Source: Planctomycetia bacterium
GTDB taxonomy: Bacteria > Planctomycetota > Phycisphaerae > Phycisphaerales > SM1A02
DNA length: 64,000 bases
Direction: 5' to 3'
Assembly (NCBI GenBank): GCA_005799495.1
Contig: SYGP01000031.1
Location: forward strand, 62,001 to 126,000
This document shows positions 1 through 64,000 of this stretch, one piece after another (the first letter of the stretch is position 1; each line of letters opens with the position of its first letter). The notes beneath the pieces were generated by a model. That model was not told where the DNA came from, ran no database searches, and was given only the letters and a program-made list of their open reading frames with translations. Both the position numbers and the translations under genes were made by a program.

Positions 1-898
1 CATCGTCGCGGCGTCGTTCGAGCACGCCGCGCAGATTCTCCGCGAGCAGCTCCTGGGTTTCGACGCCGATGCGAGCGGCGATGTCCTCGCGACTCGCAGG
101 CGCGATGCGTTCAGCGCCCGTAATCGTGTACTGGACCACCAGCGGCTTGCCACGAATCTCCGTGATTTCATGCTGCTGCGGACCCTCCATCTCCAGGGTC
201 ACAGAGTCACCAACCTTGCGTCCACCGAGGGTCTTGTCGAGCCCATCGACGAGCAGTCCGAGGAACGGCCCCTTGCCTTCATCCTCCTTGGCAGGCACCA
301 CGGCGAGCGCATTTTCCGTCTCGAAGAAGATCTTCTCGTCGCCTTGGATGCGAACGACGGCCTTGCCGACCATTCGATCGAGCGGCTCGAACGGCCCCTC
401 CACGGGAGCGGGCACCCCGAGACGATAGGAGAGGCGTTCCACTTCCTCGTCCACATGCTTGGGGAGGATCTCGAGCACGGGTCGACGCAGCGGCATGCCC
501 TCCCAAGCGGGAAGCTCGAACTCGGGCATCACTTCCACTTCGACCGCGATGGTGAAGTCACGACCGCGTTCAAGCGATGGCTCGGACGCGCCCTCGGGGA
601 GTTCGGGGTTGCTGATCGGTCGGATCTTCTCATCCTGCAGCGCCTGCTGGTACGCCGAGGACATCAGTTGCTGCTTCGCCTCCTGCAGGACCGCATCTCC
701 AAAGCGCTTCTCCAGCAGTCCACGAGGCACATGACCTTTGCGGAAACCCGGTACCACGGCTTGCTCTGCAAGTCCCGAGAACGCCTGCTCGATCTGCTGA
801 TCGACCCGCGTCTTTGGCACGGTGATTTCGATGCGCTTGAGGGCGGGGCCTGCGGCGGAGACTTTGACGGTGTTCGGGACTTCGGTAGCGGCGGTCAT
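1..898 (-). CDS. tig: Trigger factor, N-terminal part (partial)
   Basis: Ribosome-associated chaperone and peptidyl-prolyl isomerase that receives nascent chains at the exit tunnel. The reading frame begins MTAATEVPNTVKVSA at 898 and runs off the left edge after about 299 residues. The ribosome-docking signature is visible near residues 52-60 as GFRKGHVP; most homologues have Lys where this has His, but the FRK core is kept. An FKBP-type PPIase stretch follows at about residues 150-245, ending in a V-QYTITGAERI strand. The C-terminal chaperone arms lie outside the window. No strong Shine-Dalgarno sequence precedes the start. The gene lies 86 bases downstream of the glutamine synthetase gene on the same strand. 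Confidence 0.93.
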   Translation of the reverse strand, partial: MTAATEVPNTVKVSAAGPALKRIEITVPKTRVDQQIEQAFSGLAEQAVVPGFRKGHVPRGLLEKRFGDAVLQEAKQQLMSSAYQQALQDEKIRPISNPELPEGASEPSLERGRDFTIAVEVEVMPEFELPAWEGMPLRRPVLEILPKHVDEEVERLSYRLGVPAPVEGPFEPLDRMVGKAVVRIQGDEKIFFETENALAVVPAKEDEGKGPFLGLLVDGLDKTLGGRKVGDSVTLEMEGPQQHEITEIRGKPLVVQYTITGAERIAPASREDIAARIGVETQELLAENLRGVLERRRDD

Positions 899-931
899 GG
901 AGTTCTCGAAGGAGAAAGACGATGGACACAT

Positions 932-953
932 CCCATCCGCACATGCGGATGGG
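932..953 (-). terminator. Stem-loop between glnN and tig, possible weak terminator
   Basis: A perfect 9-bp inverted repeat (CCCATCCGC / GCGGATGGG) with a 4-base loop sits between the glutamine synthetase stop and the trigger factor start. In the direction of transcription (minus) no U-tract follows, so it is not a classical intrinsic terminator. It may be an attenuating or mRNA-stabilising hairpin in the leader of tig. Confidence 0.35.
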
Positions 954-984
954 GGGGACGAAACAGACACAAGATCGTACCGCG

Positions 985-3138
985 TCAGGATGCGAACAAC
1001 AGTTCCGCGTAGCAGGGAATCGGCCAAAGGTCCGCCGACACGACGCGTTCAAGCGCATCGCATGCTTTTCGGACCTCTCCCATGGCGGGGATGACCTCGC
1101 TGCGGAAATGCTTCACCCGCTTCTCGATCGCAGTCTCGTCCCGAAGCAGCGCGGTTCCGAGCACCTCGGTCGCCTTGCGCAGCGTGCTCACAAGACGCAC
1201 GAAATCGCCAAGCGATGCCTCCGTGTCGGGGCAGTTCACACCTGCGTGCTGCGTGGCAGCGACAACATCCGCCAGTTCCCCTTGCGCGCGCAGCACGGCC
1301 GGCATGATCTGCGTGTGCACCATCTGCGCCAATGTGCGCGCTTCGATCTGGACCAGCTTGCAGTACTGCTCCATCTGGATCTCGGCGCGGGCGTGCAGTT
1401 CGCGAGAAGAGAGAACGCCGTAGGTCGAGAACAGCTTCTGCGCCTTCTTGGTCAACAGTGCCGGAAGCGCTTCCGCCGTCGATGGGAAGTTGGGTAGTCC
1501 GCGCTTGGCCGCCTCGGCGTGCCACTCTGCGCTGTAGCCGTTGCCATCGAAGCACACGCGTCGATGCTCCTTCACGAGTTCCTTCAGCATCGCGCGCACG
1601 GCGGCTTCGAGCTTGCCGGGCGGCGGGTTCTTCCCCACCTTCTTTTCGAGTGACGTGGCGATGAAGTCGAGACTCTCCGCAACCATCGTGTTGAGAACGG
1701 TGTTCGGCCAGGCCACGGACTGCGATGAGCCCACCGCGCGAAACTCGAACTTGTTCCCCGTGAACGCGAATGGACTGGTGCGGTTGCGGTCGCTCGAGTG
1801 ACGCGGGATCTGCGGCAGCGTCCGAGCGCCGAGGTCGAGCTCCCCGCCCTGATTGGATCGTTTCGCCTCGCCGCGCTCAAGCTGGTCCAGAATGTCCGTC
1901 AGCATCTCCCCGAGGTAGATCGACATGATCGCCGGCGGCGCCTCGTTGGCACCAAGTCGGTGATCGTTGTGCGCAGACGCGATCGATGCCCGAAGGATGT
2001 CCGCATGGAGATCGACCGCGCGAATGACGGCGGCGAGGAACACCAAGAACTGCATGTTGGAGTGGGTCTCATCGCGCGGATCGAGCAGATTGGCACCGCT
2101 ATCGGTCGACAGCGACCAGTTGTTGTGTTTGCCCGAACCGTTGATCCCGGCAAACGGCTTCTCGTGCAGCAGGCACTCGAACCCATGTCGATGCGCCACG
2201 GACCGCAGCACATGCATGACGGTCATCTGATGATCGATCGCCACATTCGCCTTCTCGAAAGTCGGTGCGAGTTCGAACTGCCGCGGCGCGACTTCGTTGT
2301 GGCGAGTCTTGACGGGAATGCCGAGTTCGAACAGGCGTTCTTCGCACTCGGACATGAAGGCGAGCACTGGCTCGGGAATCGATCCAAAGTAGTGATCCTC
2401 CATCTGCTGTCCCTTCGGCGGCTGGGCACCCACCAGCGTCCGTCCGCAGATCAGCAGATCGAGCCGCTCGCGGAAGAGCTCTCGGTCGACCAGGAAGTAC
2501 TCCTGCTCGCATCCGAGCGTCGAGATCACATTCGTTGCCTTGGTATCGCCGAGCAACTTCACGAGTCGAAGCGCATGCTTCGATACGGCATCGATCGAGC
2601 GAAGCAGGGGCGTCTTCTGATCGAGTGCTTCGCCCGTCCAGGACACGAATGCCGTCGGGATGCACAGCGTCTTCTGCCCGTCGGCACCGCGAAGAAGGAA
2701 CACTGGGCTTGTCGCATCCCATGCGGTGTAACCGCGCGCCTCGTAGGTGTCGCGAATACCGCCCGATGGGAAACTCGACGCATCCGGTTCACCCTGAATG
2801 AGCGCATCGCCCGAAAACTTTTCGATCGCACCGCCATCGCCCGTGGGCGACAAGAACGCATCATGCTTCTCGGCAGTCGCGCCCGTCAGGGGCTGGAACC
2901 AGTGGCAATAGTGCGTCGCACCATGTTCGAGCGCCCAGTCCTTGATCGCCGACGCAACGGTGTTCGCGATCGATCGATCGAGCGGCACCCCGCTCTGCAC
3001 GGTCCGCTGGAGGTTCATGAACACCTGGGGCGGAAGCCTCTTCAGCATCACATCGCCGCTGAAGGTGAGGGATCCGAAGTAGTCCGAAGCTCGTGGGGCG
3101 TTGTGCGTGTTCATGGAGGCTGCAGCCTGCTTGCTCAT
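985..3138 (-). CDS. glnN: Glutamine synthetase type III (GlnN)
   Basis: ATP-dependent ligation of ammonia to glutamate in the cytoplasm. At 717 residues it has the length of the large type III enzymes, not the roughly 470 of GlnA. Visible family signatures include [12 protein letters not shown] (substrate/ATP region), a conserved [27 protein letters not shown]-type helix (given here in pieces: HQMTVM, HEKPFAG), and [19 protein letters not shown] with the catalytic Arg-rich loop. The start at 3138 ([15 protein letters not shown]) is preferred over an in-frame upstream codon because AAGGA precedes it and homologues begin near [10 protein letters not shown]. It is followed by tig and preceded, after 126 bases, by corA. 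No PII or ammonium transporter gene is nearby. Confidence 0.95.
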
Positions 3139-3264
3139 GGCGGTGTCCTTGGCTCTTTCTCGCGTTCGAAGTTCCAGTCTCGGCGCATCGGTCCGCGGCA
3201 CCAAGCCGCCACCCGATCCTCCATCATCGGTGATCGACGCGATTGACGCAAGTGTCTCGCGAAG

Positions 3265-4386
3265 TCATTTTTCCGCAGGATTCCTCGGGAGTTCCAAGTC
3301 GTGCCCGCGATCCGAGCGTCCGATCCACCCGCGCCGCCAGAAAAAGGCCAGCGTGCCCACGGCAACGACCGCCATCGCGCCAAGCACCGTGGGATAACCC
3401 CATCGCCACTCCAGTTCAGGCATGAACCGGAAGTTCATGCCGTAGACGGATGCGAGAAATGTCATTGGAATGAAGATGGTGGCGATGACCGTCAAGACCT
3501 TGGTGACCTCGCCGATTCGCACATTCACCAGCGCGAGTGCGATATCGGAGACTTCGCTTGCCATGATCCGTTCCGAATCCAGTTGATCCGTCAGGCGGAT
3601 GACATGGTCCAGCGCGCTTCGGAGCAGGAGCCGGCGCTCCACATCAAAGTGTGATTCCATCGTCAGGAGCATGGTGACCGCATCGCGCATCGGGCCGAGT
3701 GCCGCGCGGAGGCGATGGATGTCCCACTTGACCGCACGCACGAGATTCAGGTCGATCTGGCGCGGATCGGTGATGATGCGATCTTCGATTGCATCGAGGC
3801 GATCCCCGACACTCGTGACGAGCGGGAAGTAACTGTCGATCACACTGTCGACGATTGCGAAACACAGGGCAGGTGCCGAGCCAGCAAATGCACCGCTCGA
3901 ATCATGGATCAGTTGACGGCGTACCTGCTGCAGACAGTCGCCGCCGGGGCGTTCACCGATGGTGAGGACGAATCCCGCCCCGATGAAAAGCGACAACTGC
4001 TCGGTCTCGAGGTCGCCTGCGGCAGGGTCGGGTGCCGGAAAGAGCGCAAACAGCACCTTTCCGAATGAATCGACTTTCGCACGCCTCGGCGGATTCTGCA
4101 CATCCTCCATCGCGAGCGGATGCAGGGTGAAGATGCGCTGCAGCGCAAGCAGTGTGTCGAGGCTCGGGAGGGAGTCGTAGTTGACCCAACAGGGTGTTCC
4201 CTTCACAGCCAGCGCCTCGATGGTGACGATGGTGGGAGATGGATCGTGAACCCAGCGCGTTCCATCCCAGTGGTGACACTCCACCCGCGCATTCGTGGAA
4301 CCTGCGGCAGGGCGGAGGGTCCCCGCAGCCGTGCCGATGGGATGATTCAGTCTGCTGCGACGCCGTCGTGCGCGATGCTTCGCCAT
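3265..4386 (-). CDS. corA: CorA family magnesium/cobalt transporter
   Basis: Inner-membrane divalent cation channel of the CorA/MIT superfamily; 373 residues, slightly longer than the typical 316-350. The long N-terminal cytoplasmic domain is rich in charged helices. Near the C-terminus is a first membrane segment (VIATIFIPMTFLASVYG) ending in the defining GMN motif (YGMNF), followed by a short acidic loop (MPELEW) and a second membrane segment (TVLGAMAVVAVGTLAFF). The start is supported by AAGGAG nine bases upstream. It is four bases downstream of the four-helix membrane protein gene and probably transcribed with it. Confidence 0.95.
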   Translation of the reverse strand: MAKHRARRRRSRLNHPIGTAAGTLRPAAGSTNARVECHHWDGTRWVHDPSPTIVTIEALAVKGTPCWVNYDSLPSLDTLLALQRIFTLHPLAMEDVQNPPRRAKVDSFGKVLFALFPAPDPAAGDLETEQLSLFIGAGFVLTIGERPGGDCLQQVRRQLIHDSSGAFAGSAPALCFAIVDSVIDSYFPLVTSVGDRLDAIEDRIITDPRQIDLNLVRAVKWDIHRLRAALGPMRDAVTMLLTMESHFDVERRLLLRSALDHVIRLTDQLDSERIMASEVSDIALALVNVRIGEVTKVLTVIATIFIPMTFLASVYGMNFRFMPELEWRWGYPTVLGAMAVVAVGTLAFFWRRGWIGRSDRGHDLELPRNPAEK

Positions 4387-4390
4387 GGTG

Positions 4391-4867
4391 TCAGACTCCT
4401 TCTTGCACTGTGTGCAGGCACTTCCAAACGAGGACGGTCACGAGGAGTGCGTGCGCAGTCCATGCGAGGGTGCGAATCCAGTTGGTGGTGACGAGCCGTT
4501 CATGTGCCGCTGCATCGAAGCCTGCACCGAGCACTTGGTGTGCAGGGACGGAGAAGACGCTTGTGGCAATCCACGCCACGAGCACGCACGCCAGCCCAGC
4601 CCAGACGATCGGCACGGGTGCACCTACGGGGCGGACGATCAGGAGTGCAACCGAGGTGGCAAGTTCCACCAACATGAGTGGACCCACGAGCGGCGTGATC
4701 CGCGCCACATGGCTCGCCTGATAGCGGGCGAACGAGTCGGGACCCACGGACGCAAACAACGGATAGTGCACCCACTGCACGGTCCAGATCAGTCCTGCCA
4801 TCGCCCACGACGAGGCAAAGTTGAGGAGCAAGACGAGAAGCGGGAGTGACGAGGTGGATTCTGGCAT
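4391..4867 (-). CDS. Hypothetical four-helix inner-membrane protein
   Basis: Function not recognised. The 158-residue product starting MPESTSSLPLLVLLLN has four predicted membrane helices, at about residues 6-34, 50-74, 78-104 and 126-150. Conserved-looking polar residues in the first helix (TVQWVHYPLF) and an AHERLVTTNWIR stretch before the last helix suggest a defined family. It is compact, with almost no loops. I chose 4867 over the further upstream open codons because the upstream stretch overlaps the YfcE gene and is not hydrophobic. It sits between the phosphoesterase and CorA genes, with gaps of 14 and 4 bases, so it is likely in one transcript. Confidence 0.75.
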   Translation of the reverse strand: MPESTSSLPLLVLLLNFASSWAMAGLIWTVQWVHYPLFASVGPDSFARYQASHVARITPLVGPLMLVELATSVALLIVRPVGAPVPIVWAGLACVLVAWIATSVFSVPAHQVLGAGFDAAAHERLVTTNWIRTLAWTAHALLVTVLVWKCLHTVQEGV

Positions 4868-4881
4868 GGGGTCGAAGGCGA

Positions 4882-5394
4882 TCAGGGAATGTCGAGGAAC
4901 CGGACCACTCCGCTCGCGAGACAGACCAGCGCAACGCTGTACGAATCCGCATGCGCCAGCGCACCTGGGTTCACCATCCGGGTGCCATGAACAGTCACAT
5001 CCATGGCGCAGTGCGAGTGACCAAGGAAGAGCCATGGCACGCGCCGCTCGATCGCCGCATCGACCGCACTGCGGAGATGTCCATGCGTGAACGCGACTCG
5101 GATACCACCGAAATCCACTTCCCCGGCGGGATGCCGCACATGGATGCCGAGGCTCTCCGCATACGAAGTCAGTTCAGCCGGATCGTCGTTGTTGCCAAAA
5201 ACGATGTGGGAGTGCAGCCCAGCCAGTTGATCGAGGCAACGCGCCGTTTCAAAGTCCCCGCAGTGAATGATGTGATCTGCACCCGCGTTTACCAGTGTGT
5301 CGACCGCGTACTGCGTTCGCTTCGATTCGCCGTGGCTGTCGGAGAGGACGCCGAGCATCGGAGGGGGTGCACCGAGCGAACGGTCGAGGTCCAT
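4882..5394 (-). CDS. YfcE/MJ0936-family metallophosphoesterase
   Basis: Small calcineurin-like phosphoesterase, 170 residues, probably a cytoplasmic phosphodiesterase. All metal-site blocks are visible in order: DSHG near residue 19, HCGDFE near 44, GNNDD near 67, THGH near 103, GHSH near 124 and a closing NPGAL. This matches the YfcE/MJ0936 group. The physiological substrate is unknown for most members. The start may be a few codons further in, at MLGVLSDSH. It is divergent from gltX, with 38 bases between the starts, and heads the minus-strand run that leads to corA. Confidence 0.88.
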   Translation of the reverse strand: MDLDRSLGAPPPMLGVLSDSHGESKRTQYAVDTLVNAGADHIIHCGDFETARCLDQLAGLHSHIVFGNNDDPAELTSYAESLGIHVRHPAGEVDFGGIRVAFTHGHLRSAVDAAIERRVPWLFLGHSHCAMDVTVHGTRMVNPGALAHADSYSVALVCLASGVVRFLDIP

Positions 5395-5432
5395 GACTGG
5401 GCATGGTAGGAATGTCGCTGCAGTCTTCCGCC

Positions 5433-7109
5433 ATGAGCGACCCCTCGCCCATCGTCACGCGCTTCGCTCCGAGTCCCTCGGGTCACCTGCATGTCGGTGG
5501 TGCGCGGACTGCACTTTTCTGCTGGGCTTTTGCGAAGGGGCGCGGCGGTCGCTTCGTGCTGCGAATCGAAGACACGGATCAGAAACGGTCGAGCGATGCG
5601 GCAAGCATCGGGTTCGCGAAGGATCTGCACTGGCTGGGCATCCTTTGGGACGAAGGACCGACCTGGCAGGGGACAGGTGGCGGCGCGCACGGTCCGTACT
5701 TCCAGAGCGAACGCCTGGATATCTACAACGCGCACCTGCAACGACTCATCGACGCGGGGCACGCCTACTACGCCTTCGAGTCGCCAGCGGAACTGGACGC
5801 AAAGCGCAAGGCGGCAACGGTGGGTGGACGCGCGTACCGCTATGACCGCGCCGCTCTGCAGTTGACGGCCGCAGAGGTCAGGGAAAACCTCGCTGCCGGA
5901 AAGCCCGCGGTGATCCGCCTGAAGTGCCCTGGGAACGATGTCACGATCCGCGACGAAGTGCTCGGGGAAGCAACGATCCCAGCGACGGAGATTGACGACT
6001 TCGTGATCCGAAAGGCGGATGGCTTCCCGACCTATCACTTTGCCGTCGTCGTGGATGATGAACTGATGAAGGTCACGCATGTGCTTCGCGCCCAGGAGCA
6101 CTTCACCAACACGGCGCGGCACATGCTGCTCCAGGATGCGCTGGGATTCCGCCGCCCTGCGTACGCACACCTGCCGATCATCTGCAATCCGGACGGCAGC
6201 AAGATGAGCAAGCGCGACAAGGACAAGGCACTGCGCAAGGCCGTCGCAGACCGCGGGCTCTCCGCGCCGCCTGCCGCGACCGTCGATCCGTCGGTGTGGA
6301 GCGCCTGGCTGGGCGACAAGAACATTCAGCTCGACCTCGATGCGGCGCAGCGGCTCGCGGACGCGATCGGAGTGACGCTTCCCGAGATCAATGTCGACGA
6401 CTTCAAGCGCTCGGGCTACTTGCCCGAGGTGATCGTCAACTTCCTTGCGCTCAATGGGTGGAGCCCGGGCAACGACATCGAGAAGTTCGACTTGGAGTTC
6501 CTGCGAACGCACTTCGATCCGCGGCGCGTCGTGAAAACGCCAGCCAAGTTCGACCGCATGAAGCTCTTGTCGTTCAACTGCGATGCCATCACGGGCATGA
6601 CCCCCGAAGAATTCGAGCGGCGTGCCTCAGCGCATGGGGGCGCCTATCACCCCGACTTCATGGCGAGGCTGGGCCCAGGTGGATTCACGATGCTCGCTCG
6701 CGCAAGCCAAGAACGCAGCAAGACGCTCGACGACATGTTCCGCGGCAATCGATTCCTCTTGCTGGCCGACGAGGATCTGAGCTGGGAGACGAGCAAGCAG
6801 GTTCAGAAGGCAATGCTCGATGGCTCTCCGTGCGGTGCGGACCTCCTCGAAGCGCTTCTGCCGATCCTGGAAGGGCATGCATCCTGGTCGGCACCTGATC
6901 TTGAGGCACTCGTGAAGCCCTTTGCCGATGAGCGCGCCGCGGGGCAACTGGGCAAGGTGGCGCAGCCGCTGCGCATTGCAGTTGCCGGTGGAACGGTGTC
7001 GCCACCGATCTTCGACACGCTCGCAATCCTCGGGCGTGAAAGTTCACTCCGGCGCCTCCGCCGCTGCGCCGCGCACTTCAAGACCCTTCGCGAAGCAAGT
7101 CCGCGCTGA
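5433..7109 (+). CDS. gltX: Glutamyl-tRNA synthetase (class Ic) with a post-KMSKR insertion
   Basis: Charges tRNA-Glu with glutamate. The start MSDPSPIVTRFAPSPSG places the FAPSPSGHLHVGG signature (HIGH block) at residues 11-23, and the KMSKR loop lies at residues 257-261. Total length is 558, compared with about 470-500 in most bacteria. The excess is explained by roughly 55 extra residues directly after KMSKR (about 262-320), before the normally adjacent SGYLPEVIVNFLALNGW block. The C-terminal anticodon-binding helices look intact to the end. Upstream in-frame codons exist but would precede the universal N-terminal strand. A tRNA-Val gene follows in the same direction. Confidence 0.95.
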   Translation: MSDPSPIVTRFAPSPSGHLHVGGARTALFCWAFAKGRGGRFVLRIEDTDQKRSSDAASIGFAKDLHWLGILWDEGPTWQGTGGGAHGPYFQSERLDIYNAHLQRLIDAGHAYYAFESPAELDAKRKAATVGGRAYRYDRAALQLTAAEVRENLAAGKPAVIRLKCPGNDVTIRDEVLGEATIPATEIDDFVIRKADGFPTYHFAVVVDDELMKVTHVLRAQEHFTNTARHMLLQDALGFRRPAYAHLPIICNPDGSKMSKRDKDKALRKAVADRGLSAPPAATVDPSVWSAWLGDKNIQLDLDAAQRLADAIGVTLPEINVDDFKRSGYLPEVIVNFLALNGWSPGNDIEKFDLEFLRTHFDPRRVVKTPAKFDRMKLLSFNCDAITGMTPEEFERRASAHGGAYHPDFMARLGPGGFTMLARASQERSKTLDDMFRGNRFLLLADEDLSWETSKQVQKAMLDGSPCGADLLEALLPILEGHASWSAPDLEALVKPFADERAAGQLGKVAQPLRIAVAGGTVSPPIFDTLAILGRESSLRRLRRCAAHFKTLREASPR

Positions 7110-7114
7110 CCTGG

Positions 7115-7142
7115 TTGTCGGACCGTTGCGCGGCGGTAGACT
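7115..7142 (+). promoter_or_regulatory. Candidate sigma70-type promoter of tRNA-Val
   Basis: TTGTCG at 7115-7120 and TAGACT at 7137-7142 are separated by 16 bases, each matching four of six consensus positions. The mature tRNA begins ten bases beyond the -10 element, a plausible distance for a promoter that serves only the tRNA. Confidence 0.4.
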
Positions 7143-7151
7143 GCACCCCGC

Positions 7152-7225
7152 GGACCGTTGGCGCAGTTGGCTAGCGCGCCTCCATGACACGGAGGAGGTC
7201 ACTGGTTCAAGTCCAGTACGGTCCA
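7152..7225 (+). tRNA. tRNA-Val (anticodon GAC)
   Basis: A full cloverleaf folds by eye. The acceptor stem GGACCGT/ACGGTCC encloses a D-stem GCGC/GCGC, an anticodon stem CCTCC/GGAGG with loop ATGACAC, and a T-stem ACTGG/CCAGT with loop TTCAAGT. The anticodon GAC occupies 7186-7188 with T at position 33 and A at 37, so it reads GUC/GUU valine codons. The discriminator is A and no CCA is encoded. It lies 43 bases after gltX. Confidence 0.96.
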
Positions 7226-7298
7226 CTTCGATCGGTATTCGCTCGCGCAGCGGCGCGGGCAGGGCGCAGCACAGCGCGCTGAGGGGGGCAGCGCCGAG

Positions 7299-8351
7299 TC
7301 ACTTCCGTCGGCGGCGTGAGCCGCTCGCGACCGCGCAGCCAGCGAGTTTGTAAAGCACTCGTGCGCCGACGGACCCGTTCCACTCGCCGCCGTCGTCCCC
7401 TGGAGCCACCTCGCAGAGATCGAAACCCACGACGCGGCGCCCGCTGTGACTGAGCAGTTCGAGCATGTGGCACACCTCGGCGAAGGTCAGACCGCCCGGG
7501 ACTGGCGTTCCAGTCGCAGGGCATTGCTCTGGTGTCAGGCCATCGATGTCGAATGAGATGTAGACCTCACGCGGCAGGGCTGCGATCACATCCTTGCACA
7601 CTCGAGTCCAGGTGGCACCGCCAAACTGGCGGTCACGCATACGCTGGTCATAGAAGGTGCGCACGCGCCCGCGCGAATGGCGGATGAAGTCGACTTCACG
7701 CGCCCCCACATCACGGATACCAACTTGGACGAGCCGCCGTACCTGCGGGAGTCGCGTCATCACATTGTGAAAGATGCTCGCATGGCTCCAGGCAAACCCC
7801 TCGAAGCCATCGCGCAAATCTGCGTGGGCATCGATCTGGAGAATGCCCATGCGCGGATGGCGGCGTGAGAGTTCGGCGATCAGACCGAATGGAGTGGAGT
7901 GATCGCCGCCGAGCACCACGGGAATCGCCCCTCGCTCGAGGATGCGCGCAGACTCGCGCGTGACGAATGCGTTCACTCGCTCGCTCGCGGCATTCACGGA
8001 CGCCACGGCTTTCGCATGCGCCTTGTTGTGTGGACTTGCACCGCCCGCCTGGATCAGCGGCTCGGCTGCGGCGCGGGCGCGACGCGAAAGTGCAGCGATG
8101 TCGCGAGGGATAGGAAGCATCGCGATGCCCGCCTGCCAGACGGGACCGAACTGAATGTCCTCGAGATCCACCTGCCGACTTGCGGCCAAGACATGCGACG
8201 GACCGCGAGCCGTGCCCGCGCAGTAACTCGTGGTCGCATCGAAGGGCACTGGAATGACCACGACGCCTGCCTCGCGCGGACTGCACTCGAGCCCGAACAG
8301 CCCGTCACCCGTCGCGGCGGCATCTGGATCGAATGACGATTGACCCTTCAC
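7299..8351 (-). CDS. Agmatinase/arginase-family ureohydrolase
   Basis: Mn-dependent ureohydrolase likely acting on agmatine or a related guanidino compound. Metal-binding motifs appear in order: GGDHS near residue 151, DAHADLRDG near 175, SHAS near 188, and SFDIDGLTP near 277 followed by CPATGTPVPGG. The last block normally reads S-D-D-x-D-P; here Thr replaces the last Asp before Pro. The proposed GTG start at 8351 gives 350 residues and about 30 residues ahead of the GVVVIPVPFDATTSY core; no strong ribosome site is visible, so the start is uncertain. The open frame continues upstream, but that part is antisense to the CBM2 protein gene. It is divergent from that gene. Confidence 0.85.
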   Translation of the reverse strand: MKGQSSFDPDAAATGDGLFGLECSPREAGVVVIPVPFDATTSYCAGTARGPSHVLAASRQVDLEDIQFGPVWQAGIAMLPIPRDIAALSRRARAAAEPLIQAGGASPHNKAHAKAVASVNAASERVNAFVTRESARILERGAIPVVLGGDHSTPFGLIAELSRRHPRMGILQIDAHADLRDGFEGFAWSHASIFHNVMTRLPQVRRLVQVGIRDVGAREVDFIRHSRGRVRTFYDQRMRDRQFGGATWTRVCKDVIAALPREVYISFDIDGLTPEQCPATGTPVPGGLTFAEVCHMLELLSHSGRRVVGFDLCEVAPGDDGGEWNGSVGARVLYKLAGCAVASGSRRRRK

Positions 8352-8505
8352 GGGGGCGGAAGATACGACATGAGCTCCACCGAGGGTCTTCACTCGCCGG
8401 ACGCCGCCCACACAGACTGGGGATGTACGCGAAGCCGTGAACCCGAATGCGCCCAAGTGGCGTACAGATTGGGTGGCAGGGCGACAGTCACCGAAGGAGT
8501 CGGCA

Positions 8506-10746
8506 ATGACAATCTCTCGATCTTGGCGCGTGTTGTGCGGCGTTCTTGCTTGGATCGTTGTCGGGGGATCCGCAGCAAGTGCCGATGCATCGCCGCCCGT
8601 CGTCCTGTTTCGGCAGACCAACGGATGGAGCGGCGGATTCACGGGGGCAATCGAGATCACGAATCCAGCAGGCAACCCTGCAATCGCTGGCTGGACCCTC
8701 GCCTTCAACTGGGAAGTGCCGTTCAGCAACTGGTGGAACTGCGGGGTCGTGCAATCCGGCAGTGCGTTCACCGTGACGAACGAAAGCTGGAATGGAACGA
8801 TTGCAGCCGGCGTAACGGTCACGGTCGGATTTACTGGTGGGAGCCCATTTGCGCCGACAGTGACCAACTGCAGGCTGAACGGGGTCGACGCCGCCGTGCA
8901 GTACGCCAGTGGTGGAGGCGGTGGCGGTGGCGGTGCTGCGTTGGTACGGATCGCAGGCATCACGGACGATGCGCTCAGCGCGGCGATCGATCTTGGCGCG
9001 AACTCCTTTGAGATGTCGCTGACGGCAGGGAGCTCCGCGACGACATGGACGGCTGCGTCCAACAATCCGTTGATCTGCACCGCAAGTGTGTCGGGCAGCA
9101 CGCTCACGCTCGTGGGCGAGGCACAAGGGCTTGCTGGCATTCGGGTGAAGGAGACAGGATCGGGAAGTGAGCGCTGGATCGGTGTGGCTGTTCGCGGATC
9201 CGGGGGTGCGTTTCCCGGCATGCCGCAGCATCTCGCACTCGGCAGCGTGAGCGAAGACACCACCAGCCAGTTGGACTACTGGAAGGGATTCGGCAGCGGC
9301 TTGGCGAATCGACGCGTGGACATTCGCTACATCTACATCAACGGTGGACCGGTGACTGGGTGGCGCACATGGACGAATGTGCCAGGAGACCGAGCGCGCA
9401 GGTACATCCGCGAGAGCAAGAAGCTCGGCTTCATCCCATGCTTCGTTCACTACAACGTGCCCGATGGGGGAGAGAGTTTCACGACCGACAGCGAACATCT
9501 CGGCAGTGCGTCGTACATGCAGGGCTACTGGAAGGACCTCGAACTGTTGCTGCGCATTTGCCGCGAGGAAACCAGTGATGGATGGCCCGTCATGATCATC
9601 CATGAGCCCGACCTGATTGGGTACATGGCACAGAACAACATTTCGCCGACCGCCGCGAGTTGGCCTGCCACGGGCGGCAATTCGGTGCAGGTGTCGCAGG
9701 CCTATTCGACGCTTGGCTGGGATGGCGAGCCGATCATGAGCGCGGGCGACCCGGTGTTCCCGAACACGCTCCGCGGGTTCGTCGAGGCGGTGAACCACCT
9801 CACGAGGCGCGAGGTGCCGCACGCGGAGTTCGGCTGGCAGTTCAATCTGTGGGCCTCACCCCCAGGCGGTTGGACCACCCCGGTCCCTGGCCGCGGGATC
9901 ATGCACCTGACCGACTCGGGAAGTTTCACTGCACAGTTGGCGAAGGTACGGAGTGAATCGCGCGCCATCGCGCAGTACTACGCCGCGTGCGGTGTGGCGA
10001 CGCATGGCGCCACGCTCGTCTCGATCGACAAGTACGGGCTCGATGCGGGCGCCGAGAATGGTGCGGCGAGCAACCCCGGCGGCAGCATCTGGTTCTGGAA
10101 CATGGATCACTGGAACAACTATCTCGCATTCGTGGCAGAAATGCATGATGTCTCTGGACTGCCGGTGGTGCTGTGGCAACTGCCGGTCGGACATGTGAAC
10201 GTCACTGCCGAGGTTCCGGCGGGAGGCGGCGCGTTCCCGGTTCTCGACAACACCAGCAGGAAGTACGAAGACAGCGCGCCAAACTTTTTCCTCGGCGATA
10301 CTTTCGCGCCCGGCTCTCGACAGGCTCATTTCACCGAGAACAAGTGGAGTGATCCCAAACTGTCGTCGTCTGGTTCCGCGGTGACATGGACATCGCACGC
10401 CGCCGAGGCACGCGCGGCGGGCGTGAGCGCGATGTTGTTCGGTCCTGGGGTCGGCGACAGCACCGCAAACATTCCTGCGAGTGGCACCTTTGACACGGTG
10501 GGAACCGACGGTGGATGGTTCATGCAGCGCGCGCAGCGATACTTGGAGAACCCCATTCCGCTGACGCCAACCTGCACCGGCGACCTGAACGGCGACCGCA
10601 GTGTCGATGGCTCCGACCTGACCATGATGCTGGGCGCCTGGGGCGGTGGCACTGCAGGTGCTCCGGCGGACCTCGACCGCGACGGACTCGTTGGCGGAAG
10701 CGATCTGACCATGCTGCTCGGTGGATGGGGTACTTGCCCCGACTGA
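8506..10746 (+). CDS. Secreted CBM2 protein with unassigned central domain and C-terminal dockerin-like repeats
   Basis: A 746-residue exported protein. Residues 1-29 form a signal peptide. About 30-132 is a CBM2-type cellulose/chitin-binding module with the family pattern (NGWSGGFTGAIEITN, IAGWTLAFNW, NESWNGTIAAG). A poly-glycine linker (about 138-146) leads to a small beta-rich domain, then a large domain (about 240-690) that I cannot assign. Two dockerin-type calcium repeats close the protein (DLNGDRSVDGSDL and DLDRDGLVGGSDL, each followed by GAWG/GGWG). In the large domain, HYNVPD (about 315-320) followed by IIHEPDL (about 365-370) loosely recalls the GH6 blocks, but the Arg-Asp-Cys acid motif is absent. 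GAAGGAG precedes the chosen start. Confidence 0.85.
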   Translation: MTISRSWRVLCGVLAWIVVGGSAASADASPPVVLFRQTNGWSGGFTGAIEITNPAGNPAIAGWTLAFNWEVPFSNWWNCGVVQSGSAFTVTNESWNGTIAAGVTVTVGFTGGSPFAPTVTNCRLNGVDAAVQYASGGGGGGGGAALVRIAGITDDALSAAIDLGANSFEMSLTAGSSATTWTAASNNPLICTASVSGSTLTLVGEAQGLAGIRVKETGSGSERWIGVAVRGSGGAFPGMPQHLALGSVSEDTTSQLDYWKGFGSGLANRRVDIRYIYINGGPVTGWRTWTNVPGDRARRYIRESKKLGFIPCFVHYNVPDGGESFTTDSEHLGSASYMQGYWKDLELLLRICREETSDGWPVMIIHEPDLIGYMAQNNISPTAASWPATGGNSVQVSQAYSTLGWDGEPIMSAGDPVFPNTLRGFVEAVNHLTRREVPHAEFGWQFNLWASPPGGWTTPVPGRGIMHLTDSGSFTAQLAKVRSESRAIAQYYAACGVATHGATLVSIDKYGLDAGAENGAASNPGGSIWFWNMDHWNNYLAFVAEMHDVSGLPVVLWQLPVGHVNVTAEVPAGGGAFPVLDNTSRKYEDSAPNFFLGDTFAPGSRQAHFTENKWSDPKLSSSGSAVTWTSHAAEARAAGVSAMLFGPGVGDSTANIPASGTFDTVGTDGGWFMQRAQRYLENPIPLTPTCTGDLNGDRSVDGSDLTMMLGAWGGGTAGAPADLDRDGLVGGSDLTMLLGGWGTCPD

Positions 10747-10789
10747 GCGTTTCTCGCCCGCACGGCCCACACGGCAACCGCGAGACGAT

Positions 10790-12598
10790 TCAGCGCGTGA
10801 TCTCGTCGCGCAACTCCAGCACGACGCGGGTGTTGGCCCCGGGCGGTTGCTCGGCGGCTTCGACCATGGACACGGCCTGATCGATCTTGGTACGAGCCTC
10901 GGCGGAATCACCCATGCGCGCCGCGATCCTTGCGTCGAGCGCAATGGCAACTGCGCGCGCGGCACTGCCAGAGGGAAAGAGCCGCTCGAGCATCTCGACG
11001 GCGATCTTGCTGTCACTCGCCGCCTTGTCGTACTCGCGCCTGTCAAAACGCACCCACGCACGGCAGGAGAAAGCGCGCGCGGTCGCTTCGTGATCTCCTT
11101 CGTGGAGCCTTTGCCGGATCTTGATGGCTCTGTCGAGCATGGGCTCTGCGAGATCCTCACGCTCGAGTGATTGCTCCACCAGTGCAAGGCTCACAAGTCC
11201 AGACGCAACGGATGGGTCGTCCCCCTTGTGGATGCGCTCCTTCATGGCGAGCGCTTGGCGGAAGAGTCGCTCCGCTTCGACCGAGTCACCGAGATTCTGC
11301 TTCACGCTTGCCAGATTGTGCATGGCATCTGCCACAGCCCAGTGGTCGCCTGCGTGCAGGTTGCGCTGCATGGCCAGGGCGTCTTCGAGGTTCCTCTGCG
11401 CCTCACCCAACTGCCCGAGCGACTGCTGAACCCCGCCCAGCGAGATGAGTGCTGCGGCGATGTCGGGGTGATCGCCCTTGTGAAGCGCGCGGCGAATCTT
11501 GAGGCTCTCTTCAAGCACCTTCAGCGCGTCGGCGTAGTTGCGCTGCCGATCGTAGATGTCGGCAACTTTCTGCAGCTCGCGCGCGGTCTGCCACGCCTTC
11601 GGTGCGGTGCGCAGCCAAATCGATGCGGCCTCCTCCGCGTATCTCGCGGCCTCGGGCAGCTTGTTCTGCGCAGCGGCGAGTTGGGCTTGCAGGCCGATGA
11701 CATCCGCGAGGAGGGGCGAGTCACCCGGACTGATCCGCTTCGCCATGGCGAGTGCTTCGTCCGCGAGCGGAGCTGCGCCCGCGAGATCGCCCGTCGCAAT
11801 GCGCGCTCGCGCCGCGTCGGCGATGGCATCGGCAAGGTCTTCCTGATCGCTCGTGAATCGCCGCCGACTGTCCGCCAGCACATCGTCGAAGAGCTGCTGC
11901 GCAAGCGACTCCTCGCCACTGTTGAGCAACACCGTTGCAATCGTGGTCTGCACCAAGGTGCGAGCAGCAGGGTCGTCCTCGAGCGCGCCGGACTCCAGTT
12001 CATCGACTGCGCCGCGCATCACTCCTGCGACCGTCGTGTCCGAGGGACCGACGGTCACAGGCGCGAAGGGGTGGAACGCCGTCTCCATGAACTGGCGAAC
12101 CCTGCGGTAACGAACCCCATCAGCACGGGACTGCTCCTTGGCTGCGTCCGCGTCGGCGCGCGCTGCGATCGCTTCCGCTCGCGCACTCTCCGCCTGCACT
12201 TTCGCGGCGGCCACCTCCTTGGCGCGCTGTTCCGCTGCATCGAGGGCGTCCGCAAGGGACTTCCGTTGCTGCTCCAACTCGGATTGGATCGAAGCCACTT
12301 GCGAAGCAAGGCCCTCCTCGCGCTTGAGAATCCCTTCCCGATCTGTGGCAGACTTGCCCAACTGTGCGCTTGCATCGGCAAGTTGCTTCTCCATTTCGGT
12401 GAGGCGTGCCTGCGTTGCCGTCACTTCAAGTTCCGAGCGCCTGACATGGCCGCTCTGCACCCAGACGACCACCAGGAGCCCTGCCAGCGCCGTGACACAG
12501 AATCCCAGCGTCCAGACGAGCACTTGAACGAGGACCCCTGGGCGCGCGAAGAACCCGCGGCGGTCTTTGCTTGGATCACTCGGCTGCGGTTCCGGCAT
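10790..12598 (-). CDS. Membrane-anchored coiled-coil/TPR protein
   Basis: 602 residues, no enzymatic domain seen. The N-terminus is cytoplasmic and polar, a single membrane helix lies at about residues 24-47, and an Ala/Glu/Lys-rich coiled coil spans about 55-160. The rest is kinesin-light-chain-like TPR repeats with a 42-residue period; examples are AALISLGGVQQSLGQLGEAQ and ADAMHNLASVKQNLGDSVEA. The layout equals the C-terminal half of planctomycete kinase-TPR proteins (see 21895-24480) without the kinase. It probably acts as a protein-protein scaffold. It converges with the CBM2 gene and is followed upstream by the DUF3553 gene on the same strand, 72 bases away. Confidence 0.85.
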   Translation of the reverse strand: MPEPQPSDPSKDRRGFFARPGVLVQVLVWTLGFCVTALAGLLVVVWVQSGHVRRSELEVTATQARLTEMEKQLADASAQLGKSATDREGILKREEGLASQVASIQSELEQQRKSLADALDAAEQRAKEVAAAKVQAESARAEAIAARADADAAKEQSRADGVRYRRVRQFMETAFHPFAPVTVGPSDTTVAGVMRGAVDELESGALEDDPAARTLVQTTIATVLLNSGEESLAQQLFDDVLADSRRRFTSDQEDLADAIADAARARIATGDLAGAAPLADEALAMAKRISPGDSPLLADVIGLQAQLAAAQNKLPEAARYAEEAASIWLRTAPKAWQTARELQKVADIYDRQRNYADALKVLEESLKIRRALHKGDHPDIAAALISLGGVQQSLGQLGEAQRNLEDALAMQRNLHAGDHWAVADAMHNLASVKQNLGDSVEAERLFRQALAMKERIHKGDDPSVASGLVSLALVEQSLEREDLAEPMLDRAIKIRQRLHEGDHEATARAFSCRAWVRFDRREYDKAASDSKIAVEMLERLFPSGSAARAVAIALDARIAARMGDSAEARTKIDQAVSMVEAAEQPPGANTRVVLELRDEITR

Positions 12599-12670
12599 CC
12601 TGTCATCCTAGAACGGGCAGGCACTCTTGTGCTCTGCCACTTCGCCGCTCGAGCGAAGCGTCGCAGATTC

Positions 12671-13303
12671 TCAGCGCACCAGTTCGAGCTGACGGCGAAC
12701 CGCTCGCTGCGCGAGCGGGGGTGCGGTCTTGAGCGCAGCATCTACAAGCGCTCGATCGCGCTTCAGCTCGGTGAGCAGTTTCAGGAGTTGCGCATCGACA
12801 TTGGAGAGCCAACGCTTGTGGAACTGTTCGAGTTCCTGTCGGTTGAAGCGGCTCATCGGATCATCGAGACCGCTCTGCGCCACCGCCCACTCCACGAGGC
12901 GCGCGGGTGAACCATCAAAGCGGTACAGCGCGAGGAGATCTGCGAGCCGTCGCTGGGATGAGGCAAACGGATTGATCGCATCGTCGGACACGGCGACCAT
13001 GACGTCATCGATCTTGCGCTTGGAGACATCCGCCAACCAACCACCGCCGTTGGCCATGTCGAGCTGATGCACCGTGGGTCGATCGCCAACCAACTGCTCG
13101 GCAGCGGGGGACTCCACGAGTTCAAGACCGGCAGCACTCGCGAGCAGAGCCTTTTCTCCCGTGGTGGGAAAGCGCACCCACAGGCGCATGTCTGGAGTGC
13201 CACCACGGGACAGCGACTCGATACGCGAAATCGTGCCTGTGCCCCACTCGGGACGAGATGGATGGCGAACGCGGTCGCCCTTCTTGAAAACGGTCTGCAT
13301 CAT
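12671..13303 (-). CDS. DUF3553-containing protein of unknown function
   Basis: 210 residues. The first 55 form the small DUF3553 beta-domain (FKKGDRVRHPSRPEWGTGTI), which is also found at the C-terminus of some UvrD-type helicases and CarD-like proteins. The remainder is alpha-helical, with a charged C-terminal segment (EQFHKRWLSNVDAQLLKLL) and no recognised catalytic motif. Two adjacent ATG codons (13303 and 13300) could start it; I took the first. It is divergent from the YmdB-like gene, with 62 bases between the starts. A nucleic-acid or RNA-polymerase-associated role is only a guess from the domain. Confidence 0.8.
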   Translation of the reverse strand: MMQTVFKKGDRVRHPSRPEWGTGTISRIESLSRGGTPDMRLWVRFPTTGEKALLASAAGLELVESPAAEQLVGDRPTVHQLDMANGGGWLADVSKRKIDDVMVAVSDDAINPFASSQRRLADLLALYRFDGSPARLVEWAVAQSGLDDPMSRFNRQELEQFHKRWLSNVDAQLLKLLTELKRDRALVDAALKTAPPLAQRAVRRQLELVR

Positions 13304-13365
13304 GCGAGAGATGTGGCACCCCAACCGAGAGGACCATCGCCACGAACTCCGAATAGAGTGTAGCG

Positions 13366-14178
13366 ATGCCCGACCCATTCGCGATTGTTTTTTTTGGTGA
13401 TTGTGTGGGGCAGCCTGGTCGACGGGCCCTGAAGGCGGCATTGCCCACGGTTCGTGAGCGATTCGCGCCCTCGGTGTGGATCGTCAACGGAGAGAACCTC
13501 CGAAGCGGATCCGGAATCACACCCGACCAGTTCAAGGACCTTCGAGAAGCTGGCTTCCATGCGGTCACGCTTGGTGATCATGCCTTTCGCGATCCGAGGA
13601 TCGTTCCCATGCTCGACGATCCCGCCGAGCCGATCTGCCGCCCTGCAAACCTCTCACCCAAGGGCCCCGGCAAGCGAATGGTGCGAATACCCGCCGCCGC
13701 CGGTCGACCGCGTGATGTCTATGTCGCCACGGTGCTTGGTCGCATTTTCATGAGCCTGCCTGCGGATGATCCCTTCGCCTGCGCAGACAATCTGATCGGG
13801 TCGTTGCCCGAGCATGATGCGATCATCATCATCGAAGCGCATATGGAGACAACCGCTGAAAAGGCGGCGCTCGCTCATCATCTCGATGGGCGGGTCACAG
13901 CCGTGATTGGATCGCACACCCATGTGCAGACGGCCGATGCCCGCGTGCTCCCCAAGGGCACCGCGTTCATCACGGATGTCGGCATGTGCGGGCCGTATGC
14001 GAGCGTCATCGGTCGTGATCCCAAGGGGGTGCTCCGTGCCATGACCACGGGCGTTCATACGCACTATGAGATGGGAGAGGGCGGCGAACGCGCATGCGGA
14101 TGTGTCATCCTGGTGGACCCCGCGACGGGGCGGGCACGGTCCATCGAGCGCATCGATCTTCCGCTCGCTGTCGGTTGA
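13366..14178 (+). CDS. YmdB-family metallophosphoesterase (TIGR00282 type)
   Basis: 270-residue dimetal phosphodiesterase; characterised relatives hydrolyse 2',3'-cyclic nucleotides or cAMP. Blocks in order: IVFFGDCVGQPGR at residues 7-19, NGENLRSGSGI near 43-53, TLGDHAF near 67-73, IEAHMETTAEKAAL near 160, and GSHTHVQTADARVL near 183. The third block is normally GNH; the metal-bridging Asn is Asp here. A run of eight T bases (13388-13395) lies inside codons 8-10. The gene is 100 bases upstream of the peroxiredoxin. Confidence 0.9.
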   Translation: MPDPFAIVFFGDCVGQPGRRALKAALPTVRERFAPSVWIVNGENLRSGSGITPDQFKDLREAGFHAVTLGDHAFRDPRIVPMLDDPAEPICRPANLSPKGPGKRMVRIPAAAGRPRDVYVATVLGRIFMSLPADDPFACADNLIGSLPEHDAIIIIEAHMETTAEKAALAHHLDGRVTAVIGSHTHVQTADARVLPKGTAFITDVGMCGPYASVIGRDPKGVLRAMTTGVHTHYEMGEGGERACGCVILVDPATGRARSIERIDLPLAVG

Positions 14179-14278
14179 GTGCGCGCGGCTGGATTGCGTG
14201 CTACCGTTCCGCGCCGCCGTTGTTGTCCGCGTTGGGCTGCAGGGCGAATGCACCGCACACCTCGTTGGAGAAACTGCC

Positions 14279-14746
14279 ATGTCGCTTACCGTCGGATCCA
14301 AGGCACCCGCTTTCACGCTTTCATCGCAGCCTGGAACACCTGTGGATGTGGGTTCGCTCATCGGGAAGGAGAAGCTGGTGCTGCTGTTCATCCCGCTTGC
14401 GTTCAGCCCAGTGTGCACGGTGGAAATGTGTCACTTTCGCGATGCGTGGGAGAAGTGGTCGACGCTCGGCTGCCAGGTGTTTGCGGTGAGTGTGGACTCG
14501 CCATTCACCGTGGCGAAGTTCCGTGAACTCGAGCGCATTCCGTTCCCGGTGCTCAGCGATTTCAACAAGGATGTCGCGCGCCAGTACGGTGCGCTGCACG
14601 AGGATCTGATGGGACTCAAGGGCGTTGCCAAGCGTGCTGCCTTCGTGGTGGATGCCACGGGGACCGTGAGGTATGCATGGGTGAGCGAAGACCCGCGCGT
14701 TCAGGTGGACTTCGCGGCGATCGAAGCTGCCGTGAAGGGCTGCTGA
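14279..14746 (+). CDS. Peroxiredoxin (AhpC/BCP family)
   Basis: 155-residue thiol peroxidase of the cytoplasm that reduces peroxides through a reactive cysteine. The active-site segment PLAFSPVCTVEMCHF shows the peroxidatic Cys in the P-x-C-T context and a second Cys five residues later, the BCP-like spacing for an intramolecular disulfide. A further Cys is the last residue. The start is supported by a GGAG box eight bases upstream and by homology beginning at LTVGSKAPAFTL. The gene converges with the oxoprolinase gene with only two bases between the stops. Confidence 0.92.
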   Translation: MSLTVGSKAPAFTLSSQPGTPVDVGSLIGKEKLVLLFIPLAFSPVCTVEMCHFRDAWEKWSTLGCQVFAVSVDSPFTVAKFRELERIPFPVLSDFNKDVARQYGALHEDLMGLKGVAKRAAFVVDATGTVRYAWVSEDPRVQVDFAAIEAAVKGC

Positions 14747-14748
14747 CT

Positions 14749-17700
14749 TCAGCCTTTCGCCGTTGCAGGCGAACCCCAGCCACCGCCGCCGGGCGTTGCC
14801 ACTTCGAATGCGTCGCCGCTCGACAGGTGCGCGGCGGTGATGCCAGGCACCTGCTCGACCGCTCCGTTGGCGCGGAGGATGCGCTGGGAGCCCCTCGCGC
14901 CGTCGCAGCCGCCGTGGCTGCCGCGGGGAGAGGACTCGCGCCGCTGCGAGAGGAACGAGAGCTCCACTGGCTCGAGGAAGCGAAGGCGACGAATGATCCC
15001 ATCGCCACCGCGGTGAAGTCCGTCGCCACCCGACCCCCTTCGCAGGCGCAGCGTTTCGAGCCGAACGGGATACCGGCGCTCGAGTACCTCGGCATCGGTG
15101 AGTCGTGTATTGCTGATGTGCGTATGGACCGCGCTCGTGCCATGCGCCGCTTGGGTCGCACCCGCGCCTCCTGCGATGGTTTCGTAGAAGCCGAGTGAGG
15201 TACTTCCAAAGAGGAGATTGTTGATGGTGCCCTGGCTGCATGCGGCGATGTCGAGCGCCTGCCAGAGTGCATCGACGAGCCGCTGGCTCGTCTCGGTTTG
15301 CCCGATTGCACACGCGGGGCACTGATCGGGGGATCCAGAGAAATCAGGATGCAGGATGCTGCCGCGCGGTACCGTGATGTCGACCGCATCAAGCAGCGCT
15401 TCGTGCATCGGGAATGCAGGACCATCGCTGCCCATCTGCAGCCCCGCAAGCACACGCATCGTGTACATCACGACCGCCCGTGTCACCGCGAGCGGCGCGT
15501 TCAGGTTGCGCGCGTGCTGCGGTGCTGAGCCGGTGAAATCCATGTGCAATCGCGTGCGGCACGGGGATCGTTCCACGCGTACGCACAGCATGGATCCGTC
15601 ATCGAGTCGCTCCGCCGCCGTCGCCACATCGCTCGGAAGCGCTGCAATCACTCGCTGTGCAGCATGGCGCGATGCGGCCGCGAGCAGCGCATCCACCCGG
15701 AGCACGCAATCGCTGCCGGAGTCGTCCAGCAACTCCCTGATTCGTGCCGCTGCGAGTGCGTTGGCGGCGATCTGCCCGCGGAGGTCTGCGATGTTGTCCG
15801 CAGGCATTCGACTTGGATGGCGCGCTTCGCCCAGCACACGCGTCAGGCGGTCGAGTTGCAACACGCCGCCTTCGACGATGCGCATTGGCTCGATCACGAC
15901 ACCTTCCTCAGCAAGACAGGTCGCATCGGGAGGCATGGACCCAGGTCGAGTGCCGCCGATCTCCGCATGATGCGCTCGGTTTGCCGCGAAGGCCACGAGT
16001 TTCCCGCAGTGGTGGATCGGTGTGATGACGGTGAGATCGGGCAGATGCGATCCACCAAAGCGTGGGTGATTGACGAGTGCGACATCGCCTTCCCGCAAGG
16101 GCAGTGCCTCCACCACGGCCCGGACGCAGGGTCCGAGGGCACCGAGATGCACCGGAATGTGCGGCGCGTTCACCACCAGTCGACCCTGCGCAGAGAGGAT
16201 GCCGCACGAGTAGTCGAGTCTGTCCCGGATGTTGGGAGACACGGCGATTCGGCGAAGCGTTTCGCCCATGTCAAACGCGATGGCGATGGCGCGGGCAGCG
16301 GACACTTCATCGGCACCACAGGACAGTGCGCGCGCATCGCGCGTGTGCTGCACCTCGTGCGTCCTTCCGCGACGAAGGATGATCGCGCCCGACGCATCCG
16401 CGTGCGAAGTCCAGCCCTGCGCCACCCAAACCGAGGCCCCGCTCAGCCGCACGAGTCCCCGCGCATCGGGCTGCGCGGCGGCGGCTTCGACGGGAGCGAG
16501 CGGGAGAGCGGCGGATCGCCCGGCCGCTTCGACGAGCAGCGACTCGACCTCGATCCTGTCGTGCGCATGCGGATCGAAACCGTGGATGGCGCGGTAGGCG
16601 TTTCGGAAGTGCGTTGCGATCGAGCGTGGATCTGGTTCGGATGCGGCGCAGGGGTCGACGGGCAACTGGATGGTGGACTCCTGACCCGTCAGACGCAGGT
16701 GAAGCTCACAACGCGCGATCGTTCCATCCGATCCATGAGGATCGATCGATGCCAGAAGGGACAATGCCTCATCGCACATGCGGCGAACGACATCGCCAAT
16801 CGGTTCGAGCCCCGGCGCATCGAGTGGACGCAGGAGAACGCGGTGCAGGATCTTGGTGGTGGGCGCAGTCAGCGCGCCTGCCGCGCAGAGGATGCCTGCA
16901 TCGAGGGGAATGATCACCGTGTCGATGCCCAGTCGCTCGGCGAGTGAACACGCATGCAGACCGCCGCTCCCGCCGAACGAAAGCAGCGCGTGCTGCGCGG
17001 GATCGACTCCCTGACGCACGGTGACGCTTCGGAGTGCCCCCGCCATGGTCTCCTCGGCGATGGCGATGGCCTGCTCGAGGAGCGCCGTCTCGTCCAGGTT
17101 CCTTCCGCCGCGACGGATGTCCGCACAGAGCGACCGAGCGGCCAGCTGCGCTGCGGCGATGTCAAGCGGAATGGTGCTCGCCGTCGGATCGATTCGCCCA
17201 AGCAGCAGATTGCAGTCGGTGATCGTCAACGGGCCTCCACATCCATAACTCGCTGGACCGGGGAACGCACCGGCACTGCGTGGCCCGACACGGAGCGCCG
17301 TGCCGTCCCACCAAACGATGGAACCTCCGCCTGCAGCCACACTCTCCACGGCAACCGACGGCGCACCAAGGATGGCATCACCAACCCGTGTCTCGTTCGT
17401 GAGTGCGGCGTGACCATCGATGCGAGCGACATCCGCGCTGGTGCCGCCCATATCGAGCGTGACCACATGCCTGAAACCCGCGGCGCACGCACATGCGGCA
17501 GCTGCCACCACGCCACCTGCGGGCCCGGAGAGCAGGCTTTCACGCGGCCGAAAGTGCGCGGCGGGGGCAACTCCTCCCGAACTGGTCAGCATGCGCACAT
17601 CCGCTCCTTGCGACTGACGAATGATGTTGGCAACGAATTCACCCACGGGACCCGAGAGTGCTGCATCGACCACGGCCGCGCGGGCACGAGGTTCGAAGCG

Positions 17701-18600
17701 GCTCGATGCGCCCACATCCGAGGCACAGGAGGTCCAGCTCCAACCGAGCGCGTGAAGTTCGCGCGCCAGCGCGGACTCTCCGGAGTCGCTGGTGCGCTCA
17801 GCAACCGACCCATGCAGGAGCGCGATCGCCGCTGCTGCGCCGTCGGGGTGGTTCACGCGATCAGCGCACTTGCGAAACGCTCCCATATCGAGGGGCACAC
17901 GCTCGCTGCCGTCTGGCGCATGCCGTACTCGAACGCCGACTGCGCTCACTTGGACATGCGACGGTTTCGATGGAGAAGCAGCGAAGATGTCCGTGCGGCG
18001 TTGGTCGCCGATGGCGAGAAGATCCTCGATGCCTTCATTGGTGAAGAGCACGACGGGGGTCGTCTGCCGCTCGAGCAGGGCGTTCGTCCCCCGCGTCGTC
18101 CCGATTCGCAGTCGACACTCCGTCAGCGGAACGCTCTCGCTTCGCCCGAGTGCGACTCGAAGTGCAAGGATGGGCGCTTCGTACGGCGCGCATAGATCGA
18201 CGAGCGAACCGGCGGGGGGCAGGGGGTGTCCCGTCTCAGGGCAGTGGCTACAGCGCACCTCCACATGGGTTGCCCCGCCGAGTGCGCGGCGAAGGTGCGC
18301 CTCGTCCACGATCGACCCTGTCGCGCCCTGCGCGTGGCTGCGAGGGCCAGCCGCGAGGGGCACGATGCGGAATCCGATCAGCAGGTCCGGGTTGACCGAG
18401 TGCGAGAACGACAGGTCCAGACGCAGTCGATCTGCAGCGCGCTCCGCAGCGATGACGCGAGCGCGCAGCGCAGAAGTACTGAGCACCTTGGCGCGGCGGA
18501 CATCACCTTGCGAGGAGATGGCGATGCAGTCCGTGAATGTGCCGCCGGAGTCCACGCCGACATCCCACACGATCGGTCGCTGCGGATCGGACTCGGACAT
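14749..18600 (-). CDS. Fused HyuA-HyuB protein, 5-oxoprolinase/hydantoinase-like
   Basis: 1283 residues, the length of single-chain ATP-dependent 5-oxoprolinases (about 1280). The HyuA half carries the two actin-like ATPase signatures DSGGTFTDC (residues 17-25) and TLDMGGTSADVARID (about 375-390). The HyuB half starts near residue 765 and contains GDVALVNHPRFGGSHLPDLT, AFAANRAHHAEIGG and the glycine-rich end TPGGGGWGSP. The likely reaction is ATP-dependent opening of 5-oxoproline to glutamate, but hydantoinase-type substrates are equally compatible with the sequence. The chosen ATG at 18600 is the last before the ATPase motif; the longer open frame upstream is antisense to waaA. It is divergent from waaA by 39 bases. 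Confidence 0.9.
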   Translation of the reverse strand: MSESDPQRPIVWDVGVDSGGTFTDCIAISSQGDVRRAKVLSTSALRARVIAAERAADRLRLDLSFSHSVNPDLLIGFRIVPLAAGPRSHAQGATGSIVDEAHLRRALGGATHVEVRCSHCPETGHPLPPAGSLVDLCAPYEAPILALRVALGRSESVPLTECRLRIGTTRGTNALLERQTTPVVLFTNEGIEDLLAIGDQRRTDIFAASPSKPSHVQVSAVGVRVRHAPDGSERVPLDMGAFRKCADRVNHPDGAAAAIALLHGSVAERTSDSGESALARELHALGWSWTSCASDVGASSRFEPRARAAVVDAALSGPVGEFVANIIRQSQGADVRMLTSSGGVAPAAHFRPRESLLSGPAGGVVAAAACACAAGFRHVVTLDMGGTSADVARIDGHAALTNETRVGDAILGAPSVAVESVAAGGGSIVWWDGTALRVGPRSAGAFPGPASYGCGGPLTITDCNLLLGRIDPTASTIPLDIAAAQLAARSLCADIRRGGRNLDETALLEQAIAIAEETMAGALRSVTVRQGVDPAQHALLSFGGSGGLHACSLAERLGIDTVIIPLDAGILCAAGALTAPTTKILHRVLLRPLDAPGLEPIGDVVRRMCDEALSLLASIDPHGSDGTIARCELHLRLTGQESTIQLPVDPCAASEPDPRSIATHFRNAYRAIHGFDPHAHDRIEVESLLVEAAGRSAALPLAPVEAAAAQPDARGLVRLSGASVWVAQGWTSHADASGAIILRRGRTHEVQHTRDARALSCGADEVSAARAIAIAFDMGETLRRIAVSPNIRDRLDYSCGILSAQGRLVVNAPHIPVHLGALGPCVRAVVEALPLREGDVALVNHPRFGGSHLPDLTVITPIHHCGKLVAFAANRAHHAEIGGTRPGSMPPDATCLAEEGVVIEPMRIVEGGVLQLDRLTRVLGEARHPSRMPADNIADLRGQIAANALAAARIRELLDDSGSDCVLRVDALLAAASRHAAQRVIAALPSDVATAAERLDDGSMLCVRVERSPCRTRLHMDFTGSAPQHARNLNAPLAVTRAVVMYTMRVLAGLQMGSDGPAFPMHEALLDAVDITVPRGSILHPDFSGSPDQCPACAIGQTETSQRLVDALWQALDIAACSQGTINNLLFGSTSLGFYETIAGGAGATQAAHGTSAVHTHISNTRLTDAEVLERRYPVRLETLRLRRGSGGDGLHRGGDGIIRRLRFLEPVELSFLSQRRESSPRGSHGGCDGARGSQRILRANGAVEQVPGITAAHLSSGDAFEVATPGGGGWGSPATAKG

Positions 18601-18639
18601 GCAGGCGAGCCTATCGCGGTCGGCTAGCCTCTGCGGGGA

Positions 18640-19920
18640 ATGCTCATGCTGGTGGACATCGCGTTCGCGCTGTTCGCCCTCGTCACCCTGCCAGTCTGGC
18701 TGACGGCGATGTGGTGGAAGGGAAAACTGCGCACAGACTGGCCAGCCCGTCTGGGGCTTCGCCGACCTGTCGTTTCCCTTGGACCGCGGCGGGCTGGTGT
18801 GCCGCGCATCCTGCTGCACGCCGTGTCTGTCGGGGAGGTCCAGGCAATCGCCCCGCTCGCGGAACTGCTGCGCAGCGATGCCGAGGTGGTCGTCAGCGTG
18901 ACGACTGACACGGGAATCATTCGCGCGCGGCAGCGGCTCGGCGACATACCTGTTGTGCGCTTTCCCTTTGACTTCTCCTGGGCGATGCGTGGACTGCTCG
19001 AGGCCGTCCAACCCGATGTCGTCGTGCTGGCGGAGTTGGAACTGTGGCCCAACTGCTCGGCCCTCTGCGCGCGTCGCGGCATTCGCATCGGGGTGGTGAA
19101 CGGTCGACTGAGTCCGCGCAGTTTTCGCCGGTACAAGCGCGTGCGTTGGCTGCTGCAACCCATGTTCCGCCGACTCTCGTTCGTGGCCGCGCAAGACCGC
19201 GCCTACGCAGATCGCTTCGTGGCGATGGGGGTGGATCCTGCGCGGGTGTCCGTGACTGGAACGATGAAGTGGGACAGCGCCACACACGGTGGCGTCCAGG
19301 GCGCTGATGCGCTTGCCGCAGCCATGGGCATCGACCGCACGAAGCCTCTCGTGGTCGCTGGGTCGACCGCACCAGGCGAAGAGGCGTTGCTGCACGCCGC
19401 CTGTCCTGCTGGCGTTCAACTGCTGTGCGCCCCGCGAAAGCCGGAGTGGTTCGCACAAGCGGCGGCGTCGATGCCGGGCTGCGTACGCCGAAGCGAGCGG
19501 CGCGAGGGTCGACACGATTCCCCGTCGAGCGGTCGCTTCTTGCTCGACACGATCGGTGAGCTCCGTGCCGCGTACGCGCTTGCCGATGTGGTGGTGATCG
19601 GCCGATCATTCGGCGTGCTGCATGGTTCCGACATGATGGAACCTGCGGCGCTTGGGAAGGCAGTCATCGTCGGTCCGCGGGTCGGCGACTTTCAGTCCAC
19701 CGCGGATGCGCTGCTGGGCGGTGATGCGATGGTGCAGGTGAACGCCGGCGAACTGCCTGCTGCGATCCGTGCGCTGGTGAATGATCCCGCGCGCCGCGCG
19801 CAGTTGGCGGAGAACGCCCGAGCGGTGATCGCGCGCGAGCGGGGGGCCACCGCGCGAAGTGCAGCGGTCATTCGCGCGGCGACTGCGAGCCATCCTGTGA
19901 AGCGCGGTGGGGGGGCATGA
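18640..19920 (+). CDS. waaA: 3-deoxy-D-manno-octulosonic acid (Kdo) transferase
   Basis: Membrane-associated GT30 glycosyltransferase that adds Kdo from CMP-Kdo to lipid A precursor on the inner leaflet. 426 residues with an N-terminal membrane anchor (IAFALFALVTLPVWLTAMWW). Visible family blocks are HAVSVGEVQAIAPL, AELELWPNCSALCARRGI, NGRLSPRSFRRY, GSTAPGEEALL, and near the end GRSFGVLHGSDMMEPAALGKAVIVGP. A GGGGA box precedes the start. The stop overlaps the thiL start (ATGA). Its presence implies that the organism makes a Kdo-lipid A type outer membrane. Confidence 0.93.
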   Translation: MLMLVDIAFALFALVTLPVWLTAMWWKGKLRTDWPARLGLRRPVVSLGPRRAGVPRILLHAVSVGEVQAIAPLAELLRSDAEVVVSVTTDTGIIRARQRLGDIPVVRFPFDFSWAMRGLLEAVQPDVVVLAELELWPNCSALCARRGIRIGVVNGRLSPRSFRRYKRVRWLLQPMFRRLSFVAAQDRAYADRFVAMGVDPARVSVTGTMKWDSATHGGVQGADALAAAMGIDRTKPLVVAGSTAPGEEALLHAACPAGVQLLCAPRKPEWFAQAAASMPGCVRRSERREGRHDSPSSGRFLLDTIGELRAAYALADVVVIGRSFGVLHGSDMMEPAALGKAVIVGPRVGDFQSTADALLGGDAMVQVNAGELPAAIRALVNDPARRAQLAENARAVIARERGATARSAAVIRAATASHPVKRGGGA

Positions 19921-20852
19921 GCGGGCGACAGTCCATCGAAGAAGCCGTCATCGCGCGCGCGGTGCAGCTCGCGGGACTCCCGAGCGTGCGTGCGCCGATC
20001 GGTGCGGGCGATGACATGGCGCTGGTCTCTGTCGGTCCTGCCAAGGTCCTCGTCGCCGTCGATCAAGTTGTGGAGGGAGTTCACTTTCGCACGGGAACGC
20101 CGCTCGATCTTGTTGCACGCAAGGCCGTCGCGCGAAGCGTGAGCGACATCGCTGCGATGGGTGCGCTCCCTGCAGCGTGTGTGGCCGCGGCAACACTGCC
20201 AAACGATATGAGCGCGGCGGACGCGCAACGGCTCGTCGGTGCCGTTGCACACTGGGCACACTCATTCGACTGCCCGCTCGTGGGGGGCGACACTTCCGTT
20301 CACACGGGCATCGGCGCACCTCTGACGCTGTCCGTGACCGTGCTGGCATCCGTTCGTGCGGATGGCATCATCGCGCGGCGGAGCGGCGCATGTGCGGGCG
20401 ACACACTGTTGCTCGGCGGCGCAGTCGGCGGCTCGTTCGGTGCCGATGGACTCGGTCGGCACCTGCACATCGAACCGCGCATTTCGCAGGCCCAGCGGTT
20501 GATCGATGCGCTCGGAGCAAAGGTTCACGCGATGATCGACATCAGCGATGGACTCGGGCGTGATGCGGCACGCGTGGCGCACGCATCGGGTGCGCGAACG
20601 GGGCGCGCGCTGCAAGCGAGGCTGCGCGGCGATCGGATCCCGCTTCGGGATGGTGCCACGCTGCGGCAGGGGCTCTGCGACGGCGAGGATCATGAACTGC
20701 TTGCGGCGATCGATGCGGACGCAGCGATTCCCGAGGGTTGGACTGCCATCGGAAGCATGGCGACACCGTCACTCGGCGATGCGCGTGGCTGTGTCGTGGA
20801 CGCGGCCGGCAGCGATCAGGACGCCTCCGATCTTGGATGGACGCATGGATGA
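19917..20852 (+). CDS. thiL: Thiamine-monophosphate kinase
   Basis: Phosphorylates thiamine monophosphate to the pyrophosphate cofactor using ATP. 311 residues with the PurM/ThiL-type fold. Key segments are GAGDDMALV near residue 29, VDQVVEGVHFRTG near 49, ARKAVARSVSDIAAMGA near 67, GGDTSVHTG near 122, and a C-terminal IDISDGLGRDAARVA near 206, with metal-binding Asp residues in the expected places. It overlaps waaA by four bases and tsaE by eight, so the three genes are probably translationally coupled, although their pathways are unrelated. Confidence 0.93.
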   Translation: MSGRQSIEEAVIARAVQLAGLPSVRAPIGAGDDMALVSVGPAKVLVAVDQVVEGVHFRTGTPLDLVARKAVARSVSDIAAMGALPAACVAAATLPNDMSAADAQRLVGAVAHWAHSFDCPLVGGDTSVHTGIGAPLTLSVTVLASVRADGIIARRSGACAGDTLLLGGAVGGSFGADGLGRHLHIEPRISQAQRLIDALGAKVHAMIDISDGLGRDAARVAHASGARTGRALQARLRGDRIPLRDGATLRQGLCDGEDHELLAAIDADAAIPEGWTAIGSMATPSLGDARGCVVDAAGSDQDASDLGWTHG

Positions 20853-21324
20853 TGCGAGCATGATCGATCTCACCATGAGCGTCGAACTGGCAGATGTGAA
20901 CGCCACCGAGGCACTCGGTGCGCGCATCGGTCGAGCGCTGAGAGCCGGCGATCTCGTGGCGCTCGATGGACCGCTCGGAAGCGGCAAGACATGTCTCGTT
21001 CGTGGCATTGCACACGGCATGGGCATCGACGGAGCACTCGTGACGAGCCCATCGTTCATCCTGATGCAGCGCTATGGCGGAGGATCCGTTGGGCTGGTGC
21101 ATATGGATGCATGGCGCATGCGGAGCGAGCATGATCTGGGGGATCTTGGGTTTGACGAATTGCTGTCCTCACGCAGCGATGTGGTCGCCGTGGAGTGGCC
21201 CACCAAGGTTGCATCCGCGCTGCCTGCAGCGCGAGTGTGGATCACGATCACCGTCACACCGCAGGACACGCGCATAGTGCGCGTGGACGATCAGCGGGCA
21301 TGCGGCGGGGTGCGCGGCGGCTGA
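20845..21324 (+). CDS. tsaE: tRNA t6A biosynthesis ATPase TsaE
   Basis: Small ATPase needed with TsaB, TsaC and TsaD to form N6-threonylcarbamoyl-adenosine in tRNA. 159 residues with the Walker A motif DGPLGSGKTCL near residue 45, the SPSF block (VTSPSFILMQRY) near 70, HMDAWRM near 88, DLGDLGFDELL near 98 and the closing EWP near 118. In-frame ATGs at 20845, 20860 and 20875 are possible starts; the first overlaps thiL by eight bases and is preferred. The 3' end overlaps the convergent Fur gene by 34 bases. TsaB, TsaC and TsaD are not in the window. Confidence 0.93.
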   Translation: MDDASMIDLTMSVELADVNATEALGARIGRALRAGDLVALDGPLGSGKTCLVRGIAHGMGIDGALVTSPSFILMQRYGGGSVGLVHMDAWRMRSEHDLGDLGFDELLSSRSDVVAVEWPTKVASALPAARVWITITVTPQDTRIVRVDDQRACGGVRGG

Positions 21325-21815
21325 TGGCGCGCAGGGTGCGCCTTGTGTGCCTCGCCCTCGGGGCTGACCGCGTAGATCTGGAACCGATGTCCAATAGGGC
21401 TCCACCCGAGTTCCTTGCAGATGCGATTTCGGACCGCGATGAGTTCCTCGCTTTGGAACTCGATGAGACGCCCAGTCTTCATGCACACCATGTGGTCGCG
21501 CGGTTGTTTGCCGTAGATGAGCTGAAAGTGCGACTGCTTGGAGTTGAACAGCGCCTGCACGATGATGCCGGCATCCTGCAGAAGATGGATGGTTCGGTAA
21601 AGCGTTGCCTTCGATACGCGATGACTCCGCCGCCGCAGTTCAAGCAGCAGTTCTTCCGCCTCGAAGACGCCGTCGCGAGCGATGATGGCATCGAGCACAT
21701 CCGCGCGTTCGTTCGTGTACTTCAGCCCTCGCGACTTCAGATAGCGGCGGAACACGGAGCAGAGTGGTGCCATCGGCTGCTGCGGAACGGGCGAAGGGTG
21801 ATCGCTTGAAACCAT
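21291..21815 (-). CDS. Fur-family transcriptional regulator lacking the CxxC zinc pair
   Basis: 174 residues with a winged-helix N-terminal domain (FRRYLKSRGLKYTNERADVL; recognition region RVSKATLYRTIHLLQDAGI) and a Fur-type C-terminal half (LIYGKQPRDHMVCMKTGRL, EFQSEEL). In canonical Fur/Zur/PerR, the block after DH is C-x-x-C; here only the first Cys remains (C-M-K-T). The His-rich HHHDH run is also reduced to a single DH. The ligand therefore cannot be predicted. Alternative starts at 21815 and 21773 are both possible; neither has a strong ribosome site. It is the last gene after typA-lysC-kinase on this strand and converges with tsaE. Confidence 0.85.
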   Translation of the reverse strand: MVSSDHPSPVPQQPMAPLCSVFRRYLKSRGLKYTNERADVLDAIIARDGVFEAEELLLELRRRSHRVSKATLYRTIHLLQDAGIIVQALFNSKQSHFQLIYGKQPRDHMVCMKTGRLIEFQSEELIAVRNRICKELGWSPIGHRFQIYAVSPEGEAHKAHPARHQPPRTPPHAR

Positions 21816-21894
21816 GTGTGGCGATGCTGAAGTTGCGGGTGAGAAAGGGATTCGATGTCCCGAAGGTCCGAGAATGGCTGTTCTGTAAAACGGT

Positions 21895-24480
21895 CTAGCG
21901 GTTGGCGTACTCCGCGAGCAAGCCCTCAATGTCCGAGACTTCTGCGGCATTGTTGAGCGCCTCTGCCGCCGACCGCGCCTGCTCGAGCCACCGCACCGCA
22001 TCATCGTGATTCCCCAAGTCGGCTGCCGCCCGTCCCGCAGTCTTCAGTGCCACAAGCCGCATGCTCTCTGGGATCGCCCCTGCAGTCGCCTGCGCATAAG
22101 GCGTGGCGGTCTCGAGCGCGTCCTTCGCGCGCCCCAACTTCAGGTACTGCCTCGCAAGCGACACCGCGGGTCCAGCAGCCTGGCGATTGCCGGCGCCATG
22201 GAGGCCATGAAGACCGGCCACCGATTCCTCCCAAAGCGGGATCGCGTCTTCTGCTCGGTTCATCTCCGTGGCGTACAGGAAGGCAAGGTTATGAAGGGAA
22301 TTCAGCGTCGACGGATTGCGATCACCAAGGGCACGACGCTTCCGAGCAATGTTGTCGAGGTACACAACTTCCGCCTCGTCATGCCGACTCTGCATTTCGA
22401 GAACCATCCCGAGATTCGATTGAACGGTCAGCGTTGTCTTCGCATCGGGCCCAGACTTTGCTTCGAAGCGAGCCAGCAAGTCGCGGTAAATGGACTCCGC
22501 TTCGTCCAGACGCTTGGTGTCTCGCAGAATCCCAGCAAGGTTGTTTCGAGCAATCAAGGTATGTGGATGACTCTCGCCAAGAACCCGTGACATGCCATCC
22601 GCCACGGATCGAAGCGCTTCTTCCGATGCGCGAACCTCGCCAAGCGACTTGAGCACGACCGCAAGATTGTTCAATGCCAGCAGCGAATCGGGCGCGTCGG
22701 CCCCGAATACGCGGGTTCGGATGGCGACGGACTCCTCCAAGGTCTTCCGAGCCGCTTCCACCTTTCCTGTGCGGCGCAGCACATCTCCGAGGTTGTCGAG
22801 CGACCGCAGCGTGCTTGGATGCTCGATTCCGAGTGCTGACCGCTTGCGCGAAATGACATCTGCATACAGTTCTGCCGCCTCGCCGAGCCGCCCCTGTTCG
22901 TCGCGAAGCCAGGCCAAATTGTGCATCGAGATCAGCAGGTGCTCATGTCCCTCGGGAAACACGCGCTTGCGGATCTCAAGGACTTGCTCAAACAGAGGCG
23001 CGGCCACATCACGCTGCCCGTTGAGCAGCAACGCATTGGCGAGTTCGTTTCGCGCAACCAGCAGCCGACTGTTTTCTGGATCGTGATGATCGCTGAGCAA
23101 CTGCTCATGAATGCGCAGATGCTTCAACGCCAGGTCGTATTTTCCGATGGCGCGATACGCGATTCCGGCGACCGAATGTGCATCGGCAGCGAGTTCCACG
23201 TCGTCGGCAAACACGCGGTCGATGTCGGCCACAGTCTTCGCCAAGATGACTTCCAGCAGCCGCGTATCCATTCCCTTCGCGGTATCTGGGTCCACGGCGC
23301 CCAGCATGGTGGTGTTGAAGTCGTGCAAGCGTGTGGCGCGCGCAAGCTGAAGGCGGGCCTCGGACAATCCCATTGCCATCAAGATCACGCCCGTCGCCAC
23401 CGCGGCTGCCGCGACTCCGGTCGCAGCGATGGCAATCCGATGTCGGCGCCCAAACAGGCGTAGGCGTGTCAGCGTCGGCGCGAGCGACGCCTCCACTGGC
23501 TCGTGCGCGAGGAAACGGCGGAGATCCGTCGAGAGCGCGTGGCATGTCGGGTATCGATCGTCCCCGAGCGGTTCGAGACATCGCAGGACGACCGCATCGA
23601 GCTGCCCCGTCACGCGGCGGATCAGTTGAGAAAGCGTCGCACTGCGCCGCTTGGCAACCGCTTCCGCTTCCGACGGCGTGTTGGCGGCAGCCATGCGAAG
23701 GCGAGCACTCGGGGGCAACACACGTGACTCCAGCAGTCGCCGAAGTTCGGCGGGTGCCGTGGAACGCAGCGCGCCGAGATCGCGCGCCGGCAGTCCCGCG
23801 ACCAGCTGATGGAGCGCCAAGCCAAGCGCGTAGATGTCGGTGCGCGTGTCCAGGACGGCGGTCTCATCGCACTGCTCGGGTGCCATCGCGTCCAGCGTTC
23901 CGACCGCTTCGCGTGCCTGCCGGTCGTGCACGGCGTCGATTCCCTCAAACAGGCGCGACACTCCAAAGTCGATGATCTTGACAACCGGCTGGCCATCGAT
24001 TTCGCGCACAAGAATGTTGGCGGACTTGAGATCGAGGTGGATGATGCCGCGGGCATGAGCATGCTGCACGGCGAGGACCACCTGTTGCATCACGCCGAGC
24101 CGATCATCGAGCGACAACTGACGGGCATCGCACCACTCGAGCAGCGGCTGACCATCCACCCATTCCATCAGCAGATAGGGGCGACCATCATCCATTTCCC
24201 CTGCCGAAAACACTTGCGCGATGTTGGGATGGCTCAACTGCGCCAACAACTGACCCTCGGAGTCGAAGCGCGCCCGCGTCGCCGCGCTCGGCATCATCGA
24301 ACGCAGCACCTTCACCGCGACCTTGCGAACAAGCGCCCCCTGCTGCTCGCACAGCCACACGCAGCCGAAACCGCCCGAGGCGATCAGACGTTCCGGCTTG
24401 ATGCCGCGAAGACTCGGCGGGCGCTCATCGGTGCTTCCTCCGGCGCCACTCCACAAAGCATGACTTGGGACCCCGCTCAT
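21895..24480 (-). CDS. Transmembrane Ser/Thr protein kinase with TPR repeats
   Basis: 861 residues in PknB/Stk style. The kinase domain spans about residues 27-300, with a Gly-rich loop (IASGGFGCVWL), catalytic Lys (KVAVKVL), IIHLDLKSANIL catalytic loop, IIDFGVSRL and MAPEQ. The usual HRD is HLD, so it is a non-RD kinase; the catalytic Asp and Asn remain. A single membrane helix lies at about 348-370 (IAIAATGVAAAAVATGVIL). The rest is kinesin-light-chain-like TPR repeats (ISMHNLAWLRDEQGRLGEAA and similar), presumably on the other side of the membrane. It is six bases downstream of lysC and 79 bases upstream of the Fur gene. Confidence 0.92.
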   Translation of the reverse strand: MSGVPSHALWSGAGGSTDERPPSLRGIKPERLIASGGFGCVWLCEQQGALVRKVAVKVLRSMMPSAATRARFDSEGQLLAQLSHPNIAQVFSAGEMDDGRPYLLMEWVDGQPLLEWCDARQLSLDDRLGVMQQVVLAVQHAHARGIIHLDLKSANILVREIDGQPVVKIIDFGVSRLFEGIDAVHDRQAREAVGTLDAMAPEQCDETAVLDTRTDIYALGLALHQLVAGLPARDLGALRSTAPAELRRLLESRVLPPSARLRMAAANTPSEAEAVAKRRSATLSQLIRRVTGQLDAVVLRCLEPLGDDRYPTCHALSTDLRRFLAHEPVEASLAPTLTRLRLFGRRHRIAIAATGVAAAAVATGVILMAMGLSEARLQLARATRLHDFNTTMLGAVDPDTAKGMDTRLLEVILAKTVADIDRVFADDVELAADAHSVAGIAYRAIGKYDLALKHLRIHEQLLSDHHDPENSRLLVARNELANALLLNGQRDVAAPLFEQVLEIRKRVFPEGHEHLLISMHNLAWLRDEQGRLGEAAELYADVISRKRSALGIEHPSTLRSLDNLGDVLRRTGKVEAARKTLEESVAIRTRVFGADAPDSLLALNNLAVVLKSLGEVRASEEALRSVADGMSRVLGESHPHTLIARNNLAGILRDTKRLDEAESIYRDLLARFEAKSGPDAKTTLTVQSNLGMVLEMQSRHDEAEVVYLDNIARKRRALGDRNPSTLNSLHNLAFLYATEMNRAEDAIPLWEESVAGLHGLHGAGNRQAAGPAVSLARQYLKLGRAKDALETATPYAQATAGAIPESMRLVALKTAGRAAADLGNHDDAVRWLEQARSAAEALNNAAEVSDIEGLLAEYANR

Positions 24481-24486
24481 GGATGG

Positions 24487-25755
24487 CTAGATTCGTGAGG
24501 AATCGATCTGCATCGCAACGGTCGCGCTGTTTCCAAGCCCCAGACCGAACGCGGAGTGAACCGTTTCGAGGGCGCGCTGACCCTCCGCGTGGTCGATGAT
24601 GCAGCTGATCTTGATTTCGCTCGTCGTGATGTTGTGAATGCCGATTCCGGCATCGCCGAGCGCGCGGAACATCCGGCTCGCGACTCCCGCGTGGCTCTTC
24701 ATCCCCACGCCGACCACGGACACCTTGGCCAGTCCCACCTCGACTGACATCTCACCCTCACCCAGTTCAGCGAGTGTGCGCGCCACGATCTGCTTGGCAT
24801 CACCCAAATCCGGATGCTCCACCGTGAAGGCGATCATCGTTGCGGCCCCCTGCTCGGTCTGGACAATGTCATCGACGACGATATTCGAGTGTGCGAGCGC
24901 AGTGAACAGGCGCCCCTGCAGTCCGACGGCGTTGCGAACCTGTCGGATGCTGACCCGCCCAAGTTCATCCTTCAGTGCGCACCCGACAACGGCAAGTTCT
25001 TCCATCGATGCATTCTCCCGTGAAATCATGGTTCCCGAATCCGGCTTCTGGCTATGTCGAACGTGGATCGGCACACCGTACTTCTCGCCAAACAGCACGG
25101 CGCGCGCATGCATGACGCCCGCGCCCAGAGCCGCGAGTTCCAGCATTTCCTCGTAGGAAATGCGTGGCAACTTCACGGCATGACGCACCAGCCGCGGGTC
25201 TGCGGTGTACACGCCATCGACATCCGTGAATATCTCGCAGCAGCCTCCCTGCTCGCGCACGCGAAGCGCCGCCGCCAGGGCAACGGCGGTCGTATCGCTC
25301 CCGCCGCGACCGAGCGTCGTCAGCTCGCCTTCTTCGCTCGTGCCCTGAAACCCCGCCACGACAGGAATCTCGCCACGCGAGAGCATTCGCTCGAGCCGAC
25401 CACATTCGATCCGTGTGATGCGTGCACGCCCATGCACCCCGTCCGTTCGGATGCCGGCTTGCCCACCCGTCAGCGCCCCGGCCGAACACCCACGCTCGCG
25501 CAGCGCCATCGCCAACAGAGCCACGCTCGCCTGCTCCCCCGTCGCCATCAGCATGTCGAGTTCCCGGCGATCCGGCACGGGGCTGATCCGCTCGGCAAGT
25601 TCAATGAGGTCGTCCGTCGTGCGGCCCATCGCACTTGCCACGACCACCACATCGAACCCAGCCTCGCGAGCATCGGCAACACGCGACGCGGCTCGGCGAA
25701 TGCGATCCGGATCGGAAACGCTCGTACCGCCGAACTTCTGGACGATCGTCGGCAT
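24487..25755 (-). CDS. lysC: Aspartate kinase
   Basis: First step of the aspartate family pathway (lysine, threonine, methionine and diaminopimelate). 422 residues with the amino-acid kinase domain starting VQKFGGTSVSD, then VVVVASAMGRTTDDL near 38, TLGRGGSDTTAVALAAAL near 170 and FTDVDGVYTADPR near 198. Two C-terminal ACT domains follow (VSIRQVRNAVGLQGRLF and VSVVGVGMKSHAGVASRMF), the usual feedback-binding site. The size fits the monofunctional class. It is 13 bases downstream of typA and six upstream of the kinase gene. Confidence 0.95.
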   Translation of the reverse strand: MPTIVQKFGGTSVSDPDRIRRAASRVADAREAGFDVVVVASAMGRTTDDLIELAERISPVPDRRELDMLMATGEQASVALLAMALRERGCSAGALTGGQAGIRTDGVHGRARITRIECGRLERMLSRGEIPVVAGFQGTSEEGELTTLGRGGSDTTAVALAAALRVREQGGCCEIFTDVDGVYTADPRLVRHAVKLPRISYEEMLELAALGAGVMHARAVLFGEKYGVPIHVRHSQKPDSGTMISRENASMEELAVVGCALKDELGRVSIRQVRNAVGLQGRLFTALAHSNIVVDDIVQTEQGAATMIAFTVEHPDLGDAKQIVARTLAELGEGEMSVEVGLAKVSVVGVGMKSHAGVASRMFRALGDAGIGIHNITTSEIKISCIIDHAEGQRALETVHSAFGLGLGNSATVAMQIDSSRI

Positions 25756-25768
25756 GACCCCTTCGATG

Positions 25769-27664
25769 CTAGACGGATCCCGCGGATGCGCTTTCGTCAG
25801 CGGCGGCAGCCGCCTCCTTGTCCTTCTGCTGCCGCGTGATGCGGCGCCGATCGCTCTCCTTCAGGATGCGCTTGCGGATTCGGACTGCCGTCGGCGTGAT
25901 CTCGACCAACTCATCGGACTCGAGGTACTCGAGCGCGGACTCCAGCGTCAGTGGGCGTGGAGCCTTGAGCACGACGGTCGCCTCCTTGTTCGACTCGCGC
26001 ACATTCGACATGGCCTTGGCCTTCACCACGTTGACATGCAGATCGTTGTCCCTGTTGTGTTCACCGACGATCATGCCTTCATAGATGACGTCGGCATTGG
26101 CGACGAACATCACGCCGCGGTCAGACAGGTTCAGGAGCGAATACGTGGTCGCCGTGCCAGCCTCGACCGCAACCATCACGCCATTGCTGCGCTTGCGGGG
26201 CGCCATCCGAACAGGTCTGTAGTCGCAGAAGGAGTGGTGCATCACGGCCTCGCCGCCCGTGGCATTGAGGATCCTGTTGCGGAGTCCAATCAATCCGCGC
26301 GCAGGAATGTCCGCCTCAATGTGGGTGCGCGAGCCGCGCATGTCCACCTTGGTCACTTCCGCGCCGCGCTGCCCGATCAATTCCATCGCGGGTCCCATCG
26401 CGTGTTGCGCCACATCGAGCGCGAGGCGTTCATACGGTTCATGCCGAACGCCCGCGATCTCGCGCTCGATCACATTGGGCTTGCCCACGGTGAGTTCGAA
26501 ACCCTCGCGGCGCATTGTTTCCAGCAGAACGCCGAGATGCAGTAGTCCGCGCCCAGAGACATGGAACTCCTCGGCACTCTCGCCTGGAGCGACGCGAAGC
26601 GCCACATTCGAGCGCAGTTCGCGCTCCAGCCTTTCGGCGATCTGTCGGCTTGTGACAAACTTGCCCTCCCGCCCGACGAGCGGTCCGTCATTGATGCGGA
26701 AGACCATATGAAGCGTCGGCTCGTCAACATGCACGCGCGGAAGCGGATTGGGCGAGTCTGGCTGACAGACGGTGTCCCCGATCTCGATGTCCGTGATGCC
26801 CTCAATGAGGCACAGATCGCCCGCCTCGATCACTTCGGCGGGCGCGCGCGCGAGTCCCTCGAAGCGCTTGATCCCCTGGACCTGACCCTTTCGCACGGAA
26901 CCGTCGGACTTGCACACTGCCACGGCACCAGTCCGGAGCGTTCCATCGAAGACCCGACCGATCCCCAAGCGACCGACATAGTCATTGGAGTCGAGATTGA
27001 CCACGAGGAACTGCAGCGCGGCCCTCGGGTCGCCCGTCGGCGGGGGCACATGCTCGGCGATCACTGCGAACAGATCCTCGACACCGTGCGTTCGATCCTC
27101 GCGGTCGCGGCTCGCCCAACCTTCGCGACCGGAAGCCCACACCACCGGGAAGTCGAGAGCATGATCATCCGCTCCCAGATCGACGAGGAGGTCAAAGACC
27201 TCGTCCACCACCGCATCGGGCCGAGCGTCCGGCCGATCGCACTTGTTCACCACGAGGATCGGACGAAGCCCCACTTCAAGAGCCTTCGAGAGGACGAAGC
27301 GCGTTTGCGGCATCGGTCCCTCCATCGCATCTGCGAGCAGCAGGCAGCCGTCGGCCATACGCAGCACGCGCTCCACTTCGCCACCGAAATCCGCGTGGCC
27401 GGGCGTGTCGATGATGTTCACACGGATGGCATCACCCTTCCGGGGACCACGCCGTACCACATGATCCACCGCGCAGTTCTTCGAGAGGATGGTGATGCCG
27501 CGCTCACGCTCGAGCGGGTTCGAATCCATCACGCACTCGGCGTCCTGCTCCACCTCCCCCGCCGCACTCGATGAACGCAGGAGCGCATCGACGAGCGTTG
27601 TCTTTCCATGATCGACATGAGCGATGATGGCCACATTTCGGATGATGGAGCGGTCGTATGCCAT
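25769..27664 (-). CDS. typA: Translational GTPase TypA/BipA
   Basis: Ribosome-binding GTPase of the EF-G superfamily involved in stress and 50S assembly. 631 residues starting [20 protein letters not shown]. The G motifs are clear: AHVDHGKTT (P-loop), RGITI switch [15 protein letters not shown] (G3) and [12 protein letters not shown] (G4). The TypA-type C-terminal domain reads [20 protein letters not shown]. The extra open stretch upstream of 27664 is not homologous. It is divergent from a small membrane protein gene, with 36 bases between the starts. Confidence 0.95.
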
Positions 27665-27700
27665 GGGCGGATCGGGTAGAGTCCGGCAAGGGTACACAGC

Positions 27701-28168
27701 ATGGGCGAAACCGACGGACGAACGACTGACTCGGGGCCATCCACCGCTTCAGGCGCAGCGGGGTCACCCGAAACACCATCCAGTTCGGGTGGCACTGCTC
27801 CGCCACCTTGGCAGCGTCCCTCTTGGGCTCGCATCGTGCTTGCGCTCGGCATCGCCATCGCGTCCGATGTGTTCTCATTCCTGACGAGCAGTCTCATCGT
27901 CACCTTCCCAGCCGTGCTGGCCGTCGATGCAGTGACCGCCACACTCCTGTGGCTGGCGCTCGGTCGCCCCATGCTGATCTTGCCGATTCTCGCCGCCGAG
28001 GCGGTTCCTGGCGTGGGATCCCTGCCACTCTGGACGGTCGCCGTTGTTCTGATTTCCATTTTTGGTCGCATCCCGGGACGCGATCCTGGGAAAGCCCTCA
28101 CCGACGCCACATCCCGCTTCACGAACCCATCTGCCGTGGCGGGGCCGCCGGGGCAATCGAAGCCCTGA
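27701..28168 (+). CDS. Hypothetical small membrane protein
   Basis: 155 residues, no recognised family. A low-complexity Gly/Ser/Pro/Thr N-terminus (about 1-40) precedes three hydrophobic stretches, at about residues 45-62, 64-82 and 88-118 (ILPILAAEAVPGVGSLPLWT links two of them). The tail is Pro/Gly-rich and cytoplasmic in appearance. The size and layout resemble YrbL/YqiA-type uncharacterised membrane proteins, but I cannot assign it. It converges with the carboxypeptidase gene, 27 bases apart. Confidence 0.65.
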   Translation: MGETDGRTTDSGPSTASGAAGSPETPSSSGGTAPPPWQRPSWARIVLALGIAIASDVFSFLTSSLIVTFPAVLAVDAVTATLLWLALGRPMLILPILAAEAVPGVGSLPLWTVAVVLISIFGRIPGRDPGKALTDATSRFTNPSAVAGPPGQSKP

Positions 28169-28195
28169 ACTCGACAGAGATCCTCAAACCCCCCA

Positions 28196-29746
28196 TCACA
28201 GCCCGTACAGCGGGCGCAGCTTTCCTTCGAGGTACTCGATGTACGGCTCACTGCTGAGCGGCTTCTTCGTGGCCCGCGTGCACAGATCTGCCGGCGAGTA
28301 ACGCCGACCGTGGGCGTGGATGTTCGTTCGCAGCCAGTTCAGAAGCGGCGCAAAGTTCCCGCGCGCGAACCCATCCGCCAGACCCGGCAAATCTCCTTGA
28401 GCCGCGGAGAAGAGTTGCGCGCTGTAAAGCGTTCCGAGCGTGTAGGTCGGGAAATAGCCGAATGCGCCCATGCTCCAGTGCACATCCTGCAGACAGCCGC
28501 GGCGATCATCCGGCACTTCGAGTCCGAGGAAATCGCGGTAGCGACGGTTCCACTCCGCAGGCAGGTCCGCTGGATCGAGTTGCCCACCAATCAGCAGGCG
28601 TTCGAGCTCGAACCGAACCATCACATGCAGGTTGTACGTCGCCTCATCGGCCTCGACGCGGATGAACCCGGGCTCGACGATGTTCGCTGCCCCGTACAAC
28701 TCGTCGACCGAGAAGCTGTCCACGGACGATCCAAAGTGCGAAACGAGGTGCGGTCGACACCACTTCCAGAAGGGCAAGCCTCGACCGACCTGGTTCTCCC
28801 AAAGCCTGCTTTGACTCTCGTGGATCGCCAACGAAACGGCAGTGCCGAGCGGAGTACCGATGGCACTCTCCGGGAGTCCCTGCTCGTACATGCCATGCCC
28901 CGCTTCGTGCATCGTTGAACCGAGCGCGTCGTTCAGGCAGGTCTCACAGTAGCGCGTTGTCATGCGCACATCGTTGCAGTGGCTCCCGCCGCAAAATGGG
29001 TGCGTGCTCGAATCAAGCCGTCCGCGCTGGAAATCGAAGCCGATCGTCTCGGTCACCATGCGCACGAATGATGTCTGCAGGTCGACGGGCAGCGCCGTTT
29101 CATTGAAACGGTTCGACGGTCCGCGCTTGGCACCGCGCAGTTCTGCGATCAGCTTCACCAGCCGGTTGCGCAGCGGCGTGAACACCGCCGCGACCGACGC
29201 GGCCGTACACCCTGGCTCAAAGGTGTCTGCGAGCGCGTCCCACGCCTCTCCACCTGCGGGGATCCCCAGACACGCCGCCTTGTCACGGTTCAACTGCACC
29301 AACCGCTTCAGCCAGGGAAGGAAGTGCGCAAAGTCGCTGGCCTTGCGCGCCTTTGCCCACTCATGCTGCGCCTCACTCGATACCTGCGCCAGTTCGCTCA
29401 CGAGCGATTCGGGCAACTTGGTTGCCTTGTCGTAATCGCGGCGAATCTCCCGCACATTCGCTGCCTCCGCCGAGCCGCCCTCCATGAAGGTGCGGTCCGC
29501 CTCACACCCCTCGAGCAGGTCGCCCACTTCGCGCGCCGTGGACAGTTGGTGGTGAATGCGAGCGAGAGCAGCTTGTTGCCTGCCACGGAGCACCACGCCG
29601 CCCGCGGGCATCATGGTCTCCTGATCCCAACCGAGGATCGCCGAAGTCGCCTCGATCAGATGGGCGTCGCGGCAGCGTTCAATCAGTTGCGCATAGACAG
29701 CAGGCGCGGCAGAGCCCCGCGCATCAGAGCGTGAAAGCGTGGTCAT
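28196..29746 (-). CDS. M32 family carboxypeptidase Taq
   Basis: Cytoplasmic metallo-carboxypeptidase that removes C-terminal residues; 516 residues, typical for the M32 family (about 500). The zinc motif HEAGHGMYEQGL sits near residue 277, and further family blocks are visible: LGWDQETMMPAGG near 38, NDVRMTTRYCETC near 258, the SQSRLWENQVGR helix near 307 and AANIVEPGFIRVEADEATY near 345. The ATG at 29746 gives the standard N-terminus. It is 11 bases downstream of the DUF1573-ankyrin gene and probably cotranscribed. Confidence 0.93.
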   Translation of the reverse strand: MTTLSRSDARGSAAPAVYAQLIERCRDAHLIEATSAILGWDQETMMPAGGVVLRGRQQAALARIHHQLSTAREVGDLLEGCEADRTFMEGGSAEAANVREIRRDYDKATKLPESLVSELAQVSSEAQHEWAKARKASDFAHFLPWLKRLVQLNRDKAACLGIPAGGEAWDALADTFEPGCTAASVAAVFTPLRNRLVKLIAELRGAKRGPSNRFNETALPVDLQTSFVRMVTETIGFDFQRGRLDSSTHPFCGGSHCNDVRMTTRYCETCLNDALGSTMHEAGHGMYEQGLPESAIGTPLGTAVSLAIHESQSRLWENQVGRGLPFWKWCRPHLVSHFGSSVDSFSVDELYGAANIVEPGFIRVEADEATYNLHVMVRFELERLLIGGQLDPADLPAEWNRRYRDFLGLEVPDDRRGCLQDVHWSMGAFGYFPTYTLGTLYSAQLFSAAQGDLPGLADGFARGNFAPLLNWLRTNIHAHGRRYSPADLCTRATKKPLSSEPYIEYLEGKLRPLYGL

Positions 29747-29757
29747 GCCTGCGGACT

Positions 29758-31581
29758 TTACTGTCCCGCAGGCTTGCCCGAATCAGCCGATCCACCCTGC
29801 GGAGGCAGCGGAACGGAACTCTTCGCACCGCTCGCCTTCAGCAACTCGTAGATCTCGCGACCAGCCGCATCCGTCCGGCGCTGCGCCAAGTCCATGGCAG
29901 TCCGTCCAGTCGCGTCCTTCGCAGACAGGTCCGCCTTCGCCTCGATCAGCAACTTCACCTTTTCTGCAGTTCCGGACATCGCCGCGAGCTGCACGGGCGA
30001 GTACCCCTGCTTGTTCACGGTATTCACATCTGCCTTTCGGTTGATCAGCATGCGAACACTCTCAAGCTTGCCGCTGCGCACAGCACGCATCAGGGCTGTA
30101 TCGCCAGTGACGCCGTCCTTCACCTCGAGCGGCAAATTGGGATTCCGCTCGAGGAGAATCGCGACGGACTCTGGCTTCCCGATGCCGGCTGCCCAGATCA
30201 GTGGCGTGAGACCATTGACATCGGTGATCGTCGCATCCGCGCCGCCGTCGAGCAGCACCTTCACGGACTCACCCGTCCCGAGTCCACATGCCCAGATGAG
30301 CGGCGTGCCGCCGATGGAATCTCTGTTGCTCAGACTCGCCCCCTTGGCGATCAGCAGTTTCTCTGCGTCGACGCTGCCGGTTTCGGCGGCCAGCGTCAGG
30401 GGTCCCTTGCCGGTTCGATCCAAGGAGTTGGGATCCGCCTTCGCGGCGATCAGCAGATCGATGATCTCGGTGCGATTCTCACGAGCCGCCCAGTGGAGCG
30501 CCGTGCGTCCCGTTCCCGGATCGGTTTCGTTGACGTTGACACCCGGCACCGCCAGCAGTTCCTTCACACGCGCCGTATTGCCCTGCTGCGCAGCAACCAC
30601 CAGTTCACTGGTGGGCTGCGTGGTTGCACGCTGGGTCGGCTCGATGGGATTGGGACGATCCGATGCGGTGATCGGCCGCTTGACCATGACGCCGAGTGAT
30701 GACGCCTTCGGATGGTCCGTGGCAATCGTCAGCTTGATCGGACGACCCTGATCCTGCCACTTCTGCCAATCGACTTGCAGCACATGCTCCTGCGACGACG
30801 TGTCGCTGATGGACTGCACGACCGGCGGATTCACGGCTGTGATCTTGAAGGGCTGCTTGTCGACTGCAGCGAGCACGATCTTCCCCGAGTCGGCCTTTGC
30901 AGTCTCTGGCTTCTCAGGTCCGTCGATGGCATCGGGCGTCACGGTGATGTATGCAACGACCTGCCCCTCCACCGTGAGGATCACGGGCGCAGCTCCGTCG
31001 ATCTGGAAGGTCACACGCTTCGACAAGGTGACCCCCTGCTTTGGACCAGGTTTCAGGGTGATCTCCATCTCGGCAAATCCACCTGGCGCGATTGGATCCT
31101 TCGGAGCATTCGCCGTCGTGCAACCGCATCCCGGAACGGCCCGAGCAATCGTGACTGGCTTGTCCGTGACGTTGCGGATCTTGATCACCCCAGTCTTGGG
31201 GATATCAGCCTGCATCTCGCCGAGGTTCAGAATCGGCGGATCGAAGACAATCGGCGGCGGCCCGGATGGAGTTTGCACATCCGTGCCAGCGGGAGAAGGC
31301 TTCTGCGCCGAGGCATCTTTCTGGTTCGGTGCAAGACTCGGCTTGTTCGAGATGGCACCTTGGGTGGATGACCCCGCTGGATTGGTCCGCGAAATGCCGC
31401 CCGCACCCGGTGACGCACTTGGCATCGGAATCGGCGCACCATCCGGCAGCGCGGGCGGCGCTTCCTGCTGTCCCTGCGGGGCCTGCGCCGAAGTCGCAAG
31501 AGCGATGGAGCAAGCAACGAGACCCGCACAGAGTGCAGTCACGCGATTGGCACAAATGAAGGCGACGGTTGGGTGTGTCAT
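29758..31581 (-). CDS. Exported DUF1573-ankyrin repeat fusion protein
   Basis: 607 residues. The start at MTHPTVAFICANRV gives a signal peptide (about 1-36, ALCAGLVACSIALATSAQA). A Pro/Gln/Ser-rich linker leads to a DUF1573 domain (about 125-215: NLGEMQADIPKTGVIKIRN, PGCGCTTANAP, ITLKPG). A second beta domain is followed by six or so ankyrin repeats (about 345-590; e.g. GRTALHWAARENRTEIIDLL, GDTALMRAVRSGKLESVRML). DUF1573 proteins are usually exported; ankyrin repeats mediate protein binding. The fusion points to a periplasmic or surface interaction protein. It is divergent from the Memo gene with 178 bases between. Confidence 0.88.
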   Translation of the reverse strand: MTHPTVAFICANRVTALCAGLVACSIALATSAQAPQGQQEAPPALPDGAPIPMPSASPGAGGISRTNPAGSSTQGAISNKPSLAPNQKDASAQKPSPAGTDVQTPSGPPPIVFDPPILNLGEMQADIPKTGVIKIRNVTDKPVTIARAVPGCGCTTANAPKDPIAPGGFAEMEITLKPGPKQGVTLSKRVTFQIDGAAPVILTVEGQVVAYITVTPDAIDGPEKPETAKADSGKIVLAAVDKQPFKITAVNPPVVQSISDTSSQEHVLQVDWQKWQDQGRPIKLTIATDHPKASSLGVMVKRPITASDRPNPIEPTQRATTQPTSELVVAAQQGNTARVKELLAVPGVNVNETDPGTGRTALHWAARENRTEIIDLLIAAKADPNSLDRTGKGPLTLAAETGSVDAEKLLIAKGASLSNRDSIGGTPLIWACGLGTGESVKVLLDGGADATITDVNGLTPLIWAAGIGKPESVAILLERNPNLPLEVKDGVTGDTALMRAVRSGKLESVRMLINRKADVNTVNKQGYSPVQLAAMSGTAEKVKLLIEAKADLSAKDATGRTAMDLAQRRTDAAGREIYELLKASGAKSSVPLPPQGGSADSGKPAGQ

Positions 31582-31759
31582 GGTGGTTTGGTCCTGCTCC
31601 TGATGATGGTCACGCGAAGACGCCGAATGGGTGAAGGAAGATACTCGATGAAACCGCTTCGGCTGTTCGTGGGCGGATCTTTGATCGCTCGGTTTGTATT
31701 GGGTGATTCTGGCGGGGCGGATGTTGATGACGGGGGCGCGACCGTACACTTTCCTACCC

Positions 31760-32974
31760 ATGGCGGACCTCCCCTCCCACCTCGATCGTCCGCACATCAG
31801 GCAGTTTCACCCTATCGGCGTCGAAAATGACCAAAAGAAGGTCTTTGTCGCGCTTCGTGACCCAGCCAATCTGCGCGGCGATGGGCAGTGCCCCGTCGTG
31901 CCGCCTGAAATCCTCCCTCTCCTCGGCGCCTTTCGGGGCGAGAAGAGTCTTCAGGAGATCAGCGAACTCAGCGGCGCACCCACGGACTTTCTTGTTCAGC
32001 TTGTGAAGGCCCTCGATGAGTCTGGGCTGTTGTGGGGACCCAATTGCGATCGGCTTGAACGGGAGGCGATGACGCGGGTGGTGACCGACGGCGGGTTCCG
32101 CTCGGCCGCCGCGGAGGCCGCTGGTGCAACGGCTGAAGAAGCAAAGAAGAACATCGGCGAGTGGCTTGCGGCCGCAGAGGATCCAGAACTCGATGGGGAA
32201 CTCCTCGGCATCGTGACTCCACACATGGATTATGCGCGCAGCAAGTCGACCTATGCCGCCGCGTACAAGTCGATCGGAACGTGCAAGAAGTTTGCCCGCG
32301 TGGTCATTCTCGGGACCAATCACTTCGGCAGCGGTGATGGCATCGTGATGAGTCGTCATGGCTTCCTCAGCCCCTTTGGTGCGTTCGCGCCTGATGCTCC
32401 CCTGCTCGATGCGCTCGCGTCGAAGCTCGGAGATCGGCTCTTCAAGGATGAGGTGGATCTCCTCGGAGAGCACTCGATCAGCATTCAACTCCCGTGGATT
32501 CACGAAGTGATTGGTCGGGTGCCGATCGTTGCCGCACTCGTCCCGAGTCCACTGGTGCCGATGATCGCCGACGATGGTGCGCGGGTCTCGTTCGACGAGT
32601 TTGTTCCCGTCATGCAGGACCTGCTGAACGCCGCAGAGGGACAGACCCTCGTCGTGGCGAGCGCGGATCTCAGCCATGTCGGACCGCAGTTTGGCGACCA
32701 GACACCGGTGGGCACGGAGATTCGCCGCCAAGTGGAGGCCTACGACCGCTCGCTGCTCTCCACATACCTCGAGGGCAACATGGAGGCTTTTCTTGGCAAA
32801 GTGGGCCACGATCAGAACCACCAACGCTGGTGCAGCATCGGGAACATGACCGCCGCCAAGCTGATGACAGGCGGACTGCCGGAACTCGTGGAGTACAGCC
32901 AATCGCCGGCGGAACTTGACCCACAAGGCGCCGCGCTCGTCACCTGCGCTGCCATGGCGCTCCTGAAGGTCTAA
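31760..32974 (+). CDS. Memo-family protein (AmmeMemoRadiSam system protein B) with an N-terminal extension
   Basis: 404 residues. The C-terminal 270 residues are the Memo domain (PF01875). The metal-site residues known from human MEMO1 are all present: His in TPHMDYARS near 156, His in LGTNHFGSG near 188, His in GEHSISIQLPW near 236 and Cys in QRWCSIGNM near 360. About 140 residues precede the domain, including a helical winged-helix-like stretch (LLGAFRGEKSLQEISELSG) that recalls PqqD-type fusions. The usual partners AMMECR1 and a radical-SAM enzyme are not adjacent. Biochemical role in bacteria is unsettled. It is followed five bases later by dtd. Confidence 0.88.
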   Translation: MADLPSHLDRPHIRQFHPIGVENDQKKVFVALRDPANLRGDGQCPVVPPEILPLLGAFRGEKSLQEISELSGAPTDFLVQLVKALDESGLLWGPNCDRLEREAMTRVVTDGGFRSAAAEAAGATAEEAKKNIGEWLAAAEDPELDGELLGIVTPHMDYARSKSTYAAAYKSIGTCKKFARVVILGTNHFGSGDGIVMSRHGFLSPFGAFAPDAPLLDALASKLGDRLFKDEVDLLGEHSISIQLPWIHEVIGRVPIVAALVPSPLVPMIADDGARVSFDEFVPVMQDLLNAAEGQTLVVASADLSHVGPQFGDQTPVGTEIRRQVEAYDRSLLSTYLEGNMEAFLGKVGHDQNHQRWCSIGNMTAAKLMTGGLPELVEYSQSPAELDPQGAALVTCAAMALLKV

Positions 32975-32979
32975 GCGCC

Positions 32980-33456
32980 ATGATCGCGGTGGTGCAACGC
33001 GCCGCCGAGGCCAGCGTGAGGGTGAATGGCGAAGTGGTCGGTTCGATCGGGCGCGGACTGTTGGTGCTCCTCGGCGTTGCACGCGGGGACTCGGAGCGCG
33101 ATGCGGAGTGGATCGCCCGAAAGCTCGTGGCGCTCCGCATTTTTGCGGATGACGACGGAAAGATGAACCGAAGCGTCGTCGATGTCTCGGGGGGCATTCT
33201 CCTGATCAGTCAATTCACGCTGCTTGGTGATGCATCCAAGGGGAATCGTCCAGGCTTTTCGAGAGCCGAGGAGCCAGCGGCCGCGCGCGACCTCTACGAA
33301 CGCACATGCGGTCTTGTCGAGGCATGCGGTCTCCCCGTGGCGCGCGGTTGCTTCGGAGAATCGATGAAGGTGGCACTCGTGAACGATGGGCCCGTGACCA
33401 TCCTGCTCGATTCCCGCTCGAAGCAGGAGGTCAGTGAGGGTGGAGCTCCCGCGTAA
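32980..33456 (+). CDS. dtd: D-aminoacyl-tRNA deacylase
   Basis: Hydrolyses D-amino acids from mischarged tRNA. 158 residues covering the complete fold: MIAVVQRAAEASVRV start, GLLVLLGVARGD, LLISQFTLLGDASKGNRPGF (with the SQFTL substrate motif), and the closing NDGPVTILLDS (Gly-Pro motif that gives chiral selectivity). The Memo gene is five bases upstream, so the two are likely one transcript. Confidence 0.95.
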   Translation: MIAVVQRAAEASVRVNGEVVGSIGRGLLVLLGVARGDSERDAEWIARKLVALRIFADDDGKMNRSVVDVSGGILLISQFTLLGDASKGNRPGFSRAEEPAAARDLYERTCGLVEACGLPVARGCFGESMKVALVNDGPVTILLDSRSKQEVSEGGAPA

Positions 33457-33591
33457 AACCGAACAAGGTGGGGCGGACTTTGCAAAGGATGGACAGCAGG
33501 GTGCGAACAACCTGTCGCCTTCGGCAATCCATCGCGGCATCTGGACCTTTTCGAGAGCCCCACCGCAACTCACACCGTTTGCTGAATCAAT

Positions 33592-33630
33592 AAAAAAAGA
33601 GCCCGCCGCAGAGTCATCGCGGCAGGGCTC
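33592..33630 (-). terminator. Intrinsic terminator of the UDG transcript
   Basis: Inverted repeat GAGCCCgCCGC / GCGGcaGGGCTC at 33599-33630 with a short loop. Read on the minus strand it is followed by seven T residues (33592-33598 complement), the classical intrinsic terminator layout. It lies about 160 bases after the UDG stop codon. Confidence 0.88.
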
Positions 33631-33633
33631 CTC

Positions 33634-33681
33634 GTGGGGGTTGCTGAGTGGGGGTTGCTTGGTGGAGTTTGCTTGGTGGGG
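33634..33681. repeat. Tandem 14-base repeat, about 3.4 copies
   Basis: Units GTGGGGGTTGCTGA (33634-33647), GTGGGGGTTGCTTG (33648-33661) and GTGGAGTTTGCTTG (33662-33675), then a partial fourth copy. It lies directly between the UDG stop and the terminator, inside the 3' untranslated part of that transcript. Confidence 0.85.
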
Positions 33682-33789
33682 ACAGTCTTGCCAATTGATA
33701 CGCAGCGGCGCGCAGCGAGTTCGACTCAAGGGCACAGAATGCTGCCGTTTCTCCCCGAGAAATCCCCCCGAAAGGGCCATTCGGAAGCG

Positions 33790-34590
33790 TCAGTCCGACT
33801 CCGCCAACCGTTGCATGACAGCCTTCAGATCTGACCACACCTGCGCGCGGGTTTCGAGCGTGTAGTTGCGGATCAGATAAGCCGGATGGAAGGTTGGCAT
33901 CAGCGGAATCGATTCGAGCGGGCTGCCAGGCGGCGCGGTCCACTGCGACCATGTGCCTCGGAGTTTCACGATGCCGACATCCGTCTTCATGAGCATCTTG
34001 GTGGCTGGACCGCCGAGCGTCATGATCACCCGAGGACGAATGATCAGCAACTGCTGCACGAGGTATGGACTGCAGCGTTCAATCTCAAGCGGCAATGGCG
34101 CGCGATTCTCGGGTGGGCGGCTTTTCAGCACATTCGCGATGTAGCAGTCCTCGCGCCGCAGTCCGATCGCCTGGATCATCTCATCGAGCTTCCGCCCTGC
34201 CTTGCCCACAAATGGGCGACCGAGCGTGTCCTCGGTTTCGCCAGGGGCCTCACCCACGAACATCAGTCGGGCGCATGGATCGCCTTCGCCAAAGACCGTG
34301 CGCTTGTGCCCCGTCGCGGTGGTGCAATGCGGACACTCACGATCATGTCGCTCGTGGAGTTCCGCGAGCATGGCAGCGGACTGCGAGCGTCGGTCCGCCG
34401 ACAGCGGAACGGGCTGCGGGGGCTCGGCGGAGCGCTTCGGTGGAGTCCAGTGTCCCAGTGGCACATCCACCACGCCCATCAGTCGGTCGGACTCCACGCA
34501 CGCACGCAGCGCGGACAGATCAGTGACATGGGGCTGTGCAACAGAGTCCTCGAATCCACCGCGAGAACCACTGCGTGCGGCTTGGCTCAC
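33790..34590 (-). CDS. Family-4-like uracil-DNA glycosylase
   Basis: DNA base-excision repair enzyme that removes uracil. 266 residues with a 90-residue Pro-rich N-terminal extension, then the family core: CPHC near residue 84, GEAPGETEDTLGRPFVGKAG near 112 (catalytic region), NVLKSRPPENR near 153, IERC near 170, and MPTFHPAYL near 236. Family 4 enzymes bind a 4Fe-4S cluster through C-x2-C and two later Cys, the third in KCRPP. Here that block reads KSRPP, with a Cys a few residues earlier (EDCYIANV). It starts with GTG and overlaps the upstream gene by four bases. Confidence 0.9.
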   Translation of the reverse strand: MSQAARSGSRGGFEDSVAQPHVTDLSALRACVESDRLMGVVDVPLGHWTPPKRSAEPPQPVPLSADRRSQSAAMLAELHERHDRECPHCTTATGHKRTVFGEGDPCARLMFVGEAPGETEDTLGRPFVGKAGRKLDEMIQAIGLRREDCYIANVLKSRPPENRAPLPLEIERCSPYLVQQLLIIRPRVIMTLGGPATKMLMKTDVGIVKLRGTWSQWTAPPGSPLESIPLMPTFHPAYLIRNYTLETRAQVWSDLKAVMQRLAESD

Positions 34591-35168
34591 CGCGTCTCGC
34601 GCTGCGCGCCCTTGGCGGCGGGATCGTTCAACTGAAACATGGACTGCGTTCGCAGGACCAAGCCACAGTCACTTCGCAGGTGCCAGCCCTGCACATGGAT
34701 CTCGGTGCGGAACCGCTGCAAGTCGATCAAGGAAAGATTCGGCTTGCCGCTCGTGGCGTCATTCCACTGCACAGAGAGTGATCCGTTGTCCCGCACATGG
34801 GCCATCATCTCTCGGTAGGTGCCAACATAAAGGTGGTCAGCCAATGTCTCAGTCTGCACCGCCGTCATGAAGGTCAGCTTTTCCGCCAGAGGCTCTTCAT
34901 GTTCATGCTCGCCTGCGCAGAGCATGTTCTTCGTGAGTCCGCGCTCGGGCAGGGCGCTTGGCTTGTCCGTCACGACTTCACACACGCACAGCCTGTCCAT
35001 CTGAAAGCGGACCACCTGCCCACCGCGGAAGATCCATGCCTCCGCCTCGATCGCACCGTTCTCGATACGCCGGCGAGATTCGATGTCAAAGAACTCTGGG
35101 TGAACGGCCTTCCGGTAAAGCAGCAGCGTGTAAGCCTGCAGACTGGTGACTTTTGTGGGCGAATTCAT
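34587..35168 (-). CDS. Hypothetical cytoplasmic protein upstream of UDG
   Basis: 193 residues, not confidently recognised. Soluble, with mixed alpha/beta composition. The N-terminus (LLLYRKAVHPEFFDIESRRR) and an Arg-rich core (AWIFRGGQVVRFQMDRLCVC) recall the DUF2617-type proteins of planctomycetes, which I cannot verify by eye. A small acidic/His segment (GEHEHEEPL) lies near residue 87. The stop overlaps the UDG start (GTGA), implying translational coupling and perhaps a linked role in DNA repair. It is the first gene of this minus-strand unit, 141 bases past the rnpB terminator. Confidence 0.75.
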   Translation of the reverse strand: MNSPTKVTSLQAYTLLLYRKAVHPEFFDIESRRRIENGAIEAEAWIFRGGQVVRFQMDRLCVCEVVTDKPSALPERGLTKNMLCAGEHEHEEPLAEKLTFMTAVQTETLADHLYVGTYREMMAHVRDNGSLSVQWNDATSGKPNLSLIDLQRFRTEIHVQGWHLRSDCGLVLRTQSMFQLNDPAAKGAQRETR

Positions 35169-35309
35169 GTCGAGTCGCAGTTTACCGATGGACGCAACCC
35201 ATTCAAGGATTTTGGATCAAGCCAAGTCCACTCCAACGCTAACCATCGTGTTTGCAGTGCTTTGCAGATGCTTTTTCTGAAACGAGAAAATCGGCAGTTT
35301 GTCCTTCGC

Positions 35310-35346
35310 AAAAAAGGTGAGGCGGATCCCCTTTCGGAGATCCGCC
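35310..35346 (-). terminator. Intrinsic terminator of rnpB
   Basis: Perfect 8-bp stem GGCGGATC / GATCCGCC (35321-35328 and 35339-35346) with a 10-base loop. On the minus strand it is followed by TCACC and a run of six T residues (35310-35315 complement). It begins a few bases after the predicted 3' end of RNase P RNA. Confidence 0.9.
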
Positions 35347-35350
35347 CCGC

Positions 35351-35722
35351 GCATGTGGTCGTAAGCCGAATTCTGTTCCCTTTCGGGCGGCAATCATTTC
35401 TCTCTGGACCAGCGTTGCCGCTGGACTCAAAGCACGCGACCCGTCCTCATGCCGCGGACAGCGGTTGGCGGAAAGATCCGCCGGAGGACTGCTTGCGCTT
35501 GCACGCGGTGGGGTTTGCCGTGCCCTTCCCGTCACCGAGAAGGCGGTGCGCTCTTACCGCACCTTTTCACCCTTACCGAGGCAGAAGCCTCGGCGGTTTC
35601 TTTTCTGTGGCACTGTCCCGAGCCTGCGCTGAGGCTGGTGGCCGTTAGCCACCACCGTGTCCTGTCGTGTTCGGACTTTCCTCGCTCGGGGAGATCCCGA
35701 GGGCGATTGCCTGACCACGGGG
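35351..35722 (-). ncRNA. rnpB: RNase P RNA, bacterial class A
   Basis: Catalytic RNA of RNase P, which processes tRNA 5' ends. On the minus strand the two universal regions are present: GAGGAAAGTCCGAAC near the 5' end, and ACAGAATTCGGCTTA near the 3' end. The terminal helix P1 pairs GTGGTC (35713-35718 complement) with GACCAC (35355-35360 complement). Interior hallmarks include AGGGTGAAAAGGTGCGGTAAGAGCGCACC and GAGAGAAATGATTGCCGCCC, both written here in parts: GGTAAGAGCGCACC and AGAGAAATGATTGCCG. Ends are estimated from P1. The protein subunit gene (rnpA) is not in the window. Confidence 0.96.
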
Positions 35723-35798
35723 AAAGGGTAGCTCGCCCTTGGGCGGAATGCGAGCGGAACGAGCCGACTCTATCGTGGTGGCTGCCTTGCACCCCAGG

Positions 35799-36803
35799 AT
35801 GAGCGAGAACCGTTCACATTTTGAAATCGACTCCGCGGACAACCGCCAGATTCCCTCGCTTGCCGTGTGGTCGAGGGAAGCGCTTCCCGATTGGGTCATT
35901 CGAGGACTTCAGAGTCGCCCCGTGGGATCGGTCCGCATCGGATCACCTCTCCGTGCCGTCCGCGATGCGCTTGGTGTCGCGAGCGCATCCACGAGCGATC
36001 TTCGCAGTTTCTGTGCGGCGCATTCGCATGTGCCGATCGTTCATGTTGGATTTGGAAACTCCGACGAGGAACATGCGCTGGCAAGTCATGCCAGCGTGCT
36101 GTTCACCACCGAGCCTTGGATGCGACACTCCGGACGCGAGCTGCACCGCACCGTGGAGATTCCACTTCCGGGCTTTCCACATGAGGGTTCCTTCGCCCAG
36201 GCAAGTGCGTTTCTTTCGCAGGGCATGGCACCCGAGCTGTTGCATGCAGCTTCCGTCGCGCCGAGCAACTGCGGATCGCTCTTGGCGCGGCTGCAGGATG
36301 TCTGCAGCTTGCTGGTGCAGTGGCTCGGCATGCCCGAGCGTGTCAGTGCAGCGAGCACGGCGGAACGCCTGCACCGAACTCACGAATCGCAGCCCGACGC
36401 AAGTTCACGCCTGTTTCGTTTCTGGGAGGGCTCGATCAGCGTGACATGCGCATTCACGGATGGGAGGACTGCATCACTCACCGCTTCGAATCGCCATTCG
36501 CATTGGCGCCGATGCGCGCTTGTCAGCGGATCGGTCGGCGCGATCTTCGTGGACGATCGGCACATGGAGTGGCGGAGCCCAACGAATGAAGTCCTCGAGA
36601 CACCTGCACCGAGTCACACCGAGGGCGAAGACTCTGCGCCGTCTGCGCTCCTGAGCGCCGCATTGACCCCTCCGTGTGTTGCCGAACTGCCCCCGCAGTT
36701 GCTGCAGCGCGTTCGAGCGGTGATGGAAGCGGCGTTCCTGAGCGCGCTCACGGGAGAGGCAGAATCCCCCCAAGCGATGCTGGATGTGCTCTCACAGGCC
36801 TGA
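35799..36803 (+). CDS. Hypothetical protein next to rnpB, possibly Gfo/Idh-derived
   Basis: 334 residues, not recognised. The first half has scattered beta-strand segments (VRIGSPLRAVRDALGV, VPIVHVGFGNSDEEHALASH) without a clear dinucleotide-binding Gly-x-Gly-x-x-Gly. The second half (DVCSLLVQWLGMPERVSAAS, then a beta-rich block ending FVDDRHMEWRSP) is reminiscent of the C-terminal sheet of Gfo/Idh/MocA oxidoreductases. I would treat it as a diverged or non-catalytic relative at most. The start at 35799 is preferred because the earlier open codons lie close to rnpB. It converges with rplU, 51 bases apart. Confidence 0.65.
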   Translation: MSENRSHFEIDSADNRQIPSLAVWSREALPDWVIRGLQSRPVGSVRIGSPLRAVRDALGVASASTSDLRSFCAAHSHVPIVHVGFGNSDEEHALASHASVLFTTEPWMRHSGRELHRTVEIPLPGFPHEGSFAQASAFLSQGMAPELLHAASVAPSNCGSLLARLQDVCSLLVQWLGMPERVSAASTAERLHRTHESQPDASSRLFRFWEGSISVTCAFTDGRTASLTASNRHSHWRRCALVSGSVGAIFVDDRHMEWRSPTNEVLETPAPSHTEGEDSAPSALLSAALTPPCVAELPPQLLQRVRAVMEAAFLSALTGEAESPQAMLDVLSQA

Positions 36804-36822
36804 GCCCGCGCGTTGCGATTCG

Positions 36823-36868
36823 GCGGCGAGTTCCGCGGCGAGTTCCGCGGCGAATCACGCGGCGATGT
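36823..36868. repeat. Tandem 12-base repeat across the rplU stop codon
   Basis: Units GCGGCGAGTTCC at 36823-36834 and 36835-36846, a diverged third unit (GCGGCGAATCAC, 36847-36858) that contains the rplU stop codon, and a partial fourth that encodes the last residues of L21. The repeat fills the gap between the two convergent genes. Confidence 0.75.
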
Positions 36869-37172
36869 CGGTGACGCGCACCTGGATGTGCTTCTGCGTG
36901 TGTCCCTTGTGTCGGCGGTAGCCCTTGCGGCGGGAATACTTGTTCAGTGTCGTCTTTTCCGCCGTGCCGCCGACGACTTCGGCCGTGACCGTCACCTTCG
37001 CGAGATAGGGTGTGCCGATGCGGGCGGCCGAGCCGTCCTGCGAACCGACCGCGAGCACCTTCTCGAAAGTCACGGTCGATGATCCCTCGGGGATCTTCCG
37101 AAGATCGATGTCAATGACATCGTCCTTGCGCACCATGATCTGCGTTCCGCTGTCTTCGATGATCGCGTACAT
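36855..37172 (-). CDS. rplU: 50S ribosomal protein L21
   Basis: 105 residues, the standard length for L21. The N-terminal signature MYAIIEDSGTQIMVRKDDVI is typical, and the basic C-terminal RNA-binding tail is clear (LNKYSRRKGYRRHKGHTQKH). No Shine-Dalgarno sequence is visible in front of the ATG. In most bacteria rplU is followed by rpmA (L27); here the next gene on the strand is absent and the next plus-strand gene converges. The aminotransferase gene lies 18 bases upstream. Confidence 0.96.
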   Translation of the reverse strand: MYAIIEDSGTQIMVRKDDVIDIDLRKIPEGSSTVTFEKVLAVGSQDGSAARIGTPYLAKVTVTAEVVGGTAEKTTLNKYSRRKGYRRHKGHTQKHIQVRVTDIAA

Positions 37173-37190
37173 AGGGTCGGAGAGGCTACA

Positions 37191-38399
37191 TCAAACTGCC
37201 CGTTCCGCCAAGCGGCGCGGCGGGTTCGCCAGAAGGCGGCGCCGTGCCTCGAGCATCGTCGATTCTCGCTTGCAGAACGCGAAACGAAGCCATCGACGAT
37301 CGGCATTCACTGGGTCATAAAAGCTGCTCGCGGGGATTGCAGCGACCCCCGCGTCCGCCACCAATCGGCGCGCAGCCGTGACATCGTCTGGAAAGCCCGC
37401 CTCGACCGCATCGACCAGGATGAAGTACGAACCCTGCGGCTCGACGCATCGGAAGCCTGCCTCGCTCAGGATCTCGAGCATCATCGCGCGCCGCGCGGTG
37501 TAATCGGCGTGCAGTTGGCGGAGGTAAGTGTCGTCGCGGCACACGGCGCTGAGCGCATCGGCCGCGGCGCGCTGCAGCGGTGTTGCCGCGCAGAAGGTGA
37601 GGAACTGATGCGCGCATCGGATGGCAGCCGTGATCGACGGAGGCGCGATCGTCCAGCCGATCTTCCACCCAGTCAGCGAGAAGGTCTTGCCCAGACTTCC
37701 CAAGATGACCGCGCGTTCGCGCACCCCGGGCAACTGCGTGATGGATTGGTGCGGTCGCGCGTAGGTGATCGCGTCATACACCTCGTCGGAGAGAATGATC
37801 GCATCGTGCCGCTCAGCCAGTTCCGCCACGATGGCGTATTCGTCTGGCTCGAACATCCGCCCCGTCGGATTGTGCGGCGAGTTGAGGAGAATCGCCTTGG
37901 TCCGGTTCGAAAACGCCGCTTCAAGATCCGCACGGTGGATGCGGAAGTCGGGCCCCTCCAATCGAACGCGCCGTGCGATGCCTCCGGCCATCGCCACGCA
38001 GGCTGCGTAGGAGTCGTAGGAGGGATCGAGAAGAACCACTTCATCCCCGGGCGAAAGCAACCCGAGCAAACACGCCGCGATTGCTTCGGTGCAACCCGCC
38101 GTGACCGTGACTTCGCGCTCAGGGTCAATCTCGAACCCGCATGTCCGATGCGCGGCAGCAGCGATCGCGCGATTGGTCTCCACAAGCCCGAATGCGCGGG
38201 CGTACTGACCATGCCCTTCCGCGATGGCACGCTGTGCAGCTTCCTTCACGAAGTCTGGCCCGTCGAAATCAGGAAATCCCTGACCGAGGTTGACCGCTCG
38301 GTGCTCCGTGGCAAGGCGACTCATCGTCGTGAAGATCGACTCGCCGAATGGCGCGAGCCGCGGACTCGGTCCGTGCGTGATGTGCTGTGTGGCCGACAT
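37191..38399 (-). CDS. Class I/II pyridoxal-phosphate aminotransferase (kynurenine/methionine-type)
   Basis: 402 residues, PLP-dependent fold type I. The Schiff-base lysine sits in SLGKTFSLTGWKIGW near residue 242; the Tyr/Asp coenzyme contacts are in NSPHNPTGRMF near 171 and LSDEVYDAITY near 204. The opening (GQGFPDFDGPDFV) and the overall profile fit the YbdL/kynurenine aminotransferase group, which transaminates Met, Trp, kynurenine or related substrates. It is followed by rplU 18 bases later and is divergent from the pseudouridine synthase by 30 bases. Confidence 0.92.
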   Translation of the reverse strand: MSATQHITHGPSPRLAPFGESIFTTMSRLATEHRAVNLGQGFPDFDGPDFVKEAAQRAIAEGHGQYARAFGLVETNRAIAAAAHRTCGFEIDPEREVTVTAGCTEAIAACLLGLLSPGDEVVLLDPSYDSYAACVAMAGGIARRVRLEGPDFRIHRADLEAAFSNRTKAILLNSPHNPTGRMFEPDEYAIVAELAERHDAIILSDEVYDAITYARPHQSITQLPGVRERAVILGSLGKTFSLTGWKIGWTIAPPSITAAIRCAHQFLTFCAATPLQRAAADALSAVCRDDTYLRQLHADYTARRAMMLEILSEAGFRCVEPQGSYFILVDAVEAGFPDDVTAARRLVADAGVAAIPASSFYDPVNADRRWLRFAFCKRESTMLEARRRLLANPPRRLAERAV

Positions 38400-38429
38400 G
38401 GGAGTGAAGCCTTTCCTGTGAAGCCTAGG

Positions 38430-39299
38430 ATGCTAAGCGTGGAACACGCCCCATCTGCCAACGCCGCCGTTCCATGCGTGGTGTTGCTGCGGGATGACGC
38501 GTTGCTCGCGGTCGAGAAACCCGCGGGGACGGTCACCCTGCCCGGGCTCGGACATGCGAACGACTCGCTCTTGAACGGCGCATTCGCGGTCGATGGAAGC
38601 GCTCTCGCCGCCCTCGGCGCAGATCGCGACTGGGGGTTGCTGCACCGACTCGACCGCGAGACATCGGGCGTGGTGCTTCTGGCGCGCAGTGCCGCGGCCT
38701 ACGACTCGTTGCGTGCGCAGTTCGAGGCGCGTTCCGTGGCCAAGACCTATCTCGCCATCGTGCGCGGGCGGCTGCCGCGGACGCATGGCACCTGTCGGGA
38801 ACCCCTCGAAGAGGTCCGCCGTGGTGATCTGAAGATCAGCGTTCCGCGGCGCAGCGGCGTGGCCGCCGTGACGCACTGGCGTGTGGTTGCCCAGGCGAAT
38901 GGCAGTGCACTGATCGCATGCGCGATCGAAACGGGCAGGCTTCATCAGATCCGCGCGCACCTCGCTTGGCTCGGCGCACCCGTCGAAGGCGAACGCGTGT
39001 ACCGCGCGTTGCTGCCACCCAACACCAGCGCACCGCGCCGAAGCTCGAACGCTCCCCCGCTTCTTCTCCATGCCTGGCGGATTGGCTTTCTCCATCCGCT
39101 GCAGCGGCGGCGCATCGACGTGGAATCGCCCTTGCCGCCGACGATCCTGGCTGCCGCGATGCGATGCGCCGGAGGTGGAAATGATGCTGCCGCTCGTGCC
39201 CGCGTGGAGGCGCTGCTCGTTTCGCTTCGCGGCGATTGGTGGGCGCAGCCTGCTGCAACACGGTCGGGCGAATCCTCGCCTCGACGGAACCGATCATGA
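38430..39299 (+). CDS. RluA-family pseudouridine synthase
   Basis: 289 residues without an S4 domain. The catalytic block HRLDRETSGVVLLAR lies near residue 72 (Asp catalytic), and further family motifs include VEKPAGTVTLPG near 30, KTYLAIVRGRLP near 105, and ETGRLHQIRAHLAWLGAPVEG near 167. The target (23S rRNA or tRNA uridine) cannot be read from the sequence. The ATG at 38430 follows TAGG; longer in-frame open codons lie antisense to the aminotransferase. The stop overlaps the next gene's start (ATGA). Confidence 0.9.
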   Translation: MLSVEHAPSANAAVPCVVLLRDDALLAVEKPAGTVTLPGLGHANDSLLNGAFAVDGSALAALGADRDWGLLHRLDRETSGVVLLARSAAAYDSLRAQFEARSVAKTYLAIVRGRLPRTHGTCREPLEEVRRGDLKISVPRRSGVAAVTHWRVVAQANGSALIACAIETGRLHQIRAHLAWLGAPVEGERVYRALLPPNTSAPRRSSNAPPLLLHAWRIGFLHPLQRRRIDVESPLPPTILAAAMRCAGGGNDAAARARVEALLVSLRGDWWAQPAATRSGESSPRRNRS

Positions 39300-40273
39300 C
39301 TGCAACGGTGCTGTTGTTCATGCGCCGCACGCTGATCACCTTGCTGGTGCTGATTGGTTGGATCCTTGTTGGCGTGGTGGTGCTCTGGAACTGGCCAAGC
39401 GGATTTCATGCCGCGGTATCGGCCATCGGGCGGATTGCGTCTGGGCTGCGACTTGACTCTGCCGAGGTCGATGGGCGCACGGTGCCGTTCATCTCGGGCG
39501 GCGGGCGGTTCGATCCGCTGCAACTGGAACTCACCCCTGTGCTGCTGCTGCATGGTTGGGGAACGAGCAAGGAAGCCATGATGGGGCAAATGCGCTGGCT
39601 GGCGCCGTCGCGCCGTGTCGTTGCACCGGATCTGCCTGGCTTCGGTGACAACCCTTTCCCGCCGGGTGCAGCTCCGCTCGATGCCGATGGCTACATCGAG
39701 TGGATCGAGGCATTCCGTGTCGCCATGAATCTCGGCCAAGTCGATGTCGTTGGTGAATCGATGGGCGGTGCGCTCGCGGCTGCCTACGCGGCGGCGCATC
39801 CCGAGTCCGTACGGCGACTGGTGCTTGAATCGCCCGCAGGGCTGATGCCGCCGAGGATCAATCCGTTCATGGAAGAGGTCGCGAATGGCGGCAACCCACT
39901 CGACCTCTCGAGCGATGCAGATTTCGACCGGGTGATCGGACTCTGCTTCTCGAAACCTCCGCCCGTCCCAAGTCCATTTCGGCGCTTTCTCGTGGCACGT
40001 GCGGTGGAGCGACGAGAGATGCTGGCCGCCCTGGCCGAAGTGATGCGGCCATTTCTGCTCGATGGCAACGCCCCGCGTCTGGCATCCATCCGCGCACCGA
40101 CGCTGATTCTCTTCGGTGCGGAGGACAGGATCACCGATCCTTCACTGCTGCAGCCCTACGTGCGAGGCATCCGGGGGGCGGAGGGATTGATCCTGCCGGG
40201 TGCGGGGCATGTGATCTTCCACGATGCTCCTGCCGCCACGGAGCAAGCGCTCCTTGGTTTTCTCGATCGCTGA
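39296..40273 (+). CDS. Membrane-anchored alpha/beta hydrolase
   Basis: 325 residues. An N-terminal membrane helix (about 12-35, LITLLVLIGWILVGVVVLW) is followed by a complete alpha/beta-hydrolase fold: oxyanion HGWGTSKE near 84, the nucleophile elbow VGESMGGALAAA near 147 (Ser in GESMG), the acid in LFGAEDRITDP near 272, and the His in PGAGHVIF near 299. This is a serine esterase, lipase or related enzyme of unknown substrate. Translation is probably coupled to the pseudouridine synthase. It converges with the isocitrate dehydrogenase gene. Confidence 0.9.
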   Translation: MTATVLLFMRRTLITLLVLIGWILVGVVVLWNWPSGFHAAVSAIGRIASGLRLDSAEVDGRTVPFISGGGRFDPLQLELTPVLLLHGWGTSKEAMMGQMRWLAPSRRVVAPDLPGFGDNPFPPGAAPLDADGYIEWIEAFRVAMNLGQVDVVGESMGGALAAAYAAAHPESVRRLVLESPAGLMPPRINPFMEEVANGGNPLDLSSDADFDRVIGLCFSKPPPVPSPFRRFLVARAVERREMLAALAEVMRPFLLDGNAPRLASIRAPTLILFGAEDRITDPSLLQPYVRGIRGAEGLILPGAGHVIFHDAPAATEQALLGFLDR

Positions 40274-40318
40274 CCGCACGCCACAATCGAGAAGGCTGGC
40301 GCAAGTCACCTGTCCGCG

Positions 40319-41341
40319 TCAGAGGCGATCGATGACCGCCTGCGTGAACTGCTTGGTGTTCAGTGTTCCACCGAGGTCGCCTGTCTTGCATCCATCGAGA
40401 AGCGCGCGGTCATATGCATCTCGAATGCGCTTTGCCGTGGACGCCAACGACGCGTCGTTGTGCGTTTCCGCCATATGGTTGAGCATCATCACGGCACTCA
40501 TGGTGAGCGCGAGCGGATTCGCAATCCCCTTCCCCGCAATGTCGGGAGCACTGCCATGCACTGCCTCGAACACCGAGCCGGCTTCGCCGTAGTTGGCGCC
40601 GGGTACTGCGCCAAGTCCACCGACAAGTCCCGCGCAGAGGTCGCTGATGACATCGCCGTACAGGTTTTCCATCAGCAGCACGTCGAAGCGTGTTGGATCC
40701 TGCACCAACTTCATGCACGCTGCATCGATGATGAGCTCTTCGTACTCGAGTTGCGGAAACTTCGCCTCACGCACCTCACGGGCACAGCGGATGAACATCC
40801 CATCCGACAGCTTCATGATGTTCGCCTTGTGAAACACCGACACCTTCCGCCGCTGTCGGTGGACCGCGTAGCGGAACGCAAACTCAGCGATGCGCGTGCA
40901 TGCGTCGCGCGTGGCAACCTTGACGCTCGTGACGACACCGCGCGTGATCTCATTCTCGATGCCCGCGTACAACCCCTCGGTGTTCTCGCGAACCACGATG
41001 AGGTCCACGCCGTCGAAGCGCGTCTTGACGCCAGGCAGCGAACGCACGGGGCGAACGGCACCGTACAGGTCGAGCGTCTTGCGGAGCGCCACATTCACGG
41101 AGGAGAACCCACCGCCGACCGGCGTTGTGCAAGGCCCCTTCAGCGCGTACTTGTGCTCCTTGACCGCTGCAACAGTCTCTGGCGGCAGCAACTCCTTGGC
41201 GCCGCCCTCGAGGGCTGCGACTCCAGCAAGCCGCGGAATCCACTCGATGGGAGCAGCCGCAGCGGCGAGGATCGATACCACCGCATCCGCCACTTCAGGA
41301 CCGATGCCGTCACCTGGAATGAGGACTGCCTTGTAGCTCAT
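40319..41341 (-). CDS. Isocitrate dehydrogenase, NAD-type (isocitrate/isopropylmalate family)
   Basis: 340 residues, a monofunctional beta-decarboxylating dehydrogenase. Motifs include IPGDGIGPEVADAVV near residue 8, the substrate block RENTEGLYAGIENEI near 119 (isocitrate-type; LeuB has RELTGG), KANIMKLSDGMF near 172, the metal loop YGDVISDLCAGLVGG near 227, and VHGSAPDIAGKGIANPLA near 262. The short length and HGSAPDIAGK block favour the NAD-dependent group found in Thermus and mitochondria-like enzymes. NAD versus NADP use cannot be proven by eye. Confidence 0.9.
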   Translation of the reverse strand: MSYKAVLIPGDGIGPEVADAVVSILAAAAAPIEWIPRLAGVAALEGGAKELLPPETVAAVKEHKYALKGPCTTPVGGGFSSVNVALRKTLDLYGAVRPVRSLPGVKTRFDGVDLIVVRENTEGLYAGIENEITRGVVTSVKVATRDACTRIAEFAFRYAVHRQRRKVSVFHKANIMKLSDGMFIRCAREVREAKFPQLEYEELIIDAACMKLVQDPTRFDVLLMENLYGDVISDLCAGLVGGLGAVPGANYGEAGSVFEAVHGSAPDIAGKGIANPLALTMSAVMMLNHMAETHNDASLASTAKRIRDAYDRALLDGCKTGDLGGTLNTKQFTQAVIDRL

Positions 41342-41409
41342 GAGGGAGAGACGATAGCAGCCCCCTGTCAGGGACAGCCGTGAGGAACCGCGCAGAGGGA
41401 CCGCTGAAC

Positions 41410-41440
41410 AAAAAAACCCCCGCCCTGCGAGGGGCGGGGG
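41410..41440 (-). terminator. Intrinsic terminator of the LysM/secDF transcript
   Basis: GC-rich 9-bp stem CCCCCGCCC / GGGCGGGGG (41417-41425 and 41432-41440) with a 6-base loop. On the minus strand it is followed by seven T residues (41410-41416 complement). It lies about 35 bases after the LysM protein stop codon. Confidence 0.93.
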
Positions 41441-41475
41441 TCCTTCACGAACATCACCAAACGATGGAACGGCGC

Positions 41476-42411
41476 TCAGCCCTGTCGCGCCGGGATGACC
41501 AGCTTCATGCCAACCTTCAACGCGCTCGGATTTGTTCCGATCACGCTCTTGTTGGCTTCATAGATGCGCTTCCAGTTCGCGGACGATCCGCTGCCGTATG
41601 CCTTGGCTGCGATCGACGCAAGCGTTTCCCCGGCAGCCACGACATGCTGCGATCCCGTGGTGGACTTGCCCGAATCCGTGGATCCAGCAGATGTGGACGA
41701 CTTGGATGCCTTTGATCCGGTCTTTCCACCCGCCAACTTCTCCGCGGGCGAACCAGCCTTCGAAGGAAGATTGATCTTCTGCCCAACGCGCAGTGACTGG
41801 GGCGAGAGCCCGGGATTCACGGCAACGATGTCCTTCCAACGCGTGACATCTCGGAACCACTCACCCGCGATGCTCGACAGGGTGTCCCCCGACTTCACCG
41901 TGTAGCTTGTGTAGTTGGATGGCTTTGCCTTCGCTGTCGTCGCCGTTTTTTCAGCGAACTTGGGCTGTGTCTCAGGCAAGTTCGTCGGCGGCACGACCGC
42001 GGGCGGCGTTGTTGGCGTGATCGTTCCGACCACCGTCGGTACTGCGGACGGGTTGACCGGCTGCGGCTGAACCGGCGTGATGGTGGATTCGTTCGGTGGT
42101 GACGAGGGTGGCAGTGCGGTGAGATCCCCGAAACCGTTCAGGCTTGGTCCGACGGAGGTGCCGGTCGCTGCGCCGCTCGGCGCAACACCAGGCCCGGCAC
42201 CCAAAGCTGAACCCGAGTCGATTGTCGAGTGTGGCGGCAAGCCCGGCCCGGGTCCAAGGGTCAGGGATTCGGTGCCAGCGAGCGGCGATGGTTCGGAAAC
42301 ACCATCGATGGGCCGCTGATCGGAGCTTGGTGCAAGGAACGCGAAGTAGACGCCTGCAAGAAGCAAGAGTCCAAAAATCGAACTAACAACAATCTTGGAA
42401 CCGCGAGTCAT
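41476..42411 (-). CDS. Double LysM-domain membrane protein
   Basis: 311 residues. An N-terminal membrane anchor (about 6-26, IVVSSIFGLLLLAGVYFAFL) is followed by a long Pro/Gly/Thr/Ser-rich linker, then two LysM domains: about 170-216 (YTVKSGDTLSSIAGEWF ... LRVGQKINLP) and about 256-308 (VVAAGETLASIAAKAYG ... LKVGMKLVIP). LysM binds peptidoglycan or related glycans, so this is probably a periplasmic cell-wall-binding protein. GGAGG precedes the ATG by seven bases. It is 111 bases downstream of secDF and ends at a strong terminator. Confidence 0.9.
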   Translation of the reverse strand: MTRGSKIVVSSIFGLLLLAGVYFAFLAPSSDQRPIDGVSEPSPLAGTESLTLGPGPGLPPHSTIDSGSALGAGPGVAPSGAATGTSVGPSLNGFGDLTALPPSSPPNESTITPVQPQPVNPSAVPTVVGTITPTTPPAVVPPTNLPETQPKFAEKTATTAKAKPSNYTSYTVKSGDTLSSIAGEWFRDVTRWKDIVAVNPGLSPQSLRVGQKINLPSKAGSPAEKLAGGKTGSKASKSSTSAGSTDSGKSTTGSQHVVAAGETLASIAAKAYGSGSSANWKRIYEANKSVIGTNPSALKVGMKLVIPARQG

Positions 42412-42522
42412 AGTGAGGACCTCCATGTCCAGTGAGGGTGATGGTGATGCACGCTCCGACTGCGACCATGCAGCCAAAGCAATCCGTCAATGTCGGCCTA
42501 CGCGCCGACGGTGAAGTCTGTG

Positions 42523-45500
42523 TCAAGCCGGCGAGGCCGTCGCCAGCCCGCCCGAGGCGGACTGCCCTGCCGCCGTCACGCTGCGATCCTCCTCCTTGGA
42601 GTAAGTCAGCGGACCTGCGATGACGACCGAGCTGATCGTTCCTGCGATCAGTCCGACAATGAACGTGAACGCAAACGGCTGGATGGCTGGTCCGCCGTAG
42701 AGATACAGGATGCCCGCCGACAACAGCGTTGTCCCACCCGTCATCAGCGTTCGGCTGAAGGTCTGGTTGATGGAATCGTTCACTGTCGACCATGATGCGT
42801 ACCGCAGTTTGCCCTTGTTTTCTCGGATTCGATCCAGAATCACAATGGTGTCATTGAGCGAGTACCCAATGATCGTCAAAAGGGCGGCGATCACATTGAG
42901 ATCTATGCGAAAAGCTTCGAGGAGAGTCAGCCTGGCGAGATCCGTCCCCGTCAGCCGGATCGACAGGGCGAGGCAGCCGAGGCAGATCACGACATTGAAA
43001 ATCACGGCGATCACCGTCGCCATGGAGTAGCGGAAACTCGCGAATCGCAGCCAGATGTAGATCACCATCCCGACCAAACTGACAATGATCGCCACGATTG
43101 CGGACGCAGCGAGGTTGGCGGCAACCACCGGAGAGAAACTGCTGACTTGTTCAAGGCTCTGCTTGGCGGTGAAGGCAGCTTGGATCAGGCGCCACTCCGG
43201 CTGCGCCACGACTCGTTCCCAAGTTGCTGCATCGACCTTCGTCAGGAGGGCCGATGGCTCTACAACCATGACTGCCACGGACTTCCATCCCTTGGACGGA
43301 TTCGATGGGTCGGCTGCTTCAAGCCCCACCACCTCGAAACGGCGCGCGCTGAGACCCGAGAAGTCGGGCTGCTTCCGCATTCTTGCGATTCGAGTGGTGG
43401 CCTCCTCGAGCGTGACGGCCGGCTGAAGGTCTCTCAAGACGACCGCCACGCCACCAGCAAACTCACGGACGGGAGTCTTGTCGTTGGGGAATCCAATCGA
43501 GGCCCCCAGTGTCTCGCCAGTCAGTGCCAAGGTTGATGTCGCCCCCGCAGCATCGTCCATCCCTGAAAAACGCACGGGCATGGTGACATCGAGCGCTTGG
43601 CCGAACTCCACGGTGAGTGCTTCCACGAGGGGCTCGGTGGCGGTTTCGGTGTCACCGAGCGCCGCCGGGTTGGCGACCCGAACTTGGAAACCCGTGGAAG
43701 CCCCATCGGCGGATGACTCACCCACGGTCAACACATTGGCGGCACGAAGCTCCGCCACGGCCGGCAGCGCTGACTTTGCACCGATCTCGTGAATTCGCCG
43801 CTCCACATCCTCCCGTTTCAGAAGGAGTCTTCCACTCGGCGACGCGGGCTCCCCCGCAGCAGCCTTGCGGGTGACCATCGTCATGGTGACGCCGCCGCGG
43901 AATTCAGTCTCCAACAGTTCCCGCCCGGCACCGATGGCCAAGACAAGACTCGCAATCGAGGCGATCGCGCAGAGTGACCACATCACGAAGCGCAACCGAA
44001 GCCAATCGACGCTCGGTCGCAGCAGTTTCATGATTCCAGGCAGCAGCGTTGGAAGCATCGGCATGCGCTTCACTCCAAGCCAGTTCACCAAAATGGCCAT
44101 CATGATCCGCGAGCAGAACAGGGCCGTGAACAGCGTCGTCAGCACGCCGATCATCATGGTGAGCGCAAATCCCTTCACTTCCGTCGCAGCCAACTTGTAC
44201 AGCACCACGCAGACGATCAGGTTCGTGACATTGCCGTCGATGATGGCATTGAATGCTCGTGCAAATCCGAGGTCGAGAGCGTTCTTGAGCGACTCCTTGT
44301 TATCCACGAGTTCCTCGCGCGTTCGCTCGAGGATCAGCACATTGGCGTCGACCGCCATGCCGACCACGAGCGCGATGCCAGCGAGACCTGGCAGCGTGAA
44401 TGACCCGTCGATCATCGCCATGATGCCGAAAATCATTCCCAGATTGAGGACGACGGCGATGTCCGCAATGAGCCCAGCTCCGAGGTAATACACCGCCATC
44501 AGAGCCGCGGTCGCGAGAGCGGCGAAGAGCACTGCGGTCAAACCGCGAAGCAGATTGTCGCGGCCCAGCGCAGGACCAAGGATGCTGACCGAAATCGGTT
44601 CCGGTCGCAGCTTCGCTTCGAGTTCGCCGCCCTGCAGCACTCGAATCAGGTAGTCGATCTCCTCCTGCGTGAACGATCCCGTGATCTGCCCATTTCCAGG
44701 GATCTGCGACTGCAAGGTTGGGGCGGAAAACAACTGTCCATCGAGAACGATTCCCATCGGGCGACCGATGTTCGCACCCGTGAGCTTGCCCATCAGGATT
44801 CCGCCGCTCGGGTCAAGTTGGAATGCGACGCAGGTCCGTCCGAGTTGATCTTGGCTCGGGAAAACCGCTTTCATCGACCACTGCCGCCCACCGAGGTGGT
44901 CGAGACTCATCGCGTCGGTGGTGTAGAGAAGCGCATAGGGCTGTCCGTCGTACTTGGCCCCAACCATGTCGCGGCTGCGCAAGTATGAGACCGGATCGGC
45001 GAGGAGTGCCTCAATTTGTTCGGGCGAATCCCCCCACTGCTTCGGATCGTTGATCGGGAACCAACGCGCGACTGGCGAATCGGTGCCCGCCGGGCCGCGT
45101 TCAGCCAGTTGCTTGCGCAGTTCGTCCGGATTCACTCCCTCGGGACCGGCGGCGCTCACGGCGATACGGAACTCGAGAACGCCTGCGCCACGGAGCAGAC
45201 GCTTCAAGTCCTCGGGGTCGTCATAGCCGCCGACCTGCCCCGAATACTCGCTCGAGGCCTTCGCGAGCGCGGCGATCTCATCGGCGAAGTCGGGCAACTG
45301 CGCCTGCAGGGCCTGCACCTCAAGATCACGCGGACTCGGACCCGTCGCGGCAGAGCCGTCCTCCGCGAACTTCGCCTTGCCCTTCTCATCACGCAGTCGC
45401 GGACGATCGGACGACAGGGCGAAGGCGCGGCGCAATCGCGCCTGATCGATGTTGCCCGCTGCGATCACCGCGCGTGCGCTTCGGTCGTTCACCTCTGCCT

Positions 45501-46074
45501 GCGCGATCTCCGCTTCGATGCGCCCGAGCTCCGCGGCGTCCGCGCCGCGAGCGAGTGCCTCCTGATACGCGCTGCGCGCTTCGCGCGCCTTCGCCGCCGC
45601 CGCCTGCAACTGCTCGAGCGCCTGCCGACGCGATCCGGCGACTGCGGCTCCCGCAACGGGCGCGGGTGCAAGCTGCGGCGCAGTGCCGGCGTCGAGCGCC
45701 GCCTGCAGTTCAATCGGGGAAATCGTCATGCGATCCCCAAGCGCAGCCATGCGATCGCGCAAGGCTTCGCCCGCAGCGCGCACCTCCGGCGAAGGCAGCG
45801 GCATCACCACCTCAATGCGATCAAGCCCCTGCGGCTGCAGCGAAATGTCGAGGACACCTTGCGGGTTCACGCGGCGCTTCAGCGAATCGATCACCTGCGC
45901 GAGAATGCGTTGACGGTCGCCGCCCTCGGGCATGTCCACCGCATACACCATGCTGACTCCACCGCGGAGGTCCTTGCCAAGGCGAATGCTCGTCTCCCAT
46001 GGGATGACTTGCCACACGCAGAATGCGATCACAACGACAGCAACAATCAAACGCGGCAGGATTCGGAAGTTCAA
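42523..46074 (-). CDS. secDF: Fused protein translocase subunit SecDF
   Basis: Proton-driven component of the Sec system that pulls exported proteins through the membrane. 1183 residues, much larger than typical SecDF fusions (about 750). The SecD half has GKDLRGGVSMVYAVDM near 32 and the transmembrane Asp block LVVGMAVDANVLILERTREE near 575. The SecF half begins near 690 (LLETEFRGGVTMTM) and ends with the IGYSLNDTIVILDRIRENKG block near 1095. Two expansions are visible: a coiled-coil insert in the first periplasmic domain (about 150-235) and an enlarged SecF periplasmic domain (about 735-980). The start is TTG overlapping the yajC stop (TTGA), with GGGAG upstream. Confidence 0.95.
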   Translation of the reverse strand: MNFRILPRLIVAVVVIAFCVWQVIPWETSIRLGKDLRGGVSMVYAVDMPEGGDRQRILAQVIDSLKRRVNPQGVLDISLQPQGLDRIEVVMPLPSPEVRAAGEALRDRMAALGDRMTISPIELQAALDAGTAPQLAPAPVAGAAVAGSRRQALEQLQAAAAKAREARSAYQEALARGADAAELGRIEAEIAQAEVNDRSARAVIAAGNIDQARLRRAFALSSDRPRLRDEKGKAKFAEDGSAATGPSPRDLEVQALQAQLPDFADEIAALAKASSEYSGQVGGYDDPEDLKRLLRGAGVLEFRIAVSAAGPEGVNPDELRKQLAERGPAGTDSPVARWFPINDPKQWGDSPEQIEALLADPVSYLRSRDMVGAKYDGQPYALLYTTDAMSLDHLGGRQWSMKAVFPSQDQLGRTCVAFQLDPSGGILMGKLTGANIGRPMGIVLDGQLFSAPTLQSQIPGNGQITGSFTQEEIDYLIRVLQGGELEAKLRPEPISVSILGPALGRDNLLRGLTAVLFAALATAALMAVYYLGAGLIADIAVVLNLGMIFGIMAMIDGSFTLPGLAGIALVVGMAVDANVLILERTREELVDNKESLKNALDLGFARAFNAIIDGNVTNLIVCVVLYKLAATEVKGFALTMMIGVLTTLFTALFCSRIMMAILVNWLGVKRMPMLPTLLPGIMKLLRPSVDWLRLRFVMWSLCAIASIASLVLAIGAGRELLETEFRGGVTMTMVTRKAAAGEPASPSGRLLLKREDVERRIHEIGAKSALPAVAELRAANVLTVGESSADGASTGFQVRVANPAALGDTETATEPLVEALTVEFGQALDVTMPVRFSGMDDAAGATSTLALTGETLGASIGFPNDKTPVREFAGGVAVVLRDLQPAVTLEEATTRIARMRKQPDFSGLSARRFEVVGLEAADPSNPSKGWKSVAVMVVEPSALLTKVDAATWERVVAQPEWRLIQAAFTAKQSLEQVSSFSPVVAANLAASAIVAIIVSLVGMVIYIWLRFASFRYSMATVIAVIFNVVICLGCLALSIRLTGTDLARLTLLEAFRIDLNVIAALLTIIGYSLNDTIVILDRIRENKGKLRYASWSTVNDSINQTFSRTLMTGGTTLLSAGILYLYGGPAIQPFAFTFIVGLIAGTISSVVIAGPLTYSKEEDRSVTAAGQSASGGLATASPA

Positions 46075-46493
46075 GACGCGGCTCCCTGGGTGCTGCCCGT
46101 GCGGACACTCGCGATGGCGCTCTTCGCAACGGTCATTCGGACATTCGAGTTCTCGTCGATCTTGAGGATGACCATGTCATCCTTGATCTCCACCACCGAG
46201 CCGATGATGCCACCGATGGTCTGCACTTCATCGTGCCGCTTGATCGACTCCATGAGCGCCGTGCGCTTCTTGCGTTCTCGGCGTTGGCCGAACATCGTGA
46301 ACACCACGAGGATGAGGACAAAGGGGATGACGATCCACATGCCGCCGAGTGGATCTGCAGCGGGCCGCGGTGCTCCCTCGACCGCGCCCGCGGGTTGACC
46401 GACTGCGCCGGGCGCCACCACCGGTGCTTCCCCCGGCAGTGGCGGTGCATCTTGCAGTGCGATCGAGGAAAATGGAATCAGCATGTCAATCAT
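46071..46493 (-). CDS. yajC: Preprotein translocase accessory subunit YajC
   Basis: 140-residue single-span membrane protein of the SecDF-YajC complex. An Ala/Pro-rich N-terminus precedes the membrane helix (IVIPFVLILVVFTMF, about residues 52-68), then the YajC signature QRRERKKRTALMESIKRHDE and QTIGGIIGSVVEIKDD. The tail is longer than in E. coli. The start may be 46493 or 46484. It overlaps the tgt stop region by a few bases and the secDF start by four, forming the common tgt-yajC-secDF unit. Confidence 0.92.
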   Translation of the reverse strand: MIDMLIPFSSIALQDAPPLPGEAPVVAPGAVGQPAGAVEGAPRPAADPLGGMWIVIPFVLILVVFTMFGQRRERKKRTALMESIKRHDEVQTIGGIIGSVVEIKDDMVILKIDENSNVRMTVAKSAIASVRTGSTQGAAS

Positions 46494-47670
46494 CGGTGGT
46501 TCCGGCTGCGTTCCCTTCGCATCGGTCCCGCACGGTGCAGGGCCAGCGGAGGGTGAGGTCGAGCCACGCATCATCCTCTATCGCGCGCCGAATGTCTAGT
46601 AGCAACCTTTGATAGAGACGAATGTTGTGGATCGATGCCAGCGTGGGTCCGAGCATCTCCCCTGCGAGAAACAGATGGCGCAAATAGGCGCGCGAAAACC
46701 CCTGTCGACATGTTTCACAGTCGCAGTCCTCCTCGATGGGGCGCGGATCGTCCGAGTGGACAGCATTGCGCAGCCGGAGCGAACCCTGCCGCGTGAAAAC
46801 CATCCCGTTTCGACCGTTGCGGGTTGGCAGGACACAGTCGAACATGTCGACTCCCGCCGCAACCGCCATCTTGATATCCGCCGGATATCCGACTCCCATG
46901 AGATAGCGCGGTTTGTCCTCGGGCAGATTCGGCGCGACATGCTCGACCACGCGTGCGATCGCATCGGGCCCCTCGCCAACGGCAACACCACCGATGGCAA
47001 AGCCAGGGAGATCGTGGGCGCATGTTGCATCGAGGGACGCAGTGCGAAGTTGGAGGTCCGTGCCCCCCTGCACGATGCCGAAGAGCGCTTGGTCGTCTCG
47101 CGTGTGCGCCGCGATGCACCGCTCGAGCCAACGCAGCGTGCGGTCCTTCGCATCGATCACGCGCGCGCGCGCCGCTTCATCTGGCGCGGCATCGGATGCG
47201 GACGGACAGTCATCGAAGGCCATCGCGATGTCCGCGCCGAGCGCCTGCTGAACCGTCATGCTCGACTCTGGCCCGAGATGGACGGATGCCCCGTCGATGA
47301 ATGACTGGAACGCGACCCCGGACTCATCGAGCCGATTGATGCCCGCCATCGAGAATGCCTGAAACCCGCCGGAGTCGGTCAGGATCGGTCCATCCCAACG
47401 CATGAACGCGTGAACGCCCCCGAGTGCGCGGATGCGTTCTGCGCCCGGGCGCAGCAGCAGGTGGAACGCGTTGTTCAGGATGCACTGGCTCCCCGTGGCC
47501 CCCACCTGCGATGGCGTCAGCCCCTTCATCGCTGCGGCAGTGGCCACTGGCATGAACGCCGGAGTTTCGAAGGATCCATGCGCCGTTGTGATGCGGCCTC
47601 GACGCGCGTTCGGCGCGCCCCCGCAGCCCGCGCGGATGCGTTCAAAGCGGATGCTGTGCCGCGTGGTCAC
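46486..47670 (-). CDS. tgt: tRNA-guanine (queuine) transglycosylase
   Basis: Exchanges guanine 34 for preQ1 in tRNAs with GUN anticodons. 394 residues. The nucleophile Asp lies in VDMFDCVLPTRNGRNG near residue 275, substrate Asp residues in LTDSGGFQAFSM near 96, and the zinc site in DCDCETC...H near 314-347. A GTG start at 47670 gives the family N-terminus (RGRITTAHGSFETPAFMPV). The yajC start lies within eight bases of its stop, so the two are translationally coupled. No other queuosine biosynthesis gene is nearby. Confidence 0.95.
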   Translation of the reverse strand: MTTRHSIRFERIRAGCGGAPNARRGRITTAHGSFETPAFMPVATAAAMKGLTPSQVGATGSQCILNNAFHLLLRPGAERIRALGGVHAFMRWDGPILTDSGGFQAFSMAGINRLDESGVAFQSFIDGASVHLGPESSMTVQQALGADIAMAFDDCPSASDAAPDEAARARVIDAKDRTLRWLERCIAAHTRDDQALFGIVQGGTDLQLRTASLDATCAHDLPGFAIGGVAVGEGPDAIARVVEHVAPNLPEDKPRYLMGVGYPADIKMAVAAGVDMFDCVLPTRNGRNGMVFTRQGSLRLRNAVHSDDPRPIEEDCDCETCRQGFSRAYLRHLFLAGEMLGPTLASIHNIRLYQRLLLDIRRAIEDDAWLDLTLRWPCTVRDRCEGNAAGTTDD

Positions 47671-47676
47671 CCGTCG

Positions 47677-48837
47677 TCATCCGCCGTGGCGATGGGTTGC
47701 GTCACGCAGCGTTCGCCTTTCGCTTTCGGTCAGGGAGCCAAGTCCACTCGATCGGATCTTGTCGAGGATTCGGTCCACCTCGCCCGCCGAAGGAGTGGAC
47801 GCGCGGTCGGATCCTCCGTGCCCCCGAGGACTGCGCTCCAGTCCGGCGCGCTGCACGCGCCGCGCGGAGTGGAATGTGCTGGTGGGATCGACGGTCCCGA
47901 GCAGATCGAAGAAACTGCGGAGGCGATCGGGATTGTGGATCAGGTACCAGCCGGCAACCGCGCCACCGATGTGCGCAGCCTCGCCGCCCGCGTTCTTCCA
48001 GCGAAGAAGCACCGCGGCGCACGCGAACAGGACGAGTCCATAGGCGAGCGTCTTCAGTCGCATCGGGATCACGAAGAAGAGAAGCACCTGCGCGTTGGGC
48101 ATCAATCGCGCCGATGCGATGATGATGCCGAACACGCCCGCGCTCGCTCCGACGAGCGGCATGTCTGGATCGTTCAGCAACAGGCCAGGGATCACCACGC
48201 GAGTCCCCGTGGACGCCATCAGGTAACCCGCAAGATTCAGGATGAGGTAGAGCAGTGCACCAGCGATGCCGCACAGCAAGTAGAACGCCGTGTATCGCTT
48301 CGCTCCGAGATAGCGCTCCACCACCGGGCCGAAGAAGTACAGCCCGATCATGTTGAAGAGCAGGTGGTTCAAGTCCGCATGGCAAAACTGGAATCCGATG
48401 AAGCGCCACACTTGGAGCGCGCTGACGCCGACCCCGGGGATCGTGGAGTACAGCGCCGTGGAAGTGGAGAAGTACAGCCAGCGCTGCAGGAACGGCATCG
48501 ACTGCACGGTGTTCACCGCCACGGGAATCGGTGTTCCATCGGCACGGGGTGCGAAGACCGTCTGCTCGGCGATCAGGATGCGCGCGGGATCCGCATCGAT
48601 CGGTCCCGTGCTGCTTGCACGCACTCCACTGAGGATGTCGCGCTGAACCGGCTCGGGGACGGTCGGATCCCACTGCGAGCCGATCACCACCCACTGTCGC
48701 GGCAAGAATGCATCGGCCACGAAGACGACGACGCAGATGAGGATCAGCCATGTCGTGGCGCTCCACCCCTTCTGCGCGCCCAGGACGCGGCGCGAAGGCG
48801 GCTCTTCGCGCCAATAGTCTCGGTCTGCCGTACCCAT
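47677..48837 (-). CDS. Rhomboid-family intramembrane serine protease
   Basis: 386 residues with about seven membrane helices. Rhomboid blocks: FQFCHADLNHLLFNMIGLYF near residue 150, the catalytic Ser in VGASAGVFGIIIAS near 229, and the catalytic His in GGEAAHIGGAVAGW near 286. The Ser is followed by Ala instead of the usual Gly (GASA versus GxSG). A cytoplasmic tail (about 315-386) ends in a helical motif (EVDRILDKIRSSGLGSLTES) that is repeated in the neighbouring gene. It is seven bases upstream of tgt and 12 downstream of the S2P-like gene. Confidence 0.92.
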   Translation of the reverse strand: MGTADRDYWREEPPSRRVLGAQKGWSATTWLILICVVVFVADAFLPRQWVVIGSQWDPTVPEPVQRDILSGVRASSTGPIDADPARILIAEQTVFAPRADGTPIPVAVNTVQSMPFLQRWLYFSTSTALYSTIPGVGVSALQVWRFIGFQFCHADLNHLLFNMIGLYFFGPVVERYLGAKRYTAFYLLCGIAGALLYLILNLAGYLMASTGTRVVIPGLLLNDPDMPLVGASAGVFGIIIASARLMPNAQVLLFFVIPMRLKTLAYGLVLFACAAVLLRWKNAGGEAAHIGGAVAGWYLIHNPDRLRSFFDLLGTVDPTSTFHSARRVQRAGLERSPRGHGGSDRASTPSAGEVDRILDKIRSSGLGSLTESERRTLRDATHRHGG

Positions 48838-48849
48838 GCCGCGCGGAGG

Positions 48850-49878
48850 CTACCCACGCTTGCGGCGCGTTGCCGAACGGAGGAAGCGCCGCTCCCTCCA
48901 CGACAGCGAACCCATGCCACCCCTGGCGATCTTTCCCAGCAGCGTGTCGAGTCGACGCTCTTCCTCCGCGCGCCGCGCGGCACGGCGCGCGTGGAGTGCA
49001 TCGCTGTCGCACTCCTCATCGTCCCTGCCACTCGGGTCCAGACCGAGCCGCAGCAACTTCCCGCCGCGGGAACTCACCACAAGTCCCACTCCACACGCCA
49101 GCAGCGCGAGAAGCGAGTTGGTCGCCAACGCGATGACACACCCAAGCAGCGCGAGTCCGGTGCCAATCCACAGCGTGCGTTCACGAGCATCGCGGCGGTT
49201 CATCTTGATTTCGAGCAGACTCTCGAGAATCCGCCCCCCAGCCATCGGATGGAACGGGAGCAAGCTGACGAGGAGCACCATGGAAGCCGTCCAACCCGCG
49301 AGCCAGATGAGCGCGCTGACCCAGTCGCTCTCCAGCGCATGGAACCCCGCATCGGACAGTGGACTTGGCATCCACTCCCACGAGAGCGGCTGCCCGCGCA
49401 GTGCAAGGGCACCTGCGGCGAGACCAACACACAGGGCAAGCATCACGGGTCCTGCCGCCGCTGCCGTGAGCCGATGCACCCAATCGCCCGGCGGATCGTT
49501 CCACCGAGCGCCTCCCCACGGGGCCAGCGACATGGCGCTCGGAGGCGCGCCGCAGCGCCGAGACACGAACTCGCGCGCCACATCATGCAGGACCACGCAC
49601 CAGCAGACCAGGACGAGAACGATCACCGCCGCACGCATCTCGGATGGCACGGGAGCGGTCGCCGCGGGGAGCGCGGTTCGGAGCAGCTGCAGCAGAACAA
49701 GGAGCAGCAGCGAAATGTGGATGCGAACGGACCAGCTGGCGGATGGAATGAGCGGCACATCCCATGTCCACGGTGCATCCGCCCGCCGCTCCACACCGGC
49801 GATGTTGCCAGTCGTGTCCACTTCGCGCCCACCCGAATCGGCATCCCGCGAGTGCTTCACGGGCGCAGCACCTTCCAT
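48850..49878 (-). CDS. Site-2-protease (M50)-like membrane protein, probably inactive
   Basis: 342 residues, five to six membrane helices in the M50 order. The position of the HExxH zinc motif reads HDVAREFVSRRCG (about 98-110): catalytic Glu is Asp and the second His is Arg. The second family block, normally P-x-x-D-G-G, reads FHPMAGGRILESLL (about 209-222), without the Asp ligand. Hence zinc binding and proteolysis are unlikely. The C-terminal tail (RLDTLLGKIARGGMGSLSWR) matches the tail of the adjacent rhomboid. The ATG overlaps the NUDIX gene end by 22 bases. Confidence 0.82.
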   Translation of the reverse strand: MEGAAPVKHSRDADSGGREVDTTGNIAGVERRADAPWTWDVPLIPSASWSVRIHISLLLLVLLQLLRTALPAATAPVPSEMRAAVIVLVLVCWCVVLHDVAREFVSRRCGAPPSAMSLAPWGGARWNDPPGDWVHRLTAAAAGPVMLALCVGLAAGALALRGQPLSWEWMPSPLSDAGFHALESDWVSALIWLAGWTASMVLLVSLLPFHPMAGGRILESLLEIKMNRRDARERTLWIGTGLALLGCVIALATNSLLALLACGVGLVVSSRGGKLLRLGLDPSGRDDEECDSDALHARRAARRAEEERRLDTLLGKIARGGMGSLSWRERRFLRSATRRKRG

Positions 49879-50378
49879 CGCAGGTAGGTCGCCAATGTCT
49901 TGCCGTCGCAGACTTCGCCCGCGGCGATCATCCGCTCGAATCGCGCCTGATCGACGACCTGCACTTCGATGCGCTCGTCCGCTTCGAGGCGCGTTGGACA
50001 GGGCGTGAGGTCCGTCGCCAGAAATGCGTGCATGCGTTCATCGGTGAAACCCGGCGATGTGTAGAAGGTGCCGAGCGATGTGATGCAGCCCGCCGTATGT
50101 CCCGTTTCTTCTTCGAGCTCCCGCCGTGCCGCGTCCTCTGGATCTTCGCCGCGTTCGAGTTTTCCGGCGCAGAACTCATGCAGCCAGCCATTCACCGCCA
50201 CGCGCAAGTTCCGAATCGTCACGAGGCTTCCATCGCCGCGAAGCGCCATGACGCAGACTGCCCCTGGGTGACGAACCACATGCCGCTCGCCCATCGCGCC
50301 GCCCTGCAGCGGGATCGTCATGCGTTCCACATCGAAGACATGGCTGCGCAGGACGATGTCGCGCTCTTCGTGAGGCAT
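49857..50378 (-). CDS. NUDIX hydrolase, ADP-ribose pyrophosphatase-like
   Basis: 173 residues. The complete Nudix box is present near residues 72-94 (GKLERGEDPEDAARRELEEETG), written here within limits: GKLERGEDPEDAARRE followed by LEEETG. Preceding strands (HPGAVCVMALRGDGSLVTIR, VNGWLHEFCAG) fit the ADP-ribose pyrophosphatase group, which cleaves ADP-sugars. The exact substrate is not determined by the sequence. It is divergent from mlaF by 30 bases and overlaps the S2P-like gene. Confidence 0.92.
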   Translation of the reverse strand: MPHEERDIVLRSHVFDVERMTIPLQGGAMGERHVVRHPGAVCVMALRGDGSLVTIRNLRVAVNGWLHEFCAGKLERGEDPEDAARRELEEETGHTAGCITSLGTFYTSPGFTDERMHAFLATDLTPCPTRLEADERIEVQVVDQARFERMIAAGEVCDGKTLATYLRWKVLRP

Positions 50379-50408
50379 GGGAAGTCATGGCGATCATAGG
50401 ATGCGGGG

Positions 50409-51221
50409 ATGACCGCACAGGCGGATATGCGCGTGGTGAATCTGCGGAAGCGTTTCGGACGCCGCGAGGTGCTGCGCGGCGTCAGCATCGACTTTGCGCC
50501 AGGAGCCATTACGGTCGTGCTCGGCCCATCGGGCTGCGGCAAGAGCGTGATGCTCAAGCATCTTGTCGGCTTGCTGCGACCAGACCGCGGTGAGGTTTGG
50601 TTTGGAGCAACGCGCATCGACAAGCTCGGGGAACGCGAACTGGGCATGGTGCGTCGGCAGATCGGATTCCTGTTCCAGCAAAGTGCGCTGTTCGACTCGC
50701 TGACGGTTCGCGAGAACATTGCATTTCCCCTGCGCGAGCACGGGATGAATGACGATGGCCTCATTGAATCGAAGGTGCGCCGCGTCCTCGATCTCGTGGC
50801 ACTCGAGGAGACGATCGATCAGATGCCTTCGGAGTTGTCGGGTGGACAGCGCAAGCGTGTGGCTCTTGCGCGTGCCGTTGTGCTCGAACCCCGCGTGGTG
50901 CTGTACGACGAGCCAACCACGGGGCTCGATCCGATCCGATCCGAAGTCATCAACCAGCTGATCCTGAAACTGTCGGACAGTTTGGGCGTCACGAGCATCG
51001 TGGTGACCCATGACCTGATGAGTGCGTACCGCATTGCAGATCGCATGGTGCTGTTGCATGAGGGACAGGTCGCGCTCGAAGGCACACCCCGCGAGTTCGA
51101 GGAAACCACCGACCCAACGGCGCGGCAGTTCCTGCACGGCGAACTCGGCGCGGATGAACTGGCGCGAATCCGTGGAAGCGGGGATGATGCAGCCCCGCAG
51201 CGCAGACCAGGTCAACCATGA
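50409..51221 (+). CDS. mlaF: ABC transporter ATP-binding protein, MlaF-like
   Basis: ATPase of the Mla phospholipid transport system at the inner membrane. 270 residues with Walker A GPSGCGKSVMLKHLVGL near residue 39, Q-loop (FLFQQSALFDSLTV), the signature LSGGQRKRVALARAV near 144, Walker B LYDEPTTGLDPI near 166 and the switch His in VVTHDLMSAYRIADRM. The TTGLDP and RADRM-type ending are typical of MlaF/Ttg2A. The stop overlaps the mlaD start (ATGA). The permease gene mlaE is not adjacent. Confidence 0.92.
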   Translation: MTAQADMRVVNLRKRFGRREVLRGVSIDFAPGAITVVLGPSGCGKSVMLKHLVGLLRPDRGEVWFGATRIDKLGERELGMVRRQIGFLFQQSALFDSLTVRENIAFPLREHGMNDDGLIESKVRRVLDLVALEETIDQMPSELSGGQRKRVALARAVVLEPRVVLYDEPTTGLDPIRSEVINQLILKLSDSLGVTSIVVTHDLMSAYRIADRMVLLHEGQVALEGTPREFEETTDPTARQFLHGELGADELARIRGSGDDAAPQRRPGQP

Positions 51222-52096
51222 AAGAGAGTGCTCGCAACTTCCTCACCGGCATCGTGTCGATCGTCGGACTCGCTGGGTTCGGTTTCCTGCTGTTGCTGTT
51301 CGGCAACATCAACTCATCGCTGCGCCCCTCGTACCCGATGCGCATTCAGGCGAATCAGGCGCTCGGGCTGCGCGTCGGAAGCCAAGTCAGCATGGCCGGC
51401 GTCCCCGTCGGCGAAGTGAAGTCCGTCCGGATCGTGGCAAACCCGCTGCGACCCGCGGAGATCATCGTCAGCATCCACGGCGACATCGATGTGCCCCTCG
51501 GCGCGAAGGCGCAGGTTTCCCAGTCGCTCATTGCGGGCACGGCCCGCCTTGAGTTCTCCCTTCCAGAGGGAACGGATTCGGGAACGGTGTTCGCTCGGGA
51601 TGGAAGCGCAACTCTCGACGCCAACTTTGAGAGCCTTGAGCAGAAGGTCGGCCGACTCCTCGACGAACGGCTCGGGGGGCTCGATGCCGCCATGCGAAGC
51701 ATTCAGTCCGTTGCAGAAGAAGCGCAGAAGTGGCTTGGGGATGAGCAGATGCGGGCCGATGCGAAGACCGCTGTCTGGAAGGCTCAGCAGCTCATTGAAA
51801 CGGCATCCGTGACGATGCAGACAATCACCGAAGCAGCACGGGGGGTGCAGGTCAGTGCGGATGCGCTCGCCGTGCAACTGAAGCCCACCATGGAGCAACT
51901 CGCATCGACGCTGCGCTCGGTGGAACGCCTCACAGAGCAGGCCCGCGACGGCAAGGGAACGATCGGTCAGCTCATGAGCAATCCCGACTTGTACCACTCG
52001 CTCGTCGACTCCGCCGAGCGCCTCAAGCGGACGCTCGGCGAAGTCGAACTGCTGATGCAGAAGATCCGCGCCGAGGGTCTCGGCGTGAAGTTCTGA
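51218..52096 (+). CDS. mlaD: MCE-domain protein, MlaD-like
   Basis: Periplasmic substrate-binding component of the Mla lipid transporter. 292 residues. An N-terminal membrane helix (about 9-30, GIVSIVGLAGFGFLLLLFG) anchors one MCE domain (about 38-118: GLRVGSQVSMAGVPVGEVKS, LGAKAQVSQSLIAGTARLEF). A long helical coiled-coil tail follows (LEQKVGRLLDERLGGLDAAM and on). The order mlaF-mlaD with a missing mlaE suggests the permease lies elsewhere. It converges with the OmpA-type lipoprotein gene. Confidence 0.92.
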   Translation: MKESARNFLTGIVSIVGLAGFGFLLLLFGNINSSLRPSYPMRIQANQALGLRVGSQVSMAGVPVGEVKSVRIVANPLRPAEIIVSIHGDIDVPLGAKAQVSQSLIAGTARLEFSLPEGTDSGTVFARDGSATLDANFESLEQKVGRLLDERLGGLDAAMRSIQSVAEEAQKWLGDEQMRADAKTAVWKAQQLIETASVTMQTITEAARGVQVSADALAVQLKPTMEQLASTLRSVERLTEQARDGKGTIGQLMSNPDLYHSLVDSAERLKRTLGEVELLMQKIRAEGLGVKF

Positions 52097-52159
52097 CGCT
52101 CAAGCGATGTTCGCGACAGCGCGATTCTCGACGCTCGCGCGGCGCACGAAGCGTCCCAG

Positions 52160-52798
52160 TCAGTCGCCAACCACCACGATCTCGACGCGGCGACTCTTCG
52201 ACTTGGTGTCCCGAGGCTGATCGGGGCCGAAGCTCGAGAGCGAGATACGCGTTCCATCGATCCCCTTGGAAATCAGGTACTCACGCACGGCGTAAGCGCG
52301 GGCGAAGCCGAGGTAGTAGTTGTCCTTGTGGGGCGAGAACTTGATCGGATCCGTATCCGTAAAGCCTGCGACATCGATTGCCTTGGAGGAATAGTTGTCC
52401 TTCAAGATGCCGATGATCTTGTCGAGCGACTTCTTCGCGCCCTGCTTCACGGAATCCTTGCCCGAATCGAAGAGCACATCACCTTCGATGGAGACATGAA
52501 TGTCTGCGCCTTGCCCGGTGGCAGTCACGCCCTCGATGCCGGCAAAGGCACCCGCGTCGGCTGTCGGTGTTCCCTCGGAAGGCGTTGCCTCCACGCGCTG
52601 CTCCGCCGCGCGCGCTTGCGCGAGGGCAGCCTGCTTCTCGCGTTCCGCAGCCTCGAGCGCCGTCGATCGCTCCGCCAACTGCTGCTTCAGCGTCTCATTT
52701 TCGCTCAGCAGGACTGCGTTCTGCTTCTGAGCCCCATCGCACCCGGTCATGCCGACAACAAGCGCCACAGCGCTGCAGACAATCCATGTCTTCTTCAT
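52160..52798 (-). CDS. OmpA/Pal-type peptidoglycan-binding lipoprotein
   Basis: 212 residues. A lipoprotein signal (about 1-20) has the lipobox VGMTGC, with the mature protein starting at Cys20. A coiled coil follows (LLSENETLKQQLAERSTALE), then a Thr/Ala/Gly linker and a C-terminal OmpA domain (about 110-210) with the diaminopimelate-binding signature IDVAGFTDTDPIK and RAYAVREYLISKGID. AAGGA precedes the start. A Pal-like or anchoring role in the outer envelope is likely. It is the last gene after xseA-xseB-prepilin peptidase. Confidence 0.9.
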   Translation of the reverse strand: MKKTWIVCSAVALVVGMTGCDGAQKQNAVLLSENETLKQQLAERSTALEAAEREKQAALAQARAAEQRVEATPSEGTPTADAGAFAGIEGVTATGQGADIHVSIEGDVLFDSGKDSVKQGAKKSLDKIIGILKDNYSSKAIDVAGFTDTDPIKFSPHKDNYYLGFARAYAVREYLISKGIDGTRISLSSFGPDQPRDTKSKSRRVEIVVVGD

Positions 52799-52854
52799 CA
52801 GAGAATCCTTTCTCCAGTTTTCGATCCAGTGTGTCGCCGGACCTTCCGCCGACG

Positions 52855-52883
52855 GAGGTATTCAACAGAACTCGATCCGTCAA
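52855..52883 (-). promoter_or_regulatory. Candidate promoter of the OmpA-type lipoprotein gene
   Basis: On the minus strand, TTGACG (52878-52883 complement) is separated by 17 bases from TACCTC (52855-52860 complement). The -35 element is close to consensus, the -10 element weak. It lies about 57 bases before the start codon, inside the 95-base gap after the prepilin peptidase gene. Confidence 0.35.
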
Positions 52884-52893
52884 GTAAAGGGGG

Positions 52894-54093
52894 TCATGCA
52901 AAGAATGCGGGAAAAAGGGTGCGTCCAACTTGCACGAAAGCTGGTCGAGCGACCATCAGCAGCAGCTGCGCAAGCACGAGCCATGGTCCGTATGGAATCT
53001 CTCGGATGCGCTCCGCGCGTTTGCCGCTGACCAGGCGAGAAATGCCCACCCACGCCAGCGCTGGGAAGGGCGCAACGACAAATGCGGTGACGGGATCCAC
53101 CCATCCCATGACCGCACCAACCGCACCCATGAGGTGGACATCTCCGAGCCCCATCGCTTCCTGCCCTCTCCAGAAGGTGCCAGCGATGCGAACGACCCAG
53201 ACGAGACCCGCGCCGACGAAGTATCCAAGCAACGATGCTGCAGCGGCTTGCACCTCAAGGAACGGCTCCCACTCGATCCTGCGGTCCAACAGCCAACCGC
53301 CCATCAACCCACAGGCCACCGGTAGCAAGAAGCGCAACTCAATCCACATTTCGCGCCTCGCATGGGGATAGTCGGCAAAGACCTCGCCTGGACGAACGAA
53401 CTCTTCGTAGTCGCTGAAAGAGCGCCGCCATGCTCGAGTGGCGGTGAGCGCAAGGGACAGCAGAAGCCCAAGTCCGCCTCCGATCGCGGCTGCCGTTGCC
53501 CCTCCACTCGGCAGCGGAAGCGGCCACTTCTGGATTGCCACGGGCGTTGTCAGGGCGGCCTGCAGCGGCCACGCAACAAGTCCCACCACGGTCGGAACAA
53601 GCGTGATTGCGAGAGGAATGGAATAACTCCGAAGGTCCGTGAGTGTGGCGGCGATCAGCGCCGCCAACAGCACGCCGACGGCGAACATCGCAGGAAGGGA
53701 GAGGAGAAATCCCTGGGACTGATAGAACGCCCCTCCAAACGACCTCCAAGATCCGCCGAAGTCCATCACGAACGACTCGAGGTACACGATGGCAAAGAGC
53801 ACCCCGACGGCAAACTCGATGATCGGGTAGCGGATGGGGACTCGTCCACCGCATGACCAACAGCGACCACGGCAGAGGACCCAGCCGAGGACTGGCAGAT
53901 TTTCATGCCACGCCAGTCTCCTGCCACAGTGGATGCAGCGGCTTGGCGGACGGGTGATGCTGATGCCCTGTGGCATCCGCTCGCCGATCACCTGCACGAA
54001 GCTGCCGATGCACGCACCGATTGCCCAAGCGAACAACGCGCCCACCGTCGACGGCCCCCAGATGGTCAGCCAGTGGTCTATCCCGTATTCCAT
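52894..54093 (-). CDS. Prepilin peptidase (A24 family)
   Basis: Bifunctional leader peptidase/N-methyltransferase of type IV pili or type II secretion; integral membrane protein of 399 residues, larger than the usual 250-300. The N-terminal cytoplasmic domain has the zinc pairs CIHCGRRLAWHENLPVLGW and CRGRCWSCGGRVP. The two aspartic protease motifs are DLRSYSIP near residue 170 and GLGDVHLMGAVGAVMGW near 320. The extra length is in a loop after the first protease motif (about 215-310). It is 38 bases downstream of xseB. No pilin gene is in the window. Confidence 0.92.
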   Translation of the reverse strand: MEYGIDHWLTIWGPSTVGALFAWAIGACIGSFVQVIGERMPQGISITRPPSRCIHCGRRLAWHENLPVLGWVLCRGRCWSCGGRVPIRYPIIEFAVGVLFAIVYLESFVMDFGGSWRSFGGAFYQSQGFLLSLPAMFAVGVLLAALIAATLTDLRSYSIPLAITLVPTVVGLVAWPLQAALTTPVAIQKWPLPLPSGGATAAAIGGGLGLLLSLALTATRAWRRSFSDYEEFVRPGEVFADYPHARREMWIELRFLLPVACGLMGGWLLDRRIEWEPFLEVQAAAASLLGYFVGAGLVWVVRIAGTFWRGQEAMGLGDVHLMGAVGAVMGWVDPVTAFVVAPFPALAWVGISRLVSGKRAERIREIPYGPWLVLAQLLLMVARPAFVQVGRTLFPAFFA

Positions 54094-54131
54094 CGAACTG
54101 TCCTATCGGCCAAGGTGCATCGAAAGATCGT

Positions 54132-54443
54132 CTAGCGCGGTGCGTCGCCCTTCGCAAGATCGGCTGCCGAGATGCGTTCCACCTCCGTCTTGGCGGCATC
54201 GAGCACATCCCTGCAACGGCGCACGAGTGCAGCGCCACGTCGATACTGCTGCAGACTTTCCTCGAGCGGAATCTCTCCGGATTCAATCCGAGCGATGATC
54301 CCTTCGAGTTCTGCAATGGCCACTTCGTAGGTGAGCGAAGACACGCCATCGCCGTTGTCGGGGGCGCGCGCAGAGGCGCGAGCGCCTCCCTGCGGCGCTG
54401 CGTGTGGATCCCGCGCTCCATCCGATGCTTTCATGGCAGTCAT
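54132..54443 (-). CDS. xseB: Exodeoxyribonuclease VII small subunit
   Basis: 103 residues; the core (about 34-95) is the two-helix XseB fold with LTYEVAIAELEGIIARIESG and PLEESLQQYRRGAALVRRC. An Ala/Arg/Pro-rich 33-residue N-terminus is extra relative to most XseB proteins (about 80). The start may instead be the second ATG, three codons later. It overlaps the xseA stop by four bases (ATGA), as expected for subunits of one enzyme. Confidence 0.93.
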   Translation of the reverse strand: MTAMKASDGARDPHAAPQGGARASARAPDNGDGVSSLTYEVAIAELEGIIARIESGEIPLEESLQQYRRGAALVRRCRDVLDAAKTEVERISAADLAKGDAPR

Positions 54444-55921
54444 GAAGGCAGTCTACGCGTCGAGGGAGCAGGTGGTGGCGGCACGACCGTTGCTGCAGGC
54501 GCATTGGGCTGCTTCGACTTGACGGCGCTTTGGATGCTCCCATCCGCAAGCACCGTTTCAATCTGCGAGCCCTCGTCGATCTCATGGACCGATCGAACGG
54601 CGGTGCCGTCCGAGCGAAGCGTGAGCGAGAATCCCCGTCGGAATACGGCCGCTGGTCCGACAGCTTCAAGGGTTCGCGATGCCGAGTCGATTGCCGCGGA
54701 CGCTCGCATCAGGGACGCATCGAGGACCCGCGACAGCATCGACCCCGTCGCTTCGACACGGGCTTGCTGCGCTGACAGCCGCTGCAGCGGATGATGCCGC
54801 GCCAGGCGCGCCGAGCGCGACTGGGTATGCGCAAGCTGCCTGCCGAGCCAAGCGGACATCGTTCCGCCGAGAGCCACAGCGAGCGCGGACACACGCCCCA
54901 TCTGCACCGCGATGACGCCCGCGGGGTCCGAAACCGCGCGCGCCCGCGCCGCCGCGTGGATGCGCGCCGCTGCGCGTTCCAGGAGGGCACCCTGCGCGCG
55001 CGCAAGCCTCCGCGCAAGCGCCGAAGTCTGCTCGTGCAGTGCGGCACGGTCTGCAAGTGTCTCGGTGATCGCCCGCGATGGCGTTGGCGCACGGAAGTCT
55101 GCCACGAGATCCGCGATGGTCGTATCGCTCTCGTGCCCGATACCCGTGACCACAGGCGTGCGACAGGCGAAGATCGCGTCCGCCACGACGCGTTCATTGA
55201 AGGACCAGAGATCCTCGCGACTTCCGCCGCCGCGAACGAGCAGGATGACCTCGATGCCGAGCGTTGGCGCGGCCTCATCGACAGCCGCAATGGCATTCGC
55301 GATCGCCGCTGCGGCGCCGCTTCCCTGGACACGCACATCGACCGCCAGGATTCGCGTGGCTGGAAACGAACTCGCTGCCGCGTGAAAACAGTCATGTTCC
55401 GCAGCGCTGCCCGCGCTTGTCACCAGTGCAATGCACATCGGCACGGCAGGCAGAGGCACCTTCGCGGATTCATCGAAGTAGCCGAGCGCCCGCAGTTCAT
55501 CGCACAACTCGCGGAAGCGCGCATCGAGATCCCCCGCCCCCGCATGGGCGAGTTGGCTGACTTGAATCTGCGTCCTTCCCTGCGGCTTGTAGTGCGTCAC
55601 GGTTCCACGGATGAGCAACGAGCCACCATCGACTGGCTTGACCGTGGATCGATCCGCCGTGGAGCGGAACATCATGCAGTCGATGCGTGACTCCGCGTCC
55701 TTGATGCTGAAGTACCAATGACCGCTGACACAGCGCGCGTTCGACACTTCTCCGATGACGAGCACCTGTCCGACGCCCTGCTCGAGCGTGCGCTGGATCC
55801 GATCCGCCAGCGCGGAGACAGTGAGCGGCTCCTGCGGTGCGGCGGGCTCTGGATCGTCCGCCGCGGGCTTCGAAAACAGCCCTTGCGCGAGTGAGCGGTG
55901 ATCGCCGATGCGCCGTGCCAT
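54440..55921 (-). CDS. xseA: Exodeoxyribonuclease VII large subunit
   Basis: Single-strand-specific exonuclease in mismatch and repair pathways. 493 residues. The N-terminal OB fold (about 29-120) includes VIGEVSNARCVSGHWYFSIK; the catalytic domain has ALVTSAGSAAEHD near 158, LLVRGGGSREDLWSFNERVV near 220 and PVVTGIGHESDTTIADLVAD near 250. A long coiled coil and a VFRRGFSLTLRSDG C-terminal block follow. The upstream open frame beyond 55921 lies antisense to recG. The recG start is only 17 bases away on the other strand. Confidence 0.94.
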   Translation of the reverse strand: MARRIGDHRSLAQGLFSKPAADDPEPAAPQEPLTVSALADRIQRTLEQGVGQVLVIGEVSNARCVSGHWYFSIKDAESRIDCMMFRSTADRSTVKPVDGGSLLIRGTVTHYKPQGRTQIQVSQLAHAGAGDLDARFRELCDELRALGYFDESAKVPLPAVPMCIALVTSAGSAAEHDCFHAAASSFPATRILAVDVRVQGSGAAAAIANAIAAVDEAAPTLGIEVILLVRGGGSREDLWSFNERVVADAIFACRTPVVTGIGHESDTTIADLVADFRAPTPSRAITETLADRAALHEQTSALARRLARAQGALLERAAARIHAAARARAVSDPAGVIAVQMGRVSALAVALGGTMSAWLGRQLAHTQSRSARLARHHPLQRLSAQQARVEATGSMLSRVLDASLMRASAAIDSASRTLEAVGPAAVFRRGFSLTLRSDGTAVRSVHEIDEGSQIETVLADGSIQSAVKSKQPNAPAATVVPPPPAPSTRRLPS

Positions 55922-55938
55922 GGGGCTATCGTAGGGTC

Positions 55939-58098
55939 GTGCCGCCGCATTCCTCGCCACCGACCGATCTCTCGCGCGGAGCTTCCACGGGGCGACTGAC
56001 TCAACCGCTCTCCCATCTGGGCATTCTCGATCCTCTCGCGGTGGAACGGCTCGATCGCATGGGTCTCCAGACGCTGGGTGATCTCGCATGGCACTTGCCC
56101 ATGCGCTACGAACTGGAGATGGCGGAAGAGTCCGTGCAGGATGCGGTCGCCGCAACGACTGAACTCGATGCGCAGGCGCAGCGCACATCCATTCGCTCGA
56201 TCCGCGGCGAGATCGACAAGGTGCGCCGAACCACGGGGCGCCATTCGCGCATCGAAGCAACCCTCACCGATGGCAGCAGCGCCATCAAGCTGACATGGTT
56301 CAACATGCCGTGGATGGCGACGCGACTGCACCCGGGAGCAACAGGTGTCGCCCGCGGCAAGATCCACGTGCGCAAGGGCAAGGTGGAGATGGTGAATCCC
56401 CGCTGGGAGCACGCATCGCCCGATGCTCCGTCGACCGCGCCGGAAGTGGGTCGCCTCAAGCCGATCTACCGAGCAAGCGAGGAGGTGGCAAGCGCACACA
56501 TCGAGTGGCTCGTTCGGCAGACCCTCCCCAAGATGACGGCGGGCGCCATCGACACGCTCCCGGAGACGCTTCGCGCTCGACGCGCCCTGCCCACATTGGG
56601 TGACGCACTCCGTCTGGTGCACGCACCTGCAACGCTCGACGAGGCACGCCTCGGCAGCGAACGATTGGCTTTCGACGAACTGCTTCGACTGCAATTGGCC
56701 ATGGCGATCCGCCGATGGGAGGTGCGGCACACCACCCAAGCGGTCGCACTGCCGTTCAGCGAGGATGTGCGCGCGAAGATTCTGGCGCGCCTTCCGTTCG
56801 AACTGTCGGCGCAGCAGGTGAAGGCGTGCGCAGAGATCGACGAGGATCTCCAGCGAACGCTTCCCATGAATCGCCTGCTGCAGGGTGATGTGGGATCCGG
56901 GAAGACCGCCGTTGCGGTCTACGCAATGCTCCGCGCCGTCGCACAGGGGCATCAGGCAGCGCTGCTGGCTCCGACGGAGATCCTTGCCGAGCAGCACCAC
57001 GCCGTGATCGAGTCCATGCTCGCAGGCAGCCGCGTTCGCACCGCGCTGGTGCATGGCAGCCTGCGTGCGGCGGACCGCGACATGGTCCGCATGGGCATCG
57101 AAGCCGGCGCGTTCGATCTGGTCGTTGGAACGCACGCACTGCTCGGCGGCGATATCCGATTTCGGAGCCTCGCCGTGGCGGTGATTGATGAACAGCACCG
57201 CTTCGGCGTGGAGCAGCGCGCCGTCCTGCGCGGGAAATCCGGCGCGGCGCGAGCCATGCCGCACCTCCTGGCGATGACCGCAACGCCGATTCCGCGGACA
57301 CTCGCATTGACATTCTTCGGCGACCTCGATGTCTCGTCCCTGCGCGGGTTGCTTCCGGGTCGGTCACCACCCGTGACGCGCGTGATGCCATCGGGGCGTG
57401 CGGCCGAGGTGTACACCTGGGTTCGCTCCCGCCTGGATGCAGGCGACCAAGCCTTCATCGTGGTGCCGGCTGTCGAGGACGCAGGGCACGGACTGAAGGA
57501 TGTCGCCACCCATGCCGACCAACTGGCACGCGGCTCTCTGGCGGGACTGCGCATCGGCCAACTCCATGGACAGATGCGGGGCGAAGATGCCGATCGCGTC
57601 CTGAGCGCCTTTCGCAGAAAGGAACTCGACGCGCTCGTTGCCACCGTCGTGATTGAGGTGGGCGTCGACATTCCCGACGCCTCCATCATGGTGATTGAGC
57701 ATGCAGAGCGATTCGGACTCGCACAGCTTCATCAACTGCGTGGTCGCGTCGGGCGCGGCGGTCGACGCGGCTTCTGTGTGCTGATTGGCGATCCCACCAC
57801 GGATGTTGCACGGCAGCGACTGCAAGCCGTCGCAACCTGCACGGACGGTTTTCAACTCGCCGAGATGGACTTGCGCCTGCGAGGCCCTGGGGAGTTCTTC
57901 GGTGCGCGCCAATCAGGACTGGCACCACTGTGGGTTGCAGATCTGGACCGTGACCTGCCGCTCATCGAGGAAACGCGCCGTGAGGCGGAGAGCATCTTCG
58001 ACGCAGATCCCCTGCTGCGCAGCAGCGAAATCGCGCGACTGCGGGAGGATGTGCTGACCCTCTACGGCGCATCGCTCGGAATCGGCGACATGGGCTAA
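55939..58098 (+). CDS. recG: ATP-dependent DNA helicase RecG
   Basis: Branch-migration helicase that remodels stalled forks and Holliday junctions. 719 residues. An N-terminal wedge/OB domain (LTQPLSHLGILDPLAVERL ... AWHLPMRYE) is followed by helicase motifs: GDVGSGKTAVAVYAM (Walker A), APTEILAEQHH (Ia), DEQHRFGVEQR (II), MTATPIPRTLALT (III), VIEVGVDIPDASIMV (V) and HQLRGRVGRGGRRGFC (VI). The GTG at 55939 is preferred; an ATG-based longer frame overlaps xseA. It is followed 12 bases later by the ABC ATPase, which may share the transcript. Confidence 0.94.
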   Translation: MPPHSSPPTDLSRGASTGRLTQPLSHLGILDPLAVERLDRMGLQTLGDLAWHLPMRYELEMAEESVQDAVAATTELDAQAQRTSIRSIRGEIDKVRRTTGRHSRIEATLTDGSSAIKLTWFNMPWMATRLHPGATGVARGKIHVRKGKVEMVNPRWEHASPDAPSTAPEVGRLKPIYRASEEVASAHIEWLVRQTLPKMTAGAIDTLPETLRARRALPTLGDALRLVHAPATLDEARLGSERLAFDELLRLQLAMAIRRWEVRHTTQAVALPFSEDVRAKILARLPFELSAQQVKACAEIDEDLQRTLPMNRLLQGDVGSGKTAVAVYAMLRAVAQGHQAALLAPTEILAEQHHAVIESMLAGSRVRTALVHGSLRAADRDMVRMGIEAGAFDLVVGTHALLGGDIRFRSLAVAVIDEQHRFGVEQRAVLRGKSGAARAMPHLLAMTATPIPRTLALTFFGDLDVSSLRGLLPGRSPPVTRVMPSGRAAEVYTWVRSRLDAGDQAFIVVPAVEDAGHGLKDVATHADQLARGSLAGLRIGQLHGQMRGEDADRVLSAFRRKELDALVATVVIEVGVDIPDASIMVIEHAERFGLAQLHQLRGRVGRGGRRGFCVLIGDPTTDVARQRLQAVATCTDGFQLAEMDLRLRGPGEFFGARQSGLAPLWVADLDRDLPLIEETRREAESIFDADPLLRSSEIARLREDVLTLYGASLGIGDMG

Positions 58099-58110
58099 CC
58101 TTTCGCTGCT

Positions 58111-58812
58111 GTGACGAACTTCGATCCCCAAGGAGGCGTGTCGATTCGAGGTTTGCGCTTCCGCTACGACCGTGGATTCACGCTCGAAGTGGCTCGCCTC
58201 GATGTTGCCGCAGGAGAGCAGGTGCTGTTTGCGGGCGCATCCGGCTGCGGCAAGTCCACGTTGCTCCATCTGATTTCTGGCATCGAAACGCCCGAAACCG
58301 GCTCACTGTTCATCGGCGGCACCGACATCTGTGCACTCCGCGGCAGCGCGCGCGACACATTCCGCGGGCGACGCGTCGGCATGGTGTTCCAGACCTTTCA
58401 ACTCCTGCAGGGGTTCACGGCGCTTGAAAATGTCCTGTTGTCCCTGATGCTCGGGGCTCCCACGCTCGACCGACCGCGCGTCCGCGCGGAGGCGGCGCTC
58501 GAACGCCTCGGCATGCGCGATCTTCACGCGCCCGTCGAGCGGCTGTCCGTTGGCCAGCAGCAGCGAGTTGCCGTTGCGCGCGCAATCGTGACGGAACCGT
58601 CGGTCGTTCTTGCCGATGAACCCACCGCGAGCCTCGATCCGGCGAATGCGGAAGCGGCCGTGGACCTCATTCGAAGCGCAGCGCGAGTGGCCGGCGCGGC
58701 CCTCATCGTCACGAGCCACGACCCAGCACTTCGGAGCGTCTTTTCACGAACGGTGGATGTTGCGCAGTTCGGTGTGGCCTCGGCGACGGGGCTCGCGGGA
58801 GCGGCACGATGA
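58111..58812 (+). CDS. ABC transporter ATP-binding protein (LolD/MacB-type)
   Basis: 233 residues, the length of stand-alone exporter ATPases of the LolD/MacB class. Walker A GASGCGKSTLLHLISGIETP near residue 46, Q-loop VFQTFQLLQGFTALENV near 91, signature LSVGQQQRVAVARAIVTEP near 146, Walker B LADEPTASLDP near 166 and TSHDPALRSVFSRTVDV. Such ATPases pair with FtsX-like permeases, as here. A GTG start 12 bases after recG is used. Its stop overlaps the permease start (ATGA). Confidence 0.92.
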   Translation: MTNFDPQGGVSIRGLRFRYDRGFTLEVARLDVAAGEQVLFAGASGCGKSTLLHLISGIETPETGSLFIGGTDICALRGSARDTFRGRRVGMVFQTFQLLQGFTALENVLLSLMLGAPTLDRPRVRAEAALERLGMRDLHAPVERLSVGQQQRVAVARAIVTEPSVVLADEPTASLDPANAEAAVDLIRSAARVAGAALIVTSHDPALRSVFSRTVDVAQFGVASATGLAGAAR

Positions 58813-60185
58813 GCGGCGGAGTGAGCGACATGACGATCGTCCTGCGCAGCCTGCAGACGCGTGCGCTGGCCACGGGCGTTGCAACGGCGCTCGTCGCCAT
58901 CGCCGTTGCGCTGCTGCTCGTGCTGTTGTCGCTCCGCGAGGCTGCATCGCAGGCGTTCCGACGCGGGACGGGAAACACCCACCTGCTCATCAGTGCGGAC
59001 GCGAGTCCGCTCGTGGCGGTCCTCAACGGACTCTTCTATGCCAACGCGCCGGCCAATCCGATCCCCTGGGCGAAGTTCAAGGAGATTGAGGATGGATTCC
59101 CTTGGCAGTGGTGCATCCCCACGCAGCTGGGCGATTCCTTCCGAGGCAGTCCAGTGATGGCGACGCGAGCGGAGTTCTTGACGGACTTTGAACCCGTGGC
59201 TGGAGCGCCCTTCCAGTTTTCCGATGGACGAGTCTTCGAGGAGGCATTCGAGGTGGTCGTCGGCTCGTCTGTTGCGCAGGATCACTCCCTCCAAGTTGGG
59301 CAGCAGATCGTGTTTTCGCATGGCAGCAGCGGAAGCCGCGAAGGCGGTCACGAGCATGCGGACCACCCCTACGAGGTGGTGGGCATCTTGCAACCAACGG
59401 GCTCTGCGCACGACCGCGCGTTGTTCACGAACCTCGCGAGCACTTGGGTCATTCATGCGGAAGAGAAGCGGGCGCATGACACGGAGGCACCCGTCGCCGA
59501 GGCGCCGACTCCCAAGAGTGATGCGTCTTCCTCGCCGAAGGGCGAGGCGAGTGATGATCACCAACACGATCATGCACATGACCATGTGCATGTGGATGAG
59601 GCAGACCTCCGTGATGACGAGAAGCTGATCACCGGGATCCTGCTTCGGATCCCGACGCGCCCCGGCAGCGACTCGTCCGCATCGATTGCGGCGCAGTTCG
59701 ATCGAATGCGGCGTGATGTTTCGATCACCGTCGCGCAGCCTGCGCAGCAGATCGGCAGACTGATGGCGCTCATCGGCGACATCGACTGGCTCTTCGTTGC
59801 GATGGCGGTGGTGGTTCTCGTTTCAAGTGCAGCGAGCATCCTGCTGGCCATGGTCTCGTCGATGGAACTGCGTCGCCGACAGGTGGCGATTCTGAGGGTG
59901 CTCGGCGCGAGCGCGTGGCGGGTGTTCGCTCTGGCCATCACCGAGAGCACGCTCATCGGCCTGCTCGGCGCAGGGCTGGGCGCAGCGCTCGCGTTGCTCG
60001 GAGGACAGATCGCGACGACACTCCTTCAAGAGCGGGTCGGCGTTGTCATCGCAGGTGCCATTGATCTGCGATCGGCGGTCCTTGTCACTGCGGGCGCCGT
60101 GGTACTCGCTGCCGTTGCCGGCATCATTCCGGCGATCAAGGCCTATCGCACCTCGATTGCTCGCCATCTCCGCCCACTGGCCTAG
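58809..60185 (+). CDS. FtsX/MacB-like ABC permease with a histidine-rich loop
   Basis: 458 residues. One N-terminal membrane helix (about 18-42), a large extracytoplasmic domain, then three C-terminal helices ending in the FtsX-type block (VVLVSSAASILLAMVSSMEL; RRQVAILRVLGASAWRVFAL). Just before the last helices the extracytoplasmic domain carries an Asp/His-rich stretch (about 248-266: DDHQHDHAHDHVHVDEADL), a strong candidate for binding zinc or another transition metal. The ATPase gene precedes it by overlap, and a DUF3299 gene follows by 12 bases. Together the three match the ATPase-permease-DUF3299 grouping of zinc-responsive loci in proteobacteria. Confidence 0.9.
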   Translation: MSGGVSDMTIVLRSLQTRALATGVATALVAIAVALLLVLLSLREAASQAFRRGTGNTHLLISADASPLVAVLNGLFYANAPANPIPWAKFKEIEDGFPWQWCIPTQLGDSFRGSPVMATRAEFLTDFEPVAGAPFQFSDGRVFEEAFEVVVGSSVAQDHSLQVGQQIVFSHGSSGSREGGHEHADHPYEVVGILQPTGSAHDRALFTNLASTWVIHAEEKRAHDTEAPVAEAPTPKSDASSSPKGEASDDHQHDHAHDHVHVDEADLRDDEKLITGILLRIPTRPGSDSSASIAAQFDRMRRDVSITVAQPAQQIGRLMALIGDIDWLFVAMAVVVLVSSAASILLAMVSSMELRRRQVAILRVLGASAWRVFALAITESTLIGLLGAGLGAALALLGGQIATTLLQERVGVVIAGAIDLRSAVLVTAGAVVLAAVAGIIPAIKAYRTSIARHLRPLA

Positions 60186-60197
60186 GCTCTCGATCGA

Positions 60198-60971
60198 ATG
60201 CGCGCACTCTGGATCCTGATTGCCCTGCTGGTCGGAGGCGCCATCATTCTCGTGTGGAAGACGGCACCTTCTCCACCGAGTTCAGGCGCGGAAAACGCTC
60301 CCACGATCTCGGAAACGCGAGGGGGCGCCGTCGCCCGTCCTCCGAGTCCGCCCAGTGCTTCCCCTGCGCCGAAGGATGCTTCGAAGAGTCCACCGGGCGT
60401 CGCTGCAACTCCTGTACCCCAGGCCACTCCAGCTCCCTTGGCGCCACTTCCAAGCGGACTCACCATCGGACTGGACAAGCAGATCAAGGGTGCAACGGTC
60501 CGACCAGGTCGGCTCGAGGAGAAGGACGGAGCGATCGTTGCCGACGGCAAGTACACGATCAAGGGCAGCGGCACCGCAGAACGCCCCTACGAAGTGTCAT
60601 GGGAGTTGCTGATGAGCGCGTCCGACACATTCATCCCGCGCTTGGGCGAGAGGCAGATTCCCCAGCGCATCGCGATGCTCGATGGGACGCATATCCGCAT
60701 CTCCGGCTACATCGCGTTCCCGCTGATCGTCACGGAAGCCAGCGAGTGCCTCGTCATGCTCAATCAGTGGGATGGATGCTGCATCGGCGTTCCTCCATCA
60801 CCCTACGACGCCATCGAAGTGAAGCTTTCAGCACCTGCGGACAACTCGCGCCGCCATATCGTGCGCGTCGGAACGGTGGAGGGCATCTTCCGCATCGATC
60901 CCTATGTGGTCGAGAAGTGGCTCGTGGGTCTGTATCTGTTGGAGAGCGCAACCTTGGACACCGAACTCTGA
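60198..60971 (+). CDS. DUF3299-domain protein, membrane-anchored
   Basis: 257 residues. An N-terminal membrane helix (about 3-22, LWILIALLVGGAIILVW) is followed by a Pro/Ser/Ala linker (about 25-95) and a C-terminal DUF3299 domain (about 150-257) with the typical blocks HIRISGYIAFPL and MLNQWDGCCIGVPPSPYDAI; the Cys pair (CC) is the domain's hallmark. DUF3299 genes regularly follow ATPase-permease pairs and, in several proteobacteria, are under zinc control. The stop overlaps the next start (TGATG). Confidence 0.85.
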   Translation: MRALWILIALLVGGAIILVWKTAPSPPSSGAENAPTISETRGGAVARPPSPPSASPAPKDASKSPPGVAATPVPQATPAPLAPLPSGLTIGLDKQIKGATVRPGRLEEKDGAIVADGKYTIKGSGTAERPYEVSWELLMSASDTFIPRLGERQIPQRIAMLDGTHIRISGYIAFPLIVTEASECLVMLNQWDGCCIGVPPSPYDAIEVKLSAPADNSRRHIVRVGTVEGIFRIDPYVVEKWLVGLYLLESATLDTEL

Positions 60972-62650
60972 TGCGCAGCGCTTGTGTGCCACTCTCTCTG
61001 CTCTGTGCGTGTTGGGTCGCGCACGCCGCACCGGCAAGAGATGCCGTGACCGATTCCCTCGCTTTGGCGCGACAACTGGTGACGGCGCATCCGCGGAGTG
61101 CGGACATCCTGTCGATCGGCACCTCGCGCGGCGGCGCGCCCATCGACTGCCTTCGCATAAGTCGGGATCTTTCCGTGGCGTCCGTGCAGCCAGCACTCCT
61201 CATCGTCGGCGGGCTCGATGGCAGTCGACCAGGCACCGTGACGATCGCCGTCGAGTGTGCCAAGCGATTGCTCGCGGATCCTGAGAAGCTCGGTGGCGTC
61301 ACGCTGCTCGTCATCCCCTGCGCGAATCCCGATGCGTTCCAATCCACTGCTGTGCAGGCGGCTGGCCTCTCGCTTCGGAACGCACGGCCGGTGGATGAGG
61401 ACAGGGATGGTCGGGTCGACGAAGATGCGCCCTGCGACATCAACGGCGACGGTGTCATCACGATGATGCGGAGGCTTCATCCGCCGGCGGAGACTCCCCC
61501 GACGCACCTGCCCGATCCTGCAGATCCGCGCCTGAACCGCACGCCTGATCCTGCGCGGAACATCCGTGCAACCTGCACCCTGCAGGTCGAGGGAATCGAC
61601 AAGGATGGAGACCTGCTCGTGGCGGAGGACTCCGTCGGCGGCGTGGATGTGGACCGCAACTTCCCTCACATGTGGAAGGAGTTCGACCGCTCCGCAGGCG
61701 AAATGCCGCTGAGCGAGCCGGAGTCGCTTGCTCTTGCGCGCTTTGTCACGGACCGCCCGAAGATCTTTGCCGCGTTGGTCCTCGGGCGCTGCGACAATCT
61801 CATTCGCATTCCGGATCACAAGCCGCGCGAACCATCGGGGCGCTTCCCTGCATTCCTCGAGGAAGCGGATCGTCCGCTGCTGGAGGAACTTGCAAGGCGC
61901 TGGCAGGCGGCATCTGGGCAGAAGCGCAGCGGTGAATGCGACATGGGCGGGTCGCTCGCGCTTTGGCTGTACGCACATCGTGGGATTCTCTCGATCGCCA
62001 CGCAAGCCTGGGGTTGTCCCGATGCGCCGCCACTCCCGGAGGGAACGCCGCCGCCGCCGAGCGACGCGCCAAAGCCCCAGGACGAGGACGGTGCGCAGTG
62101 GCTGCTCTGGATGGATCGATCCGCGCAGGAAGGAGCGTTCATCCCTTGGAAGCCATTCGATCACCCGACACTCGGCCCCGTGGAGATCGGCGGCTTCGTG
62201 CCACGGGCCCGCAGCGAGCCTCCTGCAGCGGACCTGCCGCGCCTCGGCGCAGCGACCGCCGACTTTGCTGCGCAGCTGATCGCAGGCTGCCCAAAACCGC
62301 GGCTGACCAACATCCGAGTGCGTACGCTCGCAGCGGGGATCACGGACATCGAGGCGGAGATCGTGAACGAGGGGTGGCTGCCCACGGCGCCCGCCATGGG
62401 GAGAAACAGCAAGCGAGCCAATCCTGTTGTGGTGAGTCTCTCCCCTGCGAAAGCGCAGGTGCAGAGTGGACAGCGCGTGACGATCGTGGATGGCCTCGAG
62501 GGCGCGGGCGGTCGACGGTCGCTGCACTGGATCGTGCAAACATCGCGCGGCGAGCCGATCCACATCGACCTTCGATGGCGCCCGCAGCAGACGCTCCGCA
62601 CGACGGTGATCGATGGAGCAGTCACCGTCCAAGACGAGGTGCTGCCATGA
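60971..62650 (+). CDS. M14 carboxypeptidase-like protein without zinc ligands (pseudoenzyme)
   Basis: 559 residues, exported (signal about 1-20, CVPLSLLCACWVAHA). The alignment with the next gene is visible throughout, but the zinc site differs: the GNIHGNE block is GGLDGSRPG (about 79-87), the third-ligand block SYHNAGG is LGRCDNLI, and the catalytic Glu block FTDEL is ATQAW. Two Asp-rich calcium-type segments are retained (DEDRDGRVDEDAPCDINGDG and GIDKDGDLLVAEDSVG). A C-terminal beta domain (about 460-555) is present. It is probably catalytically dead and might bind a substrate or partner. It lies in the ABC-DUF3299 unit and overlaps the next gene by four bases. Confidence 0.85.
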   Translation: MRSACVPLSLLCACWVAHAAPARDAVTDSLALARQLVTAHPRSADILSIGTSRGGAPIDCLRISRDLSVASVQPALLIVGGLDGSRPGTVTIAVECAKRLLADPEKLGGVTLLVIPCANPDAFQSTAVQAAGLSLRNARPVDEDRDGRVDEDAPCDINGDGVITMMRRLHPPAETPPTHLPDPADPRLNRTPDPARNIRATCTLQVEGIDKDGDLLVAEDSVGGVDVDRNFPHMWKEFDRSAGEMPLSEPESLALARFVTDRPKIFAALVLGRCDNLIRIPDHKPREPSGRFPAFLEEADRPLLEELARRWQAASGQKRSGECDMGGSLALWLYAHRGILSIATQAWGCPDAPPLPEGTPPPPSDAPKPQDEDGAQWLLWMDRSAQEGAFIPWKPFDHPTLGPVEIGGFVPRARSEPPAADLPRLGAATADFAAQLIAGCPKPRLTNIRVRTLAAGITDIEAEIVNEGWLPTAPAMGRNSKRANPVVVSLSPAKAQVQSGQRVTIVDGLEGAGGRRSLHWIVQTSRGEPIHIDLRWRPQQTLRTTVIDGAVTVQDEVLP

Positions 62651-64000
62651 TGCTTCGCGCGACTCTTGCATCTGCGGCGATCGGCCTGCTGGCGTTCCCG
62701 TGCAGCGGACAGCAGCGGATCGATGGTGCAACGACGATCGCTTGGAATCGCTACTACGACTCTGCGGAAGTGGACGCAGTCATCGACACGCTCGTGAAGG
62801 CCTATCCATCGCTTCTGACGATCGAAACCATCGGCGCATCCGCCCAAGGTCGCCCACTCCGAGTCATCACCCTTAACAACCCTGCGACGGGGCCGGCGGA
62901 TGCGAAGCCGGCCATGTGGATCGACGGCAACATCCACGGGAACGAACTGCAGGCAACGGAGACGGTTCTCTACTCGATCGATGCGCTCTGCCGTGGCCAC
63001 GGCAAGGTCAAGCCGTTGACGGAGCTTGTGGATGGCTGCGCGTTCTACTTCCTTCCGTCCCTGAACCCCGATGGACGCGCGGCATGGTTCTCCATGCAGG
63101 CAAGCCCGCACGCCTTCCGCACCGGGCTCGTGCCGACGGACAATGACCGCGATGGGGTCTGCGACGAGGATGGACCCGACGATCTCGACGGGGACACATC
63201 CATTGGACAGATGTGGCGCCGAGATCCGTTTGGAACGCATCGAAGGAATCCTCGCGATCCGCGAGTCCTGGAGATGGTGCCGCACGAACCCCGTCCGGAT
63301 GGGACCATCGAGTACGGCAATTGGTCGTACGCGGGCAGTGAGGGGATCGACAACGATGGCGATGGTCAGGTGAACGAGGACGGTCCAGGCGGCTATGACA
63401 TGAACCGCAACTGGCCATGCGATTGGCAGCCCGACCACATCCAAGGCGGAGCCGGCGACATGCCATTGAGTTACCCGGAGACTCGTGCAGTTGCGCAGTG
63501 GATCCTTCGGCATCCGAACATCGCGGCTTCGCAGAGCTATCACAACGCAGGCGGCATGATCCTTCGAGGACCTGGGGCGTCGTACCGCGAGGGTGAATAC
63601 TCGGGATCTGACCGTGCGGTGTACGACTCGATCGCTGCAGCGGGCGCTGAGATGCTGCCCTTCTACACGCCGATGGTGATCTACAAGGATCTGTACACGG
63701 TGCACGGTGGGTTCGTGAACTGGATGGCGGAGTCGCTTGGCATCATCTCGTTCACCGATGAACTCTGGACCGATCGACGGATCCTGCAGAATGGGAGTGA
63801 GCCATCCGCGGAACAGATGATGCGGTGGCGCGATCGGCTGCTGTTCGGTCAGACCATCACCGACTGGACCGAACGGCCGCACCCTGACTTCGGCACCGTG
63901 CTCGTCGGCGGTCCCAACAAGTGGTCGAGCCGCCTTCCGCCACCGTTCATGCTCGAGGAGGAGGCGCACCGCAACTTTGCCTTCACCGCGTTCCATGCGG
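62647..64000 (+). CDS. M14 family zinc carboxypeptidase (partial)
   Basis: First 451 residues, running off the right edge. A signal peptide (about 1-20) is followed by the M14 core: GNIHGNELQATETVL near residue 95 (zinc His and Glu), SYHNAGGMILRGPG near 297 (third zinc His), and FTDELW near 371 (catalytic Glu). The N-R substrate pair is visible as DMNRNWPCDW near 253. Two Asp-rich calcium-type loops interrupt the fold (DNDRDGVCDEDGPDDLDGD and GIDNDGDGQVNEDGPG). It should be an active secreted metallo-carboxypeptidase or related peptidase. It starts inside the stop of its inactive paralogue (ATGA). Confidence 0.92.
   Translation, partial: MMLRATLASAAIGLLAFPCSGQQRIDGATTIAWNRYYDSAEVDAVIDTLVKAYPSLLTIETIGASAQGRPLRVITLNNPATGPADAKPAMWIDGNIHGNELQATETVLYSIDALCRGHGKVKPLTELVDGCAFYFLPSLNPDGRAAWFSMQASPHAFRTGLVPTDNDRDGVCDEDGPDDLDGDTSIGQMWRRDPFGTHRRNPRDPRVLEMVPHEPRPDGTIEYGNWSYAGSEGIDNDGDGQVNEDGPGGYDMNRNWPCDWQPDHIQGGAGDMPLSYPETRAVAQWILRHPNIAASQSYHNAGGMILRGPGASYREGEYSGSDRAVYDSIAAAGAEMLPFYTPMVIYKDLYTVHGGFVNWMAESLGIISFTDELWTDRRILQNGSEPSAEQMMRWRDRLLFGQTITDWTERPHPDFGTVLVGGPNKWSSRLPPPFMLEEEAHRNFAFTAFHA

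Follow-up and report, generated by a model that had tools for sequence, protein, structure and literature searches.

Gene layout and genomic context

The window, i.e. the whole stretch of 64 000 nucleotides that was analysed, carries an open reading frame for a secreted modular protein of 746 amino acids. An alternative GTG start at 8437 is possible and would give a longer reading frame. The module order proposed in an earlier note on this DNA (signal, CBM2, Gly linker, small beta domain, large domain, dockerin-like repeats) agreed with the open reading frame and a Pfam scan, the signal being read by eye. The gene and its modules were as follows.

8506–10746, forward strand: whole gene, secreted modular protein, 746 amino acids, ATG start
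8506–8589, forward strand: N-terminal export signal, approximately residues 1–28, read by eye from the translation
8605–8886, forward strand: CBM2, residues 34–127 (Pfam PF00553, E 2.1e-16)
8911–8934, forward strand: poly-Gly linker, read from the sequence
8938–9201, forward strand: small Ig-like (Big_2-like) beta domain, residues 145–232, from the alignment with relatives and the model
9202–10566, forward strand: large domain, residues 233–687, predicted (beta/alpha) barrel, GH6-related, unnamed family
10579–10716, forward strand: dockerin-like pair of repeats, residues 692–737 (PF00404)

The CBM2 was well above its Pfam cut-off in the protein scan (60.5 bits vs 24). The small Ig-like domain was all-beta in the AlphaFold2 model and was aligned across 26 rows of relatives, with a Big_2 match in three of the 26. 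For the large domain of approximately 455 amino acids, Pfam and NCBIfam scans returned no name, in keeping with the earlier statement that it has no confident family. A Pfam Aminopep match (E 0.077–0.12) was dismissed as noise.

The flanking genes appeared housekeeping-like by eye and included a GltX-like frame at 5403–7109 and, on the opposite strand, a frame resembling arginase. A tRNA-Val (gac) gene lies at 7152–7226 of the window, past the GltX-like frame and between it and the arginase-like frame. No chitin-related gene adjoining 8506–10746 was noticed when the neighbouring frames were inspected by eye.

Relatives and branches of the large domain

In one scan of a collection of genome contigs, relatives were found at 26 loci with 41–98 % identity and 76–100 % of the domain covered. 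These loci belong to eight phyla, namely Planctomycetota, Verrucomicrobiota, Lentisphaerota, Cyanobacteriota, Bacillota, Acidobacteriota, Myxococcota and Armatimonadota. Because identity is at this level across 26 loci, most of which span the whole domain, 8506–10746 is not a chance open reading frame. The domain was present in 8 of 181 genomes of the window organism's own family, and a phylum sample gave profile matches in 22 of 392 genomes, nine of them weakly.

Those weak matches, from Planctomycetota genomes, make up branch B (L051–L059), while branch C (L035–L037) comprises three proteobacterial proteins from a plasmid collection, one of which is annotated as a 'chitinase'. The branches were joined by hhalign at Prob 100 for A and B, 99.9 for A and C and 96.7 for B and C. 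Judged by its sequence, the large domain represents a genuine family, and it is undescribed in the libraries and open-access literature searched. NCBIfam gave the barrel a name in none of five relatives, and two branch B members that were scanned had no Pfam family above cut-off. The branch B frames are 421–794 amino acids long and carry YQ.LQS.PG, EPD.WG and WQ.P.GN blocks.

Viral contigs scanned with the family alignment gave 18 pattern matches and no relatives, and the single match among phage records was a Salmonella record. Matches in a viral structure library were mostly short (approximately 90 columns), several being BIG2 proteins. A DNA search of E. coli genomes using the Salmonella relative returned no matches. 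The Serratia 'chitinase'-like protein is also matched, at 46 % and over only approximately 59 residues towards its C terminus, by short hypothetical proteins from enterobacterial plasmids, with 24 such proteins among the matches listed and 31 further records. In the single record examined, one of them (3501–3671 of L116) has a recombinase and IS elements as neighbours. This short plasmid protein may be what remains of a branch C gene.

Predicted fold

AlphaFold2 gave a pLDDT of 87.8 and a pTM of 0.91 for the module, and 84.6 and 0.89 for the core alone. The model has eight main strands alternating with helices, plus a few short extra strands, and the large domain is predicted with confidence to be a barrel. 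A Foldseek search with the core ranked GH6 entries 6, 9–11, 14 and 18 among other barrels. The top rows of VIA-align were GH164, GH35, GH5 and GH113 barrels, with Z of 15.9–17.9. Z was 15.5–17.9 over the listed rows for these barrels, and there was no GH6 among the 50 matches listed, which says nothing either way. Overall, GH53, GH5, GH113, GH35 and GH164 barrels matched as well as or better than GH6 in the structure searches. Given this mixture of barrels in Foldseek and VIA-align, the barrel fold alone fails to single out GH6, whereas the sequence blocks do.

Sequence similarity to GH6

The earlier note had described two GH6-like blocks (HYNVPD and IIHEPDL), remarked on the absence of Arg-Asp-Cys and suggested a diverged or new glycoside hydrolase, to be checked by HMM–HMM comparison and structure prediction. 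When the family profile was compared with the PDB, the sole match was GH6 6fao (E 0.046), at the YNIP and EPD blocks. In hhalign, the family matched GH6 at Prob 93.5 and E 2.3e-7 with a first set of seven of the 11 GH6 sequences, picked by an RDC-like motif, compared with E 0.28 for reversed GH6 and E 0.2 for GH18 as controls. With all 11 sequences, among which L109 contains a stop, the values were Prob 94.4 and E 9.2e-8. A pooled 51-row profile gave Prob 93.8 and E 1.7e-7; its controls were E 0.58 for reversed GH6, and GH18 reached E 0.029. The confident alignment is approximately 80 residues long, and solely in a low-confidence extension was LFGAGVG paired with LWIKTVGQSDG (GH6 C-terminal block region). 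Branches B and C alone scored low against GH6 (Prob 5.2, E 0.0076 and Prob 1.1, E 0.049, respectively).

Pfam GH6 (PF01341) gave weak matches in 8 of 26 members, with a best E of 0.0017; the L006 protein reached 18.1 bits against a cut-off of 27, and the window protein itself had no match to this family. A GH6 search of 119 genomes of another phylum gave one match, which served as a source of GH6 sequence. The same search of 149 Planctomycetota genomes gave none, which shows no absence of GH6 since none of 14 control genomes matched either.

In these comparisons, hhalign led to GH6 over the approximately 80 residues and AlphaFold2 to a barrel, and the profile tools sustain the earlier description as a diverged or new glycoside hydrolase. 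The GH6 similarity of the large domain is well supported by the profiles (hhalign Prob 93.5–94.4), and the domain looks like a distant cousin of the GH6 cellulases. Plain GH6 membership was ruled out on the absence of the RDC Asp and of any match above cut-off.

Conserved residues and candidate active site

Conservation was determined from an alignment of 51 sequences (39 from branch A, nine from B and three from C), which excludes L001, L028–L031, L033, L046 and L050. The blocks and residues of interest were as follows.

9451–9477, forward strand: block YNVPDGGES, Tyr316–Ser324, with Gly322 at the GH6 RDC Asp position
9604–9612, forward strand: EPD, Glu367–Asp369, end of strand 4, aligned to the GH6 EPD
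10042–10044, forward strand: Asp513, candidate catalytic base, located past strand 6
10174–10179, forward strand: Trp557–Gln558, WQ.P block in strand 7, the strand being taken from the model
10507–10509, forward strand: Asp668, TDGGW block, second candidate base

Tyr316, Asp369, Asp513, Trp557 and Gln558 are each invariant across the three branches (51/51), and Glu323 is invariant in branch A (39/39). Glu367 is replaced by Asn in the three branch C sequences (3/51). Position 668 is acidic (45 Asp and four Glu) in all 49 rows that have a residue there. In GH6, the proton donor is the Asp of the EPD block, the Asp of Arg-Asp-Cys precedes this acid and another acid lies in a C-terminal PGE.DG block. 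Among 39 family members, the position of the RDC Asp is occupied by Gly in 33 and by Asp in just one, in agreement with the earlier remark that the GH6 Arg-Asp-Cys is absent. Asp369 is proposed, from its place in the alignment, as the catalytic acid equivalent to that of GH6, and Asp513 as the base would be a guess from conservation.

Clan GH-A enzymes have one catalytic Glu at the end of strand 4 and another at the end of strand 7. Clan GH-A chemistry is unlikely for this family because Gln558 occupies the nucleophile position of strand 7, and a clan GH-A enzyme was ruled out on this Gln, which is not an acid in any of the 51 sequences. The loss of both the GH6 RDC Asp and a clan GH-A nucleophile would suit a barrel whose role is non-catalytic or regulatory, binding chitin or chito-oligosaccharides and helping the GH18 domain described below. 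Non-catalytic barrels usually lose the conserved acids after strand ends, whereas three such acids are kept here in the remote branches (Asp369 and Asp513 in 51/51, Asp or Glu at 668 in 49/49), and we regard this alternative as unlikely.

Association with GH18 and proposed chitin substrate

Domain architecture was tallied for 30 family members scanned whole, including the window protein. The tally omits L001, L002, L028–L031, L033, L039–L042 and L044–L046 as copies or near-copies and is also without L047–L050. CBM2 was found in 27 of the 30, GH18 in 13, ChitinaseA_N in nine, Dockerin_1 in five and GH8 in three; these fusion counts are lower bounds, since several rows are truncated at the edge of a contig or locus. 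The tally comprised 17 Pfam families, and GH5, GH6, GH9 and GH48 were not among them. Twelve of the GH18 rows were identified by the GH18 motif and one (L020) by Pfam, the latter having a partial GH18 partner without the motif. The GH18-fused rows come from Planctomycetota, Verrucomicrobiota and Cyanobacteriota.

GH18 genes adjoin the barrel gene at L006, L003 and L032 (genomes G563, G172 and G180, respectively), the barrel gene of L006 (Caproiciproducens) coming after a frame with two GH18 matches. Tree labels were assigned by hand, and L049 was labelled adjacent from an out-of-frame GH18-like stretch seen by eye. In the fused relatives L005, L007 and L034, the order by eye is barrel, dockerin-like pair, linker and GH18. 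In L010, from a Gimesia-like genome and the only one of the three GH8 rows known by name, the barrel is joined to GH8 and not GH18, alongside Calx-beta domains and one further CBM2.

The window genome (G000) has a single GH18, on contig C32 at 33367–34488 (L099). This protein has a CBM2, a poly-Gly stretch and a dockerin-like pair (19.4 bits, under the Pfam cut-off), all ahead of a GH18 domain with the DG.D.DWE motif. Its dockerin-like pair lies between the CBM2 and the catalytic domain and is not terminal. At E 0.01, just two CBM2 proteins were found in the genome, namely the barrel protein and this GH18 protein.

Among genomes of the organism's family, GH18 was present in all eight with the domain compared with 77 of 181 overall (hypergeometric P 8.6e-4, ignoring kinship among what are four genera) and in 69 of 173 without the domain. 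No GH18 match was found in three of nine non-family genomes holding the domain (G564, G566 and G569), and no GH20 was found in any of the eight family genomes with it. The barrel gave no GH18 profile match among 26 module rows, and its membership of GH18 was ruled out with an E of 0.2 in hhalign of the two profiles. Chitin as substrate is moderately supported, with gene fusions and genome context both pointing to it.

These architectures also bear on two other possible substrates. The barrel might belong to a diverged cellulase or other GH6-like beta-1,4-glucan hydrolase, with the GH18 link reflecting shared secretion and CBM2 kits and not substrate. GH6 kinship, the presence of GH8 in 3/30 and the CBM2, classically a cellulose binder, would fit such an enzyme. 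It is nevertheless improbable given GH18 in 13/30 with no GH5, GH6, GH9 or GH48, ChitinaseA_N in 9/30, a CBM5/12 match (under cut-off) in the Vibrio relative and the two CBM2 proteins of the genome being the barrel protein and the GH18. Action on another polymer containing GlcNAc or GlcN, such as chitosan or peptidoglycan-like or mucin-like glycans, appears less probable still. GH8 includes chitosanases, so its occurrence in 3/30 counts for this alternative, as do the remote relatives found among records of Salmonella and Serratia, but the genome's own GH18 partner has the DG.D.DWE motif of GH18 and the 17 Pfam families tallied include no peptidoglycan-binding domain.

Dockerin-like repeats

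The Dockerin_1 match at residues 692–737 fell marginally short of the cut-off when the protein was scanned (22.8 vs 22.9 bits), and the same repeat of the 746-residue protein was above cut-off in the genome scan (27.2 bits). Dockerin-like repeats are a common part of open frames in this genome, where a scan at E 0.01 gave 43 stretches that match dockerin, some of which share one frame. No cohesin match was found in the genome, which is 97.8 % complete, at E 0.1. Among six related genomes tested for cohesin, G172 had two matches above cut-off and G180 one below. With 43 dockerin stretches and no cohesin match, a cellulosomal role of the dockerin is unsupported, and the doubt previously voiced about this role was justified. 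A cellulosome subunit was ruled out in the window genome on the same counts.

Proposed function and significance

As an apparent distant cousin of GH6 that is joined to or beside GH18 in many bacteria, the protein probably represents a chitin-degrading enzyme of an undescribed type. We favour, with a probability of roughly 0.6, an undescribed GH6-related glycoside hydrolase family that acts on chitin beside a GH18 chitinase. For activity, substrate, base and stereochemistry, we infer the following scheme. The protein would be exported and anchored on the polymer by its CBM2. The barrel, sharing ancestry with GH6, would then cut beta-1,4 bonds in chitin or partly deacetylated chitin. Asp369, at the GH6 acid position, would donate the proton, and Asp513, or else Asp668, would be the candidate base activating water. 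Inversion of configuration would be expected by analogy with GH6. In the window genome the barrel is encoded apart from the sole GH18, the two proteins having similar parts, and in relatives the barrel and GH18 share one polypeptide or are encoded by neighbouring genes.

A broader reading, which we put forward tentatively and at somewhat short of even odds, is that of a superfamily of nine phyla and three branches, Pfam-unmatched in the rows scanned, that joins GH6 to the eight-stranded glycosidase barrels. Its members would be the first GH6-type chitinases, inverting, having lost the RDC Asp and paired with a retaining GH18 in one polypeptide or as a gene pair.

No description of a GH6-related chitinase was found among the open-access PMC papers listed, covered mainly as titles and the starts of abstracts. 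The domains described for Yersinia ChiY and EngY are different ones (PMC3521999), chitin-induced secreted proteins are left unnamed (PMC8802321) and the protein in a passage of PMC3526510 is a GH61. Vibrio VC0769 and VC1073 are given as 'predicted chitinases' (PMC4581735, PMC12282291) and could be branch C members.

If the favoured reading is true, a widespread partner domain of GH18, unnamed in Pfam and NCBIfam, would add a chitin-active family, and unassigned parts of many chitinase proteins would be explained. GH6 would likewise gain a remote relative whose active site differs, making it possible to test how GH6 descended among the barrel enzymes.

Comparison with known systems

Compared with GH6 (PF01341; e.g. 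6fao, Thermobifida fusca Cel6A), the family shares the YNIP and EPD blocks in order, the EPD Asp and a barrel. Unlike GH6, it is without the RDC Asp, the final D/G block of GH6 is not confidently aligned to it, its members are under the Pfam cut-off or unmatched, and its partner is GH18. The GH6 barrel also has seven strands, whereas the model here has eight main strands.

The clan GH-A-type barrels (GH5, GH35, GH113 and GH164) are alike in overall shape and in having a counterpart of Glu367 at the end of strand 4, with identity to the barrel of 6–13 % in the listed rows. They differ at strand 7, where the family has Gln558 throughout, and Glu367 itself gives way to Asn in branch C.

GH18 chitinases co-occur with the barrel, fused or adjacent, and in the window genome have similar CBM2 and dockerin-like parts, but they are a separate domain by both hhalign (E 0.2) and Pfam (no GH18 among the 26 module rows). 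The 'chitinase' of Serratia plasmid pE10 (BEM41301.1), a name backed by no Pfam or NCBIfam match, has another N-terminal half and NPD in place of EPD. It is remotely homologous to the barrel (tblastn identity 22.9 %), and its branch, C, joins the family at Prob 99.9.
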